The notes under the pieces: model-generated
What the model saw: only the letters and a program-made list of their open reading frames with translations
Told to the model about the DNA's origin: nothing
Database searches by the model: none
Shown: in pieces, positions 1-64,000 of the stretch
Numbering within the stretch: position 1 is the first letter of the stretch
Layout: each line of letters opens with the position of its first letter
Position numbers and translations under genes: made by a program
DNA from: Brachyspira aalborgi
Lineage (GTDB): Bacteria > Spirochaetota > Brachyspiria > Brachyspirales > Brachyspiraceae
Assembly (NCBI RefSeq): GCF_008016455.1
Contig: NZ_SAXU01000001.1
Span: forward strand, 372,001-436,000
DNA: 64,000 nt
Direction of reading: 5' to 3'

Positions 1-1635
1 TTTGATAAACATTTTCATTCAAAAGTTAATAATATTTATGATAAAATATTGACTTATTCGGTAAAACATAAGAATAGAGTTTTAATTCCAATTATAAGCA
101 TAATTATGGCTATAATAGTTATAGGACTTATATTTATAGGAAAAGAAGGTTTTCCTGAAGCCGATGAAGGACAATTTCAAGCAAATGTTACAATGCCTGT
201 TGGAACGAGAATAGAACAAACAGGCTCTTTTATAGATAGAATGGAAAAAGATATAATGGATGTATTAGGAGACGATATGGAGAGAATACAGACGAGAGTT
301 AGATACGGTTCTTCGGCTAATAGAGGAGAGTTGAGAGTTAAATTAATAGATAAGGATAAAGGCAGAAAAATTGAAACTAAAGAATATGTCGAGCTTGTTA
401 GAAATAAATTGATAAGCTATCCCGCTAAAATTAATGTCGATACCGTAAATAATACTATGGGCGGACGCGGAGGCGACTCTGGAGGAATAGATATTGAAAT
501 AATAGGAGAAGATTTAGACAGAGCGGTAGATTTGGGAAATAATATTATAGCGGCTTTGGAAGATGTTAAAGGATTGAGAGATATTCGTTTGAAAAGAGAC
601 GATTCAAGTCCCGAGCTTAATATTTCTATAAATAGAGATTTAGCTTCAAAAATGGGATTAAATATAAGCACGGTTGCCAATTCTATTAAAACGAGTTTCG
701 GAGGCACTAAAGCCACAAGAATGACGCCAGAAGGTTCGGCAAATACCGATATCGATGTTCAAGTTCAATTAAACGAAAGAGACAGAATAAATGTAGACGA
801 TGTTAAAAGAATGCTTATTCCTACTTCGGCTGGAATGGTTCCCGTTTCTTCAATAGCGAGCATAGATAAAACTTTTGGACCTACGGTAATTGATAGAAAA
901 GACGATAGCAGAATAACTACCGTAACGGCTTCGGGTTATGGGCGTCCTATGAATCAAATTATGGAAGATGTTCAATCGGCTATCAATTCAAAAGTCTTTA
1001 TGCCTTCTGGATTTAGTATAAATTATTCTGGAGATTACGAGGATATGCAGGAAGCTTTCGGACAACTTTTACAAGCTGTAATTTTGGCTTTAGTTTTGGT
1101 TTATGCGGTTATGGCAACTCAATTTGAATCTTATATCGCGCCTTTCGTTATAGCTTTAGCAATTCCTTTCGGTTTTGCTGGCTCTCTTATTTTACTTCTT
1201 ATAGGAGGCGAAACATTGAGCGTTTATAGCGGAATTGGAATTATAGTTTTAATCGGAGTTGTAGTTAATAACGGAATAGTTTTAATCGACTATATGAATC
1301 AATTAATGCAAGAGAAAAAGATAAACGGAGATGAAGCCGCTATGATTGCAGGACCAAGAAGATTGCGTCCAGTTTTAATGACTTCTCTAACCACTATACT
1401 GGGGCTTTTGCCTATGGCTTTAAGTAGCGGAAGCGGAAATGAAATGTATAGACCTTTGGCTTTGGCTTTATTAGGCGGGCTTACAATTTCTACAATGTTT
1501 ACTTTGGTTATAGTTCCTACAGTTTATGCGGCTATAAGAAATAGAATTCCGTTAAAAGATTACGCGGCTAAAGATATTGAAAGCATTGAAAAGAATGAAA
1601 ATATTGATGACGCTTTGGGAACGGCGGATAAATAA
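1..1635 (+). CDS. RND-family efflux pump permease, C-terminal part (5' end outside window)
   Basis: Inner-membrane proton-driven exporter of the AcrB/HAE1 superfamily, which works with a periplasmic adaptor and an outer-membrane channel. The frame is open to base 1, so the TTG at 49 is not the true start and roughly the first half of a ~1000-residue protein is missing. What remains is the second periplasmic porter region followed, from about 1065, by several membrane helices. The segment ending in VVVNNGIVLIDYMNQL is typical of RND helices near the proton-relay region. The polar tail ends at a TAA at 1633-1635, just before a bidirectional terminator. Substrate cannot be told from this part; drug or metabolite efflux are both possible. 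Confidence 0.9.
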   Translation, partial: FDKHFHSKVNNIYDKILTYSVKHKNRVLIPIISIIMAIIVIGLIFIGKEGFPEADEGQFQANVTMPVGTRIEQTGSFIDRMEKDIMDVLGDDMERIQTRVRYGSSANRGELRVKLIDKDKGRKIETKEYVELVRNKLISYPAKINVDTVNNTMGGRGGDSGGIDIEIIGEDLDRAVDLGNNIIAALEDVKGLRDIRLKRDDSSPELNISINRDLASKMGLNISTVANSIKTSFGGTKATRMTPEGSANTDIDVQVQLNERDRINVDDVKRMLIPTSAGMVPVSSIASIDKTFGPTVIDRKDDSRITTVTASGYGRPMNQIMEDVQSAINSKVFMPSGFSINYSGDYEDMQEAFGQLLQAVILALVLVYAVMATQFESYIAPFVIALAIPFGFAGSLILLLIGGETLSVYSGIGIIVLIGVVVNNGIVLIDYMNQLMQEKKINGDEAAMIAGPRRLRPVLMTSLTTILGLLPMALSSGSGNEMYRPLALALLGGLTISTMFTLVIVPTVYAAIRNRIPLKDYAAKDIESIEKNENIDDALGTADK

Positions 1636-1657
1636 TTAGTTAATAAATTTAATAAAT

Positions 1658-1700
1658 AAAGTCGTAAACTATTATTAATTTTAATATAGCTTGCGACTTT
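1658..1700. terminator. Bidirectional intrinsic terminator between RND pump and copA
   Basis: The 10-nt arms at 1658-1667 and 1691-1700 pair completely (one G-U), with further CTAT/ATAG pairing inside. T-rich sequence follows on each strand. It lies between two convergent genes and can serve both. Confidence 0.7.
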
Positions 1701-1714
1701 TATTAATTTAAATA

Positions 1715-3991
1715 TTATTTACTAGGCTTAAAAAAATTTAATCTCAAAGCGTTAGCAACCACGCAAACTGAACTTAAACTCATAGCAAGCGCGGCAAATA
1801 TAGGATTTAATAATAAATCTTTTCCCATTATCGCTACTAAAAAATTGCCGATTGACGAATTAATCAAACTCTCTCTAAATATATGCAATAATCCCGCGGC
1901 AACGGGTATTCCCAAAACATTATAACAAAAAGCCCAAAAAAGATTCTGCTTAATATCTCGCATAGTAGCCTTGCTTAATTCTATCGCGGTCACAACATCT
2001 TTTGTTTTAGATTTAACCAATACTATATCGGCGCTTTCAATAGCGACATCAGTTCCGCTTCCAATCGCTATTCCAACATTCGCTTGAGTTAAAGCGGGGG
2101 CGTCATTTATTCCGTCTCCAACCATAGCCACAATACAATTTTTTTCTTGAAGTTTTTTCACTTCTTTTGATTTTTCTTCGGGTAAAACTTCAGAAAGAGC
2201 GATATCGATTCCCGTTTCATTTGCAATTGCGTTTGCCGTATTTTTATTGTCTCCCGTTATCATAATCGTTTTTATATTTAATTTATGAAGTCTGTTTATA
2301 GTTTCAATACTGTCTTTTTTTAATTTATCGGCGCATGCTATTATTCCTAAAAGTTTTCCGTCTTCGGCTATATACATTGGAGTTTTTCCTTCTTTTGAAA
2401 GTTTTTCGGCTTCGTTTAAAAATAATTCTACCAATATACTTTCTTTTTCCATTAATTTTTTATTTCCGATTAAAATTCTTTTTCCGTCTATAATGGCGTC
2501 TATTCCAAAACCCGATAAAGCTTTAAAATTTTCCACTTGCAAAAGTTTAATATTTTTTTCTTTCGCTTCTCTAACTATCGCTTCTCCCAAAGGATGCTCG
2601 CTTCCGTTTTCTGCGCTTGCCGTAAGTAATAATAATCTTTCTTTATTATTTGAAATAATATCGGTTAGATAAGGTTTACCTTCCGTTAATGTTCCCGTTT
2701 TATCGAACATAACGGCGTTTATTTTTTGAGATAATTCTAAAGCTTCTGCATTCTTAAATAAAATTCCAAGTTCCGCTCCTTTTCCCGTTCCAACCATTAT
2801 AGCGGTAGGCGTGGCTAATCCCAAAGCGCATGGACAAGCAATAACCAAAACTGATACGAATACCGTTAAAGAAAAAACAAAATTATGAGTAGCTATAAAC
2901 CAAGCTATTGCCGAAATTAAAGCAATCGTTATAACGGCTGGCACGAAATATGACGAAACTACATCGGCAATATGAGAAATCGGCGCTTTTGAACCTTGTG
3001 CATCTTCTACTAATTTTATTATTTGAGCGAGCGCCGTCTCTTCTCCAACTTTTGTAGCTTTGAGCTTAAAAGTTCCCGTTTTATTTATTGAAGCGCCAAC
3101 TACTTTATCGCCAATATTTTTTTCTATAGGAATGCTCTCTCCCGTAAGCATAGATTCATCAACCGAACTATAGCCTTCAATTATCTCTCCGTCAACGGGA
3201 ATTTTCTCTCCAGGACGAACAATCAAAATATTTCCGACTTTTAAATCTTCAATTTTTATTTCTTTCTCTTCTCCGTTTTCAATTACTCTTGCCATTTTAG
3301 GTTGAAGTCCCATAAGTTTTTTTATAGCTTCTCCCGTTTTTCCTTTGCTTCTTGCCTCTAAATATTTTCCAAATTGAACGAGAGTAATTATAACCGCCGC
3401 TGATTCATAATATAAATTATCTCCATGCGGATTAAGTCCTATAAAAGACAAAATACTTGAATAAACGCTATAAACAAAAGACGCCGTAGTTCCTATTGCA
3501 ACGAGAGAATCCATATTCGGCGAGCCTCTGAATAAAGCGGGAAATCCTAAAGTATAAAATTTATAACCAGAAACCATAACGGGAATGCATAATATAATCG
3601 CTACTATTGAAAATATTTGAGGATTGGAATGATGCGATAAAATTTCTGGCAGCGGAAGTTTTATAAATTTTATCATTGGAGACATTGAAATATAAAATAA
3701 AGGAATTGAAAATATTGCAGAAATAATTAATCTTATTTTTTGCTCTTTAATTTCTTTAGCTTTTTTTTCTGAAATATCTTCTTCTTTACCGATAACCTGA
3801 TAACCTGATTTTACTATCGTATTTACAATATCTTTATATTTTAATTTTTTATCGTCAAATACCAAAACGGCTTTTTCTGTCGCTATATTTACATTTGCCT
3901 CTTTTACTCCTTCCGTTTTTTTTAAAGCTCTTTCAACAGCTCTCGAACATGCGGCGCAATGCATTCCGCCTATTCTTAATGTCATTTTCAT
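1715..3991 (-). CDS. copA: Copper(I)-exporting P-type ATPase CopA
   Basis: Exports Cu(I) from the cytoplasm at the cost of ATP. There is one N-terminal HMA metal-binding domain (GMHCAAC near residue 9), then the P1B core: [12 protein letters not shown] in the transport helix, DKTGTLTEG phosphorylation loop, GSEHPLGEA nucleotide-binding HP motif and [12 protein letters not shown] hinge. The C-terminal helices carry YN (CYNVLGIP) and MSLSS, the signatures of the Cu(I) subgroup rather than Zn/Cd. At 758 residues it is full length. GGAGA lies 7 nt before the ATG; a second ATG two codons later is possible. The gene is single, with its own dyad-containing promoter. Confidence 0.95.
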
Positions 3992-4014
3992 TTTATATCT
4001 CCAAAAATAATTTT

Positions 4015-4046
4015 TTATAATTGTTAAAGTTATCTAACAATTATAA
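4015..4046 (-). promoter_or_regulatory. copA promoter with perfect 12-bp dyad (probable operator)
   Basis: Arms 4015-4026 and 4035-4046 are perfect inverted repeats separated by 8 bp. On the minus strand the distal arm contains an extended -10 (TGTTATAAT, -10 hexamer at 4040-4045), so the dyad covers the -10 and the expected start point, where a repressor would sit. The 24-nt distance to the copA ATG also permits an mRNA hairpin. The regulator is not identified; copper-responsive control is inferred from the gene only. Confidence 0.6.
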
Positions 4047-4206
4047 CATAAAAATATTTTTTTACTATATATAAAATATTTAGCTTTGTATAAATTTTAA
4101 AAATTAACTCTCTCCGACTATGTCGCTGACTTCGTCCTAGCAATGACAGAGTAAGCGTATTGTTTTGACATTTTCAATGCATCGTAGTGATAAGAAAAAA
4201 TAAAGT

Positions 4207-4242
4207 TAAAAAAAAGAGGCTTACCCTTTCGGATAAACCCCT
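4207..4242 (-). terminator. Rho-independent terminator of the first glycine-linker lipoprotein
   Basis: Read on the minus strand, a 12-bp stem (with G-U pairs) closes on a GAAA loop (hairpin 4215-4242) and runs into eight T. It is almost the same hairpin as the one behind the paralogue at 9470-9506. Confidence 0.85.
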
Positions 4243-4260
4243 TAAAATTATATTCCCAAA

Positions 4261-5313
4261 TTAATTAGGACTTCCTGGTATGAACATGTAATTCCACCAA
4301 GGCGTATTCCAAGAATCTGTGAATTTTACATATCTTGTAAATGTTTTAACTAATTCTTGAGGTTTTTTACCTAAATATAGTCTATAATCTTGCATTTTTT
4401 CAAATCTGTTATCTTGGTTTCTGTCAGGTCCTTCCCACCACCAATAGTAAGAATCAACGCCTGCGCAACCGCTTAAGCCTTCATTAGCCTGTGGATTCAT
4501 AACCAAAACTTCTAAATAACCTCTTGGGAACTGTCTCGTAAAGTATATCTCTTCATGATAAACGCCATTCCAGAATTTAGACAAAGTTATATTAGCTTCT
4601 ATAAATGTATGAACTGCGTTTTTAGCGCTTCCGCCTTTTCCATATATTCTTTCAGCGTCACCTTCGCCTATAGCCATTTTATAAATAGCTCCAACTGTCC
4701 ATTGTCCCGTATGAGCATATTCATGCGTTACGCTATCTGCCCATCCATATCTCTTTGCAGTGCAATTTACATAATCTACTATAACCGCTCCTACAAATTG
4801 TTTGATTAATCTGTTATCTGGTTTATAGTAAATATCGCCGTTAGAAGCAAAATAGTAGTAATCTTGTAGATTTCCTTTTTCGTCTTTTGCTGGTAAGCTT
4901 TTTTGGAAATCATTAGGTCCATGAGGATTTCTACCATTTCTAATTGCGAAAACTTTACCGTCATTAGCGGCTTTTCTGTTAATTTGGTCGAGCCATAATT
5001 GATTTAGTTTTGCACAATCTCTGTAGTCTACTGAAACTTTTTGAGAACTTGCAAAAGGAACATCAACCGTATATACTGAGCCAGCTTCTTCTGGAAGAGT
5101 AATTGAACCTGTTCCGCCGCCAGTAGTTCCGCCACCAGAACCCGTTCCGCCGCCAGTAGTTCCGCCACCAGAACCTGTTCCGCCACCACTAGAAGTAGAT
5201 AAAGAAGTCGATTGAGTTGGGGTATCGCCACCACAAGAAACAATCGTTGCTGCAGAGAATGCAACTACTAAAATTATAACAGCCATTCTCCACAATAATT
5301 TTGACTTAAACAT
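4261..5313 (-). CDS. Glycine-linker lipoprotein, paralogue 1 (function unknown)
   Basis: No known family is recognised. The 350-residue product starts with a lipoprotein signal (charged MFKSKLLWR, hydrophobic run, lipobox ending in VSC near residue 27). A low-complexity linker of 11-residue GGGTGSGGGTT units follows, then a globular domain of about 280 residues rich in aromatic residues. It should be a lipid-anchored envelope protein with the domain held away from the membrane. The last ~220 residues resemble the product of 9564-10586 in order and motifs (VDVPF/IYAPF, D.NRLI.QFV/GSLLVRRFV, LEVLVMNP/LEVLILNT). It is monocistronic, with its own promoter and terminator. Confidence 0.85.
   Translation of the reverse strand: MFKSKLLWRMAVIILVVAFSAATIVSCGGDTPTQSTSLSTSSGGGTGSGGGTTGGGTGSGGGTTGGGTGSITLPEEAGSVYTVDVPFASSQKVSVDYRDCAKLNQLWLDQINRKAANDGKVFAIRNGRNPHGPNDFQKSLPAKDEKGNLQDYYYFASNGDIYYKPDNRLIKQFVGAVIVDYVNCTAKRYGWADSVTHEYAHTGQWTVGAIYKMAIGEGDAERIYGKGGSAKNAVHTFIEANITLSKFWNGVYHEEIYFTRQFPRGYLEVLVMNPQANEGLSGCAGVDSYYWWWEGPDRNQDNRFEKMQDYRLYLGKKPQELVKTFTRYVKFTDSWNTPWWNYMFIPGSPN
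5111..5188 (-). repeat. 33-bp in-frame minisatellite in the lipoprotein linker
   Basis: About 2.4 copies of a 33-bp unit start at 5111, 5144 and 5177 and encode the GGGTGSGGGTT linker repeats. Copy-number change would keep the reading frame and alter linker length only. Confidence 0.8.
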
Positions 5314-5389
5314 AAGAATCTCCTCGTCAAGGTTTCCATCCTCGACTTTAAATATTTATTTTATAAGATTTTATTAACCTTATATTTAT

Positions 5390-5417
5390 AAGATAATAAA
5401 TATTTTAAAAAAGTCAA
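5390..5417 (-). promoter_or_regulatory. Promoter of glycine-linker lipoprotein 1
   Basis: On the minus strand TTGACT (5412-5417), a 16-bp spacer and TATCTT (5390-5395) lie about 75 nt before the ATG. A small dyad CTTAT-AAAT-ATAAG overlaps the -10. The same hexamers and the same 16-bp spacing precede the paralogue, which supports the call. Confidence 0.65.
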
Positions 5418-5757
5418 GAATTTTTTTTATTTTAGAATTAATTTTTTTATTGTCATTGTAAGATATTGAAAATACCTAAATAATCTATTTTTAATAGAAT
5501 TCATTATACTAAAAAACTAAATTTCTAAATTTAACTTTTCAAATGTGAATTGCTTCGGCTATAAATAGCCTCGCAATGACGGCAAAAAGTAGTATTGCAA
5601 TGACGGTTTTTTTATGAAGTAAAAAAATATAAGTAAAGTCAAAAAATTAAAATTGATGGAGTCAAATTTTCGCTGCTTATTTAATCATTGACAAATTAAA
5701 AATATCATATAGCATATATTACGATTTTTTAATCTTATAAAAAACAAGCGGTATTTT
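5418..5757. other. Non-coding stretch with a palindromic repeat
   Basis: No ORF worth calling. It holds a palindromic element (entered separately) and an extra short GCAATGACGG copy at 5597-5606. The rest is AT-rich and presumably contains the weak promoter of the gene starting at 5758, which I cannot place with confidence. Confidence 0.5.
5549..5582. repeat. Palindromic dispersed element (REP-like)
   Basis: A nested hairpin: outer ATTGC/GCAAT and inner GGCTA/TAGCC around TAAA, followed by GACGG. Related fragments occur at 4140-4149 (GCAATGACAG), 5597-5606 (GCAATGACGG) and 9443-9452 (GCGAAGCAAT, the opposite strand of the left arm). All lie in the gaps around the two lipoprotein paralogues. 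Confidence 0.55.
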
Positions 5758-6570
5758 ATGAATAAAAAAGATTTAAGCGTTTTAATTATAAACGATTTAT
5801 GCTCTTACGGAAAAGCTTCTTTAACGGTTAATATTCCCGTTTTGTCGGCTTTTGGAATAAAGGTTTCGCCTCTTATAAGCGTTTTACTTTCAAATCACAC
5901 TGCTTTTGAAACTTTTTGCGCTTTTAATTTAACGGAAGAATTAGAAGCGATAGTAAAAGAATTAAAATTAAGAAAACCAAAATTTGACGCTTTTTATATA
6001 GGTTGGCTATCTTCAGGAAAACAACCCGAAATAGTTATCGATATAATAAAGCATTTTAATTTTAAAACCGTTCTTTTAGACCCAATACTTGGAGATTACG
6101 GAAAATTATATCCTTCAATGTCTGACGAACATGTAAAATCAATGAAGAGATTATTAAAATATTCCACGATAGCGACTCCAAATATAACGGAACTTGCAGT
6201 TTTATTAGATAAAGACCCGTCAAAAAAATATAATGAAAAAGAAATTGAAAAAATGGCTAAAAAATTATCTAAAATTGGACCTAAAACCGTAATAGTTACA
6301 AGCGTTGAAAAAGAAAATAAATTAGGTTGTTTATGTTTTGGTGAAAATAAAATTATAACGAAATATTATAATAAAATTGATATAAGCATGCCAGGAACGG
6401 GAGACGCTTTTGGCTCTTCGTTATTAGGATATATATTAAACGGAAACTCTATAGAAAAGGCATTAAATAAAGCTACGAAATTTGTTTATTCTTCGGTAAA
6501 GGCTTCGGTTGAAGAAAAAGACGATAGATTATTTGGAATCGCTATAGAAAAAAGACTTAATTTACTTTAA
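5758..6570 (+). CDS. Pyridoxal/pyridoxamine kinase-like PfkB-family kinase
   Basis: Probably phosphorylates pyridoxal or pyridoxamine with ATP in B6 salvage. The 270-residue protein has the order seen in PdxK/PdxY: an N-terminal segment with ND.CSYGKASL, a DPILGDYGKLY segment around residue 118, ATPNITELAVLL, and the C-terminal anion-hole motif GTGDAFGSS with the catalytic Asp near residue 217. Length fits the family. The Shine-Dalgarno is weak (AGCGG). It stands alone and converges with the TPR gene 4 nt downstream. A hydroxymethylpyrimidine kinase is the main alternative, but the overall motif set favours the pyridoxal-kinase branch. Confidence 0.8.
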   Translation: MNKKDLSVLIINDLCSYGKASLTVNIPVLSAFGIKVSPLISVLLSNHTAFETFCAFNLTEELEAIVKELKLRKPKFDAFYIGWLSSGKQPEIVIDIIKHFNFKTVLLDPILGDYGKLYPSMSDEHVKSMKRLLKYSTIATPNITELAVLLDKDPSKKYNEKEIEKMAKKLSKIGPKTVIVTSVEKENKLGCLCFGENKIITKYYNKIDISMPGTGDAFGSSLLGYILNGNSIEKALNKATKFVYSSVKASVEEKDDRLFGIAIEKRLNLL

Positions 6571-6574
6571 TAAT

Positions 6575-9328
6575 TTACTTCAACAATTTATTTAAAATAT
6601 TTTGAATTTCTATTTCAATATTTTTCTTTGCATCTTTATCTTTTCCCCAAATCGCTTTATCTGACGCCGTTTTATAAGATACTAAAGAATTATTTAATAA
6701 ATTTTCTATATTATTTTCTAAAAGACTTTCCGCTCTGTTTTTGTATATTTTGCCTAATAATTCGTATCCGCTATAATCGTTTGGAAGTAAAGAAATATAA
6801 TTTAAAACATAATCGTAAGCCAATTTATAATTTCTCATATAATCTAAATATATAATAGCCGCTCTATAATTAGCCGCCGCATGATTTTTATTATTTTTAA
6901 TAACATATTCGTAATAATCTAAAGCTTCTTTTGTATTTCCCATTTTCTCGTTAATGATACCAAGCTGATAGCGATAATCTAAATTTAAATTATCATTTAA
7001 AATAGCATACTGAATAGAATTCATCGCTTCTCTATAATTATTAATTTTAACATATAATTTAGACAATGCATAAAAATCTCTCGCTTTTCTTTTTTGATTA
7101 AAATTAATTGAAGATATATTATAATTATCAATTTTAATAACGCTCTCGATTCTGTTTAATAAATCGACTCCGATATATTTTGAAGCTCGTCCATAAGCGT
7201 TAGCCGAATAATTATACAATCTGCTTTTATTATATATTCTTCCCAAAAGCGAATCTCTCGCTCCGTTTATATCTATATATTTGAAAATATTATTTATTAT
7301 ATCATAGCCTTCAATATTATATTCGTAAACCAAAGCTTCTGCTAATTTTATCATATTTTCTATATATGCGGGCGAAATATTTAAAATCTCTTTTCTTATA
7401 TCCGAAAGTTTAACATAAGCGTCTATATTATTATAATTGCCAACGGAGTTTAAATAAATATCAACATAAACTTGATTCTTTATTGCTATAGCGTCATAAT
7501 TATCTTTATTTCTTCTTATTGCAAGATTTGAAACGGATTTTGCTTTATCAAACTGTCTATTATCATACAAAAAAGTCGCGTAATATCCGTAAACTATAGA
7601 CTCAATTTTTTTAATATAATCGATATCATAATTTTTAATTTTAAGCTGTTCAATATAAGCTAAAGCTTCGTCATATTTATTATTTTTTATAAAATCGTAT
7701 ATTTTGTCGGTTATTAATAGAGTATTTGAATTTAAATCTTCTTCCCAAAATATAGTGGATTGTATATAAGCCATATCTTTATCTTTTTGAGTTTGAGCGT
7801 AATTATTATTAGATATTCTTATTTTGAGTAAATCTCTTAAAAGAACTACATTATTTATACTTATAGAATTTGCATCAAATAATTCTTTTAAAATATTTAT
7901 AGCTTTATCTATAGAACCCAATTTATAATAAGAATTTGCAATATAGCCTATTCTTAATTGCTCTTCGTATCCTTTAAACTTATAACCTGAAAGAAGTTCC
8001 ATAATATCGACATAATAACCGTTTTCGTTTAAGGACTCTGCTTTATCTAAAATAATATTAAATCCTATCAATTCCAAAATTTCATCTGCCGTAGATTTGT
8101 AAGAGTTAATTTGTCTTAATAATTCTCTCGCTTTATAATATTCTTTTTTGCTTATTAAATATTTAGAATATTCTATTTTATTTTCGTCTGAAATATTATA
8201 TATATCGATTATCTGCGAAATAATTTTATTCGGATAATAATAATATCCCGAATTATAAAGCATATTTGCAAGAGTTTCGTATAATCTCGGTTTATTATAA
8301 GAATATTCTAAACCTTTTTCTAAAATTTTAATGGCGTTTCTTTCGTTATTTTCGTATAAATAAATTTGCGCCAAAATGGCGTAGGCTTCGTCAAAAGTTT
8401 TATTTTCGTATATAAATCTGTTTAACATATTTTTTGAAAGTTGATAATTTCCAATTCTAAAATGAGTTTTTGCCAAAGCTAAATTTATTTCGGGAAAATC
8501 TTTTGAATAAGCGGATAAATTATTTAAAATATTTGTAGCCTTTTCAAATTCTCTGTTTTCAAGATTATAATTCCAATTATATAATTCGCTTTGAACTATA
8601 ACATTTGAAATTTTTGAATTTAATCTTTGCATATCGGTTTGATTATTTCCATAACTTGAATAAGATTTATAAGCGTTGCTATAATTATTTAAAGAATCAG
8701 CATATTGATTTTGCAAAAGATTAATATCTGCAAAACCTTCAAATCCGTATCCGCTTCCGACTTTCAAACAATAAGCAAAATAACTGTTTGCGCTTTTTAT
8801 ATCGTTATATTTTAAAGAAGTTTTTCCCGCTAAAAATAACCAATAAGTTTCATTATAAATTTTATAAGCGATAAGATAGGTTTTTATAGTAGATTCATAA
8901 TCGTTTATAGAATCGAAAAATCCGCCGACAATTTCGTAAATTTCTTTATCGTTAAAATACATTGTCAATAATTTATTAAAATCGAGAGTAGAATAATAAA
9001 TATCGCCCGTTTTATAATATGCTAAACCTCTTATATAATAAAGCATATAATAATCTCTATAAATCGGCTCAAGTTCATTGCATAAAGCTATCGCCTCAAA
9101 GAATTTGAAATTATCTATCAATCTTTTTGCATCGTTTAATTTATTGTTTAATTCCAATTTTGAACTGTCGTCTAATTTATTAATAAAATCGTTTGTTTTA
9201 ACGAATACGCTTCCTATTTCAATATTTATGTTTCTATCGTTTACTTTTGAATAATAATGTAAAATATCGTTGGAATATGCCGAAATATATGTTATAAGAA
9301 TTATAAAAAGTATTTTTGTTAGTTTCAT
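6575..9328 (-). CDS. Large exported TPR-repeat protein
   Basis: A 917-residue protein with an N-terminal signal sequence (KILFIILITYISAYS) and tetratricopeptide-type helix pairs almost throughout. Clear units include YYMLYYIRGLAYYKTGDIYYS near residue 95 and YRYQLGIINEKMGNTKEALDYYEYVIKNN-like units near the C-terminus. It is likely a periplasmic or envelope scaffold. No enzymatic domain is visible and its partners are unknown. The start has only a weak ribosome site (GAGCG). It is a single gene convergent with the kinase. Composition matches its neighbours. Confidence 0.8.
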   Translation of the reverse strand: MKLTKILFIILITYISAYSNDILHYYSKVNDRNINIEIGSVFVKTNDFINKLDDSSKLELNNKLNDAKRLIDNFKFFEAIALCNELEPIYRDYYMLYYIRGLAYYKTGDIYYSTLDFNKLLTMYFNDKEIYEIVGGFFDSINDYESTIKTYLIAYKIYNETYWLFLAGKTSLKYNDIKSANSYFAYCLKVGSGYGFEGFADINLLQNQYADSLNNYSNAYKSYSSYGNNQTDMQRLNSKISNVIVQSELYNWNYNLENREFEKATNILNNLSAYSKDFPEINLALAKTHFRIGNYQLSKNMLNRFIYENKTFDEAYAILAQIYLYENNERNAIKILEKGLEYSYNKPRLYETLANMLYNSGYYYYPNKIISQIIDIYNISDENKIEYSKYLISKKEYYKARELLRQINSYKSTADEILELIGFNIILDKAESLNENGYYVDIMELLSGYKFKGYEEQLRIGYIANSYYKLGSIDKAINILKELFDANSISINNVVLLRDLLKIRISNNNYAQTQKDKDMAYIQSTIFWEEDLNSNTLLITDKIYDFIKNNKYDEALAYIEQLKIKNYDIDYIKKIESIVYGYYATFLYDNRQFDKAKSVSNLAIRRNKDNYDAIAIKNQVYVDIYLNSVGNYNNIDAYVKLSDIRKEILNISPAYIENMIKLAEALVYEYNIEGYDIINNIFKYIDINGARDSLLGRIYNKSRLYNYSANAYGRASKYIGVDLLNRIESVIKIDNYNISSINFNQKRKARDFYALSKLYVKINNYREAMNSIQYAILNDNLNLDYRYQLGIINEKMGNTKEALDYYEYVIKNNKNHAAANYRAAIIYLDYMRNYKLAYDYVLNYISLLPNDYSGYELLGKIYKNRAESLLENNIENLLNNSLVSYKTASDKAIWGKDKDAKKNIEIEIQNILNKLLK

Positions 9329-9469
9329 AGTAATACGCTCTATTATTATTTATAATCGGAATTTAGAATTATAATTTTTAATTAAACATTTATAATTATC
9401 AAATCATAATCATTAATTTATTAGGACGGCATAAAAAAGAAAGCGAAGCAATCTACTTTAATAAAGTTT

Positions 9470-9506
9470 AAAAAAGGCAGGGGCTTACCCTTTAGGATAA
9501 ACCCCT
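9470..9506 (-). terminator. Rho-independent terminator of the second glycine-linker lipoprotein
   Basis: Minus-strand hairpin 9479-9506 with a 12-bp stem (two G-U pairs) and TAAA loop, followed by GCC and a T run (9470-9475). The stem is nearly the same as the terminator at 4207-4242. Confidence 0.85.
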
Positions 9507-9563
9507 TACCAACAGAAATATCATATGTTTAAGTCTTTAGTATATCTCTATATTTATTATCCT

Positions 9564-10586
9564 TTATTCTCTTTTCCAACCTTGTTGACTAGAATGGTCT
9601 TCTAAATGCCAAAGATAAGGGTCAACGGAAACAAACTTAAAGTTAACATATCCTGGGTCCCAAGATAGATTTCTTATTCCCTTAATTGGAGTAGATTCCC
9701 TATATATTGTTTTAACATTATCGCCATAAATAAAGGTAACTCCGAATTCAGTATCATTATCAAATCTATAGCCCGTATTTAGAATTAAAACTTCTAAATT
9801 GCCACTGGTCGCTCCCATATCTCTATCGCCCATAAAGATATTTAATTGGTCAAAATTATTAGCCGTAATTTCATCTTTACTTAATACGGTTTGATATACT
9901 CCGCCTATTCCCCAGTTTTGTCCGTCTGGTTTTACGCCTCCAATATAGTTACTATAATTTACTATTATACCCATTACAAATCTTCTTACCAAAAGCGAAC
10001 CTTTGCCTTGTCTGTAATATACAATATTAAAGTTTTTATCGAAAAAGTAATAACTTCCCGTTAGAGGTTCTTTTTGATTATTATTTGCATCTCTTATAAT
10101 AAATCTTTTTCCATCGTTATCTTTTCCGCCTTCAATTTGTTTCTTCCAAACTTCGCTAACGGTATTGGTATCTTGCCAACTAACTCTAATTCTGTTTTCT
10201 GCTGGAACTTCCGATTTGTCTGCCCAATTAACGAAAGGAGCATATATTGTGTAATATGTGTCTTCTGGGAAAGTAGGTTTTGTAGTTGTTCCGCCTGTTC
10301 CCGTTCCTCCGCCGCTAGTAGTTCCATCACCAGAACCTGTTCCGCCGCCTGTTCCCGTTCCTCCGCCGCTAGTAGTTCCATCACCAGAACCTGTTCCGCC
10401 GCCTGTTCCATCTCCTGTGCCTCCGCCAGCGCTTCCGCCTGAAGAAGAAAATGATGTCGGTTCAGTTGCAGCGCCTCCGCAAGAAGTTAATCCTGCGATA
10501 CTAAAAACGGCTATTAACATTATAATAGCCACTCGCCATACTATGGCGTATCTTGATTTTGTGGACATAAAAAACTCCTCTGCCAA
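9564..10586 (-). CDS. Glycine-linker lipoprotein, paralogue 2 (function unknown)
   Basis: A 340-residue paralogue of the lipoprotein at 4261-5313. It has a basic start, hydrophobic stretch and lipobox ending in LTSC (Cys near residue 36), then a linker of 18-residue GGGTGSGDGTTSGGGTGT units to about residue 105, then a globular domain. The called ATG (10584-10586) has little ribosome site; the ATG at residue 7 (10566-10568) lies 6 nt after GAGGAG and gives a more usual short signal peptide, so the real start is probably 10568. The paralogue's HEYAH motif is absent here. The role is probably surface or envelope, with expression possibly switched by the A-run in its promoter. Confidence 0.85.
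   Translation of the reverse strand: MAEEFFMSTKSRYAIVWRVAIIMLIAVFSIAGLTSCGGAATEPTSFSSSGGSAGGGTGDGTGGGTGSGDGTTSGGGTGTGGGTGSGDGTTSGGGTGTGGTTTKPTFPEDTYYTIYAPFVNWADKSEVPAENRIRVSWQDTNTVSEVWKKQIEGGKDNDGKRFIIRDANNNQKEPLTGSYYFFDKNFNIVYYRQGKGSLLVRRFVMGIIVNYSNYIGGVKPDGQNWGIGGVYQTVLSKDEITANNFDQLNIFMGDRDMGATSGNLEVLILNTGYRFDNDTEFGVTFIYGDNVKTIYRESTPIKGIRNLSWDPGYVNFKFVSVDPYLWHLEDHSSQQGWKRE
10291..10409 (-). repeat. 54-bp in-frame minisatellite in the lipoprotein linker
   Basis: A 54-bp unit begins at 10291 and 10345, with a partial third copy at 10399. The repeats are essentially identical and encode the 18-residue Gly/Ser/Thr linker unit. Being a multiple of three, gain or loss changes only linker length. 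Confidence 0.85.
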
Positions 10587-10643
10587 GTTGTCCTACCTGA
10601 CATATTAAATTTGTTTTGCAAGATTTATTTATCTTACATACAT

Positions 10644-10671
10644 AAGATATAAAAAAAAAAAAAAAAGTCAA
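10644..10671 (-). promoter_or_regulatory. Promoter of glycine-linker lipoprotein 2 with homopolymeric spacer
   Basis: On the minus strand TTGACT (10666-10671) and TATCTT (10644-10649) are separated by 16 bp that is almost entirely T. A dyad ATCTTA-TGTATG-TAAGAT overlaps the -10 and start region. Hexamers and spacing match the paralogue promoter at 5390-5417. Confidence 0.7.
10651..10666. repeat. 16-nt poly(A) tract inside a promoter spacer
   Basis: Sixteen consecutive A (plus strand) fill the space between -35 and -10 of the lipoprotein promoter. I noticed no longer homopolymer in the window. The corresponding spacer of the paralogue is mixed sequence. Confidence 0.9.
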
Positions 10672-10774
10672 GTATTTTTTTAGTTTTTTATTAAATTTTA
10701 TTTTATATTTACATAAAATATTACTTTATATAATATTAATTTATTTATTTTTCATATTGTCTTTTTACTATTAA

Positions 10775-10939
10775 TTAAAAATACAAGATTATTTTTTAAG
10801 CTATTTAATTTTTATAAATATCAATTTCGATAATTATATTAAAGCTTATAAAAATATTTTTTCTGGCGATAGAGATAAAATAAGAGAGGATAGCGTTATT
10901 TTTGCTTTGGATTTGGTTTTGGAGTTTATAAAAAATTAA
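10775..10939 (+). pseudogene. Possible 3' remnant of a lost gene
   Basis: A 54-codon open stretch without a plausible start. Its second half (from about 10835) uses codons like real genes here (GGC, GAT, AGA, GAG, AGC) and reads as a helical C-terminus, KNIFSGDRDKIREDS followed by a hydrophobic end and TAA. The sequence before it is non-coding. This looks like the tail of a deleted gene; the family is not recognised. Confidence 0.35.
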
Positions 10940-10993
10940 TAATTTGGAGTTTTTATTAATTTTCTATTTTTTTTAAAAAATATAAAAATTTAT

Positions 10994-11022
10994 TTGGCTT
11001 TTTATAAAAAATATGCTATAAT
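10994..11022 (+). promoter_or_regulatory. Promoter of the ankyrin lipoprotein gene
   Basis: TTGGCT (10994-10999), a 17-bp spacer and a perfect TATAAT (11017-11022) lie 37 nt before the ATG at 11060, which has AAGGAG as ribosome site. Confidence 0.65.
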
Positions 11023-11059
11023 ATTATTATGTTAATTTAAAATTTTAAGGAGAAATAAA

Positions 11060-11989
11060 ATGCATAAAAAATTAATATTAGTAATTATTTTAGTTTTATC
11101 TTTAATTGCCTGTTTGAGAAAATCTAACAATGTAGAAAAGAATATAAATAATCCAAATAATAATAATAATATAAAAAAATTAGAACAAAATTCTAAAATT
11201 ATTATTAATAATATTCAAAATACAAGAATTGAAGAAGAAATTTTAAATATAAATAGAACAATTATAGAAAATTTAGAAAAACCTCAAATAGAATCGCCAG
11301 ATAAAACCGAAAAACTAAAAGAAATCGTAGAAACAGAATATATAACGGAAAATGAAAATAAAAATTCCAAATTTGATAAATTTGACAAAATAGAAAATAA
11401 TGAAAATGATATAGAAAATTATAATAATAAGAATAATGGTAACAAAAATAATAAAAACTTAATGGATGCGATAGCAAATAACGATATTGAAGAACTAAAT
11501 TCTATATTAATTCAAAGCAATACGGATATTAATGAGAAATTTAAAGTGACGATAAATGATGATGAATATGAAATCACGCCGTTAAGTTTTGCTTTATACA
11601 ATGAAAATTACGATTCGACTAAACTTTTAATAGAAAACGGAGCGGATATTGATATAATAGCCAACGAATATAAAGATAACGCTTTAACATATTCCACTAT
11701 AGAATCAAATTTTGACATTGTTGAGCTATTAGTTGAAAATGGAGCGAATATTAACGCTAAAGATAGTTTAAAACTATGAGCGGATATAGACGAAGGATAC
11801 GGAGAAACGGCATTGATGATTGCATCGGAAAACGGTAATTTGGAATTGGTTCAATATTTTGTGGAAAACGAAGCAAATATTAACGCCGAAGACGATAACG
11901 GTTGGACGGCTTTAATGAAGGCTTTGGCGAATAAACATTTTGAAATTGCATCGTTTTTATTGGACAACGGCGCTAATGTAAAAAATTAA
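11060..11989 (+). pseudogene. Ankyrin-repeat lipoprotein gene interrupted by an in-frame TGA
   Basis: The first part (11060-11779) encodes a lipoprotein signal (lipobox LIAC, Cys near residue 18), an Asn/Lys/Glu-rich linker of over 100 residues and two ankyrin repeats (ITPLSFALYNENYDSTKLLI; NALTYSTIESNFDIVELLV). A TGA at 11777-11779 stops it. The same frame then continues for 69 codons with two more ankyrin units (GETALMIASENGNLELVQYF; GWTALMKALANKHFEIASFL) to a TAA at 11987-11989. The join has about 11 residues where a full repeat would be expected, so part of a repeat was probably lost when the stop arose. A truncated 239-residue protein may still be made; it keeps the promoter and ribosome site. 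Confidence 0.8.
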
Positions 11990-12202
11990 AGTTTATAAAT
12001 TGTTAAGTCGAAATTCATTGTTTTTTGTCATCAAAAAAAATAAGAATTTAAATTATCATTTTCCATTATATAAATAATTAAATAATTTTTAATTTTCTAA
12101 AATAAAAATAATAAAGCGATTTTTAATTATTACGAAAATAAAAAAGAATAATTATATTTTTCGCTTATTTTAATTAATATAAAAAAGCGTAAGGAGATAA
12201 AA

Positions 12203-13459
12203 ATGAGAGTTACAGAACAAGCCCAATTTAATAGAACAGTTAGCACGATAAAAAGAAATTATACCGAGTTGGAAGCTTCCCAAACAAGATTGTCTACTGG
12301 ACAAAGAGTTCAGTATCCTCATCAAAATGTTACTTCTACAATTAATTCTATTTATTATAGAACGAGAATGTCATCTTTAGACAGATATCAAAATAATATA
12401 ATCGAAGGAAAAGAAAGATTAAATATAGCTCATGATTCTATGGGTTCTATAACTCAAGCTTTAGCGAGAGCGAGAGATTTAGCGGTTCAAGGAGCGAATA
12501 GCACTTATTCCGCAGAAGATAGAAATAAAATGGCAATGGAAATAGAAGAAATGCTTGAAAGAGTTTACGATATTTCAAAAACTCAAAGCAAGGGAGAATT
12601 TATATTTTCAGGAACGAGCATAAAAACCGAACCGTTTAGAGCTTTTTACTCTCATGACGAAAAGGCTGGACGCTCTATAATAAAATCCGTTATGTATGAA
12701 GGAGATGCAAATAAACAAAATAGAGAAGTTGAAAATGGACAATATATAAATGTAGGAACGCCAGGAAATTATATATTCTGGGGAACTAATATGGAAATAA
12801 TGTCGACTATGGACGCTTCTGCTTATATCGCGTCTGAAAATCAAGATATTATGATAGACGATATGACGATTAGCATAAAACAAGGCGATAATATTGAGGC
12901 TATAGTTCAAAGAATAAACGATGCCAATGGAGATGTTAGAGCGAGCATAGGAGATTTAAGAGGAGGCGCTAAAGTAATACAATTAAGAACTTCGACTCCT
13001 CATAAAATACTTTTGCAAGATTTGGCTGGCGGAACTGTTTTGCAAGATATAGGTTTGGTTAGAGCGGGAGCTGGCAATACTTATGAAAATAATTACGAGC
13101 CAAGCGCTTTAGTAACGGGAAAATCAATATTTGAAACTTTAATTTATTTAAGAGACGCTATGCTTAATGACGATGTTAGAGCGATTGGAAGCGAGGCTTT
13201 AGGTTATATCGATAGCGCCATTGATAATGTGACAACGGTTCAGGCTAACGCTTCTTCAAAAGTGACAAGATTGGATATGGGATTTACAAATTTTGAAGAC
13301 CAAAAACTAGCGATACAGGAAGCTTTGGCAAAAAATGAAAATATAGATTATTCCGAAGAGATTGTAAACTTTAATATGTGGCAATACGCTCATACCGCTT
13401 CTTTGCAAACTGCGGGAAGATTATTAGGCAGAACTCTTATGGATTATTTAAGACAATAA
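12203..13459 (+). CDS. flgL: Flagellar hook-filament junction protein FlgL (HAP3)
   Basis: Joins the hook to the flagellin filament; in spirochaetes the flagella are periplasmic. The 418-residue protein has the flagellin-type D0/D1 N-terminus (MRVTEQAQFN, then LEASQTRLSTGQRVQYP) and the matching C-terminal helix region (NFNMWQYAHTASLQTAGRLLGRTLMDYLRQ split over the last 30 residues). The middle is variable. AAGGAG lies 6 nt before the ATG. It is followed by fliW after 54 nt and csrA, a conserved order linked to flagellin homeostasis. The leader can form competing hairpins next to the ribosome site (see findings). Confidence 0.93.
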   Translation: MRVTEQAQFNRTVSTIKRNYTELEASQTRLSTGQRVQYPHQNVTSTINSIYYRTRMSSLDRYQNNIIEGKERLNIAHDSMGSITQALARARDLAVQGANSTYSAEDRNKMAMEIEEMLERVYDISKTQSKGEFIFSGTSIKTEPFRAFYSHDEKAGRSIIKSVMYEGDANKQNREVENGQYINVGTPGNYIFWGTNMEIMSTMDASAYIASENQDIMIDDMTISIKQGDNIEAIVQRINDANGDVRASIGDLRGGAKVIQLRTSTPHKILLQDLAGGTVLQDIGLVRAGAGNTYENNYEPSALVTGKSIFETLIYLRDAMLNDDVRAIGSEALGYIDSAIDNVTTVQANASSKVTRLDMGFTNFEDQKLAIQEALAKNENIDYSEEIVNFNMWQYAHTASLQTAGRLLGRTLMDYLRQ

Positions 13460-13513
13460 ATATTTATAATCGTTATTTGCTTTATTCATTATTTATTTAA
13501 AGGAATATAATTT

Positions 13514-13978
13514 ATGCCTGAAATAGAATCTAGAATATTGGGTAAAATTGAAGTTGCGGATAATTCGCTTTATCACCTTAACGGAAGCATTTTGGCTTTT
13601 GAAGATTACGATGAATTTTATCTTGTCAATATGGACGGCGAGGGAACTTTTAAGATTCTTCAATCTAAAGACGATAAAAATATTTGCTTTATACTTATAG
13701 ACCCTTTTTTAGTTTTTAAAGATTATCAGCCCGATATTCATGACGAAGATATAAAATCATTGAGTATAGAAAACGAATCGGATATATATTTGCTTACTAT
13801 CGTGAGCATTCCAAACGGAGATTTAAAATCTATGACGGCAAATCTTATAGCGCCAATAGTTTTTAATATCAAGAATCATAAGGCAAAACAATGCGCCGCT
13901 TTAGGCGACAAATATAATACTAGACATTTTATATTGTCTGAAGATGACTGCAAATATGATAATGAAGGAAAAAATTAA
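13514..13978 (+). CDS. fliW: Flagellar assembly factor FliW
   Basis: A cytoplasmic partner-switch protein that binds CsrA and flagellin: free FliW sequesters CsrA and relieves translational repression of flagellin. The 154-residue protein has the usual FliW length and features: an early GKIEV strand, [28 protein letters not shown], a [21 protein letters not shown]-type core and late [15 protein letters not shown] precedes the ATG. csrA starts 2 nt after its stop, so the two are co-translated, as expected for antagonists. Confidence 0.93.
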
Positions 13979-13980
13979 AT

Positions 13981-14226
13981 ATGCTTGTGCTTTCGAGGAA
14001 AATTAATCAAAGTATAGTCATCGGAGACAATATAGAAATAATGCTTGTCGATATAAGAGGCGACCAAATTAAACTTGGAATAAACGCTCCGAAAAGCGTT
14101 AAAATTTTTAGAAAAGAAGTTTACGAAGAAGTAAAAAGCGAAAATTTAGAAGCCTCAAAATCAACTATAGAAGAATTAAATATTTTAAGTTCCTTCGTTA
14201 AAAATAAATTAGAAAAAGGAAAATAA
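13981..14226 (+). CDS. csrA: Carbon storage regulator CsrA (RNA-binding)
   Basis: Homodimeric RNA-binding protein that blocks or alters translation at GGA-containing leaders. It opens with the canonical [16 protein letters not shown], has the [13 protein letters not shown] core, and the basic [10 protein letters not shown] strand/helix. At 81 residues it is slightly longer than the E. coli protein, with a C-terminal extension as in many CsrA proteins of FliW-containing bacteria. It is in an operon with flgL and fliW, so flagellin-type mRNAs are the probable targets. Confidence 0.96.
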
Positions 14227-14230
14227 TTTT

Positions 14231-16006
14231 TTAATCGCTATTATTTGTTATTACAATTATTTCATTAGTTAAATCTTCATTTGATTTTGGATTTAATATA
14301 ATTGTATCGTCTTTTTTATAACCTATAATAATCTCATTATTATTTAATAGCTTTAAATAAGTATCTTTAAATTTATTTACATGTCCTATATTATATTTTT
14401 TTATTATTATATCTTTACCATATTCGCTTAATAATTCATTAAATATATATAGCATATCTGGATTAAATGACGCATGAGCCATAAGCATGCCTATTAAGTT
14501 TCCGCTAACTATAAAATCTCTTAAGTCATCGGAGCGAATTAAATCTCTATTTTCTATAGAGTTTATTAACGATAATACGGGTATATGATGATTTTCTTCT
14601 TTTATAACTTGCCTTATTATTAACAGAGTATTTATCGCTTTTATATCCGTTTCGATATCTTCGGATATTAATATTATTTTTGTAATTTTTTCTTCGTTTA
14701 ATTTTTTAGATATAAAATCAGATTTATAATCTACTTTATCATAATTTATTTGTATAATATTAGTTTCTTCTTCATTATTATAACTTTTAATAGTATCAAT
14801 TAATTCATTGCTTTGTTTATCGTTGCAAATTAATAATATATTATTTTTATGAGATGTTTTTTCCGCTATATGTTTGCTTATATCAAGTTTTTTTTCATTT
14901 TCAGTATAATTTGTGTATAAAACAACTAATTTGTCATTTTCGATTATTTTGTAATTAGGATTAGGAATATATAATTCTTTATATTCGCTTTTTATTTTAC
15001 AATCAGAATTTGTAATATCTGATTTTTTATCTTTAATAATCCCTAATAAAACTTTACTATCAATAGTATCCGATAAGTATTTTGAAGCTACATCTACAAA
15101 TTTAGAATTACTATGATTATGTTTGTATTCTATTTTTATATCGGGACCTTCATAAGAAAAAAGTTCTTCATATACGCTACTTAATCCCGTATAAATTATG
15201 CTTTGCGCAATAAGTTTATATAATATTCCATATTTATAAACTATATGTATTATAAAATTTTCTTCTTCTATAGATTTTATTAATTCAATGCTATTTTTAT
15301 TATTAACTAATACGCATATATTCATTGGATTTATATTTTCAGATTTCTTTTTGGCTTCGTTATATATCATTTTTAGCGATAATAATATTTTTATGGAATC
15401 GGCGTCATTATCGTTTATTACCGATATGCTACTAGCTTTTTCTATATTTAAAAGTTTGAGATTTTCTATAATATTTGGATTTCCTTGTCTTACTATTATA
15501 TCCACTTTTCTTTTTTTATTTAAAAACGATATTCTCTTTTTTATAGAATCTGTGTCAGTTTTCGATAACAAAACTATTTTTTTAGCTCTTCCATTTATAA
15601 ATTCTTCAATTATAGTTAAAGCTTCCTCTCCGTATCCTAATATTATAGAATGATTTTTTTCCATAATAAAAGCGTTTCCTCTGCTGAGATTACTTATCTT
15701 ATCTTGCAATGAGTTATTAATCATAGCTATTAAAAGTCCCCAACCGCATACTCCTATAAATGTAACGCTTAAAAAAGTTACAACTATTCCTAAATTGGCT
15801 TCAACGGCGGATATATTTCCCGTATCTATAAATTGCATTAAACTATCCCAAAAACCTTTGGTTATTGGATAATCAAAAACTAATTTCATAAATATTGATA
15901 CGACTGCAAGAATTATAACTATTACAAATACTAAAACTACTAATTGATGAGTTAAACCTTTGCTAAAAATTCTATCTATTCTATATTTAATATATCTTTT
16001 GAACAC
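14231..16006 (-). CDS. CASTOR/POLLUX-like ion channel with regulatory Rossmann domains
   Basis: Probable cation channel of the CASTOR/POLLUX/DMI1-related group found in bacteria. N-terminal helices lie at about residues 20-45 and 70-100. Between them is the segment FWDSLMQFIDTGNISAVEAN, the position of the pore loop, but without the TVGYG of K+ channels. From about residue 120 (ILGYGEEALTIIEEF) there are two RCK/TrkA-like nucleotide-binding domains; a second one starts near residue 390 (NILLICNDKQSNELID). The protein is full length at 591 residues. It converges with csrA at a 4-nt gap. Ion selectivity and ligand are unknown. Confidence 0.78.
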   Translation of the reverse strand: MFKRYIKYRIDRIFSKGLTHQLVVLVFVIVIILAVVSIFMKLVFDYPITKGFWDSLMQFIDTGNISAVEANLGIVVTFLSVTFIGVCGWGLLIAMINNSLQDKISNLSRGNAFIMEKNHSIILGYGEEALTIIEEFINGRAKKIVLLSKTDTDSIKKRISFLNKKRKVDIIVRQGNPNIIENLKLLNIEKASSISVINDNDADSIKILLSLKMIYNEAKKKSENINPMNICVLVNNKNSIELIKSIEEENFIIHIVYKYGILYKLIAQSIIYTGLSSVYEELFSYEGPDIKIEYKHNHSNSKFVDVASKYLSDTIDSKVLLGIIKDKKSDITNSDCKIKSEYKELYIPNPNYKIIENDKLVVLYTNYTENEKKLDISKHIAEKTSHKNNILLICNDKQSNELIDTIKSYNNEEETNIIQINYDKVDYKSDFISKKLNEEKITKIILISEDIETDIKAINTLLIIRQVIKEENHHIPVLSLINSIENRDLIRSDDLRDFIVSGNLIGMLMAHASFNPDMLYIFNELLSEYGKDIIIKKYNIGHVNKFKDTYLKLLNNNEIIIGYKKDDTIILNPKSNEDLTNEIIVITNNSD

Positions 16007-16108
16007 AAAATTCTCCTAACGATAAAATCTATATATTAATATTTATAATATATTAGATTTAAATATTTGTATATATTTTTTATAAATTATAAATATTATA
16101 TAATAAAT

Positions 16109-16483
16109 TTATTTAGCGGGAACATGAAATTTGCCTTTAGGATTTCTTAAGCATAATTCCGAAGTCAATTCTTTTATAGTATAATAAGAACTGCCGCAAT
16201 ATTTGCATGAATACATTTCTTTTTCATTGCCTTCGTAAGGAACATGATATTTTCCTTCCGTATTCTTTTCGCATAAAACTTTTGTAAGAGAGTTTATACT
16301 GCAATATTCTTCTCCGCAATATACACATTGATATTTAGATTTTTTATTTCCTTCGTAAGCGACATGATTTTTGCCTTCGGGATTATTTTGGCATAAACAT
16401 TGCCATAATAAACTTTCGCTTGAAGAGGACTTCCCGCAATATTTACAATAATATTTTTCTTCTTCTGTGTTTGTAATTGTCAT
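16109..16483 (-). CDS. Small protein of three CX2C-X14-C-X8-H zinc-finger repeats
   Basis: The 124-residue product is three consecutive ~38-residue units. Each is CxYCG, 14 residues from the second Cys to a third Cys, then 8 residues to a His within GK.HV. The spacing C-X2-C-X14-C-X8-H is exactly the same in all three, which strongly suggests each unit binds one zinc ion. Units are joined by YEGN/K linkers. No signal peptide, membrane segment or other domain is present. The role is unknown; nucleic-acid or protein binding are possible. It has a good ribosome site (AAGGAG). It is divergent from the ankyrin gene at 16896, with a heptamer array between. Confidence 0.75.
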   Translation of the reverse strand: MTITNTEEEKYYCKYCGKSSSSESLLWQCLCQNNPEGKNHVAYEGNKKSKYQCVYCGEEYCSINSLTKVLCEKNTEGKYHVPYEGNEKEMYSCKYCGSSYYTIKELTSELCLRNPKGKFHVPAK

Positions 16484-16895
16484 TTATTTCTCCTTGTTAA
16501 GATGTATTATAATATAATTATTTTTATTTTTATAAAAATTAATGTATTTATAAAAATGTAATATTATTTTTTTAATTAGAATTATTAATTTTATTTTTAT
16601 AAATATATATTTGTTAGAGTATTCAAGTTTTTGCAATTGACTACTCCAAAATTTTTTGCAATAGAAATTTCTCCCACTGGCGACTGGCGACTGGCGACTG
16701 GCGACTGGCGACTGGCGACTGGCGATTTTACAATAACTAATCTATTAATCATATTAATATTATAATACAAATTAGAAAATAAGTCAAGTTTTTACAATAA
16801 TAAAAAATATGTAATTTTTATTTTTTATTATTGATTTTTAAATTATATATAGTATCATTAATAAGAAGATTAATTTTTTTATTAAAGAGAGGATT
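16484..16895. other. Divergent intergenic region with a heptamer array
   Basis: A 412-bp gap between the divergent zinc-finger and ankyrin genes. Apart from the ACTGGCG array in its middle it is AT-rich with no ORF. Promoters for both genes must lie here, but no hexamer pair stands out enough to call. Confidence 0.5.
16676..16724. repeat. Seven tandem copies of ACTGGCG
   Basis: Seven perfect head-to-tail copies of a 7-bp, five-of-seven G+C unit (49 bp), bracketed by CTCCC and ATTTTA. It is strikingly GC-rich for this genome and not within any reading frame. Confidence 0.95.
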
Positions 16896-18872
16896 ATGTT
16901 TTTTTATATTAAAAGATTGATTTTATTTATTATTTTTATAAGTTTATTTTCAAGTTTATCGGCATTAGCTCAAGATAACAAATTGACTAAAGACGAAAGA
17001 GCGTTTTTAGATTATGCCAAAACGGGAAAAACTAAAAATATTGAGAAACTTTTGAAAAAAAATATAGATATAAATGTCACAGATACAAACGGCATGAAAA
17101 ATACGGCTTTAATTTACGCTGCAGATTTGGGATTTAAAGACACTGTTAAAGTTCTTATAGATTCTGGAGCCGATGTAAATATAAGAAATGAAGTTGGAGA
17201 AACCGCTATAATGAAAAGCGTATTTGCAATAAATTTTGAAACTATAAACGGAAAAAATTATAATAATTATAACGAGATAATCGATATGATTATGAGTAAA
17301 AATGCAAATTTAGAATATATGAATTCTCAAAAACAAACGGCTTTAATGCTCGCTCCAAGTCAAATAAGAAATAAATTGATAAGAAAAATTAAAGAAGGCA
17401 ATAAAAATGTAAAAAATTGTTTTGGAGATTATCCTTTAATTTATGCGGCTTCAAAAAACGATTCTTATTTAACAAGAGTATTGATAAACGAAAGAGTCGA
17501 TATTAATCAACAGGACGAAAAAGGCGATACGGCTTTAATAGTAGCTTCTTTCTGGGGAAGATATCCAATAGCAAAAATTTTGATTGACGGAAAAGCTAAA
17601 GTAAATATTGCAAATAAAAAAGGCGACACTGCATTAAAAAACGCTCTTTATAATAAACATTATAATATAGCTGACGCTTTAATAAAAGCGAAAGCCGATT
17701 TACAAATAAAAATAAATAATGAAAATATTTTATTATATTTGTCTAAAAATGCATACGATTATGATTATAGCGGAAGTATAAGAAATATGATTAGTTCCGT
17801 AAATATTAACGAAAGAGATAAAAACGGCAATACGGCTTTAATTAATATTGCAATTGGAAAAGAAGATAAAAATAGATTAAAAAAAATAAGAGCGGTTATA
17901 AGCGGAAGAGCAAATGTAAATATTCAAAATAACGAAGGATATACGGCTTTAATGTGCATTGCTTCCGATGGAGATGAAGCGACAATAAGAGCGCTTATAT
18001 CTGCAAAATCAGATTTGGATGTTGAAGATAGAGATGGAAATACGGCTTTAATATATGCCGCTCAAAATAATAATGTCGGCGGAGTAAAAGCTATGATAAG
18101 AGGAAAACCTAATTTAAATAAACAAAATAAAAACGGATATAACGCTTTAATGATAGCTTCTGAAAATGGAAATGAAGAATTGGTAAGAAGTTTAATATCT
18201 GCAAAAGCCGATTTGAATAGACAAGATAAAGACGGAAATACGGCGTTAATGTTAAGCGTTCTTAATAAAAAAAATAAAATAGTTAAAATTCTTATCGAGG
18301 CTGGAGCTAATATTAGTATAAAGAATAAAGAAAATAAAGATATATTATCCGTTATAAGAAAAGGATACGATTATTTAAATATTATTGAAATTGTCTGTCC
18401 TATCAATTCAAAAGAGCAGAATTTTATAGATTATGCCAAAGACGATATAAACGGAATAAAGAGCCTTTTAAATGATAAATCGGTAAATATAGACGCTCAA
18501 AATAAATTTGGAGATACGGCATTAATAAAAGCTTCGTTTAACGGACAAGACGATATAGTAAAAATATTATTAGACGCTAATGCAAGTTTGAATATGCAAG
18601 ATAATTTCGGACACACGGCTTTAATAGACGCTTCAAGGCAAGGTTATGATAAAGTTGCAAAACAACTTATAGACGCTAAAGCTAATTTAAATATTCAAAA
18701 TATTTACGGAAAAACCGCTTTAATACTTGCTTCGTTTTATAATCATTCTGATATTGTCAAATTATTAGTCAATGCGGGAGCAAATAGAAATATAAAAGAT
18801 AATGACGGAAAAACGGCTTTAATGTATGCAAGAGAAAAAGGCTATAGCGATATAGTTAGTTTATTAAGATAA
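16896..18872 (+). CDS. Exported ankyrin-repeat protein
   Basis: A 658-residue protein with a signal peptide (ends near LSALAQ, residue ~26) and ankyrin repeats along nearly all of its length. About 15 are visible through the recurring GNTALIYA/GYTALM, then VNI or LNIQNK pattern, with degenerate units around residues 280-310 and 480-515. The segment FIDYAKDDINGIKSLL near residue 510 repeats the style of the first repeat (FLDYAKTGKTKNIEKLL), suggesting an internal duplication of the whole array. It is likely a periplasmic or surface binding scaffold; the partner is unknown. GAGAGG precedes the ATG. Confidence 0.88.
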   Translation: MFFYIKRLILFIIFISLFSSLSALAQDNKLTKDERAFLDYAKTGKTKNIEKLLKKNIDINVTDTNGMKNTALIYAADLGFKDTVKVLIDSGADVNIRNEVGETAIMKSVFAINFETINGKNYNNYNEIIDMIMSKNANLEYMNSQKQTALMLAPSQIRNKLIRKIKEGNKNVKNCFGDYPLIYAASKNDSYLTRVLINERVDINQQDEKGDTALIVASFWGRYPIAKILIDGKAKVNIANKKGDTALKNALYNKHYNIADALIKAKADLQIKINNENILLYLSKNAYDYDYSGSIRNMISSVNINERDKNGNTALINIAIGKEDKNRLKKIRAVISGRANVNIQNNEGYTALMCIASDGDEATIRALISAKSDLDVEDRDGNTALIYAAQNNNVGGVKAMIRGKPNLNKQNKNGYNALMIASENGNEELVRSLISAKADLNRQDKDGNTALMLSVLNKKNKIVKILIEAGANISIKNKENKDILSVIRKGYDYLNIIEIVCPINSKEQNFIDYAKDDINGIKSLLNDKSVNIDAQNKFGDTALIKASFNGQDDIVKILLDANASLNMQDNFGHTALIDASRQGYDKVAKQLIDAKANLNIQNIYGKTALILASFYNHSDIVKLLVNAGANRNIKDNDGKTALMYAREKGYSDIVSLLR

Positions 18873-18986
18873 ATTTATAAATATATTTTTTTTTGAATAA
18901 AATATGCATAATAAATAGTTGAGATTTTATTTTAATTATATTATAATATTTCAAATTGATTATTAAATTATTTATAAGGAATAATA

Positions 18987-19934
18987 ATGATTTCTGTTAA
19001 AAATTTGACTAAATATTACGGCGATTTTCAAGCCTTAAAAGGAATAAGTTTTGAAATAAAATCGGGAGAAATTGTCGGAATACTCGGACCAAACGGAGCG
19101 GGAAAATCCACGACTTTAAGAATATTAACTTGTTATTTTAATCCTACTAGCGGAGATGCTATTATAGACGGAAAAAGCATATTAGACGAAGAAAATAATG
19201 TAAAAAAAATAATCGGTTATCTTCCCGAATCCGCCCCGCTTTATAACGATATGTGCGTTTTTGATTATTTAGTTTATATGGCTGATATACAAGAATTAGA
19301 AAGAAGCAAATTAAACGAAAGACTTCATTATGTAGTTAATGTTTGCGGATTAAAAGAAGTAATTTCAAAACCAATAGGAGAATTGTCTAAAGGTTATAAA
19401 CAGAGGGTAGGGCTTGCAGGAGCTATTATTCATGACCCTAAAATTCTTATTTTAGACGAACCTACAAACGGACTTGACCCAAATCAAATAGTTGAAATTA
19501 GAGAATTGATAAAAGAATTAGGAAAAGAAAAAACCGTTTTGGTTTCCACTCATATATTAAGCGAAGTTGAAGCCACTTGCTCAAGAGCGATTATAATAAA
19601 TAAAGGAAATATTATAGCGGACGATACGCCTGAAAATTTAAGTTTAAATTTTGGAAATAACAATAAATCTTCAACTATAAAAATATCTATTAAAACAAAC
19701 GACAATATAGAAAGCGTTAAAGAAAAATTATTAAGCGTTAGCGATATTTATAAAGTTGAAATTGAAGATAATTTTAATAATATAAAAGAATTAACTATAT
19801 ATTCAAATTCTGAAGAGCCAAGAGATGAAATATATAGATTTATAAAAAGCACGGATTGGATAATTTACGAAATGACGAGAGTCAAAGAGAATTTGGAAAC
19901 CGTATTCCATACATTAACTAAAGGAGACGAATAA
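18987..19934 (+). CDS. ABC transporter ATP-binding subunit (ABC-2 type, GldA-like)
   Basis: Energises the permease encoded immediately downstream. It has the full ATPase set: Walker A GPNGAGKST near residue 36, Q-loop region GYLPESAPLYNDM, signature LSKGYKQRVG, Walker B ILILDEP, and H-loop STH. The C-terminal ~90 residues form the extra domain common in GldA/NatA-type subunits. Its TAA shares one base with the ATG of the permease gene (19934), so translation is coupled. Substrate unknown. Confidence 0.9.
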   Translation: MISVKNLTKYYGDFQALKGISFEIKSGEIVGILGPNGAGKSTTLRILTCYFNPTSGDAIIDGKSILDEENNVKKIIGYLPESAPLYNDMCVFDYLVYMADIQELERSKLNERLHYVVNVCGLKEVISKPIGELSKGYKQRVGLAGAIIHDPKILILDEPTNGLDPNQIVEIRELIKELGKEKTVLVSTHILSEVEATCSRAIIINKGNIIADDTPENLSLNFGNNNKSSTIKISIKTNDNIESVKEKLLSVSDIYKVEIEDNFNNIKELTIYSNSEEPRDEIYRFIKSTDWIIYEMTRVKENLETVFHTLTKGDE

Positions 19935-20656
19935 TGGAAAATATTTTTTCTTTTAATAAATCATTAATAATATTAAAAAAGGAACTTAAGCATATTTTTC
20001 TTTCGCCGATAGCTTATATTTTTTCGGCTATATTTTTAGTAGTTTCGGGAATATATTTTTTCTCAAGATTTTTTATTATATCTCAAAACGATATGCGAGA
20101 TTATTTTTTGCTTTTACCTGTAATATTATCTCTTATAGTTCCGCCAATAACTATGGGATTATTTTCAAGCGAATTTTCAAGTGGTTCTTACGAGCTTATA
20201 ATTACTCAATCGGTTTCGACTCTTGAAATTATAATTGGAAAATTTTTATCTGCGGTTATATTTATGCTTTTTGCTCTTTTGCCGACTTTATTATATCCGA
20301 TAACTTTATTATTTTTAGGAAGATTGGATTTAGGACCTGTAATTTGCGGATATATTGGAAGCGTATTTTTAATATCGGCTTTATGTTCGATTGGAATATT
20401 TGCTTCTTCGATAACTAAAAACCAAATAATAGCTTTAATGGTTGGGCTTGCTATAACCGTATTTTTTAATATATTCTTAAAATTATTAGCTTTATTGTTT
20501 CCTTCGCTTTCAAATGTTATGGAGTTTATAAGCGGAGATTATCATTTTAATAGCATTTCGCGAGGAGTTTTGGATTTAAGAGATATTATTTATTTCTTAT
20601 CGATAACGACTATATTTTTATATTTATCTAATATAGTTCTTCAAAATAGAAAATAG
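19934..20656 (+). CDS. ABC-2 type permease (GldF-like)
   Basis: A 240-residue integral membrane protein with about six helices. It begins with a conserved cytoplasmic helix (LIILKKELKHIFLSPIAYIFS) and continues with SGSYELIITQSVSTLEIIIGKF, both typical of GldF/NosY-like ABC-2 permeases. It overlaps the ATPase gene by one base and is followed after 14 nt by a DUF4340 protein. No second permease or GldG-like subunit is present, so the complex would be a homodimeric permease plus the auxiliary protein. Confidence 0.87.
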   Translation: MENIFSFNKSLIILKKELKHIFLSPIAYIFSAIFLVVSGIYFFSRFFIISQNDMRDYFLLLPVILSLIVPPITMGLFSSEFSSGSYELIITQSVSTLEIIIGKFLSAVIFMLFALLPTLLYPITLLFLGRLDLGPVICGYIGSVFLISALCSIGIFASSITKNQIIALMVGLAITVFFNIFLKLLALLFPSLSNVMEFISGDYHFNSISRGVLDLRDIIYFLSITTIFLYLSNIVLQNRK

Positions 20657-20670
20657 GATTTGCAATTTAT

Positions 20671-21630
20671 ATGAAGAATAAAAATATTATTAAATTATTG
20701 ATTTTAGTTATAATACTTTTAATTATAAGTTTTACGGCTTTTTATATAACAAAAAAAAGAAGCGCCGAAATCGCGTCTAATAAACCAAGAACTCAAATAT
20801 TTGAGCTTAATGAAACTAACGCCAATAAATACGAATTGATATTTGAAAGCGAGCCTACAATAGTTGAAAAAATAAATAATGTTTGGAAAATAATCTCTCC
20901 GTTAAATGCGAGCGATTATAAAGTTGACCAACTTGAAGCGTTTGCAAATGTTAAAAATTTTAATACTTTAAATATCGATATGATAATTACTAATTTATCC
21001 GAAGTTAAATCTTTCGGTTTAGAAAATCCTTCAAGCGAATTTACAATTTGGGAAGGAAATAAAAAATATAAAATATTTGTCGGAGATAAAACGGCTGATG
21101 AAGAGAGATATTATGTAAAATATAATGACGAATACTTTAGCGTTGAATCAATTTATATTGACGCTTTGAAAAAAACTGTCGATATGTTGCGAGATAAAGA
21201 AATATTTAATAATCCAATATCATTAGATTCCGTTAAAACAGTTGTAATTTCTGCAGTGAATCATACGAATATTATAAAAAAAATAAATAGAACTAATTGG
21301 GTTGTTGAAACTATAGAAAATAAAACCGATCTGCAAAAAGCTTATAATGATTTTTCAACTTTATCTTTAATAAAGGCTTCGGGTTTCGTTTATAATGTTT
21401 CGCCGCGAATTGAGAGACTTTTTAGAACTCCAGACGCGATTGTTATTTTATATTTTGAAGATAATACAAAAATTATTTATCAATTAGTTTACGATATTGA
21501 CAATAAAGTATATGTTAAACCAGAAAGCGGAATTATTTACGAGGTTGATTATTCCGTGTATGACGCTTCTATGAGAGGAATTGAATATTATATAAAAAGC
21601 GAAGAAGATTTAGATACTGAAGAAATTTAA
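20671..21630 (+). CDS. DUF4340-type membrane-anchored auxiliary protein of the ABC exporter
   Basis: A 319-residue protein with one N-terminal membrane helix (residues ~5-25) and an extracytoplasmic part. The repeated pattern W.I.SPLNASDYKVD...VK....E and FGLENPSSEFTIW..NKKYKIFVGDKT is characteristic of DUF4340 proteins, which are regularly encoded after GldF/GldG-type ABC-2 transporters. The biochemical role of the family is not established. It is third in the operon, 14 nt after the permease. Confidence 0.8.
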   Translation: MKNKNIIKLLILVIILLIISFTAFYITKKRSAEIASNKPRTQIFELNETNANKYELIFESEPTIVEKINNVWKIISPLNASDYKVDQLEAFANVKNFNTLNIDMIITNLSEVKSFGLENPSSEFTIWEGNKKYKIFVGDKTADEERYYVKYNDEYFSVESIYIDALKKTVDMLRDKEIFNNPISLDSVKTVVISAVNHTNIIKKINRTNWVVETIENKTDLQKAYNDFSTLSLIKASGFVYNVSPRIERLFRTPDAIVILYFEDNTKIIYQLVYDIDNKVYVKPESGIIYEVDYSVYDASMRGIEYYIKSEEDLDTEEI

Positions 21631-21974
21631 TTAATAAAAATAAATATTTAAGTAATATTGATTATATAATTCTAAAAATGAAAAATTTCTACGCATAACA
21701 GTTAAAAAATCTTATTATAATAAAAAAATTAATGATATAATAAGCAAAATAAATAATATAAATAATTTTATTTTATTATAAAGTAGCGTTAAATTTTAAT
21801 TTTCTTAAAATTGTAAATTCGTTTTCTTTAAAAATATGTATTAAATGTATTATAAACAACGATTTTAATTTATTTTTTGTCAAATTTTTTAAATTTTTTT
21901 TGAAATTTGTATTGACATTAATTTTTATTTATTATATAAAGTCTGCGTAAAATTAATTCATAGGAGAATAAAAA
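21631..21974. other. Intergenic region before pstS
   Basis: AT-rich. It contains the pstS promoter at its right end and, at about 21660-21780, a short open stretch ending in a TAA that might be a decayed gene tail but is too short to support. Nothing else is visible. Confidence 0.4.
21912..21940 (+). promoter_or_regulatory. Promoter of the pst operon
   Basis: TTGACA (21912-21917), a 17-bp spacer and TATAAA (21935-21940) lie 34 nt before the pstS ATG, which has TAGGAG as ribosome site. No clear Pho-box repeat was recognised. Confidence 0.6.
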
Positions 21975-22784
21975 ATGAAAAAAATAATAATTTCATTGCT
22001 TGTTATAAACAGTTTTTTGTTTATAAGTTGCGGAGGTAATTCAAGCGCCTCTAAAAAAAATGTGTTAGTTTCGGGTTCTTCTTCAGTGACGCCTTTAATG
22101 TTTAAGTTGGCTGAAAAATTTGAAGAAGCGAATACTAACTATAGCGTAACGGTTGAGACTTCGGATTCTACTATCGGAGTTCAAGATACCATAAGCGGAA
22201 AAAACGATATAGGAATGGCTTCAAGAAACTTAAAAGAAAATGAGTCGCCAGAATTAGATTCTTATCTTTTATGTCAGGACGGAATAGTGATTATAGCGAA
22301 TAACGATTCTTCAATAAAACAAATAAGCGAAGAAGAATTATATAATCTATATATTAAAAACACGGCTATCGGTTCTATTTCAAAAGCCATATCGAGAGAG
22401 GACGGTTCGGGAACGAGAAGCGCATTTACCGATTTAACTTTAATAGGCAAAAAAGAGCCTCTTCCTAATACGGTTGAGATATTAGACAGCACGGGAAAAG
22501 TTAAAACTGCAGTTAATAGCGACTCTTCAAAATTAGGCTATATCTCTTTAGGTTCTATAGACGATACGATTAAACCGCTTTCTTATAAAGCGAAATCTCA
22601 AAATCAATATGTAGAGCCTTCGGTTGATAATATAAAGAGCGACAATTATAAACTCTATCGTCCGTTTTATATTTTCACTAAAAAGGGAAAAGAAATGAGC
22701 GAAGGGACAAAGGCTTTTTTAGATTTCATTGACAGCGATGTCGGAAAACAGGTTATCAATGAAAGCGGGTATGTGGCAAATTAG
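21975..22784 (+). CDS. pstS: Phosphate-binding lipoprotein PstS
   Basis: Captures phosphate outside the cytoplasmic membrane for the Pst ABC importer. The lipoprotein signal ends in LFISC (Cys near residue 19). Phosphate-site motifs are VSGSSSVTPLM (residues ~32-42), ETSDSTIGVQDTISGKNDIGMASR and the REDGSGTR loop near residue 141. The 269-residue length fits the compact PstS type of Gram-positives and spirochaetes. It is the first gene of pstS-pstCA-pstB-phoU, with a strong hairpin just after it. Confidence 0.94.
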   Translation: MKKIIISLLVINSFLFISCGGNSSASKKNVLVSGSSSVTPLMFKLAEKFEEANTNYSVTVETSDSTIGVQDTISGKNDIGMASRNLKENESPELDSYLLCQDGIVIIANNDSSIKQISEEELYNLYIKNTAIGSISKAISREDGSGTRSAFTDLTLIGKKEPLPNTVEILDSTGKVKTAVNSDSSKLGYISLGSIDDTIKPLSYKAKSQNQYVEPSVDNIKSDNYKLYRPFYIFTKKGKEMSEGTKAFLDFIDSDVGKQVINESGYVAN

Positions 22785-22793
22785 AAAATGATT

Positions 22794-22832
22794 AAGTCGG
22801 TATTACAATTAATTTTGTATGCCGACTTTTTT
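22794..22832 (+). terminator. Hairpin terminator/attenuator after pstS
   Basis: AAGTCGG pairs with CCGACTT, with extra pairing of TACAA to TTGTA across a bulge, followed by six T. It lies inside the pst operon, so partial termination would make pstS mRNA more abundant than the rest. Confidence 0.7.
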
Positions 22833-22889
22833 AATCAATTTGTTTAGTAATTATTTAAGAGTAAAAAAATAATAAAATTAAAAGAAATT

Positions 22890-24683
22890 ATGAAAGAAAA
22901 TTCTAATAAACATTTATTTAACGCTATAGTCGACAATGTTATGAAATATATATTTTTTATATGTTCTATATTTGCGGTTATTGTCGTATTTTCAATTTGT
23001 ATATTTATTTTTATTTATAGCATTCCGTTATTTAAAGAAGCGGGATTTTTCAAATTTATATTTGGAACGGATTGGCAGCCTTCGTTTAATAAATTCGGAA
23101 TTTTTCCAATGATTGTAGGTTCGCTTTATGTCACGATTCTTTCGACTTTAATTGGCGGAGGTTTTGGACTATTTACGGCAATTTATATTTCAATGTTTTG
23201 TCCTAAAAAATTAAAAATAGTTTTATCTCAAATAATAGATTTGCTTGCGGGAATTCCGTCAATAGTTTACGGATTTTTTGGAATGATAGTTTTAGTTCCT
23301 TTCTTAAAAAATATCTCTCCAAACGGAGTAGGCGAGGGCGTTTTGGCAAGTTCTATTATTTTAGGAATAATGATACTTCCCACTATAACATCTATAAGCA
23401 GATATAATTTGGAAGCGGTTTATAAATATTATTATGACGGAGCGGTTGCGCTTGGAAGCACTCATTCGCAGGCAATTTTTGGCGTTATAGTTAAAGCGGC
23501 AAAGTCGGGAATATTTTCCGCTATGGTTTTAGGAATGGGTAGAGCTATAGGAGAGACAATGGCGGTTATGATGATTGCTGGAAACGCGCCTTTTATTCCG
23601 AAAGATTTATTTTCTTATTTCAGAACTATGACTATAAATATAGCTTTGGAGATGGGATACGCTACGGGAATTCATAGAAGTTCTTTAATCGCTACGGCAT
23701 TTGTTTTGCTTTTATTTATTTTATTACTCAATATAATTTTGTATTTAATAAAAGGAAATCATATTAATTTTGATTTTATAGCTTCTATTAAAGATTTATT
23801 TTTTATAAAAAACATAAAGAAAAATATAAACGAATTCTCTTTTAAAAACATAAAAATGAAAAATGTTTCGATAAAATCGGACATATTAAAATATATTTCA
23901 ATTTTCGCTACGATTATATCGACTTTATTTCTATTATTTATAGTTTTATTTATCTTAATAAGAGGAGTTCCTTATATTAATTTTAATCTGCTTTTTGGAG
24001 AGAGCAATAATTCTCAAATGACATTATTTCCCGCAATAGTTTCAACGGCAATGATGCTTTTTATGTCGCTTATAATAGCCGTTCCTATAGGAGTTTTTTC
24101 TGCGATATATTTAACAGAATATTCTAAAGCTAATGGAAAATTAATTTATGCAATAAGAATATTTACGGATAGTTTGTCGGGAATTCCTTCTATAGTTTTT
24201 GGGCTTTTTGGTATGCTAATATTTTTAGATTTATTCGGTTTAGGAAGAAGCGTTTTGGCTGGTTCTTTAACTTTGGTTTTAATAATTCTTCCTTCGATAA
24301 TAAGGCAAACGGAAGAGACTTTAATATCTATACCTGCAAGTTTAAGAGAGGGAAGTTTGGCATTGGGCGCTTCTAAAGTTAGGACGATATTTAAAATAGT
24401 TTTACCATGCGGTTTTTCTGGAATAATCACGGCAATTATTTTGAGTATCGGAAGAATAGTCGGAGAGAGCGCCGCTTTAATTTATACTTCTGGAGCGGTT
24501 AGATATATGCCCGCTGGTTATCTTAATGCGGGAAGTTCTTTTGCGGTTATGATGTGGATGTTTTCAAGCGAAGGACTTTATATAAATCAGACATTTGCAA
24601 CGGCAAGCATTTTATTAACGATTGTAATATTTCTTAACGCTTTGCTGTTTGTTTTAAATAATAAATTAAAAAAGGATTATTAA
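22890..24683 (+). CDS. pstCA: Phosphate ABC permease, PstC-PstA fusion
   Basis: Membrane pore of the high-affinity phosphate importer. Residues ~1-290 match PstC ([54 protein letters not shown]). Residues ~330-597 match PstA ([63 protein letters not shown]). They are joined by a ~45-residue charged linker in one open frame. Each half has its own EAA-type loop and about six helices. Normally these are two genes. The start has no strong ribosome site (AAAAGAA). pstB follows after 11 nt. Confidence 0.92.
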
Positions 24684-24694
24684 GAGGATTTAAT

Positions 24695-25495
24695 ATGACT
24701 AAAGAATTAACTAATAAAAAATTAATTTTCAATTTTAATCTTGATATAGCTATTAAGACGAAAAATTTAAATTTATATTACGAAAGTTTTCAGGCTTTAA
24801 AAAATATAAATATAGATATAAATAAAAATAGCGTGACGGCTTTTATAGGACCTTCGGGCTGCGGAAAATCGACATTACTCAAAACTTTCAATAGAATGAA
24901 CGATTTAATTCCAAATTGCAAAATAGAAGGCAATATAGAAATTGGCGGATGCAATATATACGACAATAATATTAATGTTTCGTATTTAAGAAAAAATGTA
25001 GGGATGGTTTTTCAAAAATCAAATTTGTTTGCAATGAGCGTTTACGATAATATTGCATACGGACCTAGAACTTTTGGAATAAAAAAGAAATCCGAGCTTA
25101 ACGATATTGTAGAATATAGTTTGATTAAATCGGCTTTATGGGACGAGATAAAAGATAGATTAAATAAAAACGCTTTAGGTTTGTCGGGCGGACAACAACA
25201 GAGATTATGCATTGCAAGAGCTTTATCGGTTAATCCGAAAATACTTCTTATGGATGAGCCTACAAGCGCTCTTGACCCGATAAGCACGGGAAAAATAGAA
25301 GAGCTTATAAACGAACTTAAAAACGATTATACGATTGTCATAGTCACTCATAATATGCAACAGGCAATGAGAGTTTCGGATAAAACTGCATTTTTCTTAT
25401 TTGGAGAAATTGTGGAATACGAAGATACTGAAGAGATATTTTATAAACCTAAAGATGCAAGAACCGAAAGATATATTACGGGAAGATTTGGTTAA
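24695..25495 (+). CDS. pstB: Phosphate import ATP-binding protein PstB
   Basis: ATPase of the Pst importer. Walker [10 protein letters not shown] near residue 52, signature LSGGQQQR, Walker [12 protein letters not shown] and H-loop [13 protein letters not shown] are present. The C-terminal [11 protein letters not shown] is the usual PstB ending. There is a ~20-residue N-terminal extension before the first strand; the Met at residue 1 has AAGAGG upstream and is accepted. It is operonic with pstCA and phoU. Confidence 0.96.
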
Positions 25496-25543
25496 AAAAT
25501 TTTTATATATTAAAATTAGAATAATATTTTATGGAGTAAATAA

Positions 25544-26188
25544 ATGATAAAATTTGATAAAGAATTAAATAATTTAAGAGAATATGTTATCGAAGCGGGA
25601 GATATGATTTTGGAAGCTTTGCGAAATGCGAGAGTCTCTTTAATAAACGGCGATATGGAGATTGCAAATCAAGTTATAGATAACGATAGAAATATAAATA
25701 GAATTTCTTATAAAATAGAAAGCGCTTGTTTGAAAATTCTTTTGCTCGAGCATCCTGTAGCCACAGATTTAAGAATAGTTTCCGCGACTTTGAAAATAGC
25801 GACAGATTTGGAGAGAATAGGCGACCAAGCAAAAGATATTTGCGATTTATTAAAATTTTTGCTTGAAGGAAATATTTATAAAGACAAAATGGATACAATA
25901 ATCGAAATGTCAAATATAATAGAAGAAATGGTTGAAGATTCTTTATCCGCTTTCGGTAAAAAAGATTTTGAATTATCGAAAAAAGTTATAGAAGCTGACG
26001 ATAAAGTCGACAAATTATTTTATAAAGTTAGAGATTCTATGGTTGATTTGATAAAGAGCGGCGCTGAAGATTCCGACCAAGCTATATATTTAATGATGAT
26101 AGCGAAATATTTTGAAAAGATGGGCGACCATGCGGAAAATATAGCTAAGTGGGTTTATTATTACAGCACGGGCGATAGGTATCAATAA
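25544..26188 (+). CDS. phoU: Phosphate-system regulator PhoU
   Basis: A cytoplasmic negative modulator of Pst transport and phosphate signalling. The 214-residue protein has two tandem three-helix PhoU bundles, each with the metal-binding pattern: DLERIGDQAKDI near residue 88 and KYFEKMGDHAENIAKW near residue 189. It follows pstB after 48 nt. No PhoR/PhoB pair is in the window. Confidence 0.95.
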   Translation: MIKFDKELNNLREYVIEAGDMILEALRNARVSLINGDMEIANQVIDNDRNINRISYKIESACLKILLLEHPVATDLRIVSATLKIATDLERIGDQAKDICDLLKFLLEGNIYKDKMDTIIEMSNIIEEMVEDSLSAFGKKDFELSKKVIEADDKVDKLFYKVRDSMVDLIKSGAEDSDQAIYLMMIAKYFEKMGDHAENIAKWVYYYSTGDRYQ

Positions 26189-26235
26189 TTTTTATTTAAA
26201 ATATGATATAATATAAAATAAAAATTACTAACGGC

Positions 26236-27636
26236 ATGCAAATGTTAAATAAAGATTATATAAACTTTCTTAAAAAACAAAATATATTAATACTCGGAGC
26301 GACTCCAAGAAGCGGAATAAGTATCGCCAATGTTATTTACGACATTAATAAATCGGAAAATATAAATATTAATTACGCTTTAAGCGACAGCAAAGAAAAA
26401 GAAAAACTTAATTTAAAAGATTTGAAAGATAAAAATGCAAAATTATTTTTAGGAAATCAAAATTCTTCTATTATAAACGATATAACTTTAATAATAACAT
26501 CGCCAGGAATTCCTCAAAGCATTTCGTTAATTAAAGAAGCAAAAAAAAGAAAAATAAAAATAATAGGGGAGATTGAGTTTGCTTATAATCTACTTCCTCA
26601 AAGAAATTATATAGCGATAACGGGAACGGACGGAAAAACTACGACAGTTAATTTAATTTATAATATTATAAGTTCTTATAAAAAGGCTAGACTTTTGGGA
26701 AATGTCGGAAATACATTTTCTAAAGAAATTGAAAATATTGAAGAAGGCGAAGATATAATTTTAGAGCTTTCGAGTTTTCAGCTTGAAACTATTGAAAATT
26801 TTCATCCGCATATAAGCGCGATATTGAATATTGCAGAAGACCATTTAGACAGATATAAAGATATTGAAGATTATTTTAACGCTAAAAAAAATATTTATAA
26901 AAATCAAAATTGCAAAGATTTTTTAATTCTTAATTACGATAATATTTTTACAAATAGACTTTTTAACGAATTGAAAAAAAATAAAGAAGAAAAATTTAAT
27001 ATTTTAACTTTTTCTACTAAAAATAAAAATGCGACAATTTATTATAATAACGAAGAAATATTTTATAAAAATAAAAAATTGTTTTCAATAAAAAAAAGAA
27101 AATTATTCGGAATGCATAATGTTGAAAATATTTTAGCTTCAATTTTAATATGTTTGAAAAATAATATTCCAATAGAATATATTGAAAATGCAATAAATAA
27201 TTTTAACGGAATCGAACATAGATTAGAATTAGTCGATACTATAAATAATGTTATGTATATTAACGATTCAAAAGCCACTTCTATGAACTCTGTAATGAGC
27301 GCTTTAAAATCTTTTGATAAAAATATAATTCTTATAATGGGCGGAAGAAATAAAAATATAGATTTTAGCCCTTTAAATGATATTATTAAAGAAAGAGTAA
27401 AAAAACTTATTCTAATCGGCGAGGCTTCTGAAATTCTTAACGATATGATTAATTTTGAAAATAAAATAATTATAAAAGATTTTACGGACGCTTTTAATTA
27501 TGCTTCTTCTTTTGCAATTAGCGGAGATATAGTTTTGCTTTCGCCAGGCTGCGCAAGTTTTGACGCTTTTGAAAATTACGAAGAGAGAGGAAAATATTTT
27601 AAAAGTTTGGTTTATAAATTGAAAAATAATATTTAA
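26236..27636 (+). CDS. murD: UDP-N-acetylmuramoyl-L-alanine:D-glutamate ligase MurD
   Basis: Adds D-Glu to UDP-MurNAc-L-Ala in peptidoglycan synthesis. The P-loop is GTDGKTTT (near residue 131), preceded by an N-terminal Rossmann-like UDP-binding domain. Mur ligase motifs ILNIAEDHLDRY and EHRLELV, INDSKATSMNSV and MGGRNKNIDF follow, with LSPGCASFDAF..YEERG at the C-terminus, which is specific to MurD. The length of 466 residues is normal. Two ATGs lie two codons apart; neither has a clear ribosome site. It overlaps the convergent gene by 4 nt. Confidence 0.95.
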   Translation: MQMLNKDYINFLKKQNILILGATPRSGISIANVIYDINKSENININYALSDSKEKEKLNLKDLKDKNAKLFLGNQNSSIINDITLIITSPGIPQSISLIKEAKKRKIKIIGEIEFAYNLLPQRNYIAITGTDGKTTTVNLIYNIISSYKKARLLGNVGNTFSKEIENIEEGEDIILELSSFQLETIENFHPHISAILNIAEDHLDRYKDIEDYFNAKKNIYKNQNCKDFLILNYDNIFTNRLFNELKKNKEEKFNILTFSTKNKNATIYYNNEEIFYKNKKLFSIKKRKLFGMHNVENILASILICLKNNIPIEYIENAINNFNGIEHRLELVDTINNVMYINDSKATSMNSVMSALKSFDKNIILIMGGRNKNIDFSPLNDIIKERVKKLILIGEASEILNDMINFENKIIIKDFTDAFNYASSFAISGDIVLLSPGCASFDAFENYEERGKYFKSLVYKLKNNI

Positions 27637-28763
27637 TTTTGCAAATGATTATAAATAAAAATATTATAACTTTTCAATTCTCTTTTATAGATTTTTCCAA
27701 TATATTCCCATAAATCATGATAAGATTTTTTTGTAATATCTTTATCCAAATTGACATATTTCATAATCGGCATTCTATTTTCAGCGACATATCTTTTTGA
27801 ATAATGATATATTTCGTTTATCTTGCTTTCTAATTCGTTTGTATATTTTGAATTATTCATTTTATCAATATTATTTATTAAAGTTTCCAAATATTTATGT
27901 CTTTGTAAATCAATCGACTTCATTATATTATTAAATCTTAAATTAATTTTTCTCATATCCGAACTAATTTCAATTTCTCTATTATTCATTCTATTATTAA
28001 TCGAATAAAAATTTTTTATATCGTTTAATTTTATCATAGAATTCTCATAAGCGATTAAAATATTTTGATATATAAATTTATATTTTTCAGTGTCGATTTT
28101 ATTAAAACTCATTTTTTCAAGTTTATTCATAGCTTTGTTTATAATATTAATATATTCTTCTTTTTGAATTTCAAATTTTATATTATTCGGAGCGTTAATA
28201 AGATTTTCGTTTTTAGACAATCTATTATAAGCAAATTTATATTCTTCAATATCCAAAAGATAATTAATCTCTTCGTCTACATTTTCTTGCAAATAAACAT
28301 ATTGTTTATTTATAAATAGATTAATAATTTTTCTTGCTTTATATTTATCATAAATTTCTTTTTCGCTAATTTGACTTATTTGATTTGAAGCATGAGAATA
28401 TATTGGAATAATAGTTTTATAAATTAAATTATAATTTCCGTAACTTATTTTTCCGCCATATAGAAAATATAATTTATCAATCATAGAAGTTATTAAATTA
28501 TTATATTCTTTAATTTTTATTTCATTTGAAATTTTAAGTTTATTGATATCTTTATTTGAGTATATAAATACAAAAGCTTCCTTATATTTATTTTCTTTTA
28601 ATAATTCTTCGACATTTTTTTGAAATTTAATTATTTTTCTTTTAGGCGAATTTTTAAAATATAAATAAAAACTTAAAACTATAATTAAAGGTATTATAAT
28701 CGCAATGAGTATAATTAATTTTTTATTCATTTGTAATAAGCCAACAAAATTATTTAATTTCAT
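27633..28763 (-). CDS. Hypothetical single-pass membrane protein
   Basis: No family recognised. A 376-residue product with one membrane helix (about residues 15-33) followed by a highly charged, Asn/Lys/Glu/Ile-rich, mainly helical extracytoplasmic part with periodic Tyr and Leu. The first Met gives 11 residues before a second Met (28730) that starts directly at the basic residues before the helix. Neither has a ribosome site, so the start is uncertain. Monocistronic. Confidence 0.65.
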   Translation of the reverse strand: MKLNNFVGLLQMNKKLIILIAIIIPLIIVLSFYLYFKNSPKRKIIKFQKNVEELLKENKYKEAFVFIYSNKDINKLKISNEIKIKEYNNLITSMIDKLYFLYGGKISYGNYNLIYKTIIPIYSHASNQISQISEKEIYDKYKARKIINLFINKQYVYLQENVDEEINYLLDIEEYKFAYNRLSKNENLINAPNNIKFEIQKEEYINIINKAMNKLEKMSFNKIDTEKYKFIYQNILIAYENSMIKLNDIKNFYSINNRMNNREIEISSDMRKINLRFNNIMKSIDLQRHKYLETLINNIDKMNNSKYTNELESKINEIYHYSKRYVAENRMPIMKYVNLDKDITKKSYHDLWEYIGKIYKRELKSYNIFIYNHLQN

Positions 28764-28927
28764 TAATTATATATTTATTATTATATTAATCAAGCTGTAA
28801 AAAATATATAAATTGAATATAAAAATTATTATAAGTTTAAAAATTAAAAATTTTATTATTTGAATATTTTCTATAATTAATATAAAATCTTTTTAATCAA
28901 AAAATCAAGAAAATAATAAATTAAAAT

Positions 28928-30730
28928 ATGGCAAAAAGCGTTATAAATATAGTTAATATATCAAAAAGTTTTGTTAATAAAATTTTGCTTGATAAAGCGA
29001 ATCTTCTTATAGAAGAAAAATCAAAAATCGGAATGATTGGAAGAAACGGAGCGGGAAAAACAACTTTAATAAAAATACTTATGGGCGAAGAGGAAGCGGA
29101 TGATGGCGAGATAATTTTTTCTGACGATATAAAAATCGGTTATTTATCGCAAGGAGCAAATTTTGACGAAAAAGAAAAAGTTATTGATTATCTTATAAAA
29201 TCGACTAATAAAAAATCTTGGGAATGTTATAAAATAGCGAGTAGATTTGGAATTGACCATATAAAAATAAATTATAATATTGGCGATTTGTCGAGCGGTT
29301 ATAGAATGCGAATTAAACTTTCCGAAATGATGCTTCAAGAACCAAATTTTTTACTGCTTGACGAACCTTCAAATTTTTTGGATTTAAATACTTTAATTGA
29401 TTTAGAAAATTTTTTACTTGATTATAAAGGCGGATTTTTAATCGTTTCGCATGATAGAGAATTTTTAAAAACTACTTGCGAAAAAACCATAGAAATTGAT
29501 AAAGGCAAAATAATTTATTTTCCGTCAGGCATCGAAGATTATTTTGAATATAAAGAAGAAAAAGAAGCGTCAATAAAAAAATATAATAAAAATATCGAAG
29601 AGAGAAAAGCGCATTTGGAGAGATTTATTGAGAGATTTAGATATAAAGCGACTAAAGCGAAAGCCGTTCAATCTCGCATAAAGCAAATGGAAAAATTAAA
29701 AACTATAGAAATATCTCATCCTTCAAAAAGCGTTAGAATAAAACTTCCCGCAGTCGAAGAAAAAAAAGGTTTCGCTATAATTTCTGATAATTTAAATATA
29801 GGATACGATAAAAAAATCGTGGCAAAAAGTAAAAGAATTGAAATTTTTAGAGGATGTAAAGTCGCAGTTTTAGGACAAAACGGAGAAGGCAAAACCACTT
29901 TTTTAAGAACGATATCGGGAATAATAAAACCGCTCTCTGGAAATTATAATTATGCGCAAGGAATAAAAACTGCATATTTCGGAGAAGACACTTATAAAAA
30001 TATAACGGCTAACGACACCGTTTTATCTTTTTTGAAAAAGCATGCAAAACAAGGTTTACTGCATCAGGAACTTTTAACTTTGCTTGGAAGTTTTTTATTT
30101 TCTGGAGACGATATTAATAAAGACATTAAAGTTTTAAGCGGAGGAGAGATGGCAAGATTATCTCTTTTGTCTGCAATCACTCAATGCGCCGATGTTTTAA
30201 TTTTGGACGAACCTACTAATCATTTAGATTTTGAAACCGTTGAAGCTTTAGCTAATTCATTGAAAGATTATAAAGGAACTATATTTTTTACTTCGCATGA
30301 CAGAACTTTTACAAGTTTGCTTGCCGATACGATTATTGAAATTAAAGATAAAAAAATCTCTCTCTATTCGGGAAATTACGAGGCTTATGTTTATAAGGCA
30401 AAACTTGAAGCGTTAAAAGAAGAGGAGGAGGAAATTAAATTTCAAAATAATAATAAAAATATAATAAGCGAAAATAAAAATAGTTATGAAGATAGAAAGA
30501 AAATAAGAAATAGACTTTCAAAATGCGAAAATCTATTAAAAGAATACGAAAAGCAGATTAACGATTATAAAAACGAAGAAAAAGAAATATTAAAATTTTT
30601 TGAACTTTCTACAAATTATGACGAAGAGAAAAGCAAACGATTATTAGAAATAAAAAAACTTATAGAAAAAACGGAAAACGATTGGCTTATAATTAACGAA
30701 GAGATTGACGATATAAAAAAGTTATTATAG
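28928..30730 (+). CDS. ABC-F family ATPase (ribosome-associated)
   Basis: Two ABC domains in one soluble chain, without membrane segments. Walker A are GRNGAGKTT (near residue 38) and GQNGEGKTT (near residue 318). Signatures are LSSGYRMR and LSGGEMARL. Walker B are LLLDEPSNFLD and LILDEPTNHLD. Between them lies the basic P-site tRNA interaction motif region (FRYKATKAKAVQSRIKQ), and the C-terminus is a coiled coil (residues ~495-600). This is the architecture of Uup/YdiF-like ABC-F translation factors. A role in antibiotic resistance cannot be inferred. Confidence 0.9.
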   Translation: MAKSVINIVNISKSFVNKILLDKANLLIEEKSKIGMIGRNGAGKTTLIKILMGEEEADDGEIIFSDDIKIGYLSQGANFDEKEKVIDYLIKSTNKKSWECYKIASRFGIDHIKINYNIGDLSSGYRMRIKLSEMMLQEPNFLLLDEPSNFLDLNTLIDLENFLLDYKGGFLIVSHDREFLKTTCEKTIEIDKGKIIYFPSGIEDYFEYKEEKEASIKKYNKNIEERKAHLERFIERFRYKATKAKAVQSRIKQMEKLKTIEISHPSKSVRIKLPAVEEKKGFAIISDNLNIGYDKKIVAKSKRIEIFRGCKVAVLGQNGEGKTTFLRTISGIIKPLSGNYNYAQGIKTAYFGEDTYKNITANDTVLSFLKKHAKQGLLHQELLTLLGSFLFSGDDINKDIKVLSGGEMARLSLLSAITQCADVLILDEPTNHLDFETVEALANSLKDYKGTIFFTSHDRTFTSLLADTIIEIKDKKISLYSGNYEAYVYKAKLEALKEEEEEIKFQNNNKNIISENKNSYEDRKKIRNRLSKCENLLKEYEKQINDYKNEEKEILKFFELSTNYDEEKSKRLLEIKKLIEKTENDWLIINEEIDDIKKLL

Positions 30731-30826
30731 TAATTCTATCAATATTAAATTTATTTTAATATTGCATATCTATTATAAAAATAAATAACTTGAATTTTTA
30801 CCTATATTATAATAATATAAATAATT

Positions 30827-31633
30827 ATGGAAAATAAAATAGAAAATACCGAAAAGACTAATTTTGAAGAATTTAAAGTTTCTTTATCGAGCATAGATTA
30901 CGAGGGACCTTTGTCGATTTTATTCGATATGCTTAAAAGAAGCGAAAAAAATATATACGAAGTTTCGATTTTGGAGATTATAGACCAATTTATAGAATAT
31001 TTGAAAAGGCAAGCTGCTTTAAATCTAAATTATACGGGAGATTTCTTGCTTGTCGCTTCGGAGTTTCATTTGTATAAATCTAAAATGCTTCTTCCTCATG
31101 ATATGGACGAAGATAAATTTACCGACAGATTAAAATTTGAAATTGTAGAACAAATGCTTGAATTTCAAAGATATAAAATTGTTTCAGAAGAGCTTGATAA
31201 ATTGCAAGAAATTTCCGATTCTATTTTTGAAAGAAAAGATACGGAGAGAGTTAATTTTTTTCAAAATAATAATTCTGACGATAATGAAATCGCTTGGAAA
31301 GATATTAAACTTTACGATTTGGTTTATTCTTTTGCAAAAATTCAATTTGTTCCCGAAACCGATTTGGCTGTTCTTTCGGGAATGTCGAATTTCCATATTG
31401 ATAACGCTATAGATATGATAAGAATAAAATTGTCTGAAAATAAAATATTTCCTTTCATTATGCTTTTTAAGGACGGAGTGACAAAAAGAGAATTGGTGAC
31501 TTTCTTTTTGGCTATTTTGGAAATGGTTAAAGAAAAAGAAATTCTACTGAAGCAGGAAACTAAATTTAAAGAAATTTATGTTTTTAAAAGAGAAGAAAAT
31601 TCTATAATTACAGAAGATAATAAAAATGAATAA
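30827..31633 (+). CDS. scpA: Segregation and condensation protein A
   Basis: The kleisin subunit that bridges SMC heads in chromosome condensation. The N-terminus has the hallmark YEGPLSILFDMLKRSEKNIYEVSI, followed by FLLVASEFHLYKSKMLLP. The C-terminal winged helix (TKRELVTFFLAILEMVKEKEI) binds the SMC head. 268 residues is a typical length. No Shine-Dalgarno is seen, and the TATAAT at 30808-30813 would give a very short leader. murB overlaps its end by 8 nt; scpB is not in the window. Confidence 0.92.
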   Translation: MENKIENTEKTNFEEFKVSLSSIDYEGPLSILFDMLKRSEKNIYEVSILEIIDQFIEYLKRQAALNLNYTGDFLLVASEFHLYKSKMLLPHDMDEDKFTDRLKFEIVEQMLEFQRYKIVSEELDKLQEISDSIFERKDTERVNFFQNNNSDDNEIAWKDIKLYDLVYSFAKIQFVPETDLAVLSGMSNFHIDNAIDMIRIKLSENKIFPFIMLFKDGVTKRELVTFFLAILEMVKEKEILLKQETKFKEIYVFKREENSIITEDNKNE

Positions 31634-32528
31634 ATCTTTAAACTCCGTATTGCATAAAAAAAATATTTCTTTGAAAAAATATAATAATTTTAAAATTGAA
31701 GCGAAAGCTTTAAATTTTTATATTCCCGAAAATATAAACGGATTTATAAGTTTGCTTAAATATTTAAACGACATTAAAAAAAAATATATTATTTTAGGAG
31801 GCGGAAGCAATATATTATTTGTTGATGAAATTGTAGAAATTCCAATAATATATACGGGATTTTTTAGCAGAATAGAAATTTATTCGGACGGAATTTTAGG
31901 ATATTCGGGAGCGAAAATTATTGATTTAATTAAATGCGCTTATAAAAATTCTTTAAGCGGTTTGGAATTTTTATTTGGATTGCCTGGAACAGTCGGCGGA
32001 GCGGCTTATATGAATGCAAGATGTTATGAGCATTCTATTTCGGAATTTATTGAAACCGTTGGAATAATAGACGATAATTTTGAATATAATCATATTGGAA
32101 TTGAAGATTGCGATTATCATTATAAAAAAAGCGTTTTTCAAAATAAAAATTATATTATTATAGATGTAAAATTTAAATTAAATAAAAAAGAGAAAAAATT
32201 AATAAAGCCCGAAATGAATAAATATTTAAATGACAGAAAGAAAAAAAATCAATTTAAATATCCTTCGGCGGGAAGCGTATTTTTAAACGATTATAAAACT
32301 AATATGATAGCGGGAAAAATTATAGATTCTATTAATATGCGCGGAGTAAAATTAGGCGGCGCTATGGTTTCGCCATATCATGCGAATTTTATAGTTAATT
32401 ATAAAAACGCTACGGGACGAGATATTTTTTTATTAATGAAAAAAGTTAAAGAAGAAGTTTATAATCAAAAAGGAATTTTATTAAAACCCGAAGTAAAAAT
32501 AATAAGCAATGACAATGAAAAATTATAA
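31626..32528 (+). CDS. murB: UDP-N-acetylenolpyruvoylglucosamine reductase MurB
   Basis: Reduces UDP-GlcNAc-enolpyruvate to UDP-MurNAc with NADPH and FAD. Features: N-terminal NNFKIEAKA, FAD-binding GGGSNILFVDE (near residue 58), GLEFLFGLPGTVGGAAYMNA, YKKSVFQ and PSAGSVFLN with the catalytic Ser, and a C-terminal region ending in G..LKPEVKII. At 300 residues it is the shorter type II form. It overlaps scpA (8 nt) and the radical SAM gene (20 nt), so the three are translationally linked. Confidence 0.94.
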   Translation: MNKSLNSVLHKKNISLKKYNNFKIEAKALNFYIPENINGFISLLKYLNDIKKKYIILGGGSNILFVDEIVEIPIIYTGFFSRIEIYSDGILGYSGAKIIDLIKCAYKNSLSGLEFLFGLPGTVGGAAYMNARCYEHSISEFIETVGIIDDNFEYNHIGIEDCDYHYKKSVFQNKNYIIIDVKFKLNKKEKKLIKPEMNKYLNDRKKKNQFKYPSAGSVFLNDYKTNMIAGKIIDSINMRGVKLGGAMVSPYHANFIVNYKNATGRDIFLLMKKVKEEVYNQKGILLKPEVKIISNDNEKL

Positions 32529-33495
32529 AATAAATTATAATAAAAAACATTTGGAAAATATCGACAAAGCGATTGAAAAAGCAAAACTACTTTATGATAA
32601 TTGCGTTTGCTGCGGACACTTATGTAAAGTAAATAGAAACGAAAATAAAATTGGAATATGCAAAATTTTTGAAGATAATAACCATATAAAAGTCGCTTCT
32701 CATAATCTTCATTTTGGAGAAGAGCCTATGTTAGTTGGAAAAAGCGGAAGCGGAACAATATTTTTTTCAAACTGCAATTTAAAATGCGTATTCTGTCAAA
32801 ATTATCAAATAAGTCATAACGAAATAGGAGAGATAATCGACATTGAAACTTTAGTTTTATATTTTTTAGAACTTGAAGAAAAAGGAGCAAATAATATAAA
32901 TCTTGTAAGCGCAAGCCATGTAATTTATCCGATATTGAAAGCTTTGAAAATCGCTTTGAATAAAGAACTCAATTTGCCAATCGTTTATAACACTAACGGA
33001 TACGACACAAAAGAATTATTAGATTGTTTAGACGGAATAGTCGACATTTATTTGCCCGATTTAAAATATTTATTTGACGACAAGGCAATAAAATATTCGA
33101 GAGCCGAAAATTATTTTAATGTATCGATTAAAGCTATAGAGATAATGAAAAATCAAGTCGGTGATTTAATTGTAGACAAAAACAACATTGCAAAAAGCGG
33201 AATAATAATAAGACATTTAATTTTGCCAAATAATCAATCGGATTCTTACGATATATTGATAGAATTAAAAGAGAGAGGATTTTTAAAAACTACAATTTCA
33301 CTTATGTCTCAATATAATCCCGAGTTTAAAGCTAAAGATTTTGAATATATAAACAGAAAATTATATTTTAAAGAATATGACGATTTGATTAATTACGCTT
33401 TGGATTTGGGATTTGAAAATATTTTATCGCAGGAAATGGAAAGTTCGGAAACTTATTTGCCCGATTTTACGAGAGAAATTCCTTTTCAATTTTGA
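32509..33495 (+). CDS. Radical SAM protein, PflA-like (COG1313 type)
   Basis: A 328-residue radical SAM enzyme. The 4Fe-4S/SAM site is CNLKCVFC (CX3CX2C, near residue 88), preceded by a Cys-rich N-terminus (CVCCGHLC) and HFGEEPMLVGKSGSGTIFF, and followed by NTNGYD and DIYLPDLKY. This is the pattern of proteins annotated as putative pyruvate formate-lyase activating enzymes. No glycyl-radical enzyme lies nearby, so its true substrate is unknown. It begins inside murB. Confidence 0.85.
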   Translation: MTMKNYKINYNKKHLENIDKAIEKAKLLYDNCVCCGHLCKVNRNENKIGICKIFEDNNHIKVASHNLHFGEEPMLVGKSGSGTIFFSNCNLKCVFCQNYQISHNEIGEIIDIETLVLYFLELEEKGANNINLVSASHVIYPILKALKIALNKELNLPIVYNTNGYDTKELLDCLDGIVDIYLPDLKYLFDDKAIKYSRAENYFNVSIKAIEIMKNQVGDLIVDKNNIAKSGIIIRHLILPNNQSDSYDILIELKERGFLKTTISLMSQYNPEFKAKDFEYINRKLYFKEYDDLINYALDLGFENILSQEMESSETYLPDFTREIPFQF

Positions 33496-33506
33496 ATAGA
33501 CTAAAA

Positions 33507-35402
33507 TTATTTATTATATATCAACTTCTTTTTTGACATAACTTGCTTTAAACCTTCTTTTGCCTGAGAATCTCCGCCGTTATAACTTAAAGCGTTTCTA
33601 TAACTTTCTTCTGCATTATCAAGTTCATTCATTCTATAATAGCATTTTCCTAAAGCTAAATTTATTTCAAACATATCTTTTTTATCTGTCGCTATATTTA
33701 ATGCTTCGTTGTAGGAATATATAGCGTCATTATATTGAAGTCTTCTGTATGAAAACGCTCCGTAAAGTTTGTAATTTTCAACTTTAGGCGACATTTCTAT
33801 TAATTGTCTATAATAAATTGAAGCGTCATTATACGAAGATATTTCTTCCATCATAGAACATAAAGTCACCCAAGCGGTTTCTCTAACTAAAGTAGTATTA
33901 TTTTCATCGTTTGCCGCAATTAATAGAGATTCTTTTGCCTTTTCGTAATTTTTTGTTTTATAATAAAGAATTCCGCCTCTATAAATGCTTTCTCTATCTT
34001 TAGGATATTTCGACAAAGTATAATTATAATAATTTATAGCTTCGTTATTATTTCCTATCGATTCATAATAAATAGCCAAAGTTCTACTCGGAAAAGCGTT
34101 TCCAACTTCCGCTTTAATAGAATTTTCAAGCAATCTAATTCCTCTGTCGGAGTTGCCAAAATATAATTCCAATTCTCCTAGTCGAGGCATGAAAATTAAA
34201 TTATTCGTTTCAATAGCAAAAACCTGCTGATAATATTTCAAAGATTCAAAATAAGATTTTTTTCTGTAAGTTATGTCTCCGAGTCTTTCCAAAGCCGTTA
34301 TATATAAATCGTCTTTTTTGTCGACTATCAATATTTTTTTATAATTCGCTTCCGCTTCTTTTAACATCGCACCTTTATAATAAGCGTTTGCGAGCATTCC
34401 AACCGCTTCGTAAGTATTTTCGTAATTTTTAATCTTTGTTAATCTCAAATAATATTTAATCGCCTTATCGTAAGCGTTTTCTTTTTCGTATAATTCTCCG
34501 AGAGATAAAATCGTTTCGACATCGTAAGGATTCTGTTCCAAAATTTGCTCGTAAACTTTTTTTATGGAATCGTAATCTTCCGTCTGCTGATAAACTCTAA
34601 CGAGTCTGCCCGCCGAGTCCGATTGCATTTTTGAGTTAGCCAAACTTTTCAAATACATTTCTATAGCGCTGTCGGTGTCGCCCGATATTACATAAAAGTC
34701 TCCCAAAATACCTGCCGCTTTGTCCGCATATTCTCCTTTGCTCGTTCTAACAAGTTTATTTAAAGTGTCGTAAGCTACCGTTTGCAACCCTTCGTTTAAA
34801 GCGATTATTCCGACATAAAACATAGCTTCGTCATTTTCTTCCAATCTCAAAACTCTTTCGTAATAACCTTTAGCCAAACGAGGCAAATCTCTATCCATAT
34901 AAAATTGTCCCAAAGTAAGTAGGGTAGGGATATAATTCGAGTTTACGGTTAAAGTTTGCTCCAAATAATATAAAGCCTGTTCGGGCATTTCGCTTTTCAA
35001 ATAGGATATTGCCATATTATATTTTAATCTTTCGTCCAAATACAACGAATTAGTCATATTATTAAATAGATTTATAGCATTTAAATAATCGCCCGTTTCG
35101 TTATAGATTTTTCCAAGAAGTATATTCGCGTCGTATTCTTTTTTCGGGTCGATAGTAGAATTAATCTCTTTTTTCAAAATTGATTTAGCTTTTCCGTAAT
35201 CTTTATTATTATAATATTCTTCGGCTAAAGTATATTCGTCTATAATTTTTGAATTTAATCTTATCTTTCCTTGAACTATAGCGACATTTAAAGAAATAAT
35301 AGATATAATGCCTAAAGCTCCTACGCATAAAATAAATACAATGATTTTCAGGTTTTTGTATTTTGACAATAATTTATTATAAGTCTTCTTCTTGTATGCC
35401 AT
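33507..35402 (-). CDS. Membrane-anchored TPR protein
   Basis: A 631-residue protein with a basic N-terminus, one membrane helix (residues ~20-40) and about 15 TPR units filling the rest (for example KAKSILKKEINST, YPTLLTLGQFYMDRDLPRLA-like, AIYSYNEALNIATDKKDMFEINLALGKCYYRM). It is probably an inner-membrane scaffold facing the periplasm. The start lies 26 nt inside the nusB 3' end, so it is translated with nusB. It lacks catalytic motifs. Confidence 0.83.
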   Translation of the reverse strand: MAYKKKTYNKLLSKYKNLKIIVFILCVGALGIISIISLNVAIVQGKIRLNSKIIDEYTLAEEYYNNKDYGKAKSILKKEINSTIDPKKEYDANILLGKIYNETGDYLNAINLFNNMTNSLYLDERLKYNMAISYLKSEMPEQALYYLEQTLTVNSNYIPTLLTLGQFYMDRDLPRLAKGYYERVLRLEENDEAMFYVGIIALNEGLQTVAYDTLNKLVRTSKGEYADKAAGILGDFYVISGDTDSAIEMYLKSLANSKMQSDSAGRLVRVYQQTEDYDSIKKVYEQILEQNPYDVETILSLGELYEKENAYDKAIKYYLRLTKIKNYENTYEAVGMLANAYYKGAMLKEAEANYKKILIVDKKDDLYITALERLGDITYRKKSYFESLKYYQQVFAIETNNLIFMPRLGELELYFGNSDRGIRLLENSIKAEVGNAFPSRTLAIYYESIGNNNEAINYYNYTLSKYPKDRESIYRGGILYYKTKNYEKAKESLLIAANDENNTTLVRETAWVTLCSMMEEISSYNDASIYYRQLIEMSPKVENYKLYGAFSYRRLQYNDAIYSYNEALNIATDKKDMFEINLALGKCYYRMNELDNAEESYRNALSYNGGDSQAKEGLKQVMSKKKLIYNK

Positions 35403-35910
35403 CTAAAATCCCGTTAACAAATTTATAAGAATCTTTATCGCCAAATATTTTCGCTATCTCCACCGCTTCGTTTATAATTATAGGTTTTGATATTTTTTCT
35501 TTCAAATAAATCAAACTATAAATTGACATTCTTAATATTGATTTATCCACATATTGTATTCTCTTTATGTCCCAATTTTTAGAATATTTTTCTATAATAG
35601 CGTCTATTCTCTCCAAATTATTTATAGTTCCTTCAATAAGTTCTTTTGCAAATTGTTTTATAGAATCGTTTATATTCTTATCTTCATAATCGAAAGATAA
35701 AACTTCTTCAAGATTCATATCTCCTTTATTCATTTCATAAGCGTATAAAGACATAATAGCGTATATTCTCGCTTGAGTTCTATAACCGTAATTAGATAAA
35801 TCTAAATCTTTAACTTTGTCTTTAGATTTAATCAAAACTTTTTTCTTTAAAGCTTTTTTTGGTTCTAAACTTTCAATATTATTTTCTTTAATTTCTTCGC
35901 TCGCAGGCAT
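35377..35910 (-). CDS. nusB: Transcription antitermination factor NusB
   Basis: Binds boxA RNA with NusE/S10 for rRNA antitermination. The core (residues ~40-177) shows the helical NusB pattern: RTQARIYAIMSLYAYEM, AKELIEGTINNLERIDAIIEKYSKNWDIKRIQYVDKSILRMSIYSL and KPIIINEAVEIAKIFGDKDSYKFVNGILDGI near the C-terminus. About 35 charged, Lys-rich residues precede the core, longer than in most NusB. The 3' end overlaps the TPR gene. Confidence 0.9.
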   Translation of the reverse strand: MPASEEIKENNIESLEPKKALKKKVLIKSKDKVKDLDLSNYGYRTQARIYAIMSLYAYEMNKGDMNLEEVLSFDYEDKNINDSIKQFAKELIEGTINNLERIDAIIEKYSKNWDIKRIQYVDKSILRMSIYSLIYLKEKISKPIIINEAVEIAKIFGDKDSYKFVNGILDGIQEEDL

Positions 35911-36061
35911 ATCTTTCCTATAAACTAATATACAATTCCGCTTTTTAATATTTTCGGAATATATAGTATAAAATAGACTTTTAATAAAATTATTATATAT
36001 TATATTTATAAAAAATGAAGATTATATTATTTTAAATTAATTATAATTTATAATTTAAGTA

Positions 36062-36089
36062 TTGACATTTTTTATCAATATGTTATAAT
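36062..36089 (+). promoter_or_regulatory. Consensus sigma-70 promoter of the CACTA leader / glycosyltransferase unit
   Basis: A perfect TTGACA (36062-36067), 16-bp spacer and perfect TATAAT (36084-36089). The expected start near 36096 gives a ~25-nt leader with AGGTGGAG as ribosome site 8 nt before the ATG at 36121. Confidence 0.85.
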
Positions 36090-36120
36090 TTAATCATTAA
36101 AAAACAGGTGGAGATTTTAT

Positions 36121-36192
36121 ATGTTTAGTTTGTCACTACACTACACTACACTACACTACACTACACTACACTACACTAACGCCGCATTATAA
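36121..36192 (+). CDS. Phase-variable leader ORF with pentanucleotide repeat (present frame short)
   Basis: ATG with a strong ribosome site begins MFSLS, then nine CACTA units translate as repeating LHYTT. In the present register the ORF ends after 23 codons (TAA 36190-36192). Reading from 36179 in the next frame there are 39 stop-free codons to a TGA at 36296-36298, which overlaps the ATG of the glycosyltransferase gene (36295). Adding one unit, or removing two, would join the leader to that frame. I infer a contingency leader controlling the downstream gene by translational coupling; an alternative is a small phase-variable peptide in its own right. Confidence 0.55.
   Translation: MFSLSLHYTTLHYTTLHYTNAAL
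36134..36178 (+). repeat. Nine tandem copies of CACTA (pentanucleotide SSR)
   Basis: Nine perfect 5-bp units (45 bp) inside the leader ORF. The unit length is not a multiple of three, so each slippage event changes the downstream reading frame. Confidence 0.97.
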
Positions 36193-36294
36193 ATTTTTTC
36201 GGCGATTTTTTCATTGCAAAACTAAAGAATTATTTGAAACATTTAAACGCTTTCTCTTGCGTAAATCACAACTAAATATTGAAGGCGATATTTT

Positions 36295-37872
36295 ATGAAA
36301 AATAAAAAATCGTTATTTAATACTTTATTTGAATTGTATTATTTAAATATTTACAATAAATTAAAAACAATAATAAAAAATAAAATATTTCTAATTTCTT
36401 TTATATTTATAATTTTTGTTTATATCGTAAAAATCATATTAATATCGTTTACTACTTTAATAGACGATGAGGCTTATTATGTTTTATGGACAAATCATTT
36501 GCCGTTTGGTTTTTTCGACCATGGAGCGGGAATAGCTTATTTCCTTAAATTAAGTTTAACGATTTTCGGTTATAACGGATTTGGAGTGAGAATAGGAAGC
36601 GTTATATTTTCAATTTTGGTTTCCGTATTTTTGTATAAGTTTATAAGAAATGAAAGAGACGAAAACTCCGCTATAATTTCGATAATATTATTTAATATAA
36701 TCCCATTCTTTTCTGGGCTTTCTTTGATAGTTACGATAGATACTCCAATGTTTTATTTTATTATATTTTCTATAATAGCTTATTACAAAAGTATTTTTTA
36801 CGATAAGAAATATTTTTATTTGTCGGGAGCTTTAATTGGATTTTCAATATTATCTAAAATAAATTCCGTATTTATAATATTTTCAATTTTAGTTTTTATA
36901 TTGTTTTCTTCAAAACGAAGGGAAATATTTTTATCAGTAGAATTCTATTTATCATTTTTAATTATAATTATTTTCTGTTTGCCTTTTATAGTTTATATTA
37001 TTGATACAAATTTTGCTCCCATTATTTATATAATAAAAAGACTTGGCAAATCAGGAAGTATAAACGGGACTTTAGATTTTTGGGGCACTCAAATCGGTTT
37101 ATTTAGTCCTTTATTTTTTATATTATTCGTCTATTTGATAATTAAAACTGCAGTTAAATATATTAAAAAAGAAACTTCCGAAAAAGATTTTTATTTTGCA
37201 TTTATATCGTTAATTCCATTTTTATACATATTGCAAAAATCTTTTAAAAATAAACTTGAGGCAAATTGGGCTTTGTTTATGTATGCGGGCGGATTATTTT
37301 TAGTTTCGTTTTTTATCTCTCAAAATTGGCATAAAAGATATATAAGAAATTTATTTTTTGGAAATATAATTTTTTGTATGACGGCAATATCTATAATAAT
37401 TATTCAATATTTTATTCCAATAATTCCTATAAAAGGCGACCCAACTGACAGATATTTTAATTATAACGCTATAAGGTATGATATTAAAGATTATTATAAA
37501 AATAGTATGAATAAAGATATTAGAATTTTTTCGCTTAATTATCAAATTCCTTCGATGATTAATTTTTATGTCAAGCCCGAAAAGGAAGCAGTTTGTTTGA
37601 ATTGGGACACTTATCATCCAACTTCTTTTGATTTTTGGTATAATGATAAAGATTTTATAGGCAATGATTTTTATTATATTTCTACTTCGGATAATACCGA
37701 TTTAATTTCTCAATATTTTGAAGAGTGCGAATATATTACAAATTTTCAATCGAAGCGAAAAACATTAAACGGAAAAATCAGACTGTTGGACAACTATCAT
37801 ATATTTTTATGCAAGAATTACAAAGGCAGAGGAATAGATTATATTTATAAAAACGAAAAAATAAAATTTTAA
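36295..37872 (+). CDS. GT39/ArnT-like membrane glycosyltransferase
   Basis: A polytopic transferase of the dolichyl-phosphate-mannose/ArnT superfamily, moving a sugar from a polyprenyl-phosphate donor to an acceptor on the outer face of the inner membrane. At 525 residues it has about 10-12 helices. The early loop LIDDEAYYVLWTNHLPFGFFDH (from residue ~58) has the catalytic Asp-Glu pair of the family. It continues with LKLSLTIFGYNGFGVRIGS and a soluble C-terminal part. The ribosome site is weak (GAAGG, 10 nt). Its ATG overlaps the stop of the extended leader frame, so it may be fully translated only when the repeat is in register. The acceptor is unknown; lipooligosaccharide or surface protein is plausible. 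Confidence 0.85.
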   Translation: MKNKKSLFNTLFELYYLNIYNKLKTIIKNKIFLISFIFIIFVYIVKIILISFTTLIDDEAYYVLWTNHLPFGFFDHGAGIAYFLKLSLTIFGYNGFGVRIGSVIFSILVSVFLYKFIRNERDENSAIISIILFNIIPFFSGLSLIVTIDTPMFYFIIFSIIAYYKSIFYDKKYFYLSGALIGFSILSKINSVFIIFSILVFILFSSKRREIFLSVEFYLSFLIIIIFCLPFIVYIIDTNFAPIIYIIKRLGKSGSINGTLDFWGTQIGLFSPLFFILFVYLIIKTAVKYIKKETSEKDFYFAFISLIPFLYILQKSFKNKLEANWALFMYAGGLFLVSFFISQNWHKRYIRNLFFGNIIFCMTAISIIIIQYFIPIIPIKGDPTDRYFNYNAIRYDIKDYYKNSMNKDIRIFSLNYQIPSMINFYVKPEKEAVCLNWDTYHPTSFDFWYNDKDFIGNDFYYISTSDNTDLISQYFEECEYITNFQSKRKTLNGKIRLLDNYHIFLCKNYKGRGIDYIYKNEKIKF

Positions 37873-37954
37873 TCTATTCTTATTTATAATTTAATATTGA
37901 CTTATAAATCTAAAAGTATATACTAATAAATATATATTTAATTAAGGAATTAAT

Positions 37955-38203
37955 ATGTTTCAAAAAGCTAAAATTTTTAATAACGGACATTCTCAAGCCG
38001 TTCGTTTGCCAAAAGAATTTCGTTTTGAAAGCAAAGAGGTTATTATTCGCAAAGTTGAAAATGGAGTTTTGCTTATGTCGCAAGATAAAAATATATGGAA
38101 AAATTGGTTTGATAATTTGGAGGAATTTTCAGAAGATTTTACAAAAATTTTAGATAGCAGAGAAATTAATCAAAATAATCAAAAACGAGAGGATTTATTT
38201 TGA
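37955..38203 (+). CDS. vapB: VapB-type antitoxin (AbrB/SpoVT fold)
   Basis: An 82-residue antitoxin with an N-terminal swapped-hairpin DNA-binding domain (KAKIFNNGHSQAVRLPKEFRF, EVIIRKVENGVLL) and an acidic C-terminal tail (residues ~45-82) that should wrap the toxin. TAAGGA precedes the ATG. The TGA stop overlaps the toxin start codon, the usual type II order with antitoxin first. It probably autoregulates. Confidence 0.9.
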   Translation: MFQKAKIFNNGHSQAVRLPKEFRFESKEVIIRKVENGVLLMSQDKNIWKNWFDNLEEFSEDFTKILDSREINQNNQKREDLF

Positions 38204-38601
38204 AAAAATTAATGCTTGACACTAATATTTGTATTTACATTATTAAAAATAAACCGTTAAATGTTAGAAAAAAATTTGAAAGTTATAATTTTGGCGAAAT
38301 TGCAATATCGAGCATTACAGTTTCCGAGCTTTATTACGGAGCTTATAAAAGTTCTAAACAAGAGCAAAATTTATTAAGTTTGAATAATTTTTTATCTCCG
38401 TTTAATATTATAGAATTTGATATAGAATGCGCTTTAGCTTATGGAAAGATAAGAGCGGAACTTGAAAATAAAGGACAAATAATAGGTTGTATGGATATGC
38501 TTATCGCTTCTTGCTCGCTTGCGAAAAATTTTACCCTTATTACAAACAATATAAAAGAATTTAAGCGTATAAAAGGTTTGAAAGTTGAGAATTGGATTTA
38601 A
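38200..38601 (+). CDS. vapC: VapC-type PIN-domain ribonuclease toxin
   Basis: A 133-residue PIN nuclease. The acidic active-site set is visible: MLDTNIC (Asp near residue 7), SELYYGA (Glu near residue 44), GCMDMLIA (Asp near residue 98) and ITNN late. The family cuts tRNA or rRNA. The TTG start (38200) is chosen because GAGAGGA lies 6 nt upstream and it overlaps the vapB stop; an ATG four codons later also fits the fold. Full length and apparently intact. Confidence 0.9.
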   Translation: MKKLMLDTNICIYIIKNKPLNVRKKFESYNFGEIAISSITVSELYYGAYKSSKQEQNLLSLNNFLSPFNIIEFDIECALAYGKIRAELENKGQIIGCMDMLIASCSLAKNFTLITNNIKEFKRIKGLKVENWI

Positions 38602-38676
38602 TAAATAATCTTTTATTGAATAAATATTTTTTATACTATATTATACTTATTAAAGAATTAAGCGGTATTATAATTT

Positions 38677-39288
38677 ATGAAGTTATTTTTATTAATTCCA
38701 ATATTATTTTTTTTATTATCATGCTTGTCAATTCCGAAAGCCGATTTGAAAGACGATAATTCTCAAAATTGGATTGAAAATATTAAAAATAAAACCGTTA
38801 TAGACGAATACGAAAATATTTATAGATTTAATTATAAAGCCGATATGAATGTATTTGCCTATGGTTATTATTCTAAAGCTATAAAATATAAACTATTTAA
38901 AATAAAAAACGACAGAGCTTTTTATTATACGATTACGAGTTTAAAAAGTTATATAATGACAGTTTTGCCGAATTTTAATCTTTATGAAATCAACTCAAGC
39001 AAAAGTTTATTTAATTTGTTAAATCAAAATAAATATTTCGACAATAATTTTAAGAATAAAAATATTTATATAGCGATAGGATTGATATTAAAAAATAATA
39101 TTTTATATATAGCAAAAAATTATTCTTCCGCTTATAAAGATAAACTTAATTTATGGTTTGAAAATAACGGATATTTTAAAAATGAAGAATGGTATCCGAT
39201 TTTAAATGCCGATTGGAATTCATATCCTCTGCCAACCGAAGACGATATTGATTGGGATAATCTATATATGCTTGGAGAGATTATTTAA
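38677..39288 (+). CDS. Hypothetical lipoprotein
   Basis: A 203-residue product with a lipoprotein signal (hydrophobic LFLLIPILFFLLSC, Cys near residue 16). The mature part is rich in Asn, Tyr and Lys and has no family I recognise. The C-terminus is acidic and aromatic (PTEDDIDWDNLYML). AGCGG is a weak ribosome site. Single gene between vapBC and the PAQR gene. Confidence 0.7.
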   Translation: MKLFLLIPILFFLLSCLSIPKADLKDDNSQNWIENIKNKTVIDEYENIYRFNYKADMNVFAYGYYSKAIKYKLFKIKNDRAFYYTITSLKSYIMTVLPNFNLYEINSSKSLFNLLNQNKYFDNNFKNKNIYIAIGLILKNNILYIAKNYSSAYKDKLNLWFENNGYFKNEEWYPILNADWNSYPLPTEDDIDWDNLYMLGEII

Positions 39289-39454
39289 ATATGTATTATA
39301 TGTAGTATAAAATTGCCTATATAGTTATAATAATCTATGTAAAATAAGTAAATATAGTTATTTCTTTTTATTCCAATTTTATTTAAATATTTTATTATTT
39401 GTTATAATTAAAGTTAATAAAAAAATATAATTAAATTTTTGGAGAATAATTAAA

Positions 39455-40162
39455 ATGGAAAATAGTATTTTATATAATAATAATGTAGAAGATAATATAA
39501 AAAAATCTAAAAAGTCAAAAGTGGCAAAAAAGAAAATAGGCGAACTCTATTCGGGAATTTCGCATGGAGCGGGAGCTTTACTTTCGATTGCGGGCTTTGT
39601 CCTTATGATTATAAAAGTTTATAGTAATAAAAATGCCATTCTTCCCGTGATAATTTACGGAGTCGGAATAATACTTTTATATACTTTCAGTTCTTTATAT
39701 CATTTTCTGCCAAACGGAAAAGCTAAAAATATTTTTCGTAAATTTGACCATATAAGCATATATGTTTTTATAGCGGCGACTTATACGCCATTATGCGTTT
39801 TTTCACTTCCAAGAAATATTGGACTTTTGATTTTAACAGTTATATGGACATGCGCAATAATCGGCGTTATATCAAATACAATTTTAATTTATAAAAGTCC
39901 AATTCTTACGATAATTTTGTATATTTCAATGGGTTGGATAATAGCGTTTGCTTTTAAACCTTTGCTTCAAGAATTTGAAATATTAAAATTAAATTGGCTA
40001 ATTTGGGGCGGAATATTTTACACAATAGGAGCTTTTTTATACGCTTTGGGAAAAAAGTTTAATGATAAGACAAAACAATTTACTCATGATATTTTTCATA
40101 TATTTGTTTTAATGGGTTCATTTTCTCATTATTGGTTTTTATATAGATATGTTATAGCTTGA
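39455..40162 (+). CDS. PAQR/hemolysin III family membrane protein
   Basis: A 235-residue protein with seven predicted helices. PAQR signature residues are present: GELYSGISHGAGALL with the early Glu and His, STSLYHF-like SSLYHFLP, FDHISIYVFIAATYTPL and the late pair HDIFHIFVLMGSFSHYWF, the His residues forming the zinc site. The first ~35 residues are a charged cytoplasmic extension. Bacterial members are often named hemolysin III, but a lytic role is not established. GGAG precedes the ATG. Confidence 0.9.
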   Translation: MENSILYNNNVEDNIKKSKKSKVAKKKIGELYSGISHGAGALLSIAGFVLMIIKVYSNKNAILPVIIYGVGIILLYTFSSLYHFLPNGKAKNIFRKFDHISIYVFIAATYTPLCVFSLPRNIGLLILTVIWTCAIIGVISNTILIYKSPILTIILYISMGWIIAFAFKPLLQEFEILKLNWLIWGGIFYTIGAFLYALGKKFNDKTKQFTHDIFHIFVLMGSFSHYWFLYRYVIA

Positions 40163-40292
40163 GTTTAACTACAAACTCATAAAATCGTATCAAATTTATT
40201 TTTTTAATAACCTCACTAAAATTTTCTATTGAAAAATATATATTAATACAATATACTAAAAAATAGTAATAAAAATACTTGAGGTTTAAAGT

Positions 40293-42989
40293 ATGAGAAA
40301 AATTAAAAACAATAATGACAAAAAAGATAATTTACTTTCGCTCGGCAAATCATATTGCAAAAATAAAGAATACGAAAAAGCTATAAAAACTCTTTTAGAA
40401 TTTGCAAAATTAAATCCTAATAACTCCGAATGCTTATATTATTTAGGGCGTTCGTATAATGAAACAGACGAATACGATAAAGCGATAAAATATTTATTAA
40501 AGTCTATAAAATTAAATTCAAACGATTATATTGCTTTGCATTGGTTGGGACGCTCATATTTTGAAAATGACGAATATAAAAAGGCAATAAAATATTTATC
40601 GAAAGCTATAAAATTAAATAGCAAAAATAAAACCGTAGAACCTTATAACGATTATAGTTTATATTGGCTTGGTTGTTCATATTGTAAAAATAATCAATTT
40701 AGAGAGGCAATAAATACTTTGTCTAAATTAATAAAATTAGAGCCAAAGGAATATCTTAACTTTCATTGGTTAGGATGTTCTTATTATGGAAATGAAGAAT
40801 ACGATAAAGCAATAGAATATTTACTAAAAGCGATTGAATTAAATCCTGACGATTTTTTAAATTTTCATTGGTTAGGTTGCTCATATTTTGAAATTGGAGA
40901 TTATAAAAATGCTATAAAAATTTTATTAAAATCCATAGAATTGAATTTTGATTATTATCCTAATTATAATTGGCTTGGTTGTTCGTATTACGAAATCGGA
41001 GAATATAAACAAGCTATAAAATCTCTTAAAAGAGCGTTAGAATTAAATAAAGAAGATAGCAGTAATTGGTATTGGTTAATTCTTTCGTATCATAAAAATA
41101 AACAATTTGAAAATGCAATTAAATGTTATATCGAAGCTATAGAATTTAACAATAAAAACGAATATAAAGAAACTCTCAAATCGTTATTAAATGATATTGG
41201 TTTTAATGAAAATAATGCAAATAGTTGGGTTGTTTTAGGACATTTATATAATAAAGATAAACGGTATGCGGACGCTATAAAATGTTTTTTGAAAGCGATT
41301 GAATTAAACAAAAATGAATATAATTATTTTGAGTGGCTTGGAATTTCCTATTGTAAAAATAAGCAATATAAAGAGGCGATAGAAAATTTATTAAAATCTA
41401 TTGAATCAAAATCTGACAATTTTTCGACTTGGTTTTGGCTTGGAGCTTCTTATTATGAAAGTTTTCAATATAAACAAGCGGTAGAATCTTTATTAAAATC
41501 TTTAGAATTAAACCCAAGTAAAGAAGCTAAAGACGATATAGAATATTTATTAAGAGAAATTGGCAATTCTTATTTTCAAATCGGAGAATATGAAAATTCT
41601 ATAAATCTATGTTCTAAAGCGATTGAATTAAACAATAATAATTATCTTAATTGGCAACTTTTGGGAAGCATTTTCTTTGAAACGAAACAATTTCAAAACG
41701 GCGTGAAAGCTTTTTTAAGAGCTATGATATTAAACGAAAATGAAGAATATAAAAAGTTTATAGAACAAATATTAAAAAATATCGGTTTTGATATTAATAA
41801 CCCTGAAAATTTGAGCGGTTTGGGTTATTATTATTTTGAAATTGGAAAATATGAAGAAGCTATAAAATATTTATTAAAAGCTGTCGAATCAAACAATAAC
41901 GATAGCAAATCTTGGCAATGGCTTGGTTGTTCTTATCATGAAAGCAAACAATACGAAGAAGCGATTAAATCGTTATTAAAAGCAATCGAATTAAACCCAA
42001 GCGATAGTAAAAATTTTCAATGGTTAGGCGGCTCGTATCTTCAAAATAAAAATTATAAAGAATCTATAAATTCCTTAATTAAAGCGATTGAATTAGACGC
42101 TAAAAATTCTACGGAAGATTTTACGAATTATTTTATATTGGGGAAAGCGTATTTTGAAAATAATCAATATAAAGAATCTATAGAGAGTTTTTTGAAAGCA
42201 GTAGAATTAAACCCTTCAAATCATTTTAATTGGCAATGGCTTGGAATTTCTTACAATAAAAACGGAGAATTTGAAAAATCGATTGAAGCGTTAATTAAAG
42301 CTAACGAATTAAATTCGGAAGATGTCGGTAATTGGTATTGGCTCGGCATCTCTTATAATAAAAGCAAACAATACGAAAAAGCAATTGAATCTTTTAATAA
42401 AACTATCGAATTAGAACCTGAAAACGATAATCATTATTATTGGCTTGGAAATACTTATTATAAAATATGCGATTATGAGGAAGCTATAAAATATTTATCA
42501 AAAGCGATTGAAATTAATCAAAATAGTTCTATTAATTATAAATGGCTTGGGATGGCTTATTATACAATTGAAAAATATAAAGAAGCTTCGGAAAATCTTT
42601 TAAAATCGTCTTTATTATTAGATAGCGATTTTGAAACTTGGCGATTTTTAGGCAATTCTTATTTATTATTGAAAGATTATTATAACGCTTTTCATTCTTT
42701 TGAAAAAGGAATTGATTTTAATAAAGGTATTGAGATTAATTCAAATAATGATTATATTTTAAAAGAATCTGGAATTGATATTAATGATTCGTCCGCTATA
42801 GTCGTAATTAATGATAGTTCTATATTAAATAATTATGGCGTGGTTTTGGCTAATCTTAATAGAATTGAAGAAGCTAAAAAATATTTTGAAAAAGCTTTAG
42901 AGATAAATCCTAATAATGAAATGGCTAAAGATAATCTTAATAATTTAAATTCGTATTTGGATATTGAGAATTTGCATATACAAAAATAG
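40293..42989 (+). CDS. Giant TPR protein with WxWLG-type repeats
   Basis: An 898-residue, apparently cytoplasmic protein without signal or membrane segment. It consists of about 24 TPR-like units of ~34 residues following YxxAIKxLLKAIELNPxxxxNWxWLGxSYxExxQ, in which the usual TPR position is Trp-Leu-Gly. Units are very similar in DNA sequence, inviting recombination. N- and C-terminal units match the broken paralogue at 44013-45110. It has GAGG before the ATG. No catalytic domain; probably a protein-binding scaffold. Confidence 0.85.
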   Translation: MRKIKNNNDKKDNLLSLGKSYCKNKEYEKAIKTLLEFAKLNPNNSECLYYLGRSYNETDEYDKAIKYLLKSIKLNSNDYIALHWLGRSYFENDEYKKAIKYLSKAIKLNSKNKTVEPYNDYSLYWLGCSYCKNNQFREAINTLSKLIKLEPKEYLNFHWLGCSYYGNEEYDKAIEYLLKAIELNPDDFLNFHWLGCSYFEIGDYKNAIKILLKSIELNFDYYPNYNWLGCSYYEIGEYKQAIKSLKRALELNKEDSSNWYWLILSYHKNKQFENAIKCYIEAIEFNNKNEYKETLKSLLNDIGFNENNANSWVVLGHLYNKDKRYADAIKCFLKAIELNKNEYNYFEWLGISYCKNKQYKEAIENLLKSIESKSDNFSTWFWLGASYYESFQYKQAVESLLKSLELNPSKEAKDDIEYLLREIGNSYFQIGEYENSINLCSKAIELNNNNYLNWQLLGSIFFETKQFQNGVKAFLRAMILNENEEYKKFIEQILKNIGFDINNPENLSGLGYYYFEIGKYEEAIKYLLKAVESNNNDSKSWQWLGCSYHESKQYEEAIKSLLKAIELNPSDSKNFQWLGGSYLQNKNYKESINSLIKAIELDAKNSTEDFTNYFILGKAYFENNQYKESIESFLKAVELNPSNHFNWQWLGISYNKNGEFEKSIEALIKANELNSEDVGNWYWLGISYNKSKQYEKAIESFNKTIELEPENDNHYYWLGNTYYKICDYEEAIKYLSKAIEINQNSSINYKWLGMAYYTIEKYKEASENLLKSSLLLDSDFETWRFLGNSYLLLKDYYNAFHSFEKGIDFNKGIEINSNNDYILKESGIDINDSSAIVVINDSSILNNYGVVLANLNRIEEAKKYFEKALEINPNNEMAKDNLNNLNSYLDIENLHIQK

Positions 42990-43019
42990 AGTAGGGGAGT
43001 ATATTAAATTTTTTAAATT

Positions 43020-43047
43020 TTGACAAATAAAATTATTCTGTTATAAT
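43020..43047 (+). promoter_or_regulatory. Consensus promoter placing the rpn start codon at +1
   Basis: A perfect TTGACA (43020-43025), 16-bp spacer and perfect TATAAT (43042-43047). The expected start point, about 7 nt after the -10, is the A of the rpn ATG at 43054, so the transcript should be leaderless or nearly so. Confidence 0.8.
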
Positions 43048-43053
43048 ATTTTT

Positions 43054-43884
43054 ATGATTAAAAAAGATTTTATTGTATTAAACGACTATTTTATGCGGTT
43101 TCTTTTGGCAAAAGAAGATAGTCAAAATATTTTGAAAGATTTAATTAATTCCGTTAGAATTGATGCAGGACAAGAACCTTTTGAAGAAATTATAATTTTG
43201 AACACTTTTAATTTAAAGGAATCAATAAACGGTAAAGAAAGTATTGTTGATGTGAGAGCGAAAACTAAAAACGGCGAAACTGTAATTATTGAAATTCAAA
43301 GAGCGGGAAATAAGGCTTTTATTTATCGAGGAATTTATTATTGGGCAAAAAGTTATGCCGCGAATTTGAAAAAGAGTAAAAAATATGACGATTTAAATCC
43401 CGTAATAAGTATAAACATAGTCGATTTTAATTTAACGGAAAATAAAGACAAACCGCATAGTTGCTATTTTATAAAAGAATTTGATACAAACGAAATATTA
43501 ACAAACCATTTTGAAATGCATTTTCTTGAATTAAAAAAATTTAATGAAAAATCAAAATTATACGAACCGCTTTCAGATTGGTTTAAATTTTTAAGTATAA
43601 AAGAAAATTTGGAGGATAAAATGAAAGTATTAGTTGAAAAAAATCCCATAATGAAAGAAATTTATGACAAATACAATAAGTTTGTAAAAGACGATAATTT
43701 AACCGAAGGCTATACCGAGTGGGAGGAGAATTATTTTAAAATGCTAACTTTAAGCGAAGAGAGATTACAAGGTAGACTTGAGGAAAAAGAAGCAATGGCA
43801 ACTGCAATGAAAAAAGACGGAGCGGATATTAACCTAATCTCAAAATATACAGGCTTAACCATAGACGAAATTAAAAAACTTTAG
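43054..43884 (+). CDS. rpn: Rpn family PD-(D/E)XK nuclease
   Basis: A 276-residue member of the recombination-promoting nuclease/PD-(D/E)XK transposase-like family. The nuclease core is visible as SIVDVRAKTKNGETVIIEIQ (Asp near residue 71, E.Q near residue 84), followed by RGIYYWAKSYAANLKKSKKYDDLNPVISINIVDF, typical of the family. The C-terminal ~85 residues form the helical tail ending in the LISKYTGLTIDEIKKL motif common to Rpn proteins. No ribosome site precedes the ATG. An internal in-frame start at 43621 with a strong one is entered separately. It lies between two TPR paralogues. Confidence 0.88.
   Translation: MIKKDFIVLNDYFMRFLLAKEDSQNILKDLINSVRIDAGQEPFEEIIILNTFNLKESINGKESIVDVRAKTKNGETVIIEIQRAGNKAFIYRGIYYWAKSYAANLKKSKKYDDLNPVISINIVDFNLTENKDKPHSCYFIKEFDTNEILTNHFEMHFLELKKFNEKSKLYEPLSDWFKFLSIKENLEDKMKVLVEKNPIMKEIYDKYNKFVKDDNLTEGYTEWEENYFKMLTLSEERLQGRLEEKEAMATAMKKDGADINLISKYTGLTIDEIKKL
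43611..43615 (+). promoter_or_regulatory. Internal Shine-Dalgarno inside rpn
   Basis: GGAGG 5 nt before an in-frame ATG (43621). It is written with TTG GAG GAT, using GAG where this genome mostly uses GAA, which suggests selection for the RNA signal rather than the protein alone. Confidence 0.6.
43621..43884 (+). CDS. Predicted intragenic RpnS-type small protein
   Basis: Codon 190 of rpn is an ATG with GGAGG at ideal distance, giving an 87-residue C-terminal product starting MKVLVEKNPIMKEIYDKYNK and ending LTIDEIKKL. In E. coli, Rpn nucleases are inhibited by such in-frame C-terminal small proteins; whether that applies here is inference. The full-length start has no ribosome site, so the short form could be in excess. 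It could also be a fortuitous site. Confidence 0.5.
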   Translation: MKVLVEKNPIMKEIYDKYNKFVKDDNLTEGYTEWEENYFKMLTLSEERLQGRLEEKEAMATAMKKDGADINLISKYTGLTIDEIKKL

Positions 43885-44012
43885 TCCGTTATAGAATTTA
43901 AAATTTTCAAGTTGATAATCGCCAAACTATTTTATAAATCTACTAAATTAAATACTTGCAATTAATATACAAATACATTATAATAAAAAATAGTAGAATA
44001 TAGGAGTAATAA

Positions 44013-45110
44013 ATGCAAGAAACTAATAAAAACGAAAAAGATTTACTTTCGATTGGGAAATCTTATTTTGAAAAGAAAGATTATCAAAACGCTATAAAAA
44101 CTTTTTCAAAAGCTACGAAATTACAACCTGATAATATTGATAATTGGTTTTGGTTAGGACAATCTCATTTAAGAATTATGCAATATAAACAAGCTATAAA
44201 ATCTTTTAAAAAAGCTTTTGAATTAAATCCTAATAATAAATCAATATTAAATTTATTAGAGTCAACATATTTAGCGGACGAACAATATAAAAAAGTTATA
44301 AAATTATGTTTGGAAGCTATAGAAAAAGAGCCTAACAGCTATCATTATTGGCGACTTCTTGGCAAAGCGTATTATTTTAATAATCAACCTAAAAAAGCCA
44401 TAGCCACATACTTAAAAGCCATCGAATTTAATTCTAAAGACCCTATTATTTGGGATAGCATTGGTTTAATTTATGAAGAAAACGGACAACATAAAGAGGC
44501 TTTAGATTTTTTTGCAAAAGCCATAAAATTATCTCCTAAAAATAGCGGTTATTGGTTTAATATTGGCAATGCATATTTTGGCGATAAGCAATATAAAAAA
44601 TCTATATAAGCCTATTTAAAATCTATTGAATTAGAAGACGAAGAGCTTATAAAAAATCAAAGAAAATTATTATTAAAACATAGAGGTTTTGATTATGACG
44701 ATGCGAGCAGTTGGTTAACTATAGGGAAATACTATTATCTTGATAAGGAATATAAAAATGTTATAAAATGTCTTTTAAAATCCTATCAATTAGGAGGCAA
44801 TAATTTTGAAACTTGGTATTATATTGGCAATTCGTATTTATATTTAAAAGATTATTCTAACGCCATTAATTATTACGAAAAAGGAATTGAAATTAATTCT
44901 AACGATTGCGATATATTAAATAATTATGGCGTGGCTTTGGCAAAAATTAATAAAATCGAGGAAGCTAAAAAATATTTTAATAAAGCATTAAGGATAAATT
45001 CTAAACATAAAACTGCAAAATATAATATTGAAAATTTGAATTCTTTAAATATTGAAGGCTTATTTATTGAAGATAGTATGGCAAATTTATTAAAAACGAT
45101 TATGATATAA
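44013..45110 (+). pseudogene. TPR-protein gene interrupted by an in-frame TAA
   Basis: A paralogue of the 898-residue TPR protein with the same N-terminal style (DLLSIGKSYFEKKDYQNAIKTF). The first part encodes 198 residues and stops at TAA 44607-44609 within KKSI*AYLKSIELE. The context of other repeats (AIEAYLKAIE) shows a GAA-to-TAA change. The same frame then runs 166 codons through more TPR units (NFETWYYIGNSYLYLKDYSN) to a TAA at 45108-45110, and its end matches the C-terminus of the 898-residue protein. A ribosome site (AGGAG) is intact, so a 198-residue fragment may still be made. The single substitution suggests recent inactivation. Confidence 0.85.
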
Positions 45111-45151
45111 TATAGATTGAAAAATAAAAGAATATGAAAGGAGGAAAAATA

Positions 45152-45490
45152 ATGTCAAAAGAATTTGATATAACAAAAATAAAAAATTGTGATGAGTATT
45201 GTAAAAAAAATATAGTTATGGACGAAGAAAAAGATATTTTGCATAATATACATGAAAATGTAAAAAAGTCGGAGTTTAAGGATTATGAAGCGTTGAGAAA
45301 ATATTTAATTGATAATCCCGTTCGCAGTGTAGTGTATGACGATAGAATGGAAATGCGACCAAGTTGCGTAGCACGGCTTGATTGTTTAGTTCAGGCGTAT
45401 GATGACGATATAGTCGAAGGGCAAAAAACGATAGAAAATTTTAATTGGGATGTGGAACAACAGATAATAATTTGGCGAGGCGGTTTTTAA
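45152..45490 (+). CDS. Hypothetical protein upstream of the McrBC locus
   Basis: No family recognised. An in-frame ATG at 45134 precedes AAAGGAGG, and that ribosome site sits right before the ATG at 45152, so I take 45152 as the start (112 residues). The protein is soluble and acidic, with an N-terminal charged part and a C-terminal motif SVVYDDRMEMRPSCVARLD and a WDVEQQIIIWRGGF ending. It is 186 nt upstream of the next gene. Association with the restriction genes is by position only. Confidence 0.65.
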   Translation: MSKEFDITKIKNCDEYCKKNIVMDEEKDILHNIHENVKKSEFKDYEALRKYLIDNPVRSVVYDDRMEMRPSCVARLDCLVQAYDDDIVEGQKTIENFNWDVEQQIIIWRGGF

Positions 45491-45676
45491 TCAAATTAAA
45501 AATAAAATTTTTCAAAAATAAAAAATTTATTTTATATATAATATATATTATAATAAAAAAGGAAAATTAATATTAATGACTAAATAAAAGTAGGGTAGCG
45601 GTAAACTTAATAAAATTGTTTATAATTATATATAATTAAATTATAAAATATAAATTAAAATAAAAAGGAGATTTTT

Positions 45677-46096
45677 ATGGCAGAATTAAAAATATATTGC
45701 GTAAATAGAAATGTTACAAAACCGTTAGAGGTTATTACCATTAAAAGCAAACACATGGATAATATTTATAAAGGACTTAACACTTTACAGCATAGTAGAG
45801 AGTTGATAAAAGTATCGAGAGATAATTATAAATTGCTTTTTATAGCTCCTTATCCTTACGCTCATTTACTTTCGGCTAATATAATTTTTGACGATGATTA
45901 TAGCCGTTATAGTAAAAAAGAAGAAAATAAAATAAAATTAGAAATCCATACTTTTGCAGGCACTGATTATTGGGAAGAAGCGGTATTTAAAAATTGCCAA
46001 ATGAAAATAGAATATGTGGATATAGAAAATGCAGATTTGCCTAAAGAATATACGGAACATTTACGCATACATAAAAAACATTTGAAAGGAGAATAA
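45677..46096 (+). CDS. Hypothetical protein in operon with mcrB
   Basis: No family recognised. A 139-residue soluble protein, apparently alpha/beta, with strands such as KIYCVNRN, YKLLFIAPYP and IKLEIHTFAGTDYW. It has an excellent ribosome site (AAGGAG). It ends 2 nt before mcrB, whose own ribosome site (AAAGGAG) lies in its last codons, so the two are translated together. This tight linkage suggests an accessory part of the McrBC system. Confidence 0.7.
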   Translation: MAELKIYCVNRNVTKPLEVITIKSKHMDNIYKGLNTLQHSRELIKVSRDNYKLLFIAPYPYAHLLSANIIFDDDYSRYSKKEENKIKLEIHTFAGTDYWEEAVFKNCQMKIEYVDIENADLPKEYTEHLRIHKKHLKGE

Positions 46097-46098
46097 AA

Positions 46099-47637
46099 AT
46101 GAATTTTGAATGGACTAACTTTTACATGGAATTTGCTAACGAATTATTAAAGTATAAAGATAATCGTAAAGAACTAATTGATAAAATGAAATTAATCAAA
46201 GATATTAATATTTCAAAAATAACAATGGGAGACGATATAGCCCCTTTTAGTATCTTTGCATTATTTAATTATCAAGGAATTGCACACCATAAAAAAATAA
46301 ATATACTTAAAAGTATAAAAAACGAATTCAAAATTGAAGTCGAAACGCCGAAAAATTTTGATGGTATTCCAGCAATGAATATATATAAATTACGCTTTTT
46401 TGATACTCAAGGGCAACAAGCAAAAATAGATATTGAGAATTTATGGAATATTTTTGAAGCCTCTATTAATTACGCTGATAATAATACCAATGAAAATAGA
46501 GAGGCATTTATTAAATATTACAATTTGGCAAAAGATATAAAAGGCGTTAATTGGAGTTTAACAATGGGACTTTTTTGGATACGCCCATTTAAGTATGTAA
46601 ATTTAGATAAAACAAATAGAGAATATATAAAATTTAAACTGCCAAATCATAGTCAAAATATAAAACAACTTCCTAACGGTAAAGAATATATTAATTTATG
46701 CGATAATTTGCTTGAAGATATAAAAAATATTAATATTAAAGATTTCCCAGAATTATCTTATAAAGCTTGGCAATTTTCAAAATATGATAAAAATAAATTC
46801 TTACAAGAAGTTTATATGACCGATAAAGAATACGATAAACTTAAAAATTTAATACTTGATAAGAAAAATATTATATTGCAAGGTTCGGCGGGAGTAGGTA
46901 AGTCTTACGCTGCAAAAAGATTGGCATATTCTATAATCGGAGAAAAAGATAACGAAAGAGTAAAAATGATACAATTTCATCAAAGTTATTCTTATGAAGA
47001 TTTTATTATGGGTTATCGTCCAAATGAAAACGGTTTTGAATTGAAAGAAGGAGTTTTTTATAAATTCTGCGAAGATGCAAGAAATGACGAAGGAAACGAT
47101 TATTTTTTAATCATAGACGAAATAAACAGAGGAAATATAAGCAAAATTTTTGGCGAATTATTTATGTTAATCGAAAACGATAAAAGAGGCGAGGAATACG
47201 CTTTAGAATTGGTTTATAAAGACGATGAAAAATTTTTTGTCCCAGAAAATCTTTATATAATAGGTTTAATGAATACCGCAGATAGAAGTTTGGCAATGTT
47301 GGATTATGCTTTGAGAAGAAGATTTATATTTATAGATATAGAGCCAGCTTTTAATAAACCTCAATTTAGAAAAGATTTGGAAAGTAAAAATATTGATAAA
47401 GATTTAATAAATAAAATAATCGAAAAATTTACAAAATTAAACGAAACAATTAAAAACGATAAAACATTAGGCAAAGGTTATACTATCGGACATAGTTATT
47501 TTTGTAATAGAAAAAATTTGAGTAAAGAAGATTACGAAGATATTATAAATTATGAAATAGCGCCGACTTTAAGGGAATATTGGTTTGATAACGAAGATAA
47601 AGCTGAAAAAGAAATAAAAGAATTATTAAATATTTGA
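46099..47637 (+). CDS. mcrB: McrB-family AAA+ GTPase/ATPase of a type IV restriction system
   Basis: The motor subunit that translocates DNA and activates the McrC nuclease. The C-terminal AAA+ domain has Walker A GSAGVGKS (near residue 262), FHQSYSYEDFIMGYRP, Walker B YFLIIDEINRGNISKIFGEL and the McrB signature LMNTADRSLAMLDYALRRRF. The N-terminal ~230 residues are the recognition part. They show no resemblance I can see to the E. coli 5-methylcytosine domain but contain FDGIPAMNIYKLRFF and NWSLTMGLFWIRP, so the modified base or other signal is unknown. Four-gene order with two small ORFs and mcrC. Confidence 0.92.
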   Translation: MNFEWTNFYMEFANELLKYKDNRKELIDKMKLIKDINISKITMGDDIAPFSIFALFNYQGIAHHKKINILKSIKNEFKIEVETPKNFDGIPAMNIYKLRFFDTQGQQAKIDIENLWNIFEASINYADNNTNENREAFIKYYNLAKDIKGVNWSLTMGLFWIRPFKYVNLDKTNREYIKFKLPNHSQNIKQLPNGKEYINLCDNLLEDIKNINIKDFPELSYKAWQFSKYDKNKFLQEVYMTDKEYDKLKNLILDKKNIILQGSAGVGKSYAAKRLAYSIIGEKDNERVKMIQFHQSYSYEDFIMGYRPNENGFELKEGVFYKFCEDARNDEGNDYFLIIDEINRGNISKIFGELFMLIENDKRGEEYALELVYKDDEKFFVPENLYIIGLMNTADRSLAMLDYALRRRFIFIDIEPAFNKPQFRKDLESKNIDKDLINKIIEKFTKLNETIKNDKTLGKGYTIGHSYFCNRKNLSKEDYEDIINYEIAPTLREYWFDNEDKAEKEIKELLNI

Positions 47638-47639
47638 TT

Positions 47640-48701
47640 ATGAATAATATACCTATAAAAAATATTTATTATATGCTCTGTTATGCTTGGAATATAATTG
47701 ACGAAATTAACGATATAGAATTTGGAGATGAAAAATTTGAAAATATTTATAATTTAATGGCTAAAATATTAGATTATTTTTTAAATAAACTTATAAAAAG
47801 AGGTTTCTATAAAAATTATATTCTAATTGAAGAAGATTTATCAATGCTTAAAGGAAAAATTGATTTTTCAAAGTCAATAAAAACTAATGTTATAAATCAA
47901 AAAAGATTAATATGTCAATATGATATTCTTTCTACAAATATTTTGTTCAATCAAATAATAAAATCTACGCTAAATAAACTTATAAATTATAAAAATATAG
48001 ACGAAGAATTGAAAAATAAATTAATAATTTTAAATAGATATTTCATAAAAATAAAAGATATAAAAATTAATAATAATAATTTCAAATCGCTAAAATATCA
48101 TAGAAATAATATACACTATAAATTTATAATTAATATATGCAAATTAGTTTATAATAATTTGATTTTAGATAAAAATTACAATGAAAATAGCGGACGATTT
48201 TATATAGATAAAAATGAAAATAAAACCATGCATAGAATATATGAAAAATTTGTTTTGAATTATTATAAAATCAATTATCAAAATTTTACGGTTAAATCTA
48301 AACCGATAAAATGGCAAATTAAAAATGATAATTTTAATTTTATACCAAATATGAAAACCGATATTACAATTTATAATAAAGAAAAATGCTTAATAATTGA
48401 CACTAAATATTATAAAGAAATTTTGAAAGAACATAAAGGCAAAAAAATGATAAGACCATCGCATATTTACCAAATATACGCTTATATGAATAATATAAAA
48501 TTTAAAGGAAATATAAAAGGAATTTTGCTATATGCGGGAACAAATGAAATAATTAATAAAAATTATCAAAAAGAAAAATTTGATTATAAAATCCAAGATA
48601 AATATTTTTCCGTTAGAATTTTAGATTTAAATAAAAAATGGGAAAATATTAAAAAACAATTAAACGAAATAGTGGAAGAGCATTTTAATATTGTTAAATA
48701 A
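47640..48701 (+). CDS. mcrC: McrC-family endonuclease subunit
   Basis: The nuclease partner of McrB. An N-terminal domain (IPIKNIYYMLCYAWN, LSMLKGKIDFSKSI) is followed by a C-terminal PD-(D/E)XK core with PNMKTDI and CLIIDTKYYKE (Asp and D.K residues around 240-262) and HIYQIYAYMNNIKF, all typical of McrC/5-methylcytosine restriction McrBC. The frame permits a TTG at 47634, but the ATG at 47640 immediately precedes the conserved N-terminus and is chosen; it is 2 nt after the mcrB stop. Apparently intact at 353 residues. Confidence 0.9.
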   Translation: MNNIPIKNIYYMLCYAWNIIDEINDIEFGDEKFENIYNLMAKILDYFLNKLIKRGFYKNYILIEEDLSMLKGKIDFSKSIKTNVINQKRLICQYDILSTNILFNQIIKSTLNKLINYKNIDEELKNKLIILNRYFIKIKDIKINNNNFKSLKYHRNNIHYKFIINICKLVYNNLILDKNYNENSGRFYIDKNENKTMHRIYEKFVLNYYKINYQNFTVKSKPIKWQIKNDNFNFIPNMKTDITIYNKEKCLIIDTKYYKEILKEHKGKKMIRPSHIYQIYAYMNNIKFKGNIKGILLYAGTNEIINKNYQKEKFDYKIQDKYFSVRILDLNKKWENIKKQLNEIVEEHFNIVK

Positions 48702-48729
48702 TAATCAAAATCTATGTTCCGATAATGTA

Positions 48730-48767
48730 TATTATGTTAACTTGCATATATTTTATTATGTTAACTT
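48730..48767 (+). repeat. Direct repeat TATTATGTTAACTT (2 copies)
   Basis: The 14-mer occurs at 48730-48743 and 48754-48767, and as its reverse complement at 49458-49471 across the stop codon of the following lipoprotein gene, so the gene is flanked by inverted copies. Confidence 0.6.
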
Positions 48768-48924
48768 ATATATAAATTGTTAATAAATACAAAAAATATG
48801 ATAATTTAATATAAACTATTAATTTAATAATAAGCCTTGTATTCTTTATAATAATTGATTTTTTTAATATATATAATATAATAAATTTTTAATTAAAATA
48901 AAAAATAAAAATGGATTTTAAAAA

Positions 48925-49458
48925 ATGAAAATGAAAAAAATAATTTTAATTTTATCAATAATACTTGCAATAATATCTTGCGGTAAAGATGGCGGTTCAA
49001 TTTACGCTATGCATAAAAGATATAATAATTTTATTAACATTCTGCCTAACGATATAAAAAACGATTATTATGTTAACTCTGAAAAATACGGCGATTTGTA
49101 TAAAGAATGGATAAACGAATTTAATACTTGGACTACTAATACTATTAATAATGAAGATTTAGCAGTAAAAGAAATATCTTCAAGAATAACGCCCGATAAA
49201 ATCGAATACGCTTTAGAAACTTTAACCGCCAGAAATTACGAAAGAAATTTACCAACAGAACTTATGATTAAAGTTAAAATTCATACTGATAATTTAGCCT
49301 TAAATATAAAAGAGCTTGAAAAAGAAGAAGAATTTTCAAACTCTATGTTTTCTCTTAAAAAAGACGAAGCGATTGAACATTTTACTACTGAAGAGACAAT
49401 TTTTTATTATGTTTGGAATTATCTTATAACAATAGATAGACCTAGAAGATTTCAATAA
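48925..49458 (+). CDS. Hypothetical lipoprotein
   Basis: A 177-residue product with a lipoprotein signal (KKIILILSIILAIISC, Cys near residue 19). The mature part is helical and charged, with repeated acidic/aromatic residues; no family recognised. The ATG has no strong ribosome site, and a second Met two codons on is equally possible. It converges with the yggS gene (13-nt gap) and is flanked by inverted copies of a 14-bp repeat. Confidence 0.68.
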   Translation: MKMKKIILILSIILAIISCGKDGGSIYAMHKRYNNFINILPNDIKNDYYVNSEKYGDLYKEWINEFNTWTTNTINNEDLAVKEISSRITPDKIEYALETLTARNYERNLPTELMIKVKIHTDNLALNIKELEKEEEFSNSMFSLKKDEAIEHFTTEETIFYYVWNYLITIDRPRRFQ

Positions 49459-49471
49459 AGTTAACATAATA

Positions 49472-50176
49472 TTAAGAACTGCCTAATAAACCGCTCCCGA
49501 TTCTAATCATATTTGAGCCATGTTTAATAGCGAGTTCATAGTCGGAAGTCATACCCATAGAAAGTATTGAAATTTTATTTTTATCAAATTTTAAATTAAT
49601 ATCTTTAAATATTTTATTAAGTTTTTCAAATTCATTTTCAATTAAATTTTTCTCTTCGCTATTTGAAGCAATTCCCATAAGTCCTTTAATTTTTATATTT
49701 TTCATTTTTAAAATTTGTTCGTAAATATTTTTATAATCGGATAAATTAAATCCTCCTTTTTGATTTTCAAAGCTTATATTAAATTGCAATAATATATTTT
49801 GAATTTTATTATTTTTTTGAGCTTCTTTATTTATTAATTCTGCAATTTCAACAGAATCAACGCTTTGAATTAAATCGGCAAACTTTACGATATATTTTAT
49901 TTTATTGCTTTGAATTCGTCCAATGAAATGCCATTTTATATTAAGATTTTTATTAAATTTTTCAAGCTCCCCTACCCTATCTCTTAAACTTTGCGCCTTG
50001 CTTTCAGCTAAAGGCAAATCTAAATTAAGATTCAAAAATTCTTTTATATTTTTCAAAGACGCGTATTTGCTAACTGCAACAATTTCTATATTGTAATTTA
50101 TATTATACTTTTCTTTTATGCGATTGATATTATTTTTTATATTATTATATTTTTGAAATATTAAATCTCTATTCAT
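49472..50176 (-). CDS. yggS: PLP homeostasis protein YggS/PLPBP
   Basis: A fold-type III PLP-binding protein without known enzymatic activity that buffers pyridoxal phosphate and affects amino-acid metabolism. The PLP Lys is in VAVSKYASL (near residue 36). Other family motifs are ESKAQSLRDR, KWHFIGRIQSNKIK, SVDSVEIAE, ILLQFNIS.E..KGG, GLMGIAS and SILSMGMTSDYELAIKHGSNMIRIGSGL near the end. 234 residues is normal. Confidence 0.95.
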   Translation of the reverse strand: MNRDLIFQKYNNIKNNINRIKEKYNINYNIEIVAVSKYASLKNIKEFLNLNLDLPLAESKAQSLRDRVGELEKFNKNLNIKWHFIGRIQSNKIKYIVKFADLIQSVDSVEIAELINKEAQKNNKIQNILLQFNISFENQKGGFNLSDYKNIYEQILKMKNIKIKGLMGIASNSEEKNLIENEFEKLNKIFKDINLKFDKNKISILSMGMTSDYELAIKHGSNMIRIGSGLLGSS

Positions 50177-50323
50177 TTTAAATCCCGTTTAATTAGTATA
50201 ATTATTTTTTTAAATTTTTCAATATTGTAATTATTAATCAATATTATCGACTTGCAATAAAATAAAAAAAATATATATTTAAATTTAGTAATAAAATTAA
50301 GGCATAAATACGGAGATTTAATA

Positions 50324-50689
50324 ATGCCTATAGCCCCTTTAGATTTACAACAATTATACATGCAACAATCCCATATTGGTCGTATGGAGCATGTGAGAAT
50401 GGCGGCAAGAACTATAGCCATGCAATCGGAAGATAAAGATATTCATAGAGAATCTTTTATAAAGGATTCTACGGTTGTAAAATCGGAAAATGTTTCGGAA
50501 GATAATAAAATTAAAGAAAAAAAAGACGAACAGAGAGGCAAAAAAGGACAAGGTTATATTTCGTATAGAAAAAAAAATAGAAGAAATATTATTTTAGACG
50601 ACAATAACGATAATTCTATAATTGAATCTATAGAAATAAAAGAAATTGGAGAATCCGTGAAAGGTTCTAAAATAGATATTTTCGGTTAA
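50324..50689 (+). CDS. Conserved-looking hypothetical protein
   Basis: A 121-residue soluble protein. The first ~35 residues (PIAPLDLQQLYMQQSHIGRM) look like an ordered motif; the remainder is charged and low complexity (Lys, Glu, Asp, Asn) and probably disordered. GGAG precedes the ATG. The next gene starts 10 nt after its stop, so they form an operon. Family not recognised. Confidence 0.7.
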   Translation: MPIAPLDLQQLYMQQSHIGRMEHVRMAARTIAMQSEDKDIHRESFIKDSTVVKSENVSEDNKIKEKKDEQRGKKGQGYISYRKKNRRNIILDDNNDNSIIESIEIKEIGESVKGSKIDIFG

Positions 50690-50699
50690 ATAATTTTGT

Positions 50700-51347
50700 A
50701 TGCAAATTTTAATAAGCGTTATAATTAATATAATAATATTGGCGGTTGCTTTGCCGTTATTTTATATTTATATAGTTTCAAGAGCGAGAGAAAGACTTGA
50801 AAGAGAAACTACTTCAAAAGCGAGAGAAGAAATAGAAGCTTTGGTTAAAGAATTTAATAATATAGCTTTAAGCAGAATTTCAATACTTGAAGACGCTATA
50901 AACAGAGCGGACGAATTATTAAAAAAAATGAATATCGACAATCAAGATAATAATAATGAAGTGAAATCTAAAAATCATACAAATAATTTGAATATAAAAA
51001 TAGAAGATATTGAAAATAAAATAGGAAATAAAGAAAACGAAATTCAAATTATAGAAAATAAAAATGAAACTAAAAAAGAAAATATTAAAGAATTTACTAG
51101 CGGATTAAATAAAGATTTTAGAGAAGAATTAAAAAATAAACTTGATATTGCATTTAAAAAAAATATTTATAATAAAATTGATAAAACTGAAAATAAAAAC
51201 GATAATATTGAAAATCAAAAAACTATTAACGAAAATATTATTAAACTTTATAAAGAAGGTTTTTCAAAAGAAGAAATTTCAAAAAAACTTAATCTCTCTA
51301 TAACCGAAATCGATATAGTTATAGATATGGAAAATATAAAAAAATAA
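50700..51347 (+). CDS. Membrane-anchored coiled-coil protein with C-terminal helix-turn-helix
   Basis: A 215-residue protein: an N-terminal membrane helix (residues ~3-25), a charged coiled-coil with long Asn/Lys/Glu-rich stretches (residues ~30-170), and a C-terminal segment IIKLYKEGFSKEEISKKLNLSITEIDIVI that looks like a sigma-region-4/LuxR-style helix-turn-helix. Such a motif on a membrane anchor could bind DNA or may act only in protein contacts. It is 10 nt downstream of the preceding ORF. Family not recognised. Confidence 0.7.
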   Translation: MQILISVIINIIILAVALPLFYIYIVSRARERLERETTSKAREEIEALVKEFNNIALSRISILEDAINRADELLKKMNIDNQDNNNEVKSKNHTNNLNIKIEDIENKIGNKENEIQIIENKNETKKENIKEFTSGLNKDFREELKNKLDIAFKKNIYNKIDKTENKNDNIENQKTINENIIKLYKEGFSKEEISKKLNLSITEIDIVIDMENIKK

Positions 51348-51429
51348 TGTATAATTTATATTTAATAATAAATAAAAATTTAAGTTAATTTAATTTTGCT
51401 ATAAATTGTAAAATTAAAAAGGAGAAACA

Positions 51430-51957
51430 ATGAGTAAATTTAGCAGAGTTTTATGGTTAATATTTGGAATAGCGCTTATAATATCTGGAATAATCGCAAT
51501 ATTTAATCCGCTTGAAACGGTTGTAATGTTGGCTTATATTATAGGTTTTCTAATGATATTTTCGGGCATAAGTTCTATATTCTATTTTGTAAGTTTAAGA
51601 CATTTAATAGGTTCGGGAATTATTTTACTTGACGGAATAGTTTCTACTATTTGCGGTATTATAATAATTTCTAATTTATTAATAAGCGCTGCGACTATAC
51701 CTTACTTTGTAGCAATATTTACAATAGTAAGAGGTGCGGTTTCAATAGCTTCCTCAATAGATTTAAAAAAGCAAGGATACGACAAATGGGGCTGGACATT
51801 ATTCAGCGGAATACTAACTATAATAGCAGGAATAATATTAACATTCAACCCATTACTTGGAACGCTTTATTTAAGCATAATTTTAGGAAGCGGCTTAATT
51901 CTATACGGAATAGTAACGATACAATTATGGTTTGGTTATAAAAGACTTTTCAAATAA
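51430..51957 (+). CDS. HdeD/DUF308 family membrane protein
   Basis: A 175-residue integral membrane protein with six short helices arranged as repeated pairs. The repeat (GIALIISGIIAIFNPLETV / FSGILTIIAGIILTFNPLLGT) is the DUF308 unit found in HdeD. HdeD is linked to acid resistance in E. coli; a role here is not established. AAGGAG precedes the ATG, and a strong terminator follows. Confidence 0.85.
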   Translation: MSKFSRVLWLIFGIALIISGIIAIFNPLETVVMLAYIIGFLMIFSGISSIFYFVSLRHLIGSGIILLDGIVSTICGIIIISNLLISAATIPYFVAIFTIVRGAVSIASSIDLKKQGYDKWGWTLFSGILTIIAGIILTFNPLLGTLYLSIILGSGLILYGIVTIQLWFGYKRLFK

Positions 51958-51980
51958 TGATAATTGAGTTATTAAAATGT

Positions 51981-52027
51981 AAGAGGCTTTAAATATTAAT
52001 TATTAATTTATTTAAAGTCTCTTTTTT
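51981..52027 (+). terminator. Intrinsic terminator after the DUF308 gene
   Basis: Arms AAGAGGCTTTAAAT and ATTTAAAGTCTCTT pair over 14 bp (one G-U), followed by a run of T. Confidence 0.85.
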
Positions 52028-52050
52028 ATTATAATTAAAATAATCATAAA

Positions 52051-52563
52051 TTAATTACCAAATAACTTAAATCTATTTTTAGGGCTGAATATCAAAATAA
52101 CCTGCCCTATTATATCGCTTTCGTTTATAAGTCCAAAACTTCTACTATCCTCGCTTACAAAAACATTATCTCCCAAAACAAAATATTGCTTATGTCCGAT
52201 AGTATAACTTATATTATCTTTTTCTTCAAAATTATAATATTCGTATTTTAAAAGATTATTATTTAAATATATCTCTCCGTTTATAATTTCAATTCTGTCT
52301 CCTTCTTTTCCTATAACTCTTTTTACCAAATTATTTTCTCCCATTCTAAAAACTATTATATCGAAATTTTTTATTCTGTTTAATATAAAACTTTTTTTAA
52401 TTAAAAGTATTTCGTCTCCTTCGTCTAAAGTGGGCGACATAGATTTATTTGTTACGATATAAGTGTCGAAAAAAAATATTCTTATAAAACCCGCAATAAA
52501 TATAGCAAGCAAAGACGCCGATATTATTTCTAAAATATGTTTAATATGTTTTTTGTTTATCAT
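52051..52563 (-). CDS. lepB: Signal peptidase I
   Basis: Cleaves signal peptides on the outer side of the inner membrane. One N-terminal membrane helix (residues ~8-30) precedes the catalytic Ser in NKSMSPTLDEGD (near residue 41). The general-base Lys is in VKRVIGKEGD (near residue 80). The box VLGDNVFVSEDSRSFGLI follows. 170 residues is the compact type. It lies 12 nt downstream of recG on the same strand, so they are co-transcribed. Confidence 0.94.
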   Translation of the reverse strand: MINKKHIKHILEIISASLLAIFIAGFIRIFFFDTYIVTNKSMSPTLDEGDEILLIKKSFILNRIKNFDIIVFRMGENNLVKRVIGKEGDRIEIINGEIYLNNNLLKYEYYNFEEKDNISYTIGHKQYFVLGDNVFVSEDSRSFGLINESDIIGQVILIFSPKNRFKLFGN

Positions 52564-52575
52564 AAATTATTTTAA

Positions 52576-54678
52576 TTAATCTTCTTTCATTATAGATTTT
52601 TTTAAATAATTGGATTTAAAAATAAAAATTTCATTATCTCTTAAAAACTGTTCTTTTTCTTTTTCCGATTTTAATAAAGCTCTCATTTCGTCTTTTGCCT
52701 TTCGCATAATCTCTCCGTCTTTAACTATATTTCCAATTTTGAAATCAGGAATTCCGCTTTGTCTATCTCCTAAAAATTCTCCCGAGCCTCTCAATTCTAA
52801 ATCTTTTTCGGATATTTTAAATCCGTCAGTAGTTTCGCAAATAATATTTATTCTTTCTTTTATAGTGTCGTTAAGCTCGCAATGAATAATTAAATAACAG
52901 TATCCTAATTTATCTCCTCGCCCTACTCTACCCCTTAATTGATGAAGTTGAGAAAGTCCAAATCTCTCCGCTCCTTCTATAAGAATAACTGTGGCGTTTG
53001 GATTATCTATTCCGACTTCAATAACCGTAGTCGAAAATAAAATTTTAATCTCTCCATTATTAAATCTATTCATTATATATTCTTTTTCTGCATCTTTCAT
53101 TTTTCCATGTATAATTTCAATTTCTATATCTTGAAAATAATCTTTTTTAGCTCTTTCAAATTCGCTCGTTAAAGTTATAAAATTAAAATCCGCATTTTCT
53201 ATAAGAGGAAAAACTACATAACCTTGCTCTCCTTTTAATATTCTGCTTCTTAAAAATCTATAACAATGGTCTCTTTCGTATAATTCTTTATATTTAGTCA
53301 AAACTCCTTTTCTTCCAACGGGCATACTTTTTATAGTCGATAAATCTAACTCTCCGAATAAAGTTAAAGCCAAAGATTGAGGAATCGGTGTCGCCGTCAT
53401 AAGCAAATAATCTACATTTTTGCCTTTAGATAAAAGTTTATTTCTTTGAGCTACGCCAAATCTTTGTTGTTCGTCAACTATCGCATAAGAAAGATTTTTA
53501 AATATAACCTCGTCATAAAGTATAGAATGAGTGCCGACTAAAATATCGCATTTTCCTTCTCTTAATCTTTTAAGCAAATAATTTCTTTCGCTCTTGCTAA
53601 CCGAAGAAGTTAATATATCGACTTTTATAATATCTTCAAGTCCAGATTTTTTTATAATTTTTTTAAACGAATAAAAATGCTGCAATGCAAGAATTTCCGT
53701 AGGCGCTAAAAATGCAGTTTGAAATCCCGATTCGCATGGAATTAAAGCCGTTAAAAAAGCAACTATAGTTTTTCCAGCTCCTACATCTCCTTGCAATAAT
53801 CTAAACATCTGCTTTTCTGAAAATAAATCTTTTTTTATTTCGTCTATCGTAGTATTTTGGTCTTGAGTAAGTTCAAAACCTAAATTAGATTTAACTTTAC
53901 CAAGCAAATCAAAAGAATTGTATCTTTTTTCTTTTATAAGTATATTCGGTCTTCTCTCGCTTAAATGAATATATTGAAATGTTAAAAACTCTTCAAATAC
54001 TAAACTTTCTCTCGCTTCGTCTAAAGCTTCAAAAGATATTGGAAAATGCATCTCCATAACTGAAGAAACAAAATTTTTAAGTCTGTATTTATTTTTTATA
54101 ATTGAAGGAATATCGTATTTCATATTTTTTTCAAAAGTTATAAGTTCGTTTACTATTAAATTTCTTAATTTTCTTTGAGAAAGTCCTTCCGTTAAAGGAT
54201 ATATCGGAATAATTTTTCCGTAAGATGTGGAATTTGAAGAAGGTTTTTCCATTTCAATCATTCTGCATTGAACTTTTTCTTTATTTCCTCTAAGAAATTT
54301 TCCCGTTATATATATTTTATCTCCTTTAGAAATATCTTTAGGAAGCGCTCCACTATAAATAGGCACTTCGCACATAGTCTCGCCATCGCTAACTATTAAT
54401 AAAGGTTTTTTTCTAAATCTATATACAAAAGCCGCAATATTAATTACTTCGGCTAAAATTACGCTATTATTTCCTTTATTTTTAAAAGCTTCGGATATGC
54501 TTAATATTTTTCTTCTGTCTTCGTAAGTTCTTGGAAAAAAAGTTATTAAATCGTAAACTGTAAATATATTTTTTTTAGCGAGTATATTTGCATATCTTGA
54601 GCCTACGCCTTTGCAATATTTAATACTCTTTTCAAAAATATCTTTGCTATAATCGTTATAATTATTGTTTTTTAACAA
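52576..54678 (-). CDS. recG: ATP-dependent DNA helicase RecG
   Basis: Remodels stalled replication forks and Holliday junctions. The N-terminal wedge/OB region is residues ~60-170 (GDKIYITGKFLRG). SF2 helicase motifs follow: GDVGAGKTIVA (Walker A, near residue 295), DEQQRFGV in place of DEEH, LLMTATPIPQSLALTLFGELDLS, FSTTVIEVGIDNPNATVILIE and QLHQLRGRVGRGD. The TRG-type motif lies towards the C-terminus (SGEFLGDRQSG). At 700 residues it is complete. Confidence 0.95.
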   Translation of the reverse strand: MLKNNNYNDYSKDIFEKSIKYCKGVGSRYANILAKKNIFTVYDLITFFPRTYEDRRKILSISEAFKNKGNNSVILAEVINIAAFVYRFRKKPLLIVSDGETMCEVPIYSGALPKDISKGDKIYITGKFLRGNKEKVQCRMIEMEKPSSNSTSYGKIIPIYPLTEGLSQRKLRNLIVNELITFEKNMKYDIPSIIKNKYRLKNFVSSVMEMHFPISFEALDEARESLVFEEFLTFQYIHLSERRPNILIKEKRYNSFDLLGKVKSNLGFELTQDQNTTIDEIKKDLFSEKQMFRLLQGDVGAGKTIVAFLTALIPCESGFQTAFLAPTEILALQHFYSFKKIIKKSGLEDIIKVDILTSSVSKSERNYLLKRLREGKCDILVGTHSILYDEVIFKNLSYAIVDEQQRFGVAQRNKLLSKGKNVDYLLMTATPIPQSLALTLFGELDLSTIKSMPVGRKGVLTKYKELYERDHCYRFLRSRILKGEQGYVVFPLIENADFNFITLTSEFERAKKDYFQDIEIEIIHGKMKDAEKEYIMNRFNNGEIKILFSTTVIEVGIDNPNATVILIEGAERFGLSQLHQLRGRVGRGDKLGYCYLIIHCELNDTIKERINIICETTDGFKISEKDLELRGSGEFLGDRQSGIPDFKIGNIVKDGEIMRKAKDEMRALLKSEKEKEQFLRDNEIFIFKSNYLKKSIMKED

Positions 54679-54807
54679 ATCAAACTTCCTATAAAATAAT
54701 TTTAATTAAAACATTATAGCATAATAAAAAAAATTATAAATATACTATTGAATAAATATATAAATATGTTATTATTATAGAATAGCATTTTATTTAAGGA
54801 GAAAAAA

Positions 54808-55554
54808 ATGAGAAAGATAAAAGGAATATTTATAGAAAGCGATTCTTCTATATTAAGCAAATATAAAACTTCATTTGATGAATCATTTGATATAACTGTT
54901 TTTAAAGACTCAAACTCTTCATTGAGTTATATTATAGAAAATAATTTAAATATTTATTTTTATGTGGTAAGAATTTCTAACGAAAACGAAGATAGCGTAA
55001 AATTCTTTGCAGATAAAATAAAAGAAATAAATCCTCAAATAAAATTAGTTATAATAGAATCTGAAAACGGCGCTTTAGACGAAAAAAAATATAATGACGC
55101 CTTAATATTTACAAAACAAATTGACGCTGAACATATAGTTTCAAGCATTAAAAAATATATAGAAAATATAGACGATAATCAAAAAAGAAGACAATATTCA
55201 AGAGTCAATTGGCCTTTGCATGTTATAATTGGTTATAAAGATAAAATAAAAAATTCAATAGACAGAAATATTTTATCTATTAGCGGAAACGGGGCTTATA
55301 TAAGTTCCGATACAAGTATTCCCGATAAAGGCGATATGCTCGGATTAACAATATCGTTTAAGGATTTTAAATTATTTACCGAAGCAAAAGTAGTATGGGT
55401 AAACGATGATAATAAAAAGCCTGAATTTCCTAAAGGTTTTGCAGTTCAATTTATAGATATAGGACCTGCATCTCAAAAGATAATAGACCAAATTATAAGA
55501 GATAAATTATTACAAGAAATATTAATAGAATATAAAGATGAAAACTTCTCCTGA
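54808..55554 (+). CDS. PilZ-domain protein with receiver-like N-terminus
   Basis: A 248-residue cytoplasmic protein. Residues ~1-120 look like a degenerate response-regulator receiver fold without the standard phosphoryl Asp. Residues ~128-245 form a PilZ domain with RRQYSRV (RxxxR c-di-GMP motif) and LSISGNGAYI, where Ser replaces the usual Asp/Asn of the [DN]xSxxG motif. It may therefore bind c-di-GMP weakly. A motility or signalling role is plausible given cheW nearby. GGAG precedes the ATG. It overlaps the next gene by 17 nt. Confidence 0.8.
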   Translation: MRKIKGIFIESDSSILSKYKTSFDESFDITVFKDSNSSLSYIIENNLNIYFYVVRISNENEDSVKFFADKIKEINPQIKLVIIESENGALDEKKYNDALIFTKQIDAEHIVSSIKKYIENIDDNQKRRQYSRVNWPLHVIIGYKDKIKNSIDRNILSISGNGAYISSDTSIPDKGDMLGLTISFKDFKLFTEAKVVWVNDDNKKPEFPKGFAVQFIDIGPASQKIIDQIIRDKLLQEILIEYKDENFS

Positions 55555-56143
55555 TAAATATAGGGAAATTATAACGAAAGAAAAAAATAAAATAAGAACT
55601 TTATTCAAAAGTTTAAGAAAAAATTTAGAGCCTGATTTTGTTGAAAAAAGAAGCGCTATAATTTATAAAAAATTCTTAAAAATTGTAAATTTAAATAAAT
55701 TCAATTCTATATGCGTATATGTCGACTTTGATAACGAAGTTTCTACAAAAAATATAATAAATTACGCCATTAAAAATAATATAAAAGTTTCGATTCCTTA
55801 TATAGTAGACAAATATAAAATGAAATTAAAATATATAAAAGATTACGATAAAGATATTAATAGAAATACAAAATTCGGAAACGGCGAGCCTTTCGATTAT
55901 TGCAAAAATGCGTCAATAAAAGAAATATCTATGTTTATAATTCCCGCTTTGGCTTTTGACGAATATTGCAATAGATTAGGATTTGGAAAAGGATATTACG
56001 ATAATATTTTGAAATTGAATAAAAAAGCTTTAAGAATAGGTTTAGCTTACGATTATCAAATATTGCCTAATCTTCCAAAAGATAATAACGATGAAATGCT
56101 TGATATAATTATAAGCGAGAATAAAGTAATAAAAGCGGATTAA
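55538..56143 (+). CDS. 5-formyltetrahydrofolate cyclo-ligase
   Basis: Converts 5-formyl-THF to 5,10-methenyl-THF with ATP. The 201-residue protein shows the family pattern: an early basic helix (KNKIRTLFKSLRKN), VYVDFDNEVST, substrate-loop EPFDY and the ATP-binding motif GFGKGYYDNIL (near residue 148), preceded by FIIPALAFDEYCNRLG. It starts inside the PilZ gene and its stop overlaps the convergent cheW gene by 4 nt. Confidence 0.92.
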   Translation: MKTSPDKYREIITKEKNKIRTLFKSLRKNLEPDFVEKRSAIIYKKFLKIVNLNKFNSICVYVDFDNEVSTKNIINYAIKNNIKVSIPYIVDKYKMKLKYIKDYDKDINRNTKFGNGEPFDYCKNASIKEISMFIIPALAFDEYCNRLGFGKGYYDNILKLNKKALRIGLAYDYQILPNLPKDNNDEMLDIIISENKVIKAD

Positions 56144-56661
56144 CTTTCGGGAACTTCTTCTTCGCTGTCATCGTCTTCTTCATTAGTAAATAATTTATCT
56201 AAATCTAAAACGACTAATAATTTATCTTCTAATTTACCTACGCCTTTTATATATCTCTGCCCTATTCCCTGAAGCATAGACGGAGGAGGCTGAATATCCG
56301 AATTTGATATAGATACAACTTTTGAAACGGAGTCTATCATAATTCCCATATCTACATCTTCTATTTTAGCGATTATAATTCCCGTATTTTTATCGCCTTC
56401 GGATTCTTCTAAATTAAATCTTTTTTTCAAATCTATTATAGGAATAATATTTCCTCTTAAATTAATAACGCCTTCTACAAAATACGGAGCGTTTGGTATA
56501 AGAGTAATCTTTTCCATTTTAATTATCTCTTTAGCTTGCATAATATCTATAGCATATTCTCCGCTTCCTAATCTAAAAGTAACTAAATTGGTAGATTCTT
56601 CTTCGACATCAACCTTTTCAATATCTTCGCTCTCGATAGGCTGTTGTTCCAAGTCTGCCAT
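56140..56661 (-). CDS. cheW: Chemotaxis coupling protein CheW
   Basis: Links chemoreceptors to the CheA kinase. A 173-residue SH3-like CheW fold: LVTFRLGSGEYAIDIMQAKEII, IPNAPYFVEGVINLRGNIIPIIDLKKRF and GIMIDSVSKVVSI with the usual spacing. There are acidic tails at both ends (residues 1-25 and 158-173), longer than in the E. coli protein. GGAGGC lies before the ATG. No cheA or receptor is in this window. Confidence 0.94.
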   Translation of the reverse strand: MADLEQQPIESEDIEKVDVEEESTNLVTFRLGSGEYAIDIMQAKEIIKMEKITLIPNAPYFVEGVINLRGNIIPIIDLKKRFNLEESEGDKNTGIIIAKIEDVDMGIMIDSVSKVVSISNSDIQPPPSMLQGIGQRYIKGVGKLEDKLLVVLDLDKLFTNEEDDDSEEEVPES

Positions 56662-56753
56662 AATGCCTCCGCTTATTTTTAATCGTATTAATTCTTATAT
56701 TTTATCTAATATTGATATTATCGGAACTATACGGTTATTTTTTATATTATAAT

Positions 56754-56827
56754 TGGAGATGATGGGGTTCGAACCCACGACCCTCACGCTGCCAGCGTGA
56801 TGCTCTCCCAAACTGAGCTACATCCCC
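56754..56827 (-). tRNA. tRNA-Ala (anticodon GGC)
   Basis: Cloverleaf on the minus strand: acceptor GGGGATG/CATCTCC with one G-U, D arm GCTC..GAGC, anticodon stem TCACG/CGTGA with loop CTGGCAG (anticodon GGC, reading GCC/GCU), T arm with GGTTCGAACCC, discriminator A. The 3' CCA is not encoded and must be added. Confidence 0.97.
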
Positions 56828-56952
56828 ACTAATTTTTTAAGTTTATAATATTATTTTATTATACTTTATATTTAAAGTCAATCATTCAAATCTATTTTGA
56901 CAATTTGCATATATACAATATAATTATAAAATCATAATTGAGGATAAATATA

Positions 56953-58044
56953 ATGAATATTAAAAATCTTATTTTGCCGAATTATTCAATAGGAATTGAC
57001 GCATATAAAAATATTGAAGAAATATGTATAAATTACGGTAAAAAAGCTGTGATTATAGGAGGCGAAAAATCTATTTCCGTATCAAAAGACAGTATTTTAA
57101 AAAATCTAAATAAAATAAAAATTAACGGAATATTGTATTATGGAGGAGAAGCAAGCTACGAAAATGTGGACATTCTAAAAAATAAAAAAGAAGTTAAAGA
57201 AGCAGATATAATATTTGCAGTAGGCGGAGGAAAATCTATAGACACTTCAAAAACTTTATCAGAAACTATAAATAAACCTCTATTCGCTTTTCCAACTCTC
57301 GCTTCAAATTGCGCTTCGGCGACAAGTCTATCGGTTATGTATAATCAAGACGGTTCTTTTAAAGATTTATTTCATCAAGAGAAACCTCCAATTCATACTT
57401 TTATCAATTCCGATATTATATTGAATTCTCCCGAAAGATATTTTATAGCGGGCATAGGAGACGCCGCTTCAAAACAATATGAAACGGAATTTTCAATAAG
57501 AAACGAAAATTTAGATTATAATAATTTTCTCGGATATCAAATAATAAAAAATTGTTCAAACGATATTATAAAAAATGCCATTCAATCTTTAAATGATTTT
57601 AGAAATAAAAAATCGAGCGATATACTTGAAAGAGTTATACTTCATATAATATATACTACAGGTTTGACTTCAGTAACTATGAAAGACGATTATCATATAT
57701 CTTTAGCTCATGCTATGTATAACGGACTTACTAAAATAAAATCAATAGCGGAAAATTTATTTCATGGAGAAATGGTAGCTTATGGTATATTACTTCTTCT
57801 TACTTTAGATAATAAAATTGAAGACAGAGATAAAGTTTTTGATTTTAATAAATCTTTAGGATTGCCTACCTCGATAAAAGATATTGGAATTAAAGATATA
57901 AATTTAGATAATAAAGAATTAAATTCAGCTTTAGATGGCGCAATGTCGGCTAAAGATTTAAATATAAGCCCATACAAAATTGACAAAAATATGATATTTA
58001 AGGCTATAATAGATTTGGAAGATTATAATAATTCAAAAAGATAG
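56953..58044 (+). CDS. Iron-containing alcohol dehydrogenase / glycerol-dehydrogenase-like enzyme
   Basis: A NAD-dependent, metal-dependent dehydrogenase of the GldA-like branch. Motifs are AVGGGKSIDTSK (dinucleotide site, near residue 88), PTLASNCASATSLSVMY, ISLAHAMYNGL and LFHGEMVAYG with metal-ligand His residues. The ATG at 56953 is preferred over the upstream TTG at 56938 because GAGGA lies in between at correct distance; this gives 363 residues. Monocistronic with a terminator behind it. The physiological substrate (glycerol or another hydroxy compound) is not determined by sequence. Confidence 0.85.
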   Translation: MNIKNLILPNYSIGIDAYKNIEEICINYGKKAVIIGGEKSISVSKDSILKNLNKIKINGILYYGGEASYENVDILKNKKEVKEADIIFAVGGGKSIDTSKTLSETINKPLFAFPTLASNCASATSLSVMYNQDGSFKDLFHQEKPPIHTFINSDIILNSPERYFIAGIGDAASKQYETEFSIRNENLDYNNFLGYQIIKNCSNDIIKNAIQSLNDFRNKKSSDILERVILHIIYTTGLTSVTMKDDYHISLAHAMYNGLTKIKSIAENLFHGEMVAYGILLLLTLDNKIEDRDKVFDFNKSLGLPTSIKDIGIKDINLDNKELNSALDGAMSAKDLNISPYKIDKNMIFKAIIDLEDYNNSKR

Positions 58045-58118
58045 ATAAAATTTTTAGTTTGTATAATTGATAATTAATAAAGAATTAAAAAAAATCTAAT
58101 AAATGCTTGACAAAAAAT

Positions 58119-58152
58119 AAAAGCCCTAATAAATTAATATTAAGGCTTTTTT
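58119..58152. terminator. Bidirectional terminator
   Basis: AAAAGCC/GGCTTTT plus TAATA/TATTA with one mismatch, and T runs on both strands. It lies between two convergent genes. Confidence 0.8.
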
Positions 58153-58157
58153 ATTTG

Positions 58158-58988
58158 TTATCTTAAGGTTATAATATAATTCCATTTCGGCAAAGGATAT
58201 CTTCCCGTTTTTCCCACGCTTCTTCCGTTTATATCGGTAATTTCGGCTTCCGCGTAAAGTATATATCTTCCTTTAGGCAAATAACTAGCTCCAGCGATAG
58301 AAGAACTTCTACCCGCAAAATAAAATTGAGTTTGAGCTTGTCCGTCTATAACATATATTTTAGGTAAATAGAATATTAAATTTCTGCTTAAAATATTATA
58401 ATTATCGTCTATTCTTCTAGCGTAAACTCTTATTCTTGCAAATTTTCCTTGAGGCGGAGTTTTTACGGCTAATGTAATTAATAGAGGATTGCTCCTTGAA
58501 GCTATAAATCTGTCGTTATAATTTATAATAAAAGAACTTATTCTTACATTTTGATTATCTACAGTCGAAGAAGTATTATCGTAAACATAAGGCGAATCTT
58601 TTTTAGGGAAAGTATTGACTTTAGGTTTAGTCGGAGCGATATCGGGAATATTATTAGTATTAACTTCGTATAATCCGTTATTGTCTAATTGAATAGGATA
58701 AGGTAAAGAATTCGTATCGATAGCCGCATTTGTATCAATCGGCGCTATATTATTGTTAGTCGATAAAAAATCTTTTTCTTCTTTCGTTATATTATCTCCG
58801 AATATATCGTCTATAGTAGTGTCGCTTTCAATTTCATTATTGAAACTTTCGCTATCTATACCGCTTACAGCTTCAAATCTCTTATTATTAAGAAAACTTC
58901 TTGTAATAAAAAATCCCGCCACTAAAATAGTAATAATTATAAGAATTATTATAAAAGGTTTTAATTTTGCTCTGATTTCAATAGGCAT
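58158..58988 (-). CDS. Hypothetical membrane-anchored protein
   Basis: A 276-residue protein with one N-terminal membrane helix (residues ~10-30), an acidic Asn/Asp/Ser-rich linker to about residue 145, and a C-terminal ~130-residue domain that looks all-beta (VRISSFIINYND, ITLAVKTPPQGKFARIRVYARRI, GRYILYAEAEITDINGRSVGK). This may be an immunoglobulin-like or carbohydrate-binding-type sandwich in the periplasm. Not assigned to a family. It has its own terminator. Confidence 0.72.
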   Translation of the reverse strand: MPIEIRAKLKPFIIILIIITILVAGFFITRSFLNNKRFEAVSGIDSESFNNEIESDTTIDDIFGDNITKEEKDFLSTNNNIAPIDTNAAIDTNSLPYPIQLDNNGLYEVNTNNIPDIAPTKPKVNTFPKKDSPYVYDNTSSTVDNQNVRISSFIINYNDRFIASRSNPLLITLAVKTPPQGKFARIRVYARRIDDNYNILSRNLIFYLPKIYVIDGQAQTQFYFAGRSSSIAGASYLPKGRYILYAEAEITDINGRSVGKTGRYPLPKWNYIITLR

Positions 58989-59069
58989 AATTCACATCCA
59001 AAATTTAAAATTATATGTATAATTAATCGGATAAATAAAAAATTATATTATAAAAAATATTATAAAAAA

Positions 59070-60005
59070 TCATTGTTCGCAAAGAAAATTTTTAAGTTCC
59101 TTTGATAAATCAATATCCGCTAACTTTTTTAACGCTTTTATTTGTAATTGTCTCACTCTCTCACGCGTAATATTTAATTCTCTTCCCGTATCTTCCAAAG
59201 TTTTAGGCTCTTTTCCATATAAACCAAATCTTGAAATAATTACAATTCTTTCTTTTTCGTTTAATGTTTCTAATGCTTCGGTTAAAGTTTCTTGCAAACT
59301 ATTTGTAAATACTTGTTGATAAGGAAAAGGAAAATCTCTATCTTCTATAGCCGAATTTATATTATAAGAGTTTATATCGTCATTAGAATCTTTATAAATA
59401 ATATCCGAATTATATATTGCCCGAGTAAACATAGTTATTGACGACAATATTTTTCTGTCTATTTTCATTTCTTTTGCTATCTCTTCAATTGTAGGCTCTC
59501 TATTTAATTTTTGATTTAAATATTTAGATATTTGAACGCTCTTTTTAATTAATCTTGCTATATGCATAGGAAATCTAACTATATGTTTTTTGCTTGATAT
59601 TTCTTTAACTATGCTTTGTTTTATCCACCATACGCCGTAAGTTGAAAATTTAAATCCTTTTCTATATTCAAATCTTTTTACGGCTTCTATAAGTCCTATA
59701 TTTCCTTCGTCTATTATATCAATGAAAGGAACTCCGCTATTATAATATTTTTTTGCAACGCTTATAACGAGTCTTAAATTAGATTTTACCAATTTATTTT
59801 GTATCGCTTCTATTTCTCTATCAAGTAAAAAAGCTCTTTCGCATCCTTCTTCCAACTCTGCTCTCTCTTCTCTGCATGCTTCGAGTCTCTGCCATAAATC
59901 TAATTCTTCTTCTTTAGAAAGTCTGCGAATTTCTCCCATCTGTTTTAAATATATACCCAAAGGACTGTTATATTCTTCGTTGTTATTAATATATTCTTTA
60001 TGCAA
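59070..60005 (-). CDS. RpoD/RpoS-type sigma-70 factor
   Basis: A 311-residue sigma factor with region 1.2 (PLGIYLKQMGEIRRLSKEEE), region 2 (NKLVKSNLRLVISVAKKY, IIDEGNIGLIEAVKRFEY, KFSTYGVWWIKQSI), a region 3 and region 4.2 (TLEDTGRELNITRERVRQLQ). It lacks the long region 1.1 of a housekeeping RpoD, so a group 2 or RpoS-like factor is likely. Region 2.4 reads YGVWWIKQSI where primary factors usually have YATWWIRQAI. No ATG fits the conserved start; the TTG at 60005 is the best candidate. Confidence 0.88.
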   Translation of the reverse strand: MHKEYINNNEEYNSPLGIYLKQMGEIRRLSKEEELDLWQRLEACREERAELEEGCERAFLLDREIEAIQNKLVKSNLRLVISVAKKYYNSGVPFIDIIDEGNIGLIEAVKRFEYRKGFKFSTYGVWWIKQSIVKEISSKKHIVRFPMHIARLIKKSVQISKYLNQKLNREPTIEEIAKEMKIDRKILSSITMFTRAIYNSDIIYKDSNDDINSYNINSAIEDRDFPFPYQQVFTNSLQETLTEALETLNEKERIVIISRFGLYGKEPKTLEDTGRELNITRERVRQLQIKALKKLADIDLSKELKNFLCEQ

Positions 60006-60109
60006 TTTATTTAACCCAAATTAATAAATATAAACTGTTATATAATAATAAACGATTTTAAGAAATTTTCAAGTTGTATTATGATAATCGATTTTTATTT
60101 AGAATATTT

Positions 60110-60595
60110 TCAAACTTCTTTAATATAAACTTTATTCATTTTAGTGGGCTTTATAGGATTATCGTTATAATCTCTATCTAAAGCTACTATTTTATCGGCG
60201 ACATCCATTCCACTTATAACTTCGCCCCAAACTGTATATTGTCCATCTAAATAAGGAACATTAGCGACACAAATAAAGAATTGAGAGCCTGCGCTATCTT
60301 TATGCTGACTTCTTGCCATAGAACAAATTCCTCTTTTATGCGAAATATCATTAAACTCCGCTGGAATATTAAAATCTGGTCCGCCCGTGCCATGCAAAGC
60401 TCTATTTGGTTGTTTGCTTAAAGGGTCGCCGCCTTGAATCATAAAATTTGGTATAACTCTGTGAAAAAGCGTTTCGTTATAAAAACCTTGATTTGCCAAT
60501 TTTTTAATCGCTTCAACATGTTTCGGAGCTTTATCTGGGAAAAACGCTATCTCTATAGTTCCAAAATCGGTTTCTATAAATAAATGCTCTTTCAT
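60110..60595 (-). CDS. Cyclophilin-type peptidyl-prolyl isomerase, cytoplasmic
   Basis: A 161-residue PPIase that accelerates proline isomerisation during folding. Cyclophilin core FHRVIPNFMIQGGDP (catalytic Arg near residue 42), SMARS.HKDSAGSQFFI and YLDGQYTVWGEV. There is no signal peptide. The gene is 17 nt downstream of a secreted copy with which it shares long stretches of nearly identical DNA, indicating a recent duplication or gene conversion. Confidence 0.92.
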   Translation of the reverse strand: MKEHLFIETDFGTIEIAFFPDKAPKHVEAIKKLANQGFYNETLFHRVIPNFMIQGGDPLSKQPNRALHGTGGPDFNIPAEFNDISHKRGICSMARSQHKDSAGSQFFICVANVPYLDGQYTVWGEVISGMDVADKIVALDRDYNDNPIKPTKMNKVYIKEV

Positions 60596-60612
60596 TTTAA
60601 TCTCTCTAAATT

Positions 60613-61188
60613 TTAATTAATAGTTTTTATATAAACTCTATTCATTCTTGCAGGCTCTAAAGGATTATCGTTTCTATCTCTTTTTAACGCCACTATTTTA
60701 TCAACCGCATCCATTCCGCTTACAACTTCGCCCCAAACCGTATATTGTCCGTCTAAAAAAGTGGAATCGGCAACGCAAATAAAAAATTGCGAACCTGCGC
60801 TATTTATACTTTGACTTCTTGCCATAGAACAAATTCCTCTTTTATGCGAAATATCATTAAACTCCGCTGGAATAACAAAATTCGGTCCGCCCGTGCCATG
60901 CAAAGCTCTATTCGGTTGTTTGCTTAAAGGGTCGCCGCCTTGAATCATAAATCCCGGGATAACTCTATGAAAAAGCGTTCCATTATAAAAACCTTGATTT
61001 GCTAACTTTTTAATCGCTTCAACATGTTTCGGAGCTTTATCTGGAAAAAACGCTATCTCTATAGTTCCAAAATCGGTTTCTATAAATAAATGTTCGTTTG
61101 AAGTTTTAGGTTTTTGAGCTATAAGCACAGTCGTAAATACCGCTATAGACAAAACCGCTATTATAATTATTTTTAATTTTTTTAACAT
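60613..61188 (-). CDS. Cyclophilin-type peptidyl-prolyl isomerase, exported
   Basis: A 191-residue version of the neighbouring cyclophilin with an added N-terminal membrane/signal segment (KKLKIIIIAVLSIAVFTTVLIA). It should act in the periplasm or be anchored there. The core motifs are the same (FHRVIPGFMIQGGDP, SMARSQ, FLDGQYTVWGEV). It is the first gene of the pair; only 17 nt separate them. Confidence 0.92.
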   Translation of the reverse strand: MLKKLKIIIIAVLSIAVFTTVLIAQKPKTSNEHLFIETDFGTIEIAFFPDKAPKHVEAIKKLANQGFYNGTLFHRVIPGFMIQGGDPLSKQPNRALHGTGGPNFVIPAEFNDISHKRGICSMARSQSINSAGSQFFICVADSTFLDGQYTVWGEVVSGMDAVDKIVALKRDRNDNPLEPARMNRVYIKTIN

Positions 61189-61284
61189 TAAAATCCCTTC
61201 CCGCTAATTTTATTTATTAATCATAAAAAACGATAATATAAATTAATAATCGTAATTTTTTTATTAAAATTTATATCGACAAAA

Positions 61285-62409
61285 TTATTTATTTATACTT
61301 TCATAACTATTTTTTGAGTCGTAAGTTCCTTTTCTTGTCTCGCCTTTCAAACTCGGTATAGTTAATATTTGTCCTTTTATTATAATATTAGGGTCTTTTA
61401 TTTTATCTTTATTTGCTTCGTATATTTTTCTCCATAATCTTCCGTCTCCGTATATAAAATCATAAGAAGCAATAAGCCATAAAGAATCTGTATTTTTAGT
61501 TCTTTCCACAACCGTATAATATTGCGGGAATTCTCCCGTAAAAATAGTTTCTTTTGTGGTTTTAGTCTCCGCAGTTTTCATGCCTTTAGAATCCGTAGTT
61601 CCCATTGTATTAACAAGAGCGATAACATTTTTTGAATGCATTAAAGAATTTGAATAATCTTCAGCCTTCAAAGAATAACTAGCATTTGACAAAGATTTTG
61701 AAGCTTCGTTATATATATCGGCTTTTGAATTATTATAACCTTTTTCTTTAGCTTTATTTAATGATTCTTGAGCTTTTGCATAAGCAAGAGGCGCTTCCAA
61801 TTTGTCCAATTTACTAACCGCAAAAGCTGCAGTCGATGAAGCGTTAATCCAATCTTCCTCTCCCAAATAGATATAAGCGCCATTTTGCAAATCTAAAATT
61901 TCCGTATCGTTATCGTCTCCGTTGGTTAAAACAGATTCTTTTATTAAATATTCTCTTCTTGAATCTATAGAAAGCAAATTATAACCTAATTGAGATTTTA
62001 AAGCGGAATCCTCATATTTAATTATCGTGTTGCTATAATCGTTATCGTTTGAAGCTATAGAAAATATACTTTGAGCGGACTCTATATCATCAACGGCTAA
62101 CTTGTAAAGGTTTGAAGTTTTTTGATTAGTGTTGCCGCCTATTCCTTTAAATAAACTTAATTTTCTTTCGGCATCGATTTGACTATTTAAAAGATATCCG
62201 TAAACTTTATATTTAGATATAAATCTCTGCGAATGTTCTTGACTCTTTTTAGCAAATTCTATACTCTGTTCATAATCTCCATTTTCATGCGCTTCTATCG
62301 CCAATTCTCTATATCTTTGAGCTAATTTATAATCTTCTTCTATAGTGAGAGATTGTCCATAAGCCAAATATGATAAAGAAAAAATAAATAAAAATAATAG
62401 TTTTTTCAT
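61285..62409 (-). CDS. LysM-domain envelope protein
   Basis: A 374-residue exported protein. Signal peptide KLLFLFIFSLSYLAYG (cut near residue 18), a helical middle section with TPR-like pairs (residues ~25-270), and a C-terminal LysM domain (YYTVVERTKNTDSLWLIASYDFIYGDGRLWRKIYEANKDKI, then ILTIP, shown in parts, residues ~300-352) that should bind peptidoglycan. It is downstream of a lipoprotein gene (42-nt gap) with a similar helical mature part, probably an operon for a cell-envelope complex. Confidence 0.83.
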   Translation of the reverse strand: MKKLLFLFIFSLSYLAYGQSLTIEEDYKLAQRYRELAIEAHENGDYEQSIEFAKKSQEHSQRFISKYKVYGYLLNSQIDAERKLSLFKGIGGNTNQKTSNLYKLAVDDIESAQSIFSIASNDNDYSNTIIKYEDSALKSQLGYNLLSIDSRREYLIKESVLTNGDDNDTEILDLQNGAYIYLGEEDWINASSTAAFAVSKLDKLEAPLAYAKAQESLNKAKEKGYNNSKADIYNEASKSLSNASYSLKAEDYSNSLMHSKNVIALVNTMGTTDSKGMKTAETKTTKETIFTGEFPQYYTVVERTKNTDSLWLIASYDFIYGDGRLWRKIYEANKDKIKDPNIIIKGQILTIPSLKGETRKGTYDSKNSYESINK

Positions 62410-62451
62410 TTTAATTACTCCAATTTATAAATTAAATTTAAAATCTAAAAA

Positions 62452-63045
62452 TTAATTATTATAATTATTAGTATAATATTTTTCTATTTCTTCCATCTCT
62501 TTAATTTTTAATTCCGCTTCTTTTATGTTTTTTGAACTTTCGTCAAATATTCCTTTTGTGGAAAAATAAGCCTTATTATGCAATTTTTTAGCCTGCAAGA
62601 AATAATTAACCGCTTCCTCATAATTATTTGTTCCAAAAGCTTCCACTCCGTTAATATAATATAATTCGGCAAGCTCGTAATTTTCCTTATCAATTTTATA
62701 AGCCTTTATATCTTTTGAATATACTCTTTCTAAAGTAATTTCTTCTTTTAAAGTTTCGGCATATTTTGGAAGTCCTTCATTTAATACGGTTTGATAAGAA
62801 TTAGACGCCGTAGTCAATAAGTTAGCAAGTTTTTTAGATTCTTTGCTATTATTATCGTCTATCAATATAACCGCTTCGGAAAAACTCGCTTCCGCTATAT
62901 CGAACTGCTCTTTTGAATAATCTTGCAATTCATACTTAACCGCTTTTTCTCTCAAACTTGAAGCGTCTTTATACTCTTTTAATGGCATAGTTTCGCCGCA
63001 AGATATTACAAAAATCAAAATAAAAATTAATAATTTTAACTTCAT
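62452..63045 (-). CDS. Helical lipoprotein (DUF4398-like)
   Basis: A 197-residue lipoprotein: short signal with lipobox FVISC (Cys near residue 16), then an all-helical mature part with LREKAVKYELQDYSKEQFDIAEASFSEA and YELAELYYINGVEAF, in the style of DUF4398 proteins. The family function is not known. It forms an operon with the LysM gene. The ATG is preceded by GGAG. Confidence 0.75.
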   Translation of the reverse strand: MKLKLLIFILIFVISCGETMPLKEYKDASSLREKAVKYELQDYSKEQFDIAEASFSEAVILIDDNNSKESKKLANLLTTASNSYQTVLNEGLPKYAETLKEEITLERVYSKDIKAYKIDKENYELAELYYINGVEAFGTNNYEEAVNYFLQAKKLHNKAYFSTKGIFDESSKNIKEAELKIKEMEEIEKYYTNNYNN

Positions 63046-63131
63046 AAATACTCCTATAGTATAATATTAAATGTTATATCAATGATTATAAAAGTCAATA
63101 GTTTATATTTAATTAATTTATAAATTATTGC

Positions 63132-63698
63132 TTATTTCATACTATCTAATTCTTTTTTTATTTTAGCGTAAACTTCTTCAGGAGTTCCAACGCTTTCTAT
63201 TTTTATTATTTTCGCCTTGTCTTTATCTCTGTAAAATTCTAAAACGGGCTTGCTCTGTTTTTCAAATACTTCAATTCTGTTTCTTATAGTCGCCTCGTTA
63301 TCGTCCGCTCTTCCTCTCTTTAATAATCTTTCTACAATAATATCTTCTGAAGCGTAAATATCTATAACCGCGTTTATTTTATGATTTAATTTATTCAATA
63401 TTATATCTAACTCTTCGGCTTGTTTCATAGTTCTCGGAAAACCGTCAAGCATAAAACCGTTTTTACAATCGTCTTTTTTTATTCTCTCTGCAAGCATATC
63501 TATAACCAAAATATCTGGCACTAATTCTCCCTTATCCATATGAGATTTTGCCATTTTTCCAAGTTCAGTTCCGTCTTCAATATTCTTTCTTAACATATCT
63601 CCCGTTGAAATATGAGCTATAGAATATTCCTTATGTATAAAAGCCGCTTGAGTTCCCTTGCCTACTCCAGGCGCTCCGATAAAAATAATATTAAACAT
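63132..63698 (-). CDS. adk: Adenylate kinase (short form)
   Basis: Catalyses ATP + AMP = 2 ADP. P-loop [11 protein letters not shown] (residues ~7-17), [12 protein letters not shown] (AMP site), [10 protein letters not shown] and [19 protein letters not shown]. At 188 residues the LID is the short type without the zinc-binding insert found in many bacterial enzymes. GGAGGC lies before the ATG. Confidence 0.95.
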
Positions 63699-63800
63699 AT
63701 TATGCCTCCAAAAATATTTATTATATTAATAGTATATTAAAATAAAATATATTTGTCAAACATTAAACTAAATTTTTTTATCTATTATAAATTTTATAAA

Positions 63801-64000
63801 TTACCATCTATACGAATAAGTTAAATTTGCTCCTCCTAATCCCATATTAAAAGCCAATTTTTCAACGCTAAAATTATTTTCATTTATCCAAAGCATATAA
63901 TATATTCCCGTAGTTAAAGCAAAAGCGCTCGTTATAACCATACCCGCAATATAGAAATTATAAGCGGTTTTATAGCGACTCAAATCTATTGGCGGACTAT
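63801..64000 (-). CDS. C-terminus of an unrecognised protein (5' end outside window)
   Basis: An open frame from the right edge to a TAA at 63801-63803 encodes 65 residues: a hydrophobic segment (FYIAGMVITSAFALTTGIYYML) and an end in LTYSYRW. The aromatic C-terminal residue and alternating pattern would suit an outer-membrane or envelope protein, but the fragment is too short to assign. Confidence 0.55.
   Translation of the reverse strand, partial: SPPIDLSRYKTAYNFYIAGMVITSAFALTTGIYYMLWINENNFSVEKLAFNMGLGGANLTYSYRW

Follow-up and report, generated by a model that had tools for sequence, protein, structure and literature searches.

A short leader open reading frame (ORF) carrying nine CACTA units precedes a glycosyltransferase gene of Brachyspira aalborgi and is quite likely phase-variable: on the evidence of its frames, it would deliver ribosomes to the glycosyltransferase in only one repeat register. 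The leader lies in a stretch of 64,000 nucleotides that was analyzed as a whole and is referred to here as the window. Its anatomy, its registers, and their recurrence in B. aalborgi and B. catarrhinii, and in a looser form at other leaders of the genus, can be read directly from the DNA. From these we infer an effect on expression, in which coupling and transcription termination would each have a share. B. aalborgi seems to apply the same plan throughout its genome, with many unrelated 5- and 7-nt units and often upstream of glycan-modifying enzymes and lipoproteins.

The CACTA leader and the glycosyltransferase gene

An earlier note on this DNA had described a promoter, a Shine-Dalgarno sequence, and an ATG that open an ORF with nine CACTA units, a present register of 23 codons, an alternative frame of 39 codons, and an ATGA overlap with the following gene. 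We found every one of these elements, each at the same position as before.

36062..36089, + strand: leader promoter TTGACA-16-TATAAT, a 12/12 match with an extended TG
36106..36113, + strand: Shine-Dalgarno sequence of the leader ORF, AGGTGGAG
36121..36192, + strand: leader ORF in the present nine-unit register; ATG at 36121, 23 codons, stop codon TAA inside the hairpin loop
36134..36178, + strand: perfect (CACTA)9 array
36179..36298, + strand: leader coupling frame; 39 codons plus TGA (36296-36298), encoding the conserved TPHYKFFRRFFHCKTKELFETFKR segment
36180..36211, + strand: hairpin CGCCG/CGGCG followed by A and TTTTTT, directly 3' of the array; weak and terminator-like, -6.2 kcal/mol
36282..36285, + strand: weak Shine-Dalgarno sequence AAGG of the glycosyltransferase, inside the leader frame
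36295..36298, + strand: ATGA overlap of the leader TGA with the glycosyltransferase ATG, reached in the 10-unit register
36295..37872, + strand: predicted glycosyltransferase of the PMT_2 / GT-C type, 525 aa; Pfam PF13231, 98.6 bits (cut-off 26.1)

Judged by its sequence, the leader consists of a frame-shifting simple sequence repeat (SSR) within an ORF that has its own promoter and ribosome-binding site and is predicted to be translated. The leader ATG enters the coupling frame when the array has 10 or 7 units and not when it has 9 or 11, which bears out the previous calculation that a gain of one unit or a loss of two opens that frame. In the 10-unit register, as in the 15 related copies described below, the upstream frame terminates on the downstream start codon. 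The three registers stop at +1, +14, and +120 relative to the array, and thus at, in, or beyond the hairpin. A standard terminator scan called no terminator at this leader because its loop limit is 8.

These features suggest a model in which the strong promoter drives the short leader ORF and slipped-strand mispairing, presumably within a strain, alters the number of units in its pentamer array, thereby shifting the frame in which the sequence 3' of the array is read. At 10 or 7 units, ribosomes would translate through the hairpin and all 39 codons of the tail to the ATGA on the glycosyltransferase start; there they could re-initiate, and the mRNA would remain covered. Ribosomes in either of the other registers would meet a stop codon no more than 14 nt past the array, leaving about 100 nt untranslated ahead of the gene. 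Such an early stop should reduce expression of the gene through lost coupling, termination at the hairpin with its T-run, or polarity. Sequestration of the downstream Shine-Dalgarno sequence was considered as the reason for coupling and rejected: RNA structure at the downstream start does not exceed that at control starts (mean unpaired values of 0.47 and 0.38 versus 0.46 at control starts). Since it is no more hidden than ordinary starts, the OFF registers may not be fully off, and initiation at the downstream start without coupling is possible.

The Pfam PMT_2 match, far above its cut-off, fits the GT39/ArnT-like class to which the enzyme had been provisionally assigned; a search by sequence for solved structures of the glycosyltransferase returned none. 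Orthologues in other Brachyspira are 59-71% identical, and about ten genomes of the genus contain close ones. In two of these genomes the orthologue is preceded by an unrelated leader with (AAACAGC)10 or (AAACAGC)9, the flanks of which are 95% identical; both leaders have one long register of three and two that stop immediately. A third orthologue, in relative G010, has a pentamer array that reads into the enzyme's own N-terminus. Most other members of the genus with this glycosyltransferase have another gene or plain intergenic DNA in front of it and no repeat leader. Directly behind the gene in the window (37955-38601) lies an ORF pair that resembles an AbrB-like antitoxin and a PIN-domain toxin (VapBC-like), and 40293-42989 encodes a predicted 898-aa protein with many TPR-like repeats.

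The window contains a second leader ORF of the same design with heptamer units.

16597..16752, - strand: second leader ORF with (CGCCAGT)7; heptamer array at 16676-16724
16112..16483, - strand: gene that follows the heptamer leader; 124 aa with a zinc-finger-like N-terminus

With 8 units, the stop codon of this leader would directly abut the ATG of the gene that follows. Another copy of the CGCCAGT leader (L125, at G000:C1:2419171) also has 7 units, and 8 would give an ATGA overlap.

A dispersed cassette in B. aalborgi and B. catarrhinii

The CACTA leader belongs to a cassette composed of a promoter, a leader ATG, a pentamer array, a short hairpin with a T-run, and a frame for a conserved peptide, FFHC..K.LF. 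Copies are dispersed, with 16 in the B. aalborgi genome and 5 in that of B. catarrhinii. A search of 26 genomes of the genus with a profile of the tail peptide returned these copies and a single other match, which was marginal (E 8e-4). The cassettes have two repeat types, CACTA and ACAAT. Arrays of at least 4 CACTA units occur at 13 places in the B. aalborgi genome, 12 of which belong to the cassette; these 12 have in common the promoter, the start ATGTTTAG, and a T-run with an at least partial hairpin directly after the array, and many also have the tail CATTGCAAAACTAAAGAATTATTTGAAACATTTAAACGC. Four further B. aalborgi copies begin with ATGAGCGGA and have the pentamer ACAAT and a different hairpin, yet contain the same tail and peptide. 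All five copies in B. catarrhinii are of the ACAAT type. The promoter that precedes the (CACTA)9 leader also precedes other cassette copies. Paralogous cassettes have from 6 to 23 units within flanks that are up to 96-99% identical.

Beyond the genus, a GTDB-wide scan with a DNA pattern gave matches that fit the cassette only in B. catarrhinii; the remaining matches, dispersed over unrelated phyla, were attributed to chance. A search of viral contigs returned one match, which was without the cassette, and an Rfam search returned no match. Weak matches to the AT-rich tail within the genus (L093, L094, L098, L099, and L103) were without the cassette motif and were dropped. Two contigs of the B. 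aalborgi assembly (C3 and C4 of G000) terminate inside cassette copies with the same tail (L019 and L020), in which the 5' hairpin arm is lost; the assembly therefore breaks at this repeat family.

The register logic recurs with the cassette. In 15 of about 19 copies that could be assessed, one of the registers runs to an ATGA overlap with the gene that follows: the TGA that closes the FFHC..K.LF frame forms a four-base overlap with the ATG downstream. This overlap is maintained across several unrelated tails and differing downstream genes, and a dinucleotide-shuffled tail keeps the conserved-peptide frame open only about 10% of the time. The downstream genes are mostly surface-glycan genes and encode members of the PMT_2, radical SAM, methyltransferase, polysaccharide pyruvyl transferase, nucleotidyl transferase, and GT2 families. 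The cassettes without the ATGA overlap are L013, L016, L124, and L130; the leader of L124 is currently fused in frame with its gene, and that of L130 overlaps a GT11 gene by 11 bases in place of the ATGA. In 2 of the 15 copies (L018 and L122), the short ORF reached by the overlap looks decayed.

Scoring of the current state of 37 registers placed 6 in the coupled register (P 0.03), 23 one unit short of it, and 8 two units short. The excess of registers one unit short (23/37; P 0.001 versus equal shares) is not predicted by a simple switch model. One guess is that slippage biased toward loss of one unit from the ON state would give this excess.

The hairpin bears on an alternative in which the main switch is pil1-type attenuation of transcription; the position of the ribosome, set by the register, would decide whether transcription terminates at the hairpin and T-run, and the ATGA overlap would be secondary. 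A precedent has been proven experimentally in S. gallolyticus, where the pil1/pil3 leader contains GCAGA repeats and confers attenuation-like phase variation (PMC3894217). In pil1, the OFF register stops tens of nucleotides upstream of a strong terminator (-18.7 kcal/mol), the ON state corresponds to a stop within the hairpin or immediately ahead of it, and pilA has its own ribosome-binding site downstream of the terminator (PMC3894217). Most cassettes contain a hairpin with T6 directly after the array, and both of its arms differ between the CACTA type (CGCCG/CGGCG) and the ACAAT type (AGCCA/TGGCT) with pairing kept. In four relatives, an orthologous lipoprotein gene is preceded by a CACTA leader that differs in sequence, and the long frame of these leaders contains a strong hairpin (-20 to -23 kcal/mol). 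(A further relative, G008, has CACTA leaders before paralogous lipoproteins at L033, L042, and L096; the one scanned, L042, contains BNR (sialidase-like) domains.) Nevertheless, we regard attenuation as a doubtful candidate for the main switch. The hairpin in the window is weak and is weakened or lost in four cassette copies (L016, L018, L019, and L020), and terminator-like hairpins (shuffle fraction <= 0.1) are not general among the other repeat leaders sampled in the genome, occurring in only 5 of 23. Moreover, all registers here stop at, in, or beyond the hairpin, and in pil1 a stop at such a place means ON. We favor translational coupling and coverage of the mRNA as the probable main effect, with termination as a possible helper in the cassettes, because all of the leaders have in common that one register reaches the next start, while the hairpin is weak in the window and not general, and the downstream start is not specially hidden.

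Repeat leaders across the B. aalborgi genome

The B. aalborgi genome comprises 2,504,147 bases in 8 contigs. We searched a sample of 984 kb (about 39% of the genome), consisting of the window and 46 stretches of 20 kb that were spread by hand and not at random, for perfect arrays of at least four units. The sample contained 32 such arrays, 24 with 5-nt units and 8 with 7-nt units, and none with units of 4, 6, or 8 to 11 nt. Dinucleotide shuffles of the 984 kb yielded 0 arrays; for this reason, and because the layout recurs at many loci, the array in the window is not a product of chance. The same search in two other genomes of the genus found 0 arrays in 120 kb and 1 in 160 kb. Extrapolation from the B. 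aalborgi sample (about 32 arrays per Mb) gives roughly 80 arrays in the genome.

Leaders were assigned to genes by rule, which called for a start codon whose frame runs into the array and, downstream, a gene that has a Shine-Dalgarno sequence; 23 of the 32 arrays qualified. At all 23, one of the three registers is open to the gene start, compared with 3.6 expected by shuffling (P about 1e-30); where candidates existed on both strands the better one was kept, which introduces a slight bias toward a match and affects few loci. Relative to the ATG, 17 of these registers end at positions from -35 to +16 nt; the other 6 are fused in frame. Promoters that match the consensus at 11 or 12 of 12 positions precede 19 of the 23 leaders versus 52 of 432 control ORF starts (Fisher P about 3e-13). 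The genes that follow the sampled arrays include FkbM methyltransferases, GT61, a GT10 fucosyltransferase, a PTS permease, lipoproteins, a possible outer-membrane barrel, TM2 proteins, and a dynamin-like GTPase.

Two smaller groups of leaders deserve mention. In L202, L206, L222, L223, and similar leaders, the -10 box ends just 7 to 9 nt upstream of the leader ATG, and their mRNA may therefore be leaderless. L214, L216, and L218 have AAGCA arrays before paralogous lipoproteins (MKHTKNILKSLLITVMALSLL); their long register continues in frame into the gene through the gene's own start, which has a Shine-Dalgarno sequence.

Together, these results make it reasonably likely that on the order of 80 B. 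aalborgi genes, many of them for surface glycans or lipoproteins, are under a common design, in which a near-consensus promoter precedes a leader ORF that contains a 5- or 7-nt repeat and the tail is kept open in one frame to an overlap with the next start. Because unrelated units and tails share this one design, selection would act on the register logic and not on one sequence. Coupling through a slippable, separate leader, as the earlier note had proposed, is strongly supported by the preservation of the coupling frame in many copies despite different tails and genes; a graded rheostat and the picture of a single oddity gain no such support. Nor is the layout unusual, as had been thought; it is standard in this genome, and a repeat-bearing leader peptide that controls the operon behind it is known from S. 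gallolyticus pil1/pil3 (PMC3894217).

The frame statistics also speak to the possibility that the repeats are neutral microsatellites in leader ORFs, array length being non-regulatory and the leader peptide, or the act of translating it, serving another purpose. Tolerance of many array lengths, from 6 to 23 units, would fit such neutrality, but neither the strict limit to frame-shifting unit lengths nor the open register at 23 of 23 leaders is expected from it, and we consider it very unlikely. A classical contingency locus, with the repeat in the coding sequence of the regulated gene and a leader-enzyme fusion as the product, is in keeping with the registers fused in frame at 6 of 23 sampled loci, the present fusion at L124, and the array within the enzyme frame of the G010 orthologue, but it is highly improbable and is refuted for the window by the frames: there and in 15 cassettes the long frame ends at the ATGA, out of frame with the gene, so that no register fuses leader and gene.

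Relation to known phase-variable systems

In Neisseria opa (CTCTT), Haemophilus licA (CAAT), and other SSR contingency loci, the repeat lies in the regulated gene's own frame. The B. aalborgi leaders resemble them in that short repeats with a length not divisible by three would switch the frame and that surface molecules are targeted. However, the array lies in a separate leader that overlaps the gene and not in the gene's coding sequence. Translational coupling at ATGA involves stop and start codons that overlap by four bases. The leaders differ from ordinary coupling of this kind in that the upstream frame reaches the overlap in just one of three repeat registers.

The leader design separates the mutable repeat from the enzyme; many different genes could therefore be made switchable by the addition of a leader. 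If our reading is true, the B. aalborgi repertoire would be among the larger ones of SSR phase variation. The papers searched contained nothing relevant on phase variation or simple sequence repeats in Brachyspira, and to judge by them the repertoire would be the first reported in this genus. A bacterium that commonly inhabits the epithelium of the human colon would then carry a large combinatorial set of stochastic switches of surface chemistry, and dozens of natural replicates would be available for testing the rule that relates register to expression.

The nearest described mechanism is that of S. gallolyticus pil1/pil3. In both systems, a separate ORF for a leader peptide holds a pentamer repeat and has its own promoter and ribosome-binding site, and a register-dependent stop is combined with a hairpin and T-run ahead of regulated genes that have a surface function. 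The leader in the window is similar in its predicted working, but we do not file it as a member of the pil1 type because its register stop positions and its overlap with the gene differ: the B. aalborgi hairpin is weak, no register stops well before it, and the presumed ON register runs into the gene start at the ATGA. The two systems also differ in scale. Two loci have been described for pil1/pil3, whereas the B. aalborgi sample points to about 80.

Follow-up and report, generated by a model that had tools for sequence, protein, structure and literature searches.

The closest described systems are the Rpn nucleases of E. coli, in which the full-length toxin RpnL and the antitoxin RpnS form an intragenic toxin-antitoxin pair; the antitoxin action of RpnS has been published (Zhong et al. 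2023, PMC10327210; structure 7TH0). For RpnA, RpnS was measured to dimerise with RpnL and to block the nuclease, and the rpn gene of C. difficile gives an internal product whose internal start was demonstrated by mutation (PMC10327210). How RpnL gets released from RpnS was a question left by its discoverers (PMC10327210). In E. coli, leaderless messengers are poor as a rule but favoured under stress (PMC3898074, PMC8138138), and leaderless starts are common in Leptospira (PMC5243855). In M. tuberculosis, leaderless messengers are over-represented among toxin-antitoxin pairs, at 32 of the 37 pairs that have a primary start (Cortes et al. 2013, PMC3898074). There, toxin and antitoxin are separate genes, whereas in Brachyspira a predicted leaderless toxin and an antitoxin led by an internal Shine-Dalgarno (SD) sequence would share one gene.

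The window, a stretch of 64,000 nucleotides of the Brachyspira aalborgi genome, contained an rpn gene that is probably an intragenic toxin-antitoxin unit composed of a toxin with a leaderless start and a longer RpnS with an SD of its own. The locus shared with E. coli RpnL/RpnS a PD-(D/E)XK nuclease with equal catalytic residues, an in-frame internal start with its own SD, a C-terminal helical domain, and variable 4-residue repeats. The E. coli proteins belong to PF04754, whereas the window Rpn belongs to PF12784. The leaderless toxin start predicted in Brachyspira is not mentioned for E. coli RpnL/RpnS in the available part of the source publication (PMC10327210). An internal antitoxin start is a known principle, while the genus-wide leaderless toxin start appears to be new; no description of a leaderless toxin start combined with an intragenic antitoxin across a genus was found in the literature searched.

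Identity and Neighbourhood of the Window rpn Gene

43054..43884 (stop included), + strand: rpnL, full-length Rpn nuclease, 276 aa (PF12784 E 3.7e-44; TIGR01784 E 3.4e-34)
43084..43329, + strand: catalytic residues D11 (43084-86), D66 (43249-51), E80 (43291-93), Q82 (43297-99), and R92 (43327-29)

By its sequence, the window gene is a member of the Rpn nuclease family (COG5464; PF12784, TIGR01784) with predicted DNA endonuclease activity. Both profile matches exceeded the curated cut-offs, with 151.6 bits against 27.4 for PF12784 and 118.9 bits against 52.1 for TIGR01784. The PD-(D/E)XK residues D11, D66, E80, Q82, and R92 were intact and were invariant in 18 paralogues and 45 homologues; their counterparts in RpnA are D11, D63, E82, Q84, and R94 (PMC5350276). 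Translation of an active enzyme can start only at 43054, because the next in-frame ATG, that of codon 14, already lies past D11.

The genome of the window contained about two dozen rpn paralogues, several of them broken, most of which shared merely 40-45% protein identity with the window Rpn. Matches to rpn were found in 25 of the 26 Brachyspira genomes searched, and with a maximum of 42 matches in a single genome, Brachyspira genomes are able to house dozens of rpn units. McrB- and McrC-like genes were located at 46099-48701, ~2.2 kb downstream of the window rpn, and fit a defence neighbourhood. The PADLOC models gave no match to the window Rpn itself, and the phage records searched for Rpn relatives contained only 7, all distant.

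Promoter and Predicted Leaderless Start of rpnL

43020..43047, + strand: sigma-70 promoter TTGACA-16-TATAAT with an extended -10 TG (43039-43040), 12/12 match
43054, + strand: predicted start of a leaderless mRNA on the first base of the rpn ATG, 7 nt past the -10

The TTGACA (43020-43025) and TATAAT (43042-43047) elements were separated by a spacer of 16 nt, and the -10 element ended 6 nt before the rpn ATG, correct base for base as given in the preliminary description. A start 7 nt after the -10 would coincide with the A of the rpn ATG. The lack of a ribosome site at this start, also claimed there, was borne out, as an SD was absent and the duplex energy at Met1 was +1.0. The promoter was the sole 12/12 match in 42000-45000, where 39 promoter-like sites were found in all versus 20.3 expected. 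In the 2.5-Mb genome, the exact pattern TTGACA-N16-18-TATAAT-N5-7-ATG had 39 occurrences, of which 21 belonged to rpn genes and 2 to remnants of rpn, compared with 1 for a reversed-pattern control. Like the internal site described below, this placement was far above chance.

Across 25 Brachyspira genomes, 79 of the 90 scorable rpn starts had the promoter at the ATG, with the -10 exactly 6 nt away in 68. An SD of at least 4 bases was found at 1 of the 90 homologous starts versus 145 of 231 background ORFs. When identical upstream sequences were removed, 74 of 81 distinct ones passed the promoter test versus 19 of 231 background ORFs, which were taken from 324 kb of genomic stretches and were favoured by permitting any ATG within the first 50 codons. 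A promoter with at most one mismatch in 12 was found in 60 of the 81 versus 3 of the 231 (Fisher 3e-42), counts that are not independent events across the rpn homologues, which are kin. The distance from the -10 to the ATG was conserved, whereas the spacers and the DNA above the -35 varied across species; therefore, the promoter placement was not just copied DNA.

It is unlikely, in our estimate, that the internal SD is used while the toxin is not leaderless, with a further-upstream promoter or read-through from the preceding TPR gene providing a leader and the promoter at the ATG being secondary. The TPR gene lies on the same strand and stops at 42989, leaving 65 nt to the rpn ATG in which no terminator was found, and the promoter pattern was missing at 11 of the 90 rpn starts, some of which (L029-like) were without any recognisable promoter. 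However, the promoter at the ATG was the only upstream element common to the paralogues, the sequence above the -35 being mostly different, and even a leadered messenger would be without an SD (1 of 90).

In Spirochaetota beyond Brachyspira, a similar promoter placement was recognised by eye in L219 (same family), L221, L222, L223, L234, and L243. An ordinary SD preceded the toxin start in the Priestia and Paenibacillus (Bacillota) homologues, and at the Leptospira rpn starts inspected, a clear SD and the Brachyspira promoter were both absent. Only Brachyspira and a few other spirochaetes appear to have the predicted leaderless toxin start.

Nearly all rpn paralogues of the window's genome had this promoter immediately at the ATG, and most carried the same 28-bp motif with a nearly identical spacer. 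An rpn-specific operator within the promoter was considered and rejected, because the motif also occurred at some unrelated genes. The 28-bp promoter including its spacer (0-2 mismatches) preceded L098, L100, L101, and L102; among these unrelated genes, named by eye, were one for a TetR-like regulator and one for an RsmD-like methyltransferase, whose start lies 9 nt from the -10. No RNA structure that could conceal the SD or the 5' end exceeded the shuffles.

Predicted Structure of the C-Terminal Protein

43611..43615, + strand: internal Shine-Dalgarno GGAGG, duplex energy -9.3, pairs with 16S CCUCC
43621..43884, + strand: rpnS, C-terminal protein of 87 aa predicted to be translated on its own from the in-frame ATG 5 nt downstream of GGAGG
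43762..43881, + strand: brief run of 4-residue repeats, then the C-terminal tail module; shuffled between paralogues

The internal ATG (43621-43623) is codon 190 of 276, and its product would have 87 residues. The AlphaFold2 model of this product (41 sequences) consisted entirely of helices, with a pLDDT of 80. When the model was compared with 350,542 PDB chains, the top fold match was 7TH0, E. coli RpnA-S (42 residues, 0.8 Å, TM 0.86 by target length, prob 0.99); the Foldseek E value was only 0.58 because the domain is tiny. A sequence profile also retrieved 7TH0 (E 0.023), aligned to the last ~40 residues, so that the Brachyspira RpnS matches E. coli RpnS in its C-terminal half. The C-terminal domain of the window Rpn is predicted by this model to fold like RpnA-S. 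The full-length AlphaFold2 model of the window Rpn (pLDDT 65) was too poor for a useful fold search.

The predicted Brachyspira RpnS, with 87 aa in the window and ~84-125 in its relatives, was longer than the 49 residues of RpnA-S because its start lies ~45 residues further upstream. The likeness to E. coli RpnS first proposed for this locus stands for the in-frame C-terminal product and not for its length. The extra N-terminal helices of the predicted Brachyspira RpnS, which E. coli RpnS lacks, count against the intragenic toxin-antitoxin reading.

The C-terminal product might also be made and act as a structural or regulatory partner, such as a DNA-binding repressor of the rpn promoters, instead of an antitoxin. 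Its tail is helix-turn-helix-like, the fold matches after 7TH0 were mostly DNA-binding domains, and the promoter spacer is nearly the same at most paralogues of the genome. We consider this role distinctly improbable, since the top fold match, RpnA-S, is an inhibitor of measured function (PMC10327210) and the same 28-bp promoter also lies at a few unrelated genes.

The EGIK/EGIE-type 4-residue repeats varied in number among paralogues, and the window copy had a short stretch only. The last ~34 Rpn residues (window 43780-43881; L001-L023) were shuffled and freely exchanged between paralogues after the repeats. The pairwise identities of the nuclease domain and the tail were uncorrelated (r = 0.03), while residues 186-244 gave 0.97. 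The DNA tails of L002 and L019 were near-identical up to the stop codon despite nuclease domains of 42% identity.

Conservation of the Predicted Internal Start

43721..43743, + strand: second SD-like site GGGAGGAG (43721-43728), 12 nt before the ATG of codon 230, near the E. coli-type start, energy -8.2

The SD duplex energies were computed with the genome's own 16S 3' end, GGATCACCTCCTTTATTC, read from the sequence. In the window rpn, the energy was -9.3 at Met190, +1.0 at Met1, and -8.2 at Met230. The strongest internal SD belonged to the Met at the junction of the nuclease and tail domains in 80 of 80 full-length genes. The median energy was -9.3 kcal/mol at the junction Met and -1.1 kcal/mol at the other internal Mets, compared with ~+1 at the main rpn start and -5.6 at background starts. 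A second internal start of the E. coli type (Met230) was rejected, being weaker in the window and having a comparable later site in only 4 of the 80 homologues.

The pattern GGAGG-N4-8-ATG was found at the junction in 61 of the 80 genes and nowhere else within any of them, and GGAGG outside the junction occurred in only 4 of 80. The remaining 19 genes contained GGGGGAG-N3-ATG, AAGGGGG-N5-ATG, AAGGAGA-N5-ATG, or GGAGG/AAGGAG at 11-12 nt. In a codon alignment of the 80 genes, the junction SD was present in every subfamily, while only 3 of 233 background ORFs had an internal in-frame GGAGG-N4-8-ATG.

The internal SD was encoded in 26 different local sequences, including LEDKM, MEEYM, KEAIM, REVIM, and KEEDM. 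For their amino acids, the codons at the site were TTG in 24 of 24, AAG in 13 of 13, AGG in 3 of 3, and GAG in 59 of 59 cases, whereas elsewhere in these genes the same codons made up 14%, 13%, 7%, and 18.5% of their synonymous sets, respectively. The wobble position of Glu at codon 187 was G in 95%, compared with 63% in the next best of 68 columns and a median of 11%. The residues varied (LED, MEE, KEA, REV, KEE) while the bases were constant, so that selection acts on the DNA and not on the protein alone. The preliminary description had reported GGAGG 5 nt ahead of an in-frame Met190 with an 87-residue product, which was exact to the base, and a GAG codon at the site, which proved to be the family-wide Glu codon there.

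An intact product of 80-130 aa was encoded from such a site at 71 of 80 loci in the named-genome collection. Met190 was invariant across 45 homologues; deep outgroups kept the SD unchanged, with GTG as the start codon in L234 and TTG in L226. The proposed check for loss of GGAGG or Met190 in homologues was run and found no loss, which settled the point by sequence comparison. The closest homologue, L036 (= L124, B. catarrhinii; 89% identical), was cut by a contig end at codon 183, so that the nearest complete comparisons were 60-65% identical. Several other spirochaete families carried the internal site as well, at about codons 184-202, as did Leptospira, Paenibacillus, and Priestia. The PF12784/TIGR01784 rpn genes of the last three had an internal GGAGG-N8-ATG at codons 191-202, as in Brachyspira, and the earlier view of the internal start as a spirochaetal version has to be abandoned. 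The start at codon ~190 would be an old feature of the PF12784 branch.

An internal transcription start exists in E. coli rpn genes, whereas a conserved internal promoter for RpnS was rejected in Brachyspira, the best matches lying at differing positions in different genes.

The position of GGAGG at the boundary of the nuclease core and the helical domain could suggest a ribosome pause that aids folding of the nuclease domain before synthesis of the tail, instead of a start site. A start codon 5-8 nt further on would be superfluous for a pause, and yet Met190 was kept in all 45 homologues and replaced by GTG or TTG in distant ones; moreover, the C. difficile rpn yields its small product from an internal start (PMC10327210). 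A pause site is very improbable on these grounds. That rpn is a decaying transposase-like multicopy gene, with signals inherited by recent duplication and meaningless, is scarcely credible, because despite the about two dozen copies in the genome and the several broken ones, the signals were kept at 40-45% identity and across species while neighbouring synonymous/coding sites changed, and the catalytic residues were invariant.

Proposed Mechanism

The anatomy of a leaderless toxin with an internal start, as first described for the window, was strongly supported by the sequence and turned out to be genus-wide. For the window rpn, we infer the transcription start, both translation products, their ratio, the inhibition, and the role in defence as follows. 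RNA polymerase would begin at the A of the first ATG and make a leaderless messenger, so that no ribosome-binding site would serve the initiation of RpnL. The 87-residue RpnS would be made from this messenger by 30S subunits that bind GGAGG at 43611 and initiate at codon 190. Having the dimerising helical domain but no nuclease, RpnS would dimerise with the RpnL tail and keep the toxin inactive. Given a near-perfect internal SD and the low efficiency usual for leaderless starts, RpnS would be kept in excess, although weak leaderless translation may not be assumed in spirochaetes, as leaderless starts are common in Leptospira. RpnL would act only when the balance is shifted, for example by infection or stress.

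Since leaderless messengers are favoured under stress, the ratio of toxin to antitoxin could shift with the state of the ribosome. The genus-wide combination of a leaderless toxin with a strong-SD antitoxin would offer a simple answer to the release of RpnL, whereby the state of the translation machinery would determine the ratio. The initiation mode might, rather doubtfully, be the activation switch that releases the toxin without degradation of the antitoxin. Impairment of SD-dependent 30S initiation, for instance by a phage, by damage to ribosomes, or through altered initiation factors, would reduce production of the antitoxin, while the leaderless toxin would still be made or even be made in larger amounts. 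If such a switch were true, every rpn copy in one Brachyspira cell would be tripped together.

Broken Copies and Inserts

Weaker additional support came from six broken rpn copies, whose frames were disrupted either in the internal SD itself or no more than ~40 nt upstream of it. L016 and L017 had a common 20-nt insert, L020 and L140 were each changed by +1, L138 by -1, and L139 by a +7 tandem duplication; the RpnS frame stayed open in all six. Five independent disruptions of ~11 fell in 40 of 850 nt (binomial 8e-5), where the total of 11 was counted by hand and two of the events were from metagenome assemblies with the SD itself altered. This clustering of frame breaks ahead of the internal start suggests that the toxin was lost and the antitoxin was kept. 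The 20-nt insert was rejected as a genome-wide repeat, having just 2 copies, both in rpn. In addition, an insert reading VTLTAGRRQEGE interrupted or extended the rpn copies L023 and L024/L025 of the same genome at residue ~105, resembling the in-frame insertion of a small mobile sequence.

Other Leaderless-Looking Promoters

At 11 loci on G000:C1, micro-ORFs are driven by consensus promoters of a second leaderless-looking family.

547885, - strand: micro-ORF locus L259
903309, - strand: micro-ORF locus L260
973804, - strand: micro-ORF locus L261
1396502, - strand: micro-ORF locus L264
1429206, - strand: micro-ORF locus L265
1668577, + strand: micro-ORF locus L267
1691320, - strand: micro-ORF locus L268
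1889838, - strand: micro-ORF locus L270
1915752, - strand: micro-ORF locus L271
2295311, - strand: micro-ORF locus L273
2460862, + strand: micro-ORF locus L274

Most of these micro-ORFs contained 5-nt or 7-nt tandem repeats (CAGCT, AAGCC, TACAC, AATTC, CCAATCG), and several were followed by a conserved AT-rich stretch and then by an SD-led gene, for lipoproteins and others. The repeat-bearing micro-ORFs are possibly a phase-variable leader-peptide module. The L274 frame continues without a stop across the repeat and on into the lipoprotein gene.
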